Positions 1-22,906 of a stretch of DNA of 22,906 nucleotides are shown here, in pieces. The notes below the pieces were generated by a model. It worked only from the letters and a program-made list of their open reading frames with translations. It did not search any database and had not been told where the DNA came from. How positions within the stretch are numbered: position 1 is the stretch's first letter; the number at the start of each line of letters is the position of its first letter. Both the position numbers and the translations under genes were made by a program. The DNA comes from a virus, in IMG/VR virus record IMGVR_UViG_3300035698_013918, positions 1 to 22,906 of that record. One strand, written 5' to 3'.

Positions 1-3
1 ATA

Positions 4-588
4 GTGGATCAGATTAAGCTTTATGAAACAGCACTGACGTTAAGACCAGGCCAGGCCATAAAAATATCTTATGACGATATGAAAGAGGCTGCGCGGCAGG
101 AGCTTACGGGGCTTGATTACATGATGTGTAATGTTAGACATCCTGAAGTAGTTGAATTTACGGAAAAGATCGGCAGGAATTGGGGGGTTGAAATAACATA
201 CGATTACGATCCGAGGAGACAGACGTTTACTATGTATAAACCGACTAACACAATGGAAGACCCGCGAGGTAAGGATTCTGGGACATTTACAACTTGCAGC
301 AATAACAAGTCCGAAACCTTTACAATTGAAAAACTCGACGAAGCCCTGGCTGCGATCGAAGGTCTGCCGGATCCCTTCCAGAAGATCGCCCAGAGTCATG
401 GTTTCGATCTGAATAAAGGCGATCACATGGTAATTCCTACAAGTTCTGGCTGGACGAAGACATCACTGCGTAGGGGGGTTACGTTCTCAGGACTGATTGA
501 TAGTGAAATAGTTTTTATTCGTGCCGGTGCCCTGGATTATCTGCGCCCGCTGTTTCGTACCGGTGAAAAGTTTAATTGGGAAGAATAG
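4..588 (+). CDS. Hypothetical phage protein, 194 aa (5' end uncertain)
   Basis: The frame opens with GTG at position 4, right at the window edge, so the true start may lie upstream. The product is a soluble protein with mixed charge and no membrane segment. The N-terminus has a short amphipathic stretch (PGQAIKISYDDM). The middle (about residues 60-105) is polar and looks linker-like, and the C-terminus reads like a small basic alpha/beta segment. I do not recognise the family. It ends in TAG, and the ribosome binding site of the next gene overlaps that stop, so the two are probably co-transcribed. Its position among small accessory genes ahead of the terminase genes suggests an early or accessory role, but nothing in the sequence shows which one. 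Confidence 0.7.
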   Translation: MDQIKLYETALTLRPGQAIKISYDDMKEAARQELTGLDYMMCNVRHPEVVEFTEKIGRNWGVEITYDYDPRRQTFTMYKPTNTMEDPRGKDSGTFTTCSNNKSETFTIEKLDEALAAIEGLPDPFQKIAQSHGFDLNKGDHMVIPTSSGWTKTSLRRGVTFSGLIDSEIVFIRAGALDYLRPLFRTGEKFNWEE

Positions 589-596
589 GAGGGGAA

Positions 597-1316
597 ATGA
601 AAAAAGTAACTGTTAAAAAGATTTTAGAATGGGGGCCATGTCCTGAATATACCGAGGAAAAACTGAAAGAGCTCTTTGGGGGTAAGCGGTATGGATCTTT
701 GGAGGATGTTTTAGAAGCAGATATTCCAGCTGCGGATAAATTGTGGGTTGCGCTGCGAGATTATTTTTTTACAAAAAGACAAACAGCCATGCTTTGCCAC
801 TTATTCGCAAAACAATCGTTGGTAATTTACGAAAAATACTACCCGGACGATAAGCGGGTAAGAGATGCCGTTTATGCAGCTAAGAGCTACGCAGAGGGTA
901 AAATATACCGCCGGAAACTGGCTGCCGCCAGGGCTGCCGCCAGGGATGCCGCCAGGGCTGCCGCCAGGGCTGCCGCCAGGGATGCCGCCAGGGCTGCCGC
1001 CAGGGATGCCGCCATCCCTGCCGCCATGGCTGCCGCCATGGATGCCGCCAGGGCTGCCGCCAGGGATGCCGCCATCCCTGCCGCCATGGCTGCCGCCATG
1101 GATGCCGCCAGGGCTGCCGCCAGGGATGCCGCCATGGATGCCGCCAGGGATGCCGCCATGGATGCCGCCAGGGATGCCGCCATGGATGCCGCCAGGGCTG
1201 CCGCCAGGGATGCCGCCATGGATGCCGCCATGGATGCCGCCAGGGATGCCGCCAGGGATGACCAAGTACAAATTGTGAAAAAATATATAAAAGAAATTGG
1301 TGTAAATAAATCATAA
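597..1316 (+). CDS. Imm-5-like protein with a long Ala-rich tetrapeptide-repeat tail
   Basis: I chose ATG at 597 over the upstream in-frame TTG at 576 because AGGAGGGG ends three bases before it, giving 239 aa. Residues 1-108 form a helical domain (KLWVALRDYFF, LCHLFAKQSLVIYEKYYPDD, VRDAVYAAKSYAEG). This resembles the small domain that phage and bacterial databases call 'putative immunity protein' (Imm-5-like), often found with Ala-rich tails; that match is from memory. Residues 109-220 are exactly 28 tetrapeptides of the form [D/A/P]AA[R/M/I], predicted to be one long alanine-rich helix with Asp and Arg side chains. A basic 19-residue tail (KKYIKEIGVNKS) follows. The DNA under the tail is a 12-bp minisatellite, so copy number may vary. 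No catalytic motif is visible and the function is unknown. Confidence 0.8.
   Translation: MKKVTVKKILEWGPCPEYTEEKLKELFGGKRYGSLEDVLEADIPAADKLWVALRDYFFTKRQTAMLCHLFAKQSLVIYEKYYPDDKRVRDAVYAAKSYAEGKIYRRKLAAARAAARDAARAAARAAARDAARAAARDAAIPAAMAAAMDAARAAARDAAIPAAMAAAMDAARAAARDAAMDAARDAAMDAARDAAMDAARAAARDAAMDAAMDAARDAARDDQVQIVKKYIKEIGVNKS
921..1256 (+). repeat. 12-bp minisatellite, 28 tandem units, coding
   Basis: There are 336 bp of uninterrupted 12-bp units. Each has the invariant core TGCCGCCA, with variation only in the first two and last two bases (units read GATGCCGCCAGG, GCTGCCGCCATG, CCTGCCGCCATG and so on). A higher-order 60-bp period is superimposed: positions 980-1075 are identical to 1040-1135. 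The array is in frame with the host gene and keeps several other frames free of stops on both strands. Near identity at synonymous positions points to recent expansion by slippage or unequal exchange. Confidence 0.97.
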
Positions 1317-1330
1317 AAAGGAGAATAGAA

Positions 1331-1540
1331 ATGTTGATCGAAGTAAAGAAAGTAGACCCAGACAAATGTTCAGCAATTGAGGATTTTGAAGGAAACATTT
1401 TAATCAAGTATTGCTCGGCCAACAGCGTCGGTACTTACCCGGTTTTAAGAATCGATTCACCCCATGTTGCGCATGCCCTGCGAGAGGTGGTTAACAAGGG
1501 TGTAGACATTTATTTCGGGAATAAAAAGAAGGGGCTATAA
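1331..1540 (+). CDS. Small hypothetical protein, 69 aa
   Basis: The ATG at 1331 is preceded by AAAAAGGAG at good spacing, 14 bases after the stop of the repeat-tail gene. The product is a small soluble protein with a predicted beta-rich N-terminus (LIEVKKV, GNILIKYC), a helix (VAHALREVVNKG) and a lysine-rich C-terminus. It has two cysteines, but no CxxC pair. I do not recognise it. The six-base gap to the ASCH-domain gene suggests one operon. It may be an early phage regulator or a host-interaction protein, but the sequence alone does not show this. Confidence 0.7.
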   Translation: MLIEVKKVDPDKCSAIEDFEGNILIKYCSANSVGTYPVLRIDSPHVAHALREVVNKGVDIYFGNKKKGL

Positions 1541-1546
1541 ATAACC

Positions 1547-1891
1547 ATGCCGCGAAATATGAGTTTTAAGCTGACTACTGAACAGGTCCGGGACCAGACA
1601 AAGGATGTCACCAGGCGTTTGGGTTGGTGGTTTTTAAAGCCTGGTGACATCCTAAATGCCTGCGTTCAGTGTCAGGGATTGAAGAAGGGTGAGAAGGTGG
1701 AAAAGATTTGTCAGATTATGGTTGTGGAACGCTTCGGCGTTCCACTGTCCATGATACGCCTTCATCCTTCTGAGTGTGCCCGCGAAGGTTTCCCGGACAT
1801 GACTCCGGATGAATTTATAGAAATGTTCTGCCTGCATCACAAGTGCGGTGAGCATAAAGACGTTAATCGTATTGTATTTAAATATATTTGA
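1547..1891 (+). CDS. ASCH-domain-like phage protein
   Basis: The 114-aa protein starts at ATG 1547, with AAGAAGGGG upstream. The hallmarks are an N-terminal segment around residues 5-35 (SFKLTTEQV, VTRRLGWWF, LKPGD) and a later 'AREGFPDMTPDEFIEMFC' region (78-95). This pattern matches small phage ASCH-domain proteins, a PUA-like beta-barrel fold thought to bind RNA or modified nucleotides. Cys39, Cys42, Cys95, His97, His98 and Cys100 could bind metal (CVQC and CLHHKC), which is common in this phage group as I recall it. The role in infection is not established. The coding sequence contains a 15-bp perfect inverted repeat over the conserved TRRLGWWFLKPGD region. An alternative start is ATG 1559, but it lacks a ribosome binding site. 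Confidence 0.75.
   Translation: MPRNMSFKLTTEQVRDQTKDVTRRLGWWFLKPGDILNACVQCQGLKKGEKVEKICQIMVVERFGVPLSMIRLHPSECAREGFPDMTPDEFIEMFCLHHKCGEHKDVNRIVFKYI
1602..1653 (+). repeat. 15-bp perfect inverted repeat inside the ASCH gene
   Basis: The arm AGGATGTCACCAGGC (1602-1616) is the exact reverse complement of GCCTGGTGACATCCT (1639-1653), with a 22-base loop. In mRNA it would form a stable hairpin about 55 bases after the start codon. No T-run follows, so it is not a terminator. It could be an RNA regulatory hairpin, a protein binding site, or a coincidence of protein constraint. Confidence 0.9.
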
Positions 1892-1902
1892 GGGGGGATC
1901 CA

Positions 1903-2307
1903 TTGGAACAAATTGCGATCGCATTTACGGGAGTTGTGGCTATTTGGTTGACCCAGGACAAGCGCGGATCCTGGCGCCGGTATGCCTGCCTGTTTGGGCT
2001 GGCAGGACAGCCGTTTTGGTTTCACAGCGCATGGCAGTCGGAGCAGTGGGGGGTTTTTGTTCTGTGTGTCTTTTATACTTTTGCCTGGCTGAAAGGGTTC
2101 CGGGTTCATTGGTGGAAGGGGGAGGCGAAAGAAAAGCCAGAAACTTTGCCCATAAGGATCCCCGCATATCTCTGTGAATCATGTGGCTCATTAAACAGGA
2201 CTCGCAACCATCCTTCCGCTGAAACAATAGGCTGTTGGCGGTGCGGTTTCTTGAAGCACAGGCACAGTCCCACACTCTTTGTTAAACCTGAGATATTAGA
2301 CTTATGA
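1903..2307 (+). CDS. Membrane protein with C-terminal zinc ribbon
   Basis: I chose TTG at 1903 because GAGGGGGGATCCA lies directly before it; a longer reading from TTG 1888 would place that site inside the gene. The product is 134 aa. Residues 3-17 and 46-66 are hydrophobic and probably cross the membrane, separated by WLTQDKRGSWRRYACLFGL. This part resembles a small membrane protein common in podovirus-like phages, usually without a known function. Residues 88-118 add a zinc ribbon, with Cys91-x2-Cys94 and Cys111-x2-Cys114. A membrane segment fused to a zinc ribbon is unusual for such a short protein. A holin-like or superinfection role is possible but unproven. The gene ends in TGA, which overlaps the ribosome binding site of the next, broken gene. 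Confidence 0.7.
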   Translation: MEQIAIAFTGVVAIWLTQDKRGSWRRYACLFGLAGQPFWFHSAWQSEQWGVFVLCVFYTFAWLKGFRVHWWKGEAKEKPETLPIRIPAYLCESCGSLNRTRNHPSAETIGCWRCGFLKHRHSPTLFVKPEILDL

Positions 2308-2320
2308 AGGAGAAAAATTG

Positions 2321-2548
2321 ATGGAAAAGAAAAAGGAAATGGACTTGAAGTTGAAGCAGGGCAGTCTTTTGAAGTAGCTGTTTGACATTACAAAGAAGAT
2401 CTACGAAGAATGCCAACCTGGCGTCGATCATGTTAATATCGAGATGGACAAGGACGGCCAGTTCTATATCCGTGTCGGGTACCAGAAAGGTTTTTATGTC
2501 CAGCAGAGTTTTCTCGAAGAGAGCTTTTCCGGTATTTTGTTTAATTAA
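2321..2548 (+). pseudogene. Small gene interrupted by an in-frame TAG at codon 19
   Basis: A strong AAGGAG lies eight bases before ATG 2321. Translation gives 18 residues (MEKKKEMDLKLKQGSLLK) and then TAG at 2375-2377. The same frame continues open for 56 more codons to TAA at 2546, with protein-like content: LFDITKKIYEECQPG, a beta-like FYIRVGYQKGFYV and QQSFLEESF. The whole would be a 75-residue protein, and both halves look coding. The only in-frame ATG after the stop (2444) would leave 34 residues without a clear ribosome binding site. TAG ends at least seven other genes here, so general TAG recoding is unlikely. Nonsense mutation, sequencing error, or programmed or host-specific readthrough remain possible. 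I do not recognise the family. Confidence 0.7.
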
Positions 2549-2601
2549 TTTTTAAAAAAGTTTATTGTATACGCTAAATCTCTCTGGGAGTCTCATAAAA
2601 A

Positions 2602-2814
2602 ATGACAGATCAGCCGATTGAAGAGTGGGTTAATGTGGCGGCTATGATGGGTACCTCAGTCCGGTCCGCATGCCGGCAAAAGGGAGAATTGTTAGCCGCA
2701 GGTGCTATTTTTATCAAGCTACGCGGATTCCCACCGCGCCGCGTGGTTTGTGGGTATCCTTCCAAAATCAGGGAGTATATGACCAAAAAAAGTAAAAAAA
2801 GTAAAAAAAGATGA
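2602..2814 (+). CDS. Small putative helix-turn-helix protein
   Basis: This 70-aa protein starts at ATG 2602, with CTGGGAG about ten bases upstream. Residues 9-40 (WVNVAAMMGTS, SACRQKGELLAAGAIFI) look like a helix-turn-helix. They are followed by FPPRRVVCGYPSKIREYM, a wing-like basic segment typical of small phage DNA-binding proteins placed near the terminase genes. The tail is KKSKKSKKR. The last codons overlap a possible tiny gene (ATGA at 2811-2814) and lie next to a 12-bp x3 tandem repeat, so it may bind DNA there or act in packaging or replication. That last point is inference only. Confidence 0.65.
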   Translation: MTDQPIEEWVNVAAMMGTSVRSACRQKGELLAAGAIFIKLRGFPPRRVVCGYPSKIREYMTKKSKKSKKR

Positions 2815-2939
2815 ATTTGGCAATCGTCATGGCAATCGTCATGGCAATCGTCATGGCAGTTTGGCAAAGGTTTTTTAGGTGTGCTTTAGCTTGGGCATGC
2901 GTAAAGACACCAAAAAGAAGATTGACTGGATTGCGATAA
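2811..2939 (+). CDS. Possible tiny hydrophobic peptide, 42 aa
   Basis: ATG at 2811 overlaps the TGA of the preceding gene in an ATGA junction and opens a frame to TAA at 2937-2939. The translation has a hydrophobic N-terminus containing three AIVM units (residues 4-15), encoded by the 12-bp tandem repeat, then WQRFF, another hydrophobic patch, and a basic tail (KTPKRRLTGLR). It could be a one-helix membrane peptide translated by coupling. The case against it is that there is no separate ribosome binding site and it overlaps the start of terS. The repeat may instead be a DNA site and the frame accidental. Confidence 0.3.
   Translation: MNLAIVMAIVMAIVMAVWQRFFRCALAWACVKTPKRRLTGLR
2819..2854 (+). 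repeat. Three perfect 12-bp direct repeats before terS
   Basis: The unit GGCAATCGTCAT occurs three times head to tail (2819-2830, 2831-2842, 2843-2854), followed by a partial GGCA. It sits in the 64-bp gap between the small HTH gene and terS. Iteron-like repeats next to terS can be the packaging recognition site bound by the small terminase subunit; that is inference from position. The DNA just upstream is also repetitive (AAAAAAAGT units within the lysine-rich tail of the HTH gene). Confidence 0.95.
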
Positions 2940-3664
2940 AAAACGAGTTTTGTTTTACGGTTAAATCTGTGCGGGAAATCTCCCGGCAGTTTTCCTGTCA
3001 ACACACTACTATCACACGTCGAGCCAAGAAAGAAAGCTGGCAACGTCCCGCGAAACCTGCACCAAAGCACCATACCACAAAGACTGCCAGCACCAAAGTA
3101 ACCACTTCCAGGAAGCCAGGCGCACCTACACCCTTTTCGCCGGAATTCTCCGAGATAGCCCGTTTTGTGAGTGCCGAGGGGATTGTCACTGATGCCAAAC
3201 TGGCAAAGGTGTTTCGGGTCCACAAAAATACCGTCAAGACCTGGCGGAAGGATTTCCCGGAATTTGCGACCAGTATTCGACGGGGTAGTGATGTTTATAG
3301 CTGTGATGTTGCCGAGAAGTCACTTTTGAAGCGGGTAACCGGGTTTGAGTACAATGAGAAGATTTACGAAATAGTTTATGTTCCCGCGCTGGTCCCTGGT
3401 CCGAATGGTGAGGAAATCACAGTGCCGGAAAAGCGGCTAATAAGGATCGTAACCAAGTATTACCCACCGGAGACAAAGGCTACTCTGGCCTGGTTGACGA
3501 ACAGGGATCCTGATCGATGGAAGAACAAGCAGGAAGTTTCCCACGGGTTGAGCCTGCCGGAGATCCTGGAGAGCCTGCCGCCATCGGTGGCCAATGTGGT
3601 CAAGGCTGGTTTGCGTCAGATTGTAGCCCAGAAGCAGGCTGCGGCCGGGCAGAAGGGGCGGTAG
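2879..3664 (+). CDS. terS: Terminase small subunit
   Basis: This is a 261-aa protein if it starts at GTG 2879 (AAAGG eight bases upstream); ATG 2897 is an alternative that removes six residues. Residues 16-54 form a first helix-turn-helix (IDWIAIKNEF, SVREISRQF, TTITRRAKKESW), typical of terminase small subunits. A basic linker follows, then a second helix-turn-helix at about 100-128 (GIVTDAKLAKVFRVHKNTVK). Residues 147-218 carry the usual C-terminal signature: LLKRVTGFEY, a beta hairpin, and PPETKATLAWLTNRDPDRW. Such proteins recognise the packaging site and hand phage DNA to the large subunit. Two HTH units in one chain, close to iteron-like repeats, fit a DNA recognition role. It ends in TAG, 57 bases before the Acb2-like gene. 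Confidence 0.85.
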   Translation: MCFSLGMRKDTKKKIDWIAIKNEFCFTVKSVREISRQFSCQHTTITRRAKKESWQRPAKPAPKHHTTKTASTKVTTSRKPGAPTPFSPEFSEIARFVSAEGIVTDAKLAKVFRVHKNTVKTWRKDFPEFATSIRRGSDVYSCDVAEKSLLKRVTGFEYNEKIYEIVYVPALVPGPNGEEITVPEKRLIRIVTKYYPPETKATLAWLTNRDPDRWKNKQEVSHGLSLPEILESLPPSVANVVKAGLRQIVAQKQAAAGQKGR

Positions 3665-3697
3665 TTATCCACAGATTACGCAGATTAAGAGGATTTT
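3665..3697 (+). promoter_or_regulatory. Intergenic element with a DnaA-box-like 9-mer
   Basis: Directly after the terS stop comes TTATCCACA (3665-3673), a perfect match to the DnaA-box consensus, then GATTACGCAGATTAAGAGG. The combined 'ATCCACAGATTACGCAGATTAA' pattern resembles a short intergenic element I remember as common in genomes of environmental anaerobes, so it may be host-derived. Whether DnaA binds here is unknown. The remainder of the gap to 3721 holds only the ribosome binding site (AAAAGGAA) of the next gene. Confidence 0.45.
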
Positions 3698-3721
3698 AAA
3701 AGATAAGAAAAGGAATAAAGC

Positions 3722-3934
3722 ATGCCATTGGATTTAGACAATATTTACAAATATCACAGCCCGAAGCCGGGCCAGGCAGAACGGTACGAGAATATCCGGG
3801 AAACCGGGAAACTGCTTGCACTTCTTGTTACCGCTGAATGTCCGGCCAGCCGGGAGCGGTCCAAGGCTCTTACGAAAATAGAAGAAGCAGTGATGTGGGC
3901 TAATGCTTCAATTGCCAGGAATGAGCTTTTTTAA
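3722..3934 (+). CDS. acb2: Acb2/Tad1-family cyclic-nucleotide sponge (anti-CBASS/anti-Thoeris)
   Basis: This 70-aa helical protein starts at ATG 3722 behind AAAAGGAATAAAGC. It shows the family pattern throughout: an N-terminal YKYHSPKPGQAERYENIR, a first helix with GKLLALLV (residues 29-36), the turn ECPASRERS (39-47), and the conserved second helix KALTKIEEAVMWANASIAR (48-66). From memory, known Acb2 proteins are small helical hairpins that form hexamers and bind cyclic di- and trinucleotides (or gcADPR isomers for Tad1), so CBASS or Thoeris effectors are not activated. Tyr11 and Lys30 may correspond to ligand contacts; I could not align to confirm this. The length fits Acb2 better than the longer Tad1. 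It lies three bases before terL and just after terS, so it should be expressed with packaging genes. Ligand specificity cannot be read from the sequence. Confidence 0.82.
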   Translation: MPLDLDNIYKYHSPKPGQAERYENIRETGKLLALLVTAECPASRERSKALTKIEEAVMWANASIARNELF

Positions 3935-3937
3935 CTT

Positions 3938-5560
3938 ATGCAGCAGATTGCAACCGACATAATACCATCCCAGGATATTCCGGGGATAATCACTTCCCTG
4001 GCGGGCAAGTTTTCGCTTGAGGATATCGTCGCGGGTATCGGCAGTGTCGATTATGCTGAATTCCAGGATGATCCGGTTGGGTTTGGTGAGCAGATCCTGG
4101 GCGATACATACACCGATGATGTCAAGACGATGATGGAGTCGGTTCGTGATTTCCCGGTGACGGTGGCAATATCTTCGAATGCATCTGGCAAAACTCACGC
4201 AGCCGGGAGGGTTGCGACATGGTTTTATAAAGTTTTCGAAGATTCTCAGGTTTATACAGCAGCAGCTCCGCCGGAAGATAATCTCAAGCGGCTTCTATGG
4301 GGCGAAATCGGAAATATTCAAGATAAGTTTCCGCAGCTGTTCAGTACCGACAATCAAAACAATCTCCATATTGCCAGGAGTTCAAACAGTTTTCTTACGG
4401 GTGTTAGAATCCCGTCAGCTGGTGACGAGAAAACCAGAGAAGGCAAATTTTCCGGGAAACATGCTCCCCATTTACTTTTCATCTTAGATGAAGGTGACGC
4501 GATACCGGACGAGATTTACAAAGGGATTGATTCGTGTATGTCCGGCGGTCATGCCCGACTGCTTGTCATGTTTAACCCCAGGCAGGAGCAGGGGGCAGTT
4601 TATCGGAAGATCCGGGACGGACGGGCTAATGTCGTTCATCTTTCAGCTATGACTCACCCGAATGTGATCACCGGAAAAGATGTTATCCCCGGAGCTGTTA
4701 CCCAGGCAAAGACATTGACGCGGATCAATGAATGGTGTCGACCGCTGGCAGATGATGAAGATTTTACAACCGATTGTTTTATCCTGCCGGATTTTTTAGT
4801 CGGTAAAATCGGGTTTGATGATAAAAACCAGGCATACCCGCCTTTAGCACCCGGCAAATACAAGGTTGTCGATCCTCAGTTTTCCTACATGGTTTTAGGG
4901 CAATATCCGGCCCAGGGATCGCGGCAGCTGATCAGCAAGGAATGGATTGCCAGTGCCCGCGCCCGATATGACGCTCATATAGCTGCCTTCGGAGAAAACC
5001 CGCCCGAAGGGGCAACCGGTATCATGGGTCTGGATGTGGCCGAATACGGGGAAGATTCAAATGTGGCCTGTTTCCGCTATGGCGGTTATGTCGCGCCGTT
5101 TAAACGCTGGTCCGGGATGGATCCTTACAAAACCGGGAAAAGGGCAGCAACAGAATATAAAGAAATGCCGAATATTGAATCGGCCAGGATTGACGGTACC
5201 GGGATCGGTGCCGGGGTCGGTCCGCATATGCAGGACATGGAGTGTACTGCGTCAACGGTGAAAGTGGCTAAATCACCTACTTTTTCGATCGATCTGGGTG
5301 ATTTCAAGATTCTGCGGGATCAACTGGGATGGGCTGTGCGCGAATGGTTGCGCAATGATCCGGGGGCTATGCTGCCGCCGAATGAGCTGTTGATTGAAGA
5401 ACTTGGAGTGCTTTCTTACGAAGTCGGCAATGACGGGTATGTCCGCCTGAAACAAAAGAAAGACTTACGTAAACTGCTGAAACGCTCTACGGACGACTAT
5501 GATGCTCTGGCTGTGACGTTTGCTCCGCCTGGATTCTTTGATGATTGTGATCTGGATTAA
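3938..5560 (+). CDS. terL: Terminase large subunit
   Basis: This 540-aa ATPase/nuclease drives DNA into the prohead and cuts it. The ATPase half has a Walker A motif SSNASGKT at residues 79-86, a Walker B motif LLFILDEGD at 179-187 (Asp184, Glu185), and a MFNP stretch at 211-214 typical of this family's motif III region. The RNase H-like nuclease half has the acidic residues expected for metal binding: Asp366 in GLDVA, Asp419 in RIDGTGIGAG, and Asp519-Asp522 in DDYDAL. Length is close to the usual 500-600 aa. The start at ATG 3938 lies three bases after the Acb2-like gene, with only a weak site (AGGAATGAG), which suggests translational coupling. The stop TAA overlaps the next ATG. Confidence 0.95.
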   Translation: MQQIATDIIPSQDIPGIITSLAGKFSLEDIVAGIGSVDYAEFQDDPVGFGEQILGDTYTDDVKTMMESVRDFPVTVAISSNASGKTHAAGRVATWFYKVFEDSQVYTAAAPPEDNLKRLLWGEIGNIQDKFPQLFSTDNQNNLHIARSSNSFLTGVRIPSAGDEKTREGKFSGKHAPHLLFILDEGDAIPDEIYKGIDSCMSGGHARLLVMFNPRQEQGAVYRKIRDGRANVVHLSAMTHPNVITGKDVIPGAVTQAKTLTRINEWCRPLADDEDFTTDCFILPDFLVGKIGFDDKNQAYPPLAPGKYKVVDPQFSYMVLGQYPAQGSRQLISKEWIASARARYDAHIAAFGENPPEGATGIMGLDVAEYGEDSNVACFRYGGYVAPFKRWSGMDPYKTGKRAATEYKEMPNIESARIDGTGIGAGVGPHMQDMECTASTVKVAKSPTFSIDLGDFKILRDQLGWAVREWLRNDPGAMLPPNELLIEELGVLSYEVGNDGYVRLKQKKDLRKLLKRSTDDYDALAVTFAPPGFFDDCDLD

Positions 5561-6393
5561 TGAAAGAAAAAAACATCATACAAGTTGTGCATAAGGATCC
5601 GACATCGTTTGTGGATGCTCATATCGCGATGGTGACCGGGCAGCAACTACGCCGCAAGGGCAGTTATTTTTTAAATACTGAAACCGGCGAAAAATATTTG
5701 CACATTGCCGGTAGTATCGCCTGGCCGGGGAAAACTCAGAAGGCGCCCGGGTGTACTCTTGTCGGGGCTGTTACCAGGGAGAAGTATCCGAAAATCAAGC
5801 TGCTGGACATGGCCGAAGATCATCATGTTGAGGGACTGGTCCGCGCCGGGATCCGGCGGCGGCAAAAGTACGGCTTTTCGGTTGCTCCTGATATTCTGCG
5901 GATCTGGTACGGGGATTATGGCCACTTTGAGACATTTATGGCGATGATCAACAATCAGCTGCTTTCCGCAGGTTCTAAAAACAGCGGATTCTATCTTGCT
6001 GAACCGGTCGATTTTGAAATGAAGAATCGGTTTGAAATCTATATGCGTCGGATCCGGGCATGTTTGGTCAAGCTGCCGGGCAAAGGTAAACGCCTGGAAG
6101 TCAATCTGCCGGGCATGCGGACCAGGATCAAATCTTTAGACCCGGACGAGGCAGTCAAGGCACTTGTGACTGATTTCCCGACTATCGCAGCTTTGGGATA
6201 TCTGCTTCATTCTCTTTTGGTTTATCAGCCATGGATGTTACCGGTTGCGGCAACAGCTTCGGCCAGCTGGGAAGATTATGCGACCAAGTACGAGCATGAT
6301 CAGCGCCAACATGAAGCCGGGGCAGGCGGACCAGGGACGGGATTCTTTGCAGAAGACGCACGGGACATGAACGTGATGGAGACAATTCACTGA
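5560..6393 (+). CDS. Hypothetical protein between terL and portal, 277 aa
   Basis: This begins in a TAATG overlap with terL, so translation is coupled. The protein is mostly soluble: an N-terminal segment with WPGKTQKAPGCTLVGAV, a basic middle (RAGIRRRQKYGF), and a hydrophobic stretch near residues 205-232 (TIAALGYLLHSLLVYQPWMLPVAAT) that may be a buried or membrane helix. The tail is polar with GAGGPGTGF. No metal-binding cluster or nucleotide motif is seen. I do not recognise the family. Its place between terL and portal suggests a packaging or head-assembly helper, but that is context only. Confidence 0.75.
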   Translation: MKEKNIIQVVHKDPTSFVDAHIAMVTGQQLRRKGSYFLNTETGEKYLHIAGSIAWPGKTQKAPGCTLVGAVTREKYPKIKLLDMAEDHHVEGLVRAGIRRRQKYGFSVAPDILRIWYGDYGHFETFMAMINNQLLSAGSKNSGFYLAEPVDFEMKNRFEIYMRRIRACLVKLPGKGKRLEVNLPGMRTRIKSLDPDEAVKALVTDFPTIAALGYLLHSLLVYQPWMLPVAATASASWEDYATKYEHDQRQHEAGAGGPGTGFFAEDARDMNVMETIH

Positions 6394-6620
6394 TGGATGT
6401 AATTCTAATCGGCCTGGCAGCTGCGGGAAGTTTGCTTTTAATAGCAACTGTTTTTTTGTTTATCGGTTTCTGGATGGGACGCCGGACCAGGGGTGAAAGA
6501 GTATTAGAGCAGAGCCCCGAGCCTGCAGGCGCCGGGTATTACGACAAAGGCAATGATCTGTTCCAGGATGAATTATACGGGAACGAAAAACCAGACCGCA
6601 CGGAGACATTGACACAATGA
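6393..6620 (+). CDS. Small single-pass membrane protein, 75 aa
   Basis: This starts in a TGATG overlap with the preceding gene. Residues 3-28 (VILIGLAAAGSLLLIATVFLFIGFWMG) are a clear hydrophobic helix, followed by RRTRG, so a topology with N-terminus out and C-terminus in is likely by the positive-inside rule. The remaining 45 residues are acidic and polar. There is no lipobox cysteine, so it is not an obvious o-spanin; an i-spanin or holin accessory role is possible but unsupported. It ends in ATGA, overlapping the next gene. Confidence 0.7.
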   Translation: MDVILIGLAAAGSLLLIATVFLFIGFWMGRRTRGERVLEQSPEPAGAGYYDKGNDLFQDELYGNEKPDRTETLTQ

Positions 6621-7207
6621 TTAACCGATTACCACCGGGCTATCTGCGGATCCATTGCGATATATGCAAACAGAATATTGCTGTAGCTGATTCCAATGAT
6701 CTGAAAACTCCAATCACCGGGGGGATGTTTCAACCGTTTATGCTTGGCCATGGTATCGCGCCGCCGTTTCACGAAAGTTTGACCTGGGAGACAATGCGCT
6801 GCCCGATTTGCCATACCCGGCCTTTTATTGATCCAAATTTTGTTATGGTTTCAGCATGGATTGACGGGCATACGCGGATGATTCCACACGAAATCGGATC
6901 TGACGATATTCCGATCGATCCCGAAGGAAAGACTGGAGCGGAAATCAACCAGGAAATTATTGATAACTGGGCTGGCGACGATGAAGAGCTGGAAGAATCG
7001 GGAATTACGGCGAAAGCCTCTCCGGGTCCACAAACTCTTCTCCGCCAGTCTCACCCTATATCCCAAGAGAAGAAGCAGCCTGTATTTCCCTGGGTAAACC
7101 CAACAGAGGGGAAAAAGACGGGCGCGATCAAATGCAGTAAATGCGGGCAGGAGTTCAAGCACAGGTCCAGTAAAACCCGGCATGAAAAGCAATGCAAAAA
7201 GGGATAA
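6617..7207 (+). CDS. Protein with two separate zinc-binding modules, 196 aa
   Basis: ATG 6617 overlaps the TGA of the preceding gene. The N-terminal module pairs Cys14-x2-Cys17 (CDIC) with Cys62-x2-Cys65 (CPIC), a treble-clef or ribbon-like arrangement. Residues 95-160 are an acidic, Pro/Gly-containing linker (DDEELEESG). The C-terminal module is a classical C2HC-type finger: Cys173-x2-Cys176, basic helix (KHRSSKTRH) and Cys193. A finger of this kind usually binds nucleic acid or protein. I do not recognise the whole protein. It lies just before the portal gene, in the same transcription unit, so a DNA packaging or head-assembly role is plausible but not shown. Confidence 0.75.
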   Translation: MINRLPPGYLRIHCDICKQNIAVADSNDLKTPITGGMFQPFMLGHGIAPPFHESLTWETMRCPICHTRPFIDPNFVMVSAWIDGHTRMIPHEIGSDDIPIDPEGKTGAEINQEIIDNWAGDDEELEESGITAKASPGPQTLLRQSHPISQEKKQPVFPWVNPTEGKKTGAIKCSKCGQEFKHRSSKTRHEKQCKKG

Positions 7208-7213
7208 CAACCA

Positions 7214-9472
7214 ATGACTGATGCCGTAAAATCAACAATAGATCCGGGTAAATCATCAAATGAGCTGTTGCCACCGAAGGGGGATCCCAAGGTAGGGCAT
7301 GAAGGTTTCAAGATGGTTTCGGATTTTCTATCGTACCGCAGCGGTTTAGGAAAACCCGAAACATGGAATCAGTATTACAGGTTGCGGCGAAACAAGCACT
7401 GGAAACGGCAATCGGCTAATGGCGTGACATTGCTTTCTGCAAACCTGTTGGGGAATCACCACCAAAAAACCGTTAATATGTTGACGGATAATAATCCGAC
7501 TTTCAACGTAGCTCCAGCCGGCGATATGGGCCAGCATAAGGACGGTGAGGATCCTTTGATGATGATCCACCGGACGGCAGATCACTGGTGGATTAATCAC
7601 GAACAGCAGCATGGATTTGAAGAATCGGTATCAACTAGTGAAATGTACGGGTTTGTAGTGGAAAAGGTACATTTTGATGTGGATAATAATTATCCGCTCG
7701 GAGAAGTTGAGGCCGAAACCATTGATCCTTTCTATGTCGGATGGTGGCCACCGAAATGTAAAAAGCCCCAGAAAAAAGCCCTGGCATGGTTTCACTTTGA
7801 GCCTATGTCTGTTTCCGAAGCCAAGCGAAAATGGCCCGCAATGGCGGACCAGATCCGCTCTGACTCGGATATTTTAAAAGATATCGATGATCAGCGCGAA
7901 GAAATCACCACGGGCACCGGCGAAAAGAAAACCAGAAGCTATCTCACGTCAATATCAAACGTGATGAAGAGCCTGTTTTCAGGATCCGGTACCGGGGCCG
8001 ATGATGCTGATGAAATGATCACCGTTGAAATCTGGGCACGGGATTATACCCAGGTACCGGACGAGAAGAAACCGGGCAAAACCCGCGATCTTTACAGCGG
8101 CTGTATCAGGAGAGTAACAATTGGTTGCTGCGGGGAACTGGTTTTAGATGATCAGAATAATCCATCAATTAATCCAGAATTGCCCCCGAAAAAAGCAGCC
8201 CAGACATATTTATGGTCGCGGTTTCCCTTTTCTCTAACTCCGTCGGTAACGGATCCGGCCAGTGCTTTCGGGATGGCTGATTATGAGCAGCTTGAAAGTT
8301 TAAACATCGAAATAGACAAAACGCTTTCTCAAATGACCCTGGTGAAAGACAAATCTTCCAGGGTAAAAATCATTAATCCAAAGGATACCGGGGTACCAAA
8401 TGAGCACCTGGATGGTTATCCGGGGGTGGTAAATCCAATCTCCGGACGTGCTGCCCAGGGGCTCAAATATCTTGATCCTCCAAAGATTGATCCGCAGCTG
8501 TCACTATGTCTGGGTTTGTATAAAGACTTGTTTTTCACGATTGCAGGCTCATTTGATTTGGAATCTGCCCAGACTCCGGGCCGGGAAGTTATTGCCTACA
8601 AAGCGATTGCAGCTCTGCTGGAAAATGCAAACCGGATGAACAGGGGCAAAGATCGCAATTATGGCGGCCTGGTCCGGGTCCGGGGCCGGATGGCTTTATC
8701 GTGCATGCAGAACTGGTACACAGAAAAACGTTGGATAAACTACTCTGAAGACGGTGATGATAAAACCATGTCAGTGCGGGGCATAGACCTGATCGTCCCG
8801 GCAAGCCTACTGGTGGTTTCAGGCAGCACAATGCCGAAAAGCCAGGTCCAGCAGAGGGAAGAGGCTTTGACTCTGGCGGACAAGGGCCACATTGACACCG
8901 AAGAGCTTTTGAAAAAGCTGGATTGGAAGGATTACAAAAGCGTTTTGAAGCGGAAGCAGCTGGGAGTTATCGGTATGTTTCTGGAAAAAATTGCACAATT
9001 GGGAATGCCCCAGGTTCTGCTTGAATTAATGCAGCAGGTTTCTGCGATGGAAGATAAGGATCTTGAATCCGCAATTGAAAAGGGCGAGATTCCGCCGATC
9101 CCGGAACTATTGCAGCAGATTATGCAGGAAGGCCAGGACGATGGACCGCCGGAAATGTCGCAGCTTGAAGGGCTGGAACTGGCTGCAAAGGATGTGGAAA
9201 TCAAAAAGGCCCAGGCGGATATTGGGCTGATTGAGGAAAAAATCAGGACTGAGCAGGTTATCCAGGCTGTTAAGGGCGAAGGAGTGGAACTTGACTGGGA
9301 GGCTATGAGGATCCGCCGGGCTGAGACTGCTTCCAAGATTCGGGGGGCACGGCACGGAGAAGGTATCAAGGAAGTTGATACGGCTGAAAAGGTTGTTTCC
9401 AATGCCGAGAAGAACGGACAGGGACCGTACCAGGAAAAAGGAATGAAGAGCAATAATCAGGCCAACAGATAA
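7214..9472 (+). CDS. Portal protein
   Basis: The 752-aa product has the size, place and composition of a podovirus-type portal. The N-terminal part has YRLRRNKHW and LLSANLLGNHHQKTVNMLTD, close to the usual portal opening where early helices precede 'NNPTFNVAP'. The middle contains mixed alpha/beta segments (PFYVGWWPP, LVKDKSSRVKI, PGVVNPI, and a Gln/Leu-rich helix). The C-terminus from about 640 is a long charged helical region (LELAAKDVEIKKAQADIGLI, EEKIRTEQVI), consistent with a barrel or scaffold-binding tail. Portals form the ring at one capsid vertex through which DNA passes. The ribosome binding site is modest (AAAAAGGG, 11 bases upstream). Confidence 0.88.
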   Translation: MTDAVKSTIDPGKSSNELLPPKGDPKVGHEGFKMVSDFLSYRSGLGKPETWNQYYRLRRNKHWKRQSANGVTLLSANLLGNHHQKTVNMLTDNNPTFNVAPAGDMGQHKDGEDPLMMIHRTADHWWINHEQQHGFEESVSTSEMYGFVVEKVHFDVDNNYPLGEVEAETIDPFYVGWWPPKCKKPQKKALAWFHFEPMSVSEAKRKWPAMADQIRSDSDILKDIDDQREEITTGTGEKKTRSYLTSISNVMKSLFSGSGTGADDADEMITVEIWARDYTQVPDEKKPGKTRDLYSGCIRRVTIGCCGELVLDDQNNPSINPELPPKKAAQTYLWSRFPFSLTPSVTDPASAFGMADYEQLESLNIEIDKTLSQMTLVKDKSSRVKIINPKDTGVPNEHLDGYPGVVNPISGRAAQGLKYLDPPKIDPQLSLCLGLYKDLFFTIAGSFDLESAQTPGREVIAYKAIAALLENANRMNRGKDRNYGGLVRVRGRMALSCMQNWYTEKRWINYSEDGDDKTMSVRGIDLIVPASLLVVSGSTMPKSQVQQREEALTLADKGHIDTEELLKKLDWKDYKSVLKRKQLGVIGMFLEKIAQLGMPQVLLELMQQVSAMEDKDLESAIEKGEIPPIPELLQQIMQEGQDDGPPEMSQLEGLELAAKDVEIKKAQADIGLIEEKIRTEQVIQAVKGEGVELDWEAMRIRRAETASKIRGARHGEGIKEVDTAEKVVSNAEKNGQGPYQEKGMKSNNQANR

Positions 9473-9485
9473 GGAGATCGGGGTT

Positions 9486-9761
9486 ATGGGTCTTTTAAGC
9501 ATGAAGCGGGTTAAGAAGAAGGGGAAGAAGAACGCGCCGGAAGTGTGTTGCGACAGTAATGGCGAGGAATACCCTTGGGGGCTGCAAGTAACGCTGCGGG
9601 CTGAGGAACTTAAAAAACTAAAGATCAAAGCCAAGGATTTCGCAATAGATGAAGATGCAGATCTGTATGCGGCGATAAGAGTAAAAACTTTAGAATCTGA
9701 TGAAATCAGGTTTCAGATTACCCAAATGGAGATCACTCCGAAAAAGAAAAAGGAAAAGTAA
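9486..9761 (+). CDS. Possible capsid staple/stabilising protein, 91 aa
   Basis: AAGGAG nine bases before ATG 9486 overlaps the portal stop. The protein has a basic N-terminus (MKRVKKKGKK), then YPWGLQVTLRAEELKKLKIK (residues 29-48), an Asp-rich turn, a beta segment (LYAAIRVKTL) and a final strand FQITQMEITP before a lysine tail. The pattern 'YPWGL..L..EEL..L' followed by 'Q IT.ME' resembles small phage proteins annotated as capsid staple or stabilising proteins; that match is from memory. It lies directly after the portal gene and overlaps the start of the next gene (TAATG), which fits a head role. Confidence 0.55.
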   Translation: MGLLSMKRVKKKGKKNAPEVCCDSNGEEYPWGLQVTLRAEELKKLKIKAKDFAIDEDADLYAAIRVKTLESDEIRFQITQMEITPKKKKEK

Positions 9762-10159
9762 TGCCGCTTTATCAATTTGACTGCCCGAAATGCGGAGCTG
9801 AAATTGAAGCTATCTTTAATATTGCCGAATGTCCGGACCAGCATGTTTGTGGATGTGGCGGAATGTCTAAAAAGGTGATCGCGGTATCAAGGGTTTATCT
9901 CGGTAATCAGGATTCAACCTGGCTGAAAGCAGTGCCGGAGATTGTATCCAAAACCAGCAATGATCGGTTTGATCGGGCTTTGTTGAATAATCCGACCAGG
10001 AGCAATTTGAACAACTGGAAGGATCACCATAATTTGCGAAACCTGGATCCAGGCGAAAAGATCTTGCCGGATATGCCATCCGGGGCGGACGCGAAGGTGA
10101 TTGACCAGCTGACAAGAAACCATTGTGCCCGGCAGGCTTTGACTGTTGGGGCAATATAG
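9761..10159 (+). CDS. FmdB-like zinc ribbon protein
   Basis: The start at ATG 9761 overlaps the preceding TAA. The N-terminus MPLYQFDCPKCGAEIE, with Cys8-x2-Cys11 and a second cluster at Cys24/Cys30/Cys32 (HVCGCGG), is the FmdB-type zinc ribbon pattern. Residues 45-132 are polar and basic, with no further domain recognised. FmdB-like ribbons occur in phage operons near the portal, but their function there is not known to me. It ends in TAG, and the same frame continues through four codons into the next gene, whose own strong ribosome binding site (GGGAGGAG) makes a separate start more likely than readthrough. Confidence 0.7.
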   Translation: MPLYQFDCPKCGAEIEAIFNIAECPDQHVCGCGGMSKKVIAVSRVYLGNQDSTWLKAVPEIVSKTSNDRFDRALLNNPTRSNLNNWKDHHNLRNLDPGEKILPDMPSGADAKVIDQLTRNHCARQALTVGAI

Positions 10160-10171
10160 GGAGGAGAAATT

Positions 10172-10345
10172 ATGGGACTGATTGACTGGGCAACCGGAGT
10201 CAGTAAAAAATCGGTGAATCTTGCGTCAAATAATTCCACTTCCAAAAAGAAGAAGAAGAAAACAAAATTTAAGCATAAATGGCGGAATCCGGTATCGAGA
10301 AACAGGGAAGTGATCAGCAAGCTGGACGAGGCCGGCGATATCTAA
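10172..10345 (+). CDS. Small basic protein, 57 aa
   Basis: ATG 10172 is preceded by GGGAGGAG at close spacing. The translation runs MGLIDWATGVSKKSVNLAS, then a run of six lysines (residues 25-30), KFKHKWRNPVSRN and an acidic end. Low hydrophobicity and high positive charge suggest nucleic-acid or capsid binding. I do not recognise it. It ends in TAA, directly followed by ATG of the next small gene, an arrangement that favours this frame over the overlapping one. Confidence 0.6.
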   Translation: MGLIDWATGVSKKSVNLASNNSTSKKKKKKTKFKHKWRNPVSRNREVISKLDEAGDI

Positions 10346-10513
10346 ATGGAAAAAGCGACACCAAAAAGCAAGGTAATAGATCTGGCTCTGCGGATACGGC
10401 AGTATGTTCTGCCACTGATCCTGGGGGGCAAAACAGGCCAGGTCAATATAAGTATCAATATCAATACGGGCGGATTGTCCGGCAGCAAGGTTTCCTTTAC
10501 GGAAGAATTGTAA
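10346..10513 (+). CDS. Small hypothetical protein, 55 aa
   Basis: ATG 10346 directly follows the preceding TAA, so translation is probably coupled. The product has an amphipathic to hydrophobic helix (residues 9-27, KVIDLALRIRQYVLPLILG) and a beta-like polar tail (VNISINININTGG, KVSFTEEL). I do not recognise it. It is the last gene before the 205-base gap that holds the terminator. Confidence 0.6.
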   Translation: MEKATPKSKVIDLALRIRQYVLPLILGGKTGQVNISININTGGLSGSKVSFTEEL

Positions 10514-10516
10514 GGA

Positions 10517-10554
10517 GGGCAGGCAGTAAAAGGGCAGGCACGGGGGCCGGCCCC
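10517..10554 (+). repeat. Direct repeat and GC palindrome in the longest gap
   Basis: GGGCAGGCA occurs at 10517-10525 and again at 10532-10540, 15 bases apart. A perfect 12-bp palindrome, GGGGCCGGCCCC, follows at 10543-10554. They lie in the 205-base non-coding stretch 10514-10718, which also carries a small hairpin (GGTGTT, loop TTTAT, AACACC at 10595-10611), the terminator, and the leader of the scaffold gene. Confidence 0.8.
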
Positions 10555-10622
10555 TACGAGATAATAACATAATTACCGGATACGGATAAGACCAGGTGTT
10601 TTTATAACACCAGGAGCTTTTG

Positions 10623-10670
10623 AAGCCCGGCTGGAAAGCAAACGCAAATGCTTTCTTGCCGGGCTTTTTT
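10623..10670 (+). terminator. Strong intrinsic terminator before the scaffold gene
   Basis: The outer stem AAGCCCGGC (10623-10631) pairs with GCCGGGCTT (10658-10666). Inside it, GAAAGCA (10634-10640) pairs with TGCTTTC (10649-10655) around the loop AACGCAAA. A T-run (10665-10670) follows directly. This would end or attenuate transcription after the portal block. A second stem, TGCGCC/GGCGCA (10675-10680/10692-10697), lies between it and the scaffold ribosome binding site. Confidence 0.92.
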
Positions 10671-10718
10671 ATTTTGCGCCGGGAATGGCCTGGCGCAGCA
10701 AATCAAGGAGAAATGCAC

Positions 10719-11576
10719 ATGGACCCAGATAAGACATTAAATAGCGAGGATTTGTCAACCTTGAGCGATTCACCAAGCGATCTTGTCAGCACGATGCCGG
10801 ACATCGATGATGGCACCGATCCCGAGGGGGCGAATAACACCCAAGACGCTGGTGATGATGAATCCGGAAAAACCGTAGTCCCTGACGATTCAGGTGACGA
10901 CAAAGGCCGGCTGGATGAAAACCCGCGATTTAAGGAAGTGATTACTGAACGTGACACCTTAAAAGAGCGGACGCTCAAAGCCGAAGCAGCCCTTGCGGCA
11001 GTCCAGGCAGTTGGCGGCGGAAACAATCGTGGTGATGGGGATAATGAACAGGAACCCGACTTCCAGGACATATCCGAGATGTCTGCTGAGGACATCAAAG
11101 ACGGTTTTGACGAGGATCCCAAGGCGTTTCTGGCAAATCTGCTCCGGCAGGCCCGGCACGAGGTTCGGCAAGATGTGCTTACCGAAGTTGATGGACGCGA
11201 AAACCAGGGGGAGCAGGACCGGCAGAGTAAGGCGGTGATCAAGACCTATGACAAGTATGCCAAGGATAACCCGAGTTTCGACAAGTTGTGGGATTCGGGT
11301 GAGATTGAAGCATTTATGACCGAAAATCCTGGGCATAACGCGATGTCGGCGCACATGGCATTAACTGCCGGCGATCGTGAAAAGGACATTCAGAAAACGG
11401 CTGATGAAACAGCCATTACAAACCTGAAACTCAAGCGCAACGCCCAAAGCATGGGAACCGGCGGGGGCGGCAACAGAGGTACATCAGGTTCAAACGATGA
11501 TTTAAAAAACCCTAATAAACACGGCGGCGCGGACAATGTTCTACTTACCCGACACCTTCAACGTGTGACCGGATAG
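10719..11576 (+). CDS. Head scaffold protein
   Basis: AAGGAG eight bases upstream selects ATG 10719; the frame also extends back across the terminator hairpin, which cannot be coding in practice. The 285-aa product is strongly acidic at the N-terminus (many Asp/Glu/Ser in residues 1-70), with helical, probably coiled-coil segments (FKEVITERDTLKERTLKAEAAL), then 'DPKAFLANLLRQARHEVRQDV', and a Gly-rich tail ending in a basic patch (LLTRHLQRVTG). Acidic and helical composition, with position directly before the major capsid gene, fits a scaffolding protein that guides prohead assembly and leaves before packaging. No protease motif is visible. Confidence 0.75.
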   Translation: MDPDKTLNSEDLSTLSDSPSDLVSTMPDIDDGTDPEGANNTQDAGDDESGKTVVPDDSGDDKGRLDENPRFKEVITERDTLKERTLKAEAALAAVQAVGGGNNRGDGDNEQEPDFQDISEMSAEDIKDGFDEDPKAFLANLLRQARHEVRQDVLTEVDGRENQGEQDRQSKAVIKTYDKYAKDNPSFDKLWDSGEIEAFMTENPGHNAMSAHMALTAGDREKDIQKTADETAITNLKLKRNAQSMGTGGGGNRGTSGSNDDLKNPNKHGGADNVLLTRHLQRVTG

Positions 11577-11615
11577 TTTTAACACTGAGCCAGCCAGCCG
11601 GAAGGAGCCAAGCAG

Positions 11616-12614
11616 ATGGATGCATTAGCAGCAGGCACCGTCCTCGATCAGATGGACGCAGTTACAAACGATTATTTCATGATGAATAACGGAAAAGCAG
11701 CTGATCTGTATTTTCAGACATCTTTTCTTCTCAATTACCTTTTAAAACAGCAGAAGGGTATTTTTAAGCGGCCTTCTGGCGGGCGCGATATCCGGGTACC
11801 GTTTCGGTATGACGGCAACGAATCCGGCTTTTACCAAAGAGGCGGAACGCTTAGTTCAACCAAGCGCGAGGCAATCACAGCGGTATTTTTCAAGTGGATT
11901 CATGCTTACGGTAACGGAACACTTCTCCGTGTTGATGATCTGGAAAACTCAGGTCCGGCAGCATGGATCAAATTAATCACAGAAGAAGCCGAAGGCGCTC
12001 AGAAGTCTGTAACCAAAACTCTGGCAGGTAGCTTGTACGACGCAGCCGGCGGCGGAGCAGGACGCCTGACGGGTCTTAGAAATCTGTGCAGCGCGACAAC
12101 CACGGAGCATTACGGAAGCCTGGCACAAGACGATGTTGAAGCAGCTGATGGCACAAAGCCATGGACGGGCGGCTTGACAACGACTTCCGAGGCAATCTCG
12201 CTTGACAAGATCCGGACCCTGAAATCCGGCGCTGATTATGGTGACGGCAAAAAGGAAGAGCCGGACCTGATTACAACGTCAAAGGTCCAGTTCAACATCA
12301 TCAAATCGATCCTGCAGGTTTCGCAGATGTTCACGACCAAGGATAGCGAGGCCGTTAAGGCCGGGTTTATCGGTGTTCATTTTGAAGGATCAGACATCTT
12401 TCCTGATCGTTACATGCCTGGTGATGGCTGGATGTTTGCACTTAACAGTGATCACATCGGTTTTGCGATCCACAAAAAAGGAATGTTCGTCAAAACTCCA
12501 TGGCGCGTTATCCAGGGATCCGCAGAAGATACAACCATGAAGATTCTGTTTGACGGGAATCTGGTTTGCGATAATCGCAGAGCGCACAAGGCACACAGCA
12601 ACCTGACATCGTAG
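11616..12614 (+). CDS. Major capsid protein
   Basis: The 332-aa protein starts at ATG 11616 behind GGAAGGAGCC, a strong site fitting high expression. It contains an N-terminal helical arm (LYFQTSFLLNYLLKQQ), then 'GGRDIRVPFRYD', a glycine-rich loop around 'GSLYDAAGGGAGRLTGLRNL', and a C-terminal domain with 'DLITTSKVQFNIIKSILQ', 'GVHFEGSDIFPDRYMPGDGW' and 'WRVIQGSAEDTTMKILFDGN'. This order matches HK97-fold capsid proteins of podovirus-like phages. It forms the icosahedral shell. The size is near the usual 330-350 aa. The stop codon lies inside a 15-bp tandem duplication. Confidence 0.88.
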   Translation: MDALAAGTVLDQMDAVTNDYFMMNNGKAADLYFQTSFLLNYLLKQQKGIFKRPSGGRDIRVPFRYDGNESGFYQRGGTLSSTKREAITAVFFKWIHAYGNGTLLRVDDLENSGPAAWIKLITEEAEGAQKSVTKTLAGSLYDAAGGGAGRLTGLRNLCSATTTEHYGSLAQDDVEAADGTKPWTGGLTTTSEAISLDKIRTLKSGADYGDGKKEEPDLITTSKVQFNIIKSILQVSQMFTTKDSEAVKAGFIGVHFEGSDIFPDRYMPGDGWMFALNSDHIGFAIHKKGMFVKTPWRVIQGSAEDTTMKILFDGNLVCDNRRAHKAHSNLTS

Positions 12615-12638
12615 CAGGTGTTTGAGTAGCAGGTGTTT
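12611..12638 (+). repeat. 15-bp tandem duplication over the capsid gene stop
   Basis: GTAGCAGGTGTTT occurs at 12611-12623 and again at 12626-12638. The first copy contains the TAG stop of the capsid gene, and the second keeps an in-frame TAG, so the duplication leaves a doubled stop. The rest of the gap to 12688 holds only the next ribosome binding site. Confidence 0.9.
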
Positions 12639-12688
12639 AGAGGCAGGAATTAACTGATTTTATCAAAATAAACGCGAGGTAAAATATC

Positions 12689-13429
12689 ATGACCGAGAAA
12701 AAAACAGCCGGGTTTCTTCAGGCACTGGATCAGGTTTCAACCAAGGCAATGGAGGCAGTCGGCACTGCCCGCGAGGAAGCGGACGGTAAGGTGTACCATT
12801 ACTGCAAAAACGGGGCGGCTGCACTGGCAGCCGGCAAGCTGGTAGTTGCGGCAGGAGTGGCGGCAGCTGTTCAGAATAAAGCCATGGCGGCAGCTGCGGC
12901 AATCGGAGACACACTACTTACCCTGACCATCACATCGGCCACTTATGTCGTTGATTATTTCAAAGGCGGCGAGTTTCAGATCAATGACGGTACCGGTGAG
13001 GGTCATTCGTATCCGATAATCGGCAGTACCGCTGTTTCAGCTGATACTTCGATCAACATTATCCTGGGATCTCCGATCCGGGTTGCCCTGATCGCGGCGG
13101 ATTCTGAATTCACCCTGGTTCACAACAAGTACATGGCGGTGGTGAAATCAACCGGTGGAACCTTTACCGCCGTGCCGGCTGGAATTCCGCACAGGGCTGT
13201 GCCGATAGACAATTACTTCTGGCTGAAAACAAAAGACCCGCTTGCGCTCTGCCTAGTAGAAGGTATGGCGGCGATCGGCAGTCCGGCTACCATCGGTGCC
13301 AGTGTCGACGGGGCCATTGATCAGCTGAATACAACCAATTCCACCACGGTTACCCAGCCCATCATCGGGACCATGGCCGGGTATGCCACAGCGGACACGG
13401 AATACACCACGGTTGACCTGAACCTGTAG
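12689..13429 (+). CDS. Head decoration-type protein
   Basis: ATG 12689 follows GCGAGGTAAAATATC. The 246-aa protein opens with a helix (GFLQALDQVSTKAMEAVGTA). It then has an Ala-rich segment (residues 43-75) and a beta-rich core: LLTLTITSATYVVDYFKGGE, HSYPIIGS, INIILGSPIRVAL, and a Thr/Gly-rich end. The Ala stretch is followed by beta strands rather than a basic tail, so a membrane protein is unlikely. Small beta-rich proteins directly after the major capsid gene often decorate the capsid surface; that is the most likely role. There is no enzymatic motif. Confidence 0.65.
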   Translation: MTEKKTAGFLQALDQVSTKAMEAVGTAREEADGKVYHYCKNGAAALAAGKLVVAAGVAAAVQNKAMAAAAAIGDTLLTLTITSATYVVDYFKGGEFQINDGTGEGHSYPIIGSTAVSADTSINIILGSPIRVALIAADSEFTLVHNKYMAVVKSTGGTFTAVPAGIPHRAVPIDNYFWLKTKDPLALCLVEGMAAIGSPATIGASVDGAIDQLNTTNSTTVTQPIIGTMAGYATADTEYTTVDLNL

Positions 13430-13453
13430 TCAATTTTTTCTTAGTAGATTTTT

Positions 13454-13481
13454 CCCGCAGCGACATTCTAGTCGCTGCGGG
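13454..13481 (+). other. 11-bp perfect hairpin between structural genes
   Basis: CCCGCAGCGAC (13454-13464) pairs perfectly with GTCGCTGCGGG (13471-13481) around ATTCTA. TTTTT precedes it and ACTTAAAAAAAA follows, which would extend the pairing. No T-run follows on the + strand, so classical termination is doubtful. It may protect or mark a processed end of the capsid mRNA. Confidence 0.85.
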
Positions 13482-13521
13482 ACTTAAAAAAAACGATTAA
13501 ACGAAACGAGAGGTGTGAATT

Positions 13522-14667
13522 ATGAGCCTTACTGTAAGTGCCCTGTTAATGACCGCTTTATCCAACAAGCGGCTGCACATGGCAAATGTGGCGATGGATT
13601 CTGCATATGCGTTTGGCGGTGAGTCTTTGCTGCCGAACGCTTTTGGATTATCGGCAATTGAGCAGGTACTGATATCTCCGCAAAAAGGGTATTCATTCGA
13701 ATACGATTATACAAACCAGAAAATCAAGGCGTTTGCTCCGGCACCGCCGATTGTCATTGAAGAGCAGCAGACGATTGCCAGTAATTCGGTAACGCTGGAT
13801 TATCCGGCGGCTGCGATTTTAAATATTGCGTCTGCAACGGCTACCCAGCTGTTGATTGAACCGTCTGACACCCTGGCCGCGAACGAGGTCCAGCTTTCGG
13901 CGGCAATGGCGGAAGGTGTGCGCCCGACGCTCGATTTTCATGCAAGCACTTCCGGAGTGATCAAGATTACCTATATCACCCAGGCATGGAAAGAAGTCTG
14001 GGACAACCGGGTAGCATCGGCTGATTTTGAAACAACAACCCATGTGGCGGATTTGGACGATACGATCTGCTTTATCGAATCCTGCCATGCTTTAGATACC
14101 AGTGCTGCTTCGGTTACATCCCGGCCCAAGTTTGTACGCGGAGGCGATGCAGCTGCGACCCTGGAAGCAGAGATTGACTATTCTGATTCCGCTGCCGGTG
14201 TTGCCGGTGATACGACATTGACGTTTTATGCAACTGACGCAGTGACTGATATCAAAATCACATATATCAAACTGCCAGCTTCGGGTTTCCTCAAAAACAA
14301 CTTTATTGAAGATGAAGACTGCACGGTCGGAAGTCAGCTTGCGGCAACGGCTTATCCAATGCTGTTTCACGCTCTTTGCGGGCAGATTTCCGATTATCAT
14401 GCAGCCAACGAAGAAGCGCCTCACAGTTTGATGATGCCACAAGCCGACGCCTGCGGTACCAGCCTGGAATGCCGGATCGACTGGCATTTGAGAAAGACCC
14501 TGCTGGGACAGCAGATTTATGTCAACAACTCAACCACTGACGCTCTTTCAATGACTTACGTGAAAGGCAATGTGGAAGATATCCCCGGAATTGTGCCGCT
14601 TGAAGTTAGAAACGGGACGGATCTTTCGGCCTTGACTGCGCTGAAAGTAACCGCGATCGGCAGATAG
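13522..14667 (+). CDS. Structural protein with three repeated beta modules
   Basis: ATG 13522 is preceded by GAGAGGTG. Residues 1-72 carry a pattern common in phage virion proteins (KRLHMANVAMDSAY, GGESLLP, 'GYSFEYDYTNQKIKAF'). The rest seems to contain three similar beta modules of about 97 residues, each closing with a '[IL][KS][IM]TY[IV]' strand near residues 150, 248 and 346 (SGVIKITYI, TDIKITYIK, DALSMTYVK). The repeats are only weakly alike in sequence. It is probably a head fibre or tail-related surface protein. Its place between decoration and adaptor genes supports a structural role, but the exact part is unknown. Confidence 0.65.
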   Translation: MSLTVSALLMTALSNKRLHMANVAMDSAYAFGGESLLPNAFGLSAIEQVLISPQKGYSFEYDYTNQKIKAFAPAPPIVIEEQQTIASNSVTLDYPAAAILNIASATATQLLIEPSDTLAANEVQLSAAMAEGVRPTLDFHASTSGVIKITYITQAWKEVWDNRVASADFETTTHVADLDDTICFIESCHALDTSAASVTSRPKFVRGGDAAATLEAEIDYSDSAAGVAGDTTLTFYATDAVTDIKITYIKLPASGFLKNNFIEDEDCTVGSQLAATAYPMLFHALCGQISDYHAANEEAPHSLMMPQADACGTSLECRIDWHLRKTLLGQQIYVNNSTTDALSMTYVKGNVEDIPGIVPLEVRNGTDLSALTALKVTAIGR

Positions 14668-14676
14668 TAAATACCA

Positions 14677-14702
14677 CCGTATTTTACAACCGTATTTTAC
14701 AA
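14677..14702 (+). repeat. 13-bp tandem duplication in an intergenic gap
   Basis: CCGTATTTTACAA occurs twice head to tail (14677-14689 and 14690-14702) after a TAG TAA double stop. The remaining bases to 14725 hold the next ribosome binding site (GCAGGTGATGTGAA). Confidence 0.92.
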
Positions 14703-14725
14703 CGGGCAAAGGCAGGTGATGTGAA

Positions 14726-15583
14726 ATGACCAGTAACGAGATATTGGCAGCTGTCAGAAGGGGTATCAGGGAAGCAGCGGCGGACACGGCGCTCCTGGTA
14801 AGTGATAACGACACTGCAATCGAAGTTGTAATGCTCCGGGCTGCCAATCTCTTGTGGCTGAAAATCAAAGAATGTGCGCCGGAATTTTGTATCCGGCGAA
14901 CATCCTTGACACGTACCAGCAATGTTTTTGCCTGGCCAACGTCATGTATGAGTATTCATAAAGTCTGGGATCTGGCCACCACGGCGGGCACTGTGACGGC
15001 TGCGTCAAATGCTTCTCCAATTGTGCTTACCATCGCGGACCACGGGTTTTCATCGAATCAGATTGTGACGGCTCATTCTGTTCTGGGCAATACAGCGGCA
15101 AACGGGACATGGGCAATTACTGTTGTCGATGATGATACTTTTTCCTTAACCGGATCCACCGGAAATGCCGCCTGGACTTCGGGCGGAAAAGTATTTCGCG
15201 AAACCCAGAACCTGACTCCGATGTCGCGCAAGAATTCGGCAGCTGCCTCCGGAGCGTCAACATACTGCTGGTTTCCAAGGGGAAAATACATTGTTGTTGA
15301 TGATCTGTCTTTTTCAAATGACCTGGTGGTTGAATACTATGCCCGGCCTGATTCGGTCACAGATATCCCGGCAGAATACCACGAAGGGATTGTTGCATTT
15401 AGTGTGATCGACCTGGTGAAAATTCCTACCCGAAAATCTGAAAATTATAATCATATCAAGCAGTCCCTGGAACACCATCAGTCAGCCTGGTCGATGGTTA
15501 TATCCGATATCCAGTCATCAATGCGGATGTCCAATGACGCGACACCCATGCCCCAGGGAAGTTTCTGGAATGGCATGATTTAA
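14726..15583 (+). CDS. Head-tail adaptor-like protein with an inserted FCCH-like domain
   Basis: The 285-aa product begins with a helical region (EILAAVRRGIREAAADTALL, MLRAANLLWLKIKECAPEF) and ends with 'VTDIPAEYHEGIVAFSVIDLVKI' and a helix (HIKQSLEHHQSAWSMVISDIQ). This is the arrangement of podovirus head-completion adaptors, and is shared with the next gene. Residues about 86-158 interrupt this layout with a beta-rich segment: SPIVLTIADHGFSS, 'GNTAANGTWAITVVDDDTFSLTGSTG' split over two strands, and WTSGGKV. The pattern is the small domain Pfam calls E1_FCCH, a common exchangeable module in phage surface proteins. The insert may present a binding face. Identification of both parts is from memory. 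Confidence 0.65.
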   Translation: MTSNEILAAVRRGIREAAADTALLVSDNDTAIEVVMLRAANLLWLKIKECAPEFCIRRTSLTRTSNVFAWPTSCMSIHKVWDLATTAGTVTAASNASPIVLTIADHGFSSNQIVTAHSVLGNTAANGTWAITVVDDDTFSLTGSTGNAAWTSGGKVFRETQNLTPMSRKNSAAASGASTYCWFPRGKYIVVDDLSFSNDLVVEYYARPDSVTDIPAEYHEGIVAFSVIDLVKIPTRKSENYNHIKQSLEHHQSAWSMVISDIQSSMRMSNDATPMPQGSFWNGMI

Positions 15584-15598
15584 TAAGGAGATACTGTC

Positions 15599-16243
15599 AT
15601 GATTGCAGATGAAGCAGCTGCCATCACCGAAGTACGCCGGATTATCAGTGAGGTATCCGAGGGATTTTACCTGACTGCTGATATTACGGCCTGGCTCCAG
15701 ATGGCCGTGATCGATATTACTACCAAAGCACATTGCTATGAGTTGTCTTATGATGTCACCCTTGTCGCAGACCAGTGGGCCTATACAACCCCGGCTTCGA
15801 TCGCAAGTACGGTAAAGGCGCTGGCTGCATTATACACATCCGGTACCACGACAGCGCGGGGACTGGTCAAGATTCTGGTAAAGAGTATTAACCACCAACC
15901 CCATCAGACTCCCGGACCAACTTTTTATTTTTCTCATTTCGAGAGTTCCATCATTGTCTGGCCACCTCCGACCGCTGCTGAAGTTACCGACACTGCCAAG
16001 ATCAAAATATATTCTGCCCAGGTAAGCGACGATATAACCAAACTGCCGGATTCATACCGGTTTCTGGCATGCAAATTTGCAGCCGGGATGGCATTTTCCA
16101 AAGATAAGAAGTTTGCAGCGTCCGGTTTCTGGATGGGTCAATATTACAATGATGTGCGGTTCCAGAGAGTTGACCTGCAAGAGCGCGGAGTTGATGCCCG
16201 CGAAATGTACGAAACGCCGGAGCGGGCGGTTATACGACAGTAA
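15599..16243 (+). CDS. Second head-tail adaptor-like protein
   Basis: ATG 15599 follows TAAGGAGATACTGTC. The 214-aa protein has an N-terminal helix pair (EVRRIISEVSEGFYL, DITAWLQMAVIDITTKAHCY), a beta section with DQWAYTTPASIAST and FYFSHFESSIIVWPPPT, and a C-terminal segment 'DDITKLPDSYRFLACKFAAGMAF' that parallels 'VTDIPAEYHEGIVAFSVIDL' of the preceding gene, then a long helix with FWMGQYYNDVRFQRV. It looks like a paralogue or partner of the preceding adaptor. In podoviruses such proteins sit between portal and nozzle. No enzymatic motif is seen. Confidence 0.65.
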   Translation: MIADEAAAITEVRRIISEVSEGFYLTADITAWLQMAVIDITTKAHCYELSYDVTLVADQWAYTTPASIASTVKALAALYTSGTTTARGLVKILVKSINHQPHQTPGPTFYFSHFESSIIVWPPPTAAEVTDTAKIKIYSAQVSDDITKLPDSYRFLACKFAAGMAFSKDKKFAASGFWMGQYYNDVRFQRVDLQERGVDAREMYETPERAVIRQ

Positions 16244-16258
16244 CAAGGGGATTTGCTG

Positions 16259-17170
16259 ATGTTTCCGGGACTGTTTGACCATCTCAAGCGGATTACGGGT
16301 GCAAACCCGAACGGACTGCCGTCACTTGGGCGCAGTTTGATGGATCTTATCGATCATCCTCCGTATGTGGATTCTCAGATCAATATTCCAGCCAGCGCTC
16401 AGGGCAGCGGGTATTCAGGATCAGGCGGCGGAATGGCCGTGATCGATTTTACCCAGAGTGCCGCATGCACGGGCGCTAGTTACGTTGCCCCGTCCTGGTC
16501 CGCCGCGAATCCTACCTCCCTGACCCGCAACACCTTTGATACAATTTCGATTGATGATGGCATTGGATCATTTACCTGGGTTATATCCGGCACCGGCTGG
16601 ACCCTGGATTATGCCTCCACGGCCGCCGGCGCCAATATTTTACGGGCAGGAGCAGGGGCCTGCGGATTAGCAAAAATTACTTGTACCGATGCTTGTGGGA
16701 ACATTGTTGTCGATTATGTTCAAGAAGATGGGCACTCAAGTTTTCAGGAGATAACCAGCAATCCTCAACATTGCTATATTACCGACACGACACAGCATCG
16801 CGACGAAGTAGTGTCCGGGTATAATGTCAGAACCGAAACAAGATATAGAATAAGGCTTTATATTAAAGACACCTGGTATTGGTCGAGCGGTTGCGGCAAT
16901 CTTAATCCACCGGCATGTGCTGCTGGATGGCCGAACAACGAGGGGTGTGACGGGCAGTGTGCCGATCCTGTGGGGTCCCCTTATTGTAATGCCAATTCGA
17001 CTCTGGCTTGTGACACGATGCTGAACTGTATGGAGATCCCTTTTTATGGCGAGGTGTGGGGTAGTGGCAACTGTTCTGGGTTTGTCGAAATTCCGGCTCT
17101 TCCAGGTTATTGTGGGCTTATGTGTGTTTGTTACGTGAGGGGGTATGCGGACGAATGGCTATGCAATTAA
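16259..17170 (+). CDS. Cysteine-rich virion protein with an Ig-like domain
   Basis: I chose ATG 16259 because AAGGGG lies eight bases before it; an in-frame TTG at 16253 is possible. The 303-aa protein has an N-terminal segment (LFDHLKRITGANPNGLPSL), then at about 60-155 an Ig-like beta domain with 'FTWVISGTGWTLDY' and 'CGLAKITCTDACGNIVVDYV', a pattern I associate with surface proteins. The C-terminal 91 residues (212-302) hold 12 of the 17 cysteines (GCGNLNPPAC, EGCDGQC, YCNANSTLACD, NCMEI, YCGLMCVCY). They have no simple CxxC zinc layout, so a disulfide-rich or metal-rich fold is likely. No family is recognised. It may be a tail appendage or a receptor-contact part. Its end overlaps the next gene by 16 bases. 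Confidence 0.65.
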   Translation: MFPGLFDHLKRITGANPNGLPSLGRSLMDLIDHPPYVDSQINIPASAQGSGYSGSGGGMAVIDFTQSAACTGASYVAPSWSAANPTSLTRNTFDTISIDDGIGSFTWVISGTGWTLDYASTAAGANILRAGAGACGLAKITCTDACGNIVVDYVQEDGHSSFQEITSNPQHCYITDTTQHRDEVVSGYNVRTETRYRIRLYIKDTWYWSSGCGNLNPPACAAGWPNNEGCDGQCADPVGSPYCNANSTLACDTMLNCMEIPFYGEVWGSGNCSGFVEIPALPGYCGLMCVCYVRGYADEWLCN

Positions 17171-17538
17171 ACGATAAAAAACGAGATATTATATTAAGGG
17201 CGGGTATCGGGATAGGCCGCATAAAAGACCATCTTGCCCAGGTTGCTTCTTGGAAAAAACGCGGAATCAGCAATGAAAATCTTTTGCAGTGGCTTGAAGA
17301 GAGAAAGGCTGAAGAAATTGCAGAGATTGAGCGGGTTAATAAGGATTTTGAAAAGTACCAGGCGATGCTGGACAGGGTTTCGCCGAAATGCTCAATCTGC
17401 GGGAAGCGGATGGATCTTGGTGATGTGAATGATCATCCTGCCAGGATGATAGACGAACCGGGTAAGTCGATGTGGGCATGCCCTGATGATTGCGAATATG
17501 CGGTTAATCAGCAATCCGCCAAAGAGATATTAAAATAA
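17155..17538 (+). CDS. Coiled-coil protein with C-terminal zinc cluster
   Basis: The start is ATG 17155 (or 17161), with GAGGGGG about 11 bases upstream; an upstream in-frame ATG would lie deep inside the preceding gene. The 127-aa product has a helical N-terminal half (IILRAGIGIGRIKDHLAQV), a charged helix (LLQWLEERKAEEIAEIERV) that may form a coiled coil, and a zinc cluster with Cys79-x2-Cys82 (CSIC) and Cys109-x3-Cys113 (CPDDC). I do not recognise the family. It overlaps genes on both sides, the latter as TAATG with the nozzle gene, so it is likely made in step with virion proteins and may be a chaperone or minor structural part. Confidence 0.65.
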   Translation: MAMQLNDKKRDIILRAGIGIGRIKDHLAQVASWKKRGISNENLLQWLEERKAEEIAEIERVNKDFEKYQAMLDRVSPKCSICGKRMDLGDVNDHPARMIDEPGKSMWACPDDCEYAVNQQSAKEILK

Positions 17539-20500
17539 TGCCATCGGAACAAATAAAAGCCCTGACAAACAGCCTGGTTTCAGGACCGATCGAAGCCGCG
17601 TTTTCGACACCGGACGAGCCCGGGCCTGTAACCGAGTATTCCCTGCCGGATAATATAGCCAAGGATCTGGTTACTGCGCCGGACGAGGAAGATCAGGCTA
17701 TAACGATTCCGTTTGACGGTCGCTGGATGCCTGGCGCGGATCCATTGGATGTGGGCATTAAAAACTATACGACTTTTAGAAACTGCCGTTATACCGGGCG
17801 CGGGGTTGAAGGTGATCCGTATCGGATAGAAGCTGTGCGCGGCTATGACAATATCAATACCACCGCATTGTCCGGCAATCAGATAAAGATCCGGTCCGGG
17901 ATTCAGCTGCGGACGCCGGCATATACTGTAAAATCAAATGTGCTTTGTCACACGTTATCATCCGGCACATATAACCGGATCATACGTCACCAGGGGGCTA
18001 TTGGGACGCTGGCCGTTGATTTTGACGGTGAGGCTACCTTTGAGCATTATGACCCTTCCACGGGCCTGAAAGGCCGCTTTGCACAGGCACCCGGCGGGAA
18101 TATTGCTTTTTGTAACGGGGAAGAATCCAAAATATACGGCGGTGATGAAATGCCGCCTGCGCGGGTGTTTTTAGTTGATGATTCGGATCTGACCAACCCG
18201 ATTGACTTCACCAATGCTGCCCGCACCAAGCTGGGATCTGCCGGTAATATCCTGCCGGTGGCCGGTGGGGTAGCGGCTAACCTGCTGCTGCATTGTAACG
18301 GTACGAACGGCAGCACGACAATAACGGATTCCGGGATAACCGGACATAGCCCGAATTCAAACGGCAACGCCAGATTGACGGTCGGTGATAGAAAGTTCGG
18401 CAGCGCAGCGCTGCATTGTAACCAGGTCATGGGAGCTGATATTTTAACGTCAGCATCGGATTGGGCAAGCCAATGCGGGGTTGGCTGGGCGCATGACGGC
18501 GGGACTGACGGCCAGTATAACTGTTACGGTACCCAGGGCGCTGCCAGCACTATCCAGGACGAAACAATCCTGACCGCCAGCACCCGGTATTATATTCGGT
18601 ACACGGTAGTAAGTTGCAGCGCCGGAAGTGTGACTGGGATTATCGGCAACAACACCGGTACCAGCCGCAGCGCTGTTGGTTCCTATGTGGATTATATTAT
18701 TTCTGATGCCGCCGCTGCCGGCTGGGACGATGGTGGTATTCAGGCTGATGTTGATTTCGTGGGTTCTGTTTCAGATGTGCAAATTATCAAAATGACCATG
18801 AGCTGGGTTAATGTGACGGATCATGCCGACTGGCATATGGCCGGCAACAATTTCTGTGTTGATTTCCAGTTTCGCCCTTTAACGTATTACGAGCTGGACG
18901 GAGCTGAAATCGAGCTGCCCCCAGGAAATGAAGTCGGCCTGTTTGGCCTGTGGAAAGACGCCAGCAACCATATTGCCATTACCCTGTACCGACATGAAGA
19001 CGCAACCGAGTGGCTGGAAGGCTACTATATCAAGGTGTACTTAAACGGCAACGTGATATTCAATTTAAACCCGCTGGAGTTTTATTACCACAAAATTAAC
19101 CATCTGTGCCTGATGCGCGGCTTTGCCGGGGGTGCCGATACCTGGGCGCTGCTTTTAAACGGCGGCAGCACATCCGGTACCGGTACGTCAAATACACAAT
19201 TCACGGATGATGGCATGGTCAGGTGCCATGCAACCAATTCTGTGTCTGATACATGGGATGATTATACAGCGGATTTGATGATCGGGATGGCAAGAGCAAC
19301 CGGCGGGGTATGGCTGTATTTTGACGGAATAATTGACGAATTGCGGGTAATCAAGGGGTCAACTCCGTGGACGACGATATTTACACCGCCGACCGCAGCA
19401 TACAATGACAAAAACTACTGGGCCGTATTTACCACCCGGCCGATTGAGGCAATTAATTATTATATTGCCAATGCCAACAACCAGACATCGGAAATGACCG
19501 GCGGGGTATGGACCGGGGGCGATTTTTCCGATCTGACAATAACCGACGGCAGCGCTGATGGTGGAATTTCTTTAGCTGTTGACGGGCAGGCGTCTTTTGG
19601 TAGTACAGTTGGCCTGGCAAAGTTCTACCATTTTGAAGGGATGCACCTTTTTTGTTACCGCTTTGCAATCGATGCCGGGTCCGCTGATATAGCCTATATA
19701 ACGGTCAAGGCACCGCTTCAGCCAATGGTGGATGCCTGGGACGGGATTGGGCGGCAGTGTATCGGATTCCATGTCTGGCGAAATTCCGAAGGCAAGTTTG
19801 TCGACTACACGTTAGAAGTTAATTACAACAGTTATGCTGCTTCGGTTTCATCTGCATACAGCGCGATTTTAGACGGGTTGACAACCTCTGATTATATAAT
19901 TGCGATATTTGAAGAGCGGACATCTGGGATTAATATCAAGATGCTGGCGGAACACGAAAATAGTGAGACTGCCACGACAGCGATTGCTTTCTGGGACTCA
20001 ACCACATTTCAGACAGCGCAGAATGTTAATGACCGGACATCCGAGAGCGATGTGGCCCTGGCCAAAACCGGCCTTTTGTCTTTTACTTCTCCTGCTGTGA
20101 CCGAAGAAGCCCCATACACCGGCTTCAATGTGACCGGATTTGCTTACAGGATATCGTTTAGCGCAACTTTGTCCGGTACATATGAAGGCGAAACCTTAAA
20201 ACTTGATTTTATTACCGGGGTGCCGGCACCAAACACAGTGCTGCCGTTTGCGTTTCCAGTGCTTTACAAATCCCGGACATTTCTTTGTTGTTATGAAGAA
20301 GGCATGGAGGGCAACCGGGTTGATTACACTCCGCCGGATTCTCCGGATGTGTTCAATGGCCTGCAATCATCGATGAACGGGCTGCAATCCCTGTATTTCG
20401 GGGATGTGACCAAGTTGACCTGCGGGGTGCAGATATACAATCAGTTTGGCAGTAATTTCTATGTAACCTGCCTGTTTCTCAAAAAAGACCAGTCGCTGAT

Positions 20501-21401
20501 GTTGTACGGAGACAGCCCGGCCAATTACCGGATATTTCCACTTTCAACCACAATAGGCTGCCCGGCGCCGGACACTTTGGATACGGTCGAATTCGGCTAC
20601 CAGCAAAGCGAGGAAGGCAGCGCCCGCAATATCGCAATATTTCTTTCATTTTCCGGACCGGTCTTTTTCGACGGGACAATCTTTTCTGAAATTCCAGGAA
20701 TTGAACATTATTTCGATCCGGATGATTCAGATTATATTGATCCTTCTGTAATTCACCTGGCTCAAGGCAAGTTTGACCGACGAAATAAGGCGTTTCATTT
20801 TCTTTTGCCCTGCGGATCTGACGCAACCACCAATACCCGGGTGAACACATGGGTATTTTATGACTTAACGCGAAAACGCTGGCACGAAGTTTATATTGAC
20901 GCCAGTTACGGGACCACTTTTCCGCAAACGCTGATTCAGGTCTGGGATGATTACGGGTTTCAGCATTTATACGGGACCACGGATTCCGGGCATATGATGA
21001 TCCTGGACTATGGAACAAAGTGGGCACATCCTGCCGGGGATATCGGCATTACCCAGACGATTGAAACCGGGGATTTCATGTTGTCGGACGGGATCTGGTT
21101 TTCCACTTTGCTGCGCGGATTTAAAATGATCTGGCAGAAAATTACAGAAACAGCGTCTGTGGTTTTGACGCATACGCCGGAAACAACAACGGCCAACACT
21201 GCAACTGTATTGACGCAATCTTTAAAGGTTGGGGTCGCGACACAGCGGATAGTTAAGGCATATACCGATATTAATAAGGAAGCATTGATTCACAGGCTGA
21301 AATGGGTAGTTACGTTGAGTACAACGGCAAAAGGCTGGCGACCTATCGCATGGGCAATAAAATTCAGGAAGGTGCGCATTGACGAAGAAACGGACACCTG
21401 A
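17538..21401 (+). CDS. Tail nozzle-like protein with nested LamG-like insertion, 1287 aa
   Basis: ATG 17538 overlaps the preceding TAA. Residues 35-235 and roughly 830-1280 show the beta-propeller pattern of podovirus tail nozzle or DNA-stabilisation proteins (P22 gp10/T7 gp12 type): FRNCRYTGRGVEGDPYRIEAV, NRVDYTPPDSPDVFNG, SLYFGDVTKLTC, 'IFPLSTTIGCPAPDTL', SGPVFFDGTIF, 'KFDRRNKAFHFLLP' and WVFYDLTRKRWHEVY. From about 249, LLLHCNGTNGSTTITDSG begins a LamG/concanavalin-like domain that resumes near 418 and ends by about 625 (LYFDGIIDELRVIKG). Between them, at about 300-417, lies another beta segment (TRYYIRYTVVSCSAGSVTG and 'GGIQADVDFVGSVSDVQI'), like a carbohydrate-binding module. Residues 626-830 are beta-rich and unassigned. 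The nozzle closes the tail. The inserted lectin-like parts may contact host glycans. Usual nozzles are much shorter. Confidence 0.75.
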   Translation: MPSEQIKALTNSLVSGPIEAAFSTPDEPGPVTEYSLPDNIAKDLVTAPDEEDQAITIPFDGRWMPGADPLDVGIKNYTTFRNCRYTGRGVEGDPYRIEAVRGYDNINTTALSGNQIKIRSGIQLRTPAYTVKSNVLCHTLSSGTYNRIIRHQGAIGTLAVDFDGEATFEHYDPSTGLKGRFAQAPGGNIAFCNGEESKIYGGDEMPPARVFLVDDSDLTNPIDFTNAARTKLGSAGNILPVAGGVAANLLLHCNGTNGSTTITDSGITGHSPNSNGNARLTVGDRKFGSAALHCNQVMGADILTSASDWASQCGVGWAHDGGTDGQYNCYGTQGAASTIQDETILTASTRYYIRYTVVSCSAGSVTGIIGNNTGTSRSAVGSYVDYIISDAAAAGWDDGGIQADVDFVGSVSDVQIIKMTMSWVNVTDHADWHMAGNNFCVDFQFRPLTYYELDGAEIELPPGNEVGLFGLWKDASNHIAITLYRHEDATEWLEGYYIKVYLNGNVIFNLNPLEFYYHKINHLCLMRGFAGGADTWALLLNGGSTSGTGTSNTQFTDDGMVRCHATNSVSDTWDDYTADLMIGMARATGGVWLYFDGIIDELRVIKGSTPWTTIFTPPTAAYNDKNYWAVFTTRPIEAINYYIANANNQTSEMTGGVWTGGDFSDLTITDGSADGGISLAVDGQASFGSTVGLAKFYHFEGMHLFCYRFAIDAGSADIAYITVKAPLQPMVDAWDGIGRQCIGFHVWRNSEGKFVDYTLEVNYNSYAASVSSAYSAILDGLTTSDYIIAIFEERTSGINIKMLAEHENSETATTAIAFWDSTTFQTAQNVNDRTSESDVALAKTGLLSFTSPAVTEEAPYTGFNVTGFAYRISFSATLSGTYEGETLKLDFITGVPAPNTVLPFAFPVLYKSRTFLCCYEEGMEGNRVDYTPPDSPDVFNGLQSSMNGLQSLYFGDVTKLTCGVQIYNQFGSNFYVTCLFLKKDQSLMLYGDSPANYRIFPLSTTIGCPAPDTLDTVEFGYQQSEEGSARNIAIFLSFSGPVFFDGTIFSEIPGIEHYFDPDDSDYIDPSVIHLAQGKFDRRNKAFHFLLPCGSDATTNTRVNTWVFYDLTRKRWHEVYIDASYGTTFPQTLIQVWDDYGFQHLYGTTDSGHMMILDYGTKWAHPAGDIGITQTIETGDFMLSDGIWFSTLLRGFKMIWQKITETASVVLTHTPETTTANTATVLTQSLKVGVATQRIVKAYTDINKEALIHRLKWVVTLSTTAKGWRPIAWAIKFRKVRIDEETDT

Positions 21402-21576
21402 ACAAATTGAAAAGTATATGAACCAGGGCAATGTCTGGTCAGGGTTTAAGAGGACCGGGGATCTGTCTCTGGTCCCTCTGGCGGTCACGCATAAACGGGT
21501 CGATATGCAGGCATTGGCAAAAGCAAAGTTTGACGCAAAAAGCAAGGAGGACGGCCATGATCGGAAGCTCTTATAA
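21379..21576 (+). CDS. Small basic protein, 65 aa, TTG start
   Basis: TTG at 21379 has AGGAAGG six bases upstream and overlaps the end of the nozzle gene by 23 bases; ATG 21418 is a weaker alternative. The product is polar and basic (TKKRTPEQIEKYM, VWSGFKRTGDL, 'LAVTHKRVDMQALAKAKFDAK'), with a probable C-terminal helix and no cysteine. I do not recognise it. It overlaps the start of the next gene by 20 bases, so the set is translationally linked. Placement after the nozzle suggests a minor tail or ejection-linked protein. Confidence 0.55.
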   Translation: MTKKRTPEQIEKYMNQGNVWSGFKRTGDLSLVPLAVTHKRVDMQALAKAKFDAKSKEDGHDRKLL

Positions 21577-21946
21577 AAGAATGAATATGACTCCGGCGTA
21601 TCAGGCAGCAATGCGGGACCAGCTGCTACTTGGGAAAACAGCCATACCCCAGACAGGTGGTATCACCCGAGCATACGGCAATCAGGATGCGTCCGGCATG
21701 TTGCGGGCAAAAACTGCGGACCGGGAAATCCGGCGCGATGAGTTTAATTCGATGATGGGCAAAAAAACCATGTCCATGAAAAAGAAGAACCTGCGCGCGT
21801 CCGGCAAGGATAACCGGCGGGCGATGATGATCAATACTGCAAATATCGGGCTGGGCCTGGCTGATTCTTATTCAGAAAAAAAGCAGGCTAATAGCAGTGC
21901 GGACTTAATGAAGCGGTTTGCCCAAGAGCTTCGGAAAAACAATTAA
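21557..21946 (+). CDS. Small virion-associated protein, 129 aa
   Basis: AAGGAGG six bases before ATG 21557 sets the start; the longer upstream reading is the shadow of the preceding genes. The protein is basic and helical: MTPAYQAAMRDQLLLGKTA, IRRDEFNSMMGKK, MSMKKKNLRASGKDNRRAMM, 'NTANIGLGLADSYSEKKQ' and a final helix (ADLMKRFAQELRKN). There are no cysteines and no membrane segment beyond a weakly hydrophobic ANIGLGLA. It resembles small proteins next to ejection genes in podoviruses, but the family is not recognised. Confidence 0.65.
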   Translation: MIGSSYKRMNMTPAYQAAMRDQLLLGKTAIPQTGGITRAYGNQDASGMLRAKTADREIRRDEFNSMMGKKTMSMKKKNLRASGKDNRRAMMINTANIGLGLADSYSEKKQANSSADLMKRFAQELRKNN

Positions 21947-21957
21947 GGGGGTGTGTT

Positions 21958-22812
21958 ATGGCAGGTCTTCTGGATTACAACCCACGGCAGGTTACAGCAA
22001 CATCCGGACGCCGAAACAGACGTTCACCGTATGCGGATGTAGTTAATTCCAATGTTTCCAACTTAGATGAGCTTTACGCGGATAAGCGGGCAGAAAAGCG
22101 GTACCAGGAAGAAAAGGCCCAGGCGGAAGAAAATATGCGGATGCAGGAAGAAATGAATGCGATCGCTGAAAAAGAAGGCAAGCGGGGAGCCATGATCCAG
22201 GCCGGCAATACTGCGGCAAATATGGCCATGAATCCGGGAGTTCAATCCGGGGCCAAGTTTTTAGCCGGTAAGGTTGGAGGTCTGTTTTCTTCAGGGGCTC
22301 CTGCGCTTGCTGAAAATGCCGCCGTGTCGGTTGCTGGTAATCCCGGGATGTCGGTTGCGGCTCAGAATGCCGGAAGGTCTGCCGGCGGGACGTGGAGTCA
22401 ATCTGCCGGTCCGGGTGCTTTCACGCGCGGAGTAGGGATAGCAGCGATTGAGGCAGCTCGTAAGCCGGTCCTGAACTGGATCGACAAAGAGGTTGACGGC
22501 CAGGCCGGCAGAAATACCAAGCGCGGAGCGAATGTAGCGGCACGGATGGGACAAGGATATTTAGCTGCCGGGCCATATGGTCCTTTTGGCGCTCTGGCTG
22601 GGCTGGATACAGGAGTCTACGAAAACGAAACCGGCAACGAGTTTGGCAGTAGTGGCTTTTGGAAAGACGCCCATAAGGGTTCTTTTCTTGGATTCACACC
22701 AGGCATGAAAGCCAGCGCTGAGAAATATCTGGGCAAGGATGTGGGCAAAGTTATCAACGCCCCGGGTAAGCTGGCAGAGAAGGGTTTGAAAAAGCTCAAA
22801 TCAATATTTTAA
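21958..22812 (+). CDS. Ejection-type internal virion protein
   Basis: ATG 21958 follows AAGGGGGTGTGTT. The 284-aa protein starts with a basic, disordered segment (RQVTATSGRRNRRSPYADV). It continues with a charged coiled-coil stretch (YQEEKAQAEENMRMQEEMNAI), then a Gly/Ala-rich, mildly hydrophobic region from about 80 to 225 (MIQAGNTAANMAMNPG, AAEN-type and AGP/GG segments such as 'LAAGPYGPFGALAGLD'), and a helical basic end (KLAEKGLKKLKSIF). Gly/Ala-rich, weakly amphipathic chains of this kind are typical of podovirus ejection (pilot) proteins that leave the head and line a channel across the host envelope. No catalytic motif is seen. Confidence 0.65.
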   Translation: MAGLLDYNPRQVTATSGRRNRRSPYADVVNSNVSNLDELYADKRAEKRYQEEKAQAEENMRMQEEMNAIAEKEGKRGAMIQAGNTAANMAMNPGVQSGAKFLAGKVGGLFSSGAPALAENAAVSVAGNPGMSVAAQNAGRSAGGTWSQSAGPGAFTRGVGIAAIEAARKPVLNWIDKEVDGQAGRNTKRGANVAARMGQGYLAAGPYGPFGALAGLDTGVYENETGNEFGSSGFWKDAHKGSFLGFTPGMKASAEKYLGKDVGKVINAPGKLAEKGLKKLKSIF

Positions 22813-22821
22813 TCTTCTCAC

Positions 22822-22856
22822 GGTCACATCCTATATTTAGTATTTGAGATGTGACC
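22822..22856 (+). other. 9-bp inverted repeat between two late genes
   Basis: GGTCACATC (22822-22830) pairs with GATGTGACC (22848-22856) around a 17-base A/T-rich loop (CTATATTTAGTATTTGA). No T-run follows, so it is not a standard terminator; it could be an RNA structure or a binding site just before the strong ribosome binding site of the next gene. Confidence 0.75.
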
Positions 22857-22872
22857 CCATTAAGGAGGGGTT

Positions 22873-22906
22873 ATGCAACCATACGGGCAGGTCAATCAGG
22901 CGCTGA
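22873..22906 (+). CDS. Start of a downstream gene (partial)
   Basis: ATG 22873 follows TAAGGAGGGGTT, the strongest ribosome binding site in this end of the window. Eleven codons are visible (MQPYGQVNQAL and on), and the gene runs off the edge. Too little is present to name it. Position after an ejection-type gene suggests another virion protein. Confidence 0.6.
   Translation, partial: MQPYGQVNQAL

Follow-up and report, generated by a model that had tools for sequence, protein, structure and literature searches.

The closest characterised protein to the one described here is gp54 of mycobacteriophage Tweety (EF536069, PHROG 3416). In this protein, unique ends surround around 40-48 AAxx units. 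Tweety mutants escaping the defence of a Phrann or MichelleMyBell prophage have gained or lost units and, in the model proposed, a tuned gp54 locks the Phrann gp29/gp30 complex (PMC9262239; PMC8549241). The number of units also varies in 12-bp steps among close relatives of gp54, and variation at replacement sites between units was remarked for gp54 alone (PMC2884959). Counter-defence tuned by the number of units has been shown in Tweety gp54 only (PMC9262239, PMC8549241); as far as we found, this mycobacteriophage protein is the one described example and its mechanism is obscure. In-gene tandem repeats of variable number also occur in VR2 of bbp36, a dispensable gene of Bordetella phage BMP-1 (PMC2884959). 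A third reference point is provided by the bacterial immunity proteins of the Pfam families Imm5_like (PF21805) and Imm5 (PF14423). For Imm5, a role as the immunity protein against DYW deaminase and CdiAC toxins has been predicted (PMC3482391). The structure 7JTU contains the DNA-deaminase toxin SsdA of P. syringae complexed with its all-helical immunity protein SsdAI (PMC7901873). Nothing specific was found in the literature on Imm5 phage arrays or on DUF7666.

The stretch analysed (hereafter the window) is a complete virus record of 22,906 bp from a tailed phage, with genes for the terminase small subunit (at 2879), the terminase large subunit (3938), the portal (7214) and the major head protein (11616). 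The gene studied is an open frame running from ATG to stop on the + strand (597-1316). A Shine-Dalgarno-like AGGAGGGG was read on the same strand at 587-594, ahead of the start codon at 597. The 239-aa product consists of four parts, all encoded on the + strand. A variable N-terminal head (residues 1-58; 597-770) was delimited by alignment and an Imm5-type core (residues 59-108; 771-920), corresponding to the first two helices of bacterial Imm5-like proteins, by hhalign. They are followed by an Ala-rich array of 28 tandem 12-bp units encoding xAAx (921-1256; TRF and unit list) and by a C-terminal cap (residues 221-239, DDQVQIVKKYIKEIGVNKS; 1257-1313; alignment). The array is thus flanked by unique N- and C-terminal parts. 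The CxPC-like start of the head is common to L006, L008, L026 and L040 in the alignment, and the best tblastn matches of head plus core were L062/L063 (33% over 107 aa, E 5e-16). The cap sits where relatives have a QxxxLxxxI or WQxxRLxxYL cap (alignment and relatives' tails). About 1.6 kb separate the gene from the small terminase gene downstream, and no early region was recognisable at this position. Its neighbours at 1-588 and 1331-2307 matched no Pfam family with confidence, the upstream one being truncated by the contig end, and no toxin or defence gene was seen adjoining it.

The array had been described in the earlier note as 28 exact, in-frame 12-bp units at 921-1256, and this was reproduced by TRF and by a unit list in codon phase, with an invariant GCC GCC core; the count of 28 comes from a single assembly. 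With a period of 12, TRF gave 28.2 copies at 923-1260 (0% indels, score 494); a period of 60 was also found. In codon phase the unit is [GCT/GAT/CCT]-GCC-GCC-[AGG/ATG/ATC], which yields six unit types: AAAR, DAAR, DAAM, AAAM, DAAI and PAAM. All 56 internal Ala codons are GCC and all 10 unit-initial Ala codons are GCT; in the remaining contig GCA, GCC, GCG and GCT are used roughly evenly. Every difference between units changes an amino acid. This regularity is far above chance. The 60-bp higher-order repeat reported earlier is equally exact: 980-1075 is identical to 1040-1135 over 96 bases at an offset of 60, giving a five-unit duplication on the + strand at 980-1135. A 24-bp two-unit repeat (DAAM-DAAR) occurs three times in units 18-23 (1125-1196, + strand; unit list). 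ATCCCT at 1014-1019 and 1074-1079 (units 8/9 and 13/14) exactly reverse-complements the common hexamer AGGGAT; with its neighbour it closes a perfect 7-bp hairpin, CAGGGAT-GCCGCC-ATCCCTG, at 1001-1020, with a copy at 1061-1080. The hairpin is probably a template-switch scar, and the pattern suggests that the simplest history of the array would be one template switch followed by the 60-bp duplication.

This organisation resembles that of Tweety gp54 in several respects. In both proteins a 12-bp unit encodes two alanines and two variable residues, unique ends flank the array, the expansion is recent with variation at replacement sites, and there is a GC-rich island. They differ in the residues at the variable positions (Gly/Ser/Tyr/Trp in gp54 versus Arg/Asp/Met in the window), in the cap, and in the head, which is non-homologous. 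The window protein had no match to phrog_3416. A homology between the gp54-type head and Imm5 or the window head, suspected by eye, was unsupported by hhalign (0.2%). By its head the window protein therefore appears to lie outside the gp54 family. BMP-1 bbp36 VR2, compared by its description in PMC2884959, differs in that its element is 24 bp long and of another sequence.

Searches of phage records and viral contigs with the full protein gave no matches; BLAST's masking of low-complexity sequence and its strict seeds account for part of this, and we therefore turned to searches with a DNA pattern and with a core alignment. The array DNA pattern was found in 44 viral stretches, most of which encode array proteins and some unrelated K-A-A-A tails. 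An array-blind search with the core confirmed 203 viral places, 80 of which were kept, and 26 places in bacterial and archaeal genomes. The search for other Imm5-like proteins with array tails, suggested in the earlier note, thus brought up many viral contigs carrying head, core, xAAx array and cap. In most of the relatives read, from which the plan and the array sizes were taken, a variable N-terminal head precedes the Imm5 core, the xAAx array and an AExxWQxxRLxxYL-type cap. Array length varies widely across these related genomes, from none (L123) or two units (L052) up to 26 (L118), with 28 in the window. The variable residues are W, R, G, K and D in relatives and R, D and M in the window protein, whose rod is unusually long, Trp-free and Met-containing. 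Neighbouring genes of the relatives encode single-strand annealing proteins, exonuclease VIII, methyltransferases and primase. Counter-defence genes are common in such an early DNA-metabolism neighbourhood. Array proteins with unrelated heads were also found: L007, L012, L024, L030, L037 and L039 align with the head of Tweety gp54, with L012 giving a further match to phrog_13065 and a weak one to phrog_3416. A search with the large terminase gave a single relative, L047 (60% identical), in which no array gene was present in the 2.2 kb upstream. A search with the capsid protein gave none, and no close relative of this phage was present in the collections searched. In L062 / L063 (gene 2315-2914), a duplicated block spans the junction of core and array, with EATQKEMDAAWAAAR present three times; expansion therefore goes beyond pure 12-bp units.

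The low synonymous divergence from which a recent expansion had been proposed was borne out: the Ala-Ala codons of the 28 units show zero synonymous differences, and the codon uniformity of the relatives agrees. In 55 arrays, within-array codon sharing was 0.87 and 0.85 at the two Ala positions, compared with 0.30 for Ala codons in neighbouring ORFs of the same loci. The favoured Ala codon varies by phage (GCC, GCT, GCG or GCA), and agreement between arrays was 0.34 and 0.30. Arrays that use one codon, with this codon varying by phage, indicate that each array was recently multiplied while the peptide pattern is old; the arrays have thus been repeatedly re-expanded. The opposite situation, related phages sharing the same unit number with diverged codons, was contradicted by the relatives found. 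The idea that the repeat acts as a DNA site was ruled out, the codons differing among phages while the peptide pattern persists.

Length variation between isolates, also proposed earlier, was observed in relatives. L101 and L104 are 99% identical over 2.7 kb, and the gene in the two differs by a single 33-bp indel, in frame and located in the array; both are metagenomic assemblies, and L102, from a different sample, agrees with L104. Among cultured mycobacteriophages, the spans of gp54 homologues differ from that of Tweety by 18, 21, 24, 30, 32, 35 and 37 whole units. Diversity between units was then compared across 45 arrays of six or more units, among them that of Tweety gp54. It was 0.34 at positions 1+2 of the two variable codons versus 0.049 at Ala fourfold sites, so that replacement sites are about seven times more variable between units than synonymous ones, with the reservation that the register is set by the constant Ala, which favours this contrast. 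Replacement diversity was higher in 44 of the 45 arrays and lower in none (Wilcoxon p about 8e-9, related arrays being non-independent). The direction of the excess is robust, because fourfold sites are free of protein constraint. In the window, four of the 12 columns are variable and none of these is among the three synonymous ones, an outcome with an estimated chance of about 0.25. The window alone proves little, and the argument on synonymous change is therefore carried by the 45 arrays.

Because of the gp54-like organisation and the early DNA-metabolism neighbourhood of the relatives, we propose that the window protein may be an adjustable counter-defence (antitoxin-like) protein, with the gp54 design on an Imm5-type head and a target set by array length and composition; by analogy with gp54, we put this at about an even chance. 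As an accessory protein of the phage, it would combine a helical head of the Imm5 type with an expandable Ala-rich tetrapeptide rod and a C-terminal cap. Blocks of units of the 12-bp minisatellite would be gained and lost in frame by slippage or recombination, so that the spacing of head and cap and the residues along the rod could change rapidly. Head and cap would interact with a toxin or complex from a defence of the host or of a prophage, and the length and composition of the array would decide which target is neutralised, as in Tweety gp54. For the window protein we infer that the rod is helical, that expression is early, and that the protein acts in counter-defence and is tuned by length; this tuning would be carried over from gp54 by architecture and not by homology of the heads. 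Three points weaken this reading: the gene is sited ahead of the small terminase gene and in no recognisable early region, no toxin or defence gene was found adjoining it, and the gp54 head is unrelated.

The array could instead be a tolerated low-complexity linker undergoing neutral slippage, head and cap doing the work and length being meaningless. Relatives tolerate from 0 to about 28 units, units of 12 bp always preserve the frame, and the window array has no stop codon in any of the six frames. In L095 (gene near 2315-2870) the array is frameshifted midway and continues as GLRGLRGMLRG..., still open; the frameshift is survivable as an ORF because the repeats have no stop in other frames. 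However, an approximately seven-fold excess of replacement over fourfold variation in 45 arrays would not be expected from neutral turnover, most relatives retain the cap after the array, and unit number matters in Tweety gp54 (PMC9262239). A neutral linker is thus a possible but rather unlikely explanation.

The Imm5-type core bears both on the proposed counter-defence role and on that of a true immunity protein. Pfam Imm5_like (PF21805) matched residues 59-148 with 26.5 bits against a cut-off of 25. Because part of this match lies in low-complexity Ala sequence, the core was re-tested without the array. An hhalign comparison of eight head-plus-core sequences with seven bacterial or archaeal Imm5-like proteins gave a probability of 97.6% (E 4.4e-12), and by this comparison the window protein has the helix 1-2 core (LFAxxCAExVLPLFE..PDDxRPRxAIExAR). 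Residues 59-106 are thus homologous to helices 1-2 of the Imm5 fold. A bacterial-type Imm5-like protein is predicted to have five helices (pLDDT 89). Only the first two of them are kept in the window protein; in place of helices 3-5, with their conserved HxxxH region, it has the tetrapeptide array and a short cap. Modelled by AlphaFold from 16 sequences (pLDDT 70.8, pTM 0.37), the window protein is predicted to have helices at residues 105-156 and 162-237 that span the array. The long Ala-rich helix put forward in the earlier note is therefore predicted with modest confidence (pLDDT about 70), though with a break at the second proline. Prolines recur at unit position 1 in the arrays of L046 and L048 (AAWPAAWPAAGD), and two such units are present in the window; the recurrent prolines of L046 and L048 are difficult to reconcile with a single straight helix.

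In a fold search with the bacterial Imm5-like model, the best neighbour was 7jtu chain B (Z 9.8, 112 residues, 3.3 A; next 6.9), which we read as SsdAI from its helical match. SsdAI had no sequence match, and 7jtu_B resembled the bacterial protein and not the array protein (Z 3.8). According to the warning of the fold-search tool, a Z below about 13 can be coincidence for helical bundles; the resemblance is therefore a lead that may be due to chance. With the full array model as query, the fold search yielded nothing informative (E above 5, Z below 5). The Pfam match, the predicted activity of Imm5 against DYW deaminase and CdiAC toxins (PMC3482391) and the likeness between the bacterial fold and SsdA's partner in 7JTU would all suit a protein through whose Imm5 head the phage or prophage shields its host against an interbacterial toxin, a deaminase or the like, the array being a derived helical extension. 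Yet the window protein is without helices 3-5, array genes across phages adjoin DNA-metabolism genes and not toxins, and the bacterial proteins L141-L150 are without extreme array turnover. Despite its Imm5-like core, the window protein does not appear to be a canonical Imm5 immunity protein, and such a protective function is improbable.

The array, or its exact length, could also be an assembly artefact, since its 336 bp exceed typical short reads. Against this, arrays of comparable length recur across many independent contigs and also in finished genomes from cultured phages, the units differ among themselves and the reading frame is intact to either side, all of which makes an artefact very unlikely. 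A DNA-binding or structural rod (virion or scaffold) rich in Ala, Arg and Asp and unrelated to defence, for which the position upstream of packaging and head genes and the 17 Arg and 16 Asp in the 112-residue array could be cited, is hardly credible, the net charge of +1 leaving no basic DNA-binding tail, relatives lying generally away from structural genes and the sole characterised analogue being non-structural.

Returning to adjustable counter-defence, the occurrence of this array design with an Imm5-type head across some 200 viral contigs makes it a testable class, and the resemblance of the Imm5 head to a deaminase-immunity fold suggests the kind of target. More tentatively, Ala-rich tetrapeptide arrays might be a widespread modular 'tuner' placed on differing heads (Imm5, DUF7666-Imm5 and gp54 types), with rapid copy-number change in frame and selected diversity of units tracking variable toxin-based defences; the window protein would be an Imm5-headed case.

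Other repeats and an interrupted frame were noticed in the window. Another tandem repeat with a 12-bp unit, also in frame (TGGCAATCGTCA x 3.4), was found at 2818-2858 within a 42-codon ORF (2811-2939; MNLAIVMAIVMAIVMAVWQRFF...); this ORF, directly before the small terminase gene, could encode a small membrane protein. A small ORF at 2321-2548 contains one in-frame TAG (2375-2377) followed by a sensible 56-codon continuation, and could be a decayed gene, an assembly error or a case of read-through. Short direct repeats at 14672-14703 (13 bp x 2.5, TACAACCGTATTT) and 10586-10621 (18 bp x 2) lie near gene boundaries and are possibly regulatory.

Follow-up and report, generated by a model that had tools for sequence, protein, structure and literature searches.

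Here, a tail nozzle protein is identified in which a LamG-like domain is inserted into the nozzle core and is itself split by a CBM-like beta-sandwich, and the same arrangement of module within module recurs among related nozzles. Both this two-level anatomy and its recurrence are considered very likely. The window, i.e. the whole stretch of DNA analysed, is the record of an uncultured virus with 22,906 nucleotides (22.9 kb; IMG/VR IMGVR_UViG_3300035698_013918), and a single open frame on the plus strand (17538..21401; 1287 aa) holds the whole feature.

Podophage nozzles of the P22 gp10 and SU10 gp17 type are seven-bladed beta-propellers with a platform. On its predicted fold and gene order the product of this frame is a short-tailed phage nozzle, as the initial annotation had proposed. 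The AF2 model of the whole protein, which spans residues 57-1256 and omits 1-56 and 1257-1287, reached a pLDDT of 76.0 and a pTM of 0.69 with 40 rows, and the best fold matches of its core are the Pa223 nozzle (Z 24.2), VP1 (24.1) and SU10 gp17 (23.1); further matches include P22 gp10 (Z 22.8) and the crAss001 muzzle (22.6), with 400-450 residues aligned. The 13 top-ranked matches, with Z between 21.7 and 24.2, are without exception solved nozzles or muzzles of phages; ordinary propellers come next, with Z up to 21.0. The propeller with its platform is recognised here through the matches to solved nozzles rather than by counting blades in the coordinates. By sequence, no known nozzle was matched in Pfam, PHROGs or the PDB, and a profile of the nozzle core retrieved no solved nozzle, only chance matches; the SU10 and T7 nozzles likewise have no mutual sequence kinship (PMC9509320). 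The N-terminal nozzle core occupies residues 57-243 (17706..18266, plus strand) and in relatives without LamG joins the C-terminal core directly. The latter (residues 637-1287; 19446..21398, plus strand; alignment A3), with AF2 blocks mostly above 85, probably comprises the Ig-like nozzle domains, the remaining propeller blades and the platform, the domain names being taken from SU10.

Terminase, portal, major head protein (phrog_9953) and an SU10-type adaptor (SU10_adaptor, PF24175, E 9.4e-13; 15599..16243, plus strand) are encoded ahead of the nozzle, which thus lies beside an adaptor in a structural module. In 70 loci, too, the nozzle is preceded by an adaptor homologue; the set comprises 102 loci with a nozzle match, eight of them (L113-L115, L124, L133-L136) fetched because of their CBM-like modules. 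The gene immediately before the adaptor (14726-15583) weakly resembles SU10_adaptor (0.0039) and includes a stretch similar to E1_FCCH (5.8e-4), and its protein has a homologue in 17 loci, mostly just upstream of the adaptor. Between adaptor and nozzle, 16253-17170 encodes a protein with a strikingly cysteine-rich C-terminal half and one homologue (L095). The phage record nearest to the major head protein (11616-12614) is Methanosarcina virus MetMV, at 27%, which is also matched by the portal and two other genes, possibly a hint of an archaeal or syntrophic setting.

Whole-protein searches of Pfam, PHROGs, IMG/VR (exact peptides), the PDB and phage records returned nothing, and a capsid-based search found no relative. 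The family was opened instead by a degenerate DNA pattern from one nozzle motif of the window, a motif that is presumably frequent in phage sequences, and a second scan used two patterns from alignment A4; the same scan of genome contigs yielded two MAG contigs. Together, the motif and alignment searches covered IMG/VR and GTDB contigs. In the fetched loci 97 ORFs matched the nozzle (phmmer), 72 of them near full length, and a cut at 95% identity left a non-redundant set of 53 relatives from metagenomic viruses. The census of inserts, from which 25 partial ORFs were excluded, took in 54 nozzle rows and inserts of at least 40 residues.

The outer insertion is a LamG domain in two parts. The first, residues 245-294 (18270..18419, plus strand), covers positions 7-55 of the LamG profile and the second, residues 419-636 (18792..19445, plus strand), covers positions 58-222 and includes the closing GIIDELRVIKG strand. 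In PHROGs both halves match phrog_24074, in order (1.2e-6 and 8e-4). The window domain is recognised chiefly via its relatives: against Pfam Laminin_G_3 it scores 14.0 bits (E 0.055), under the cut-off of 27.6 bits, and it is not among the 12 of 14 aligned LamG rows that match this family at E 0.01, while a profile built from 10 uninterrupted nozzle LamGs finds it with 128.9 bits. The fold is a jelly roll of the CBM40/pentraxin type, and the matches of the whole model include the CBM40 structure 2v73 (2.9e-4). The initial annotation had placed the domain at 18282-19412 (residues 249-625) and had proposed comparison with nozzles lacking the insertion; LamG is indeed there, but such relatives set wider boundaries, at about residues 245-636 (nt 18270-19445). 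Six of them (L010, L015, L037, L040, L047 and L019) align from residues 40-57 to 226-246 and resume straight at 619-629; in the alignment with L010, for example, the core runs on unbroken across the place of window residues about 240-626.

The LamG profile falls on the window in three pieces, positions 7-55 at residues 248-296, 58-174 at 422-553 and 157-222 at 552-623. The pieces are collinear, so that some 125 residues interrupt the domain between positions 55 and 58, in a loop that corresponds to the FDG/GDY loop of the window LamG. When the flanks were joined in silico the LamG score rose from 128.9 to 145.3 bits, whereas none of 20 equally long deletions made elsewhere as controls scored above 93.0. 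A tandem arrangement of LamG and CBM-like module is ruled out, because beyond the insert the LamG model continues almost where it left off. Two relatives, L045 and L099, cover the LamG model from 1 to 222 without a break, and since LamG is absent in some relatives and uninterrupted in others, both empty sites are seen. The suggestion in the initial annotation of a LamG-like domain split by a second beta module is thereby borne out, the profile search that it had proposed for each segment giving collinear LamG pieces and, for the inner module, a family of its own.

This inner module occupies residues 295-418 (18420..18791, plus strand), within the LamG loop. An independent profile of CBM-like modules, collected by a motif pattern, matches residues 300-417 (47.9 bits, E 7e-14 with Z=1000), exactly the span 18435-18788 that had been singled out beforehand. 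When this motif is masked out of the window sequence, a single relative, L113, still matches (E 4.8e-5) and the match of the 34-module profile falls to 0.004. The module thus belongs to a family of CBM-like sandwiches present in virus contigs. Modelled alone (A10, 20 rows), it reached a pLDDT of 84.3 and a pTM of 0.78; its top Foldseek matches are CBMs (4qpw, 1.7e-4), and comparison with CBM16 gave Z 11.3 and an rmsd of 3.2 over 123 aligned residues. Eph receptor domains also rank among its top fold matches, and toxin and Eph receptor binding domains appear in the jelly-roll fold lists, where the fold is shared and nothing more. PF02018 (CBM_4_9) is reached by two of 20 CBM-like rows, at best with 0.012, and not by the window. 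By fold the predicted module is a sandwich of the CBM4_9/CBM16 type, with a putative role in carbohydrate binding. Its base composition carries no sign of recent entry (GC 0.532, against 0.501 with an sd of 0.028 for windows of the same length), and its junctions share no common word of 7-12 bases. A module in the same LamG loop was found in none of the 53 relatives, an absence that is weak evidence. Another phage protein (L114:2237-5704, 1156 aa) has two or three modules of this CBM-like family in a row.

In the model of the whole protein residues 281-416 are disordered (pLDDT <50), because alignment rows for the inner module are absent there. The nested arrangement consequently rests on sequence comparison, and the closed nested fold is contained in no single model. 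Alignments A5, A6 and A7, to which insert-only rows had been added, misplaced rows of the LamG or of the insert and were not used, so the inner module was folded alone (A10) and the whole protein without rows for it (A9).

Internal inserts of at least 60 residues are carried by 33 of the 54 nozzles, at 12 positions; SU10 gp17 and the crAss001 muzzle carry inserts too, so the premise of the initial annotation that nozzles are usually unadorned has to be given up. The most used site lies after residue 243 and is filled in 19 of the 54 nozzles (13 at the next site). LamG is the occupant in 15 of these 19, uninterrupted in 10 (217-232 aa) and longer in five (379-438 aa), and the other four nozzles hold an F5/8C-like domain (L012) or unclassified segments (L061, L105, L110). 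Of the five nested LamGs, two contain a CBM-like sandwich, each in a different loop, one an F5/8C-like domain and two a second LamG. Outside the window the LamG model is interrupted near position 190 in three nozzles: by an F5/8C domain in L013 (positions 1-193 at residues 208-407, PF00754 at 437-545 with 4.2e-6, positions 189-222 at 568-612) and by a second LamG in L069 (1-189 at 289-475, second LamG 480-661, 171-222 at 677-725) and L079 (1-193 at 221-414, second LamG 410-588, 194-221 at 629-656). In L030 the break is near position 106 (1-106 at 284-382); a CBM-like module follows at 447-556, and a second, weak LamG match (38-222, 5e-7) extends to residue 692. On a tree of 841 core columns, with the hot spot excluded, the nested states require five changes and the presence of LamG seven. 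Holders of LamG cluster relative to the four other occupants no more strongly than by chance (158 of 500 shuffles as low).

The sister nozzles L023, L012 and L013, whose cores are 60-67% identical, form a series in which the site is empty, holds a bare F5/8C-like module, or holds the same module within a LamG; the module is 62% identical over 167 residues between L012 and L013. L079 and L099 (cores 56% identical) differ by the inner LamG. Unclassified modules occupy other insertion sites, near window residue 1093 in L019, L030 and L046, near 164 in L033, L045, L029 and L075, and near 217 in 13 nozzles. The nozzle at L079:5920-10461 carries a third LamG at its C-terminus, besides the nested pair at the hot spot.

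The initial annotation had set the LamG within the propeller. Its insertion in the nozzle is upheld, and by analogy with SU10 gp17, in which four Ig-like domains lie between propeller blades 2 and 3 (PMC9509320), the hot spot more likely lies where the Ig-like nozzle domains begin than inside a blade of the propeller. The nozzle is presumably a hexamer under the adaptor, and the site that separates the N-terminal core from the Ig-like nozzle domains would be a permissive one at the tip, marking the start of the distal nozzle domains, where the tail faces the cell. Six copies with two modules each could then display up to twelve lectin-type modules per virion. These may bind polysaccharide or other host-surface glycans, if exposed as their position suggests, and so hold the tail before the nozzle opens. 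The pattern among relatives suggests that in-frame recombination adds and removes modules at insert-tolerant loops; LamG itself offers such loops, which would explain the repeated doll-in-doll arrangements.

From fold and position, adhesion to host-surface glycans is the most likely use of the LamG and CBM-type modules, and we lean towards it with some reserve; a glycan-binding role is plausible from the predicted folds. The main rival, to which a clearly smaller likelihood is given, is that the modules are structural and bind no glycan, stabilising the tail tip or docking fibres or a needle as in SU10. In that phage the delivery channel is built through a rearrangement of the inserted Ig-like nozzle domains, and the short fibres dock to a loop (PMC9509320). 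Some jelly rolls are protein-binding or structural domains, Eph receptor domains being among the top fold matches, and with the hot spot empty in 35 of the 54 nozzles an occupant is dispensable for the core. However, a single site with unrelated occupants (LamG, CBM-like, F5/8C-like) is hard to reconcile with a conserved docking contact, and all of the named occupants share folds that are best known from glycan-binding modules.

Neutral traffic, in which modules drift by recombination through insert-tolerant loops with little effect, would account for the many positions used and for near relatives that differ by gain or loss (L012, L013 and L023; L079 and L099), but every insert that could be classified is a complete fold of one of a few adhesive types and a single site is favoured over the rest, which makes this reading improbable. 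That the gene encodes a tail fibre or spike might be thought of since LamG and CBM modules are common in phage fibres; the core model matches solved nozzles best, however, and an adaptor is encoded upstream, and a fibre is therefore rejected as exceedingly improbable.

The nozzle could further be pictured as a two-tier exchangeable adhesin, in which a fixed tail-closing core offers a slot for lectin-type shells that have a second slot of their own, and attachment evolves in the channel protein and not only in fibres; this extension is speculative and is held to be rather unlikely. The clean sequence series of empty site, single module and module within module makes insertion rules readable in a natural family, and suggests that host attachment may evolve in a tail-closing protein. 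Should binding be shown, nozzles would join the receptor-binding proteins; the nozzle (TTPB) of the Vibrio OWB podophage is reported to bind a host membrane protein (PMC7241545).

Among known systems SU10 gp17 (PDB 7z47) is like the window protein in its platform, beta-propeller and inserted domains at the tail tip, with 449 residues aligned, and in an adaptor of the same Pfam family upstream. Its inserts differ, being four Ig-like domains and a fibre dock, and LamG, CBM or nesting is not described in the sections seen of its report. P22 gp10 and T7 gp12 (Foldseek 1.1e-3 for T7 gp12) share the core fold, in chains of 471 and 789 residues as against 1287 for the window nozzle, and we know of no LamG or CBM-type inserts in either. 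The sialidase LamG/CBM40 and the CBM16/CBM4_9 modules have the same folds as the outer and inner modules; there they are modules of enzymes, whereas in the window a phage nozzle holds them nested, the inner within the outer. The crAss001 muzzle gp44 (PDB 7qol) resembles the window protein in its propeller, inserted domains and nesting, with two Ig-like domains and a large domain inserted in loops of one of them; its authors note that muzzle length varies by insertion and suggest cell contact (PMC10172136). The nested part there is a 'crass fold', reportedly without known relatives (same source), whereas the nested parts of the window family are exchangeable lectin/CBM-type folds that are missing from most members. 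No account of LamG or CBM modules in a nozzle was found in the open-access literature searched. Inserted domains in nozzles, and nested ones in the crAss001 muzzle, are already known; as far as searched, the novelty lies in a hot spot whose occupants are recognisable, exchangeable folds of the lectin/CBM type, with nesting in several lineages and at three different loops of the LamG.
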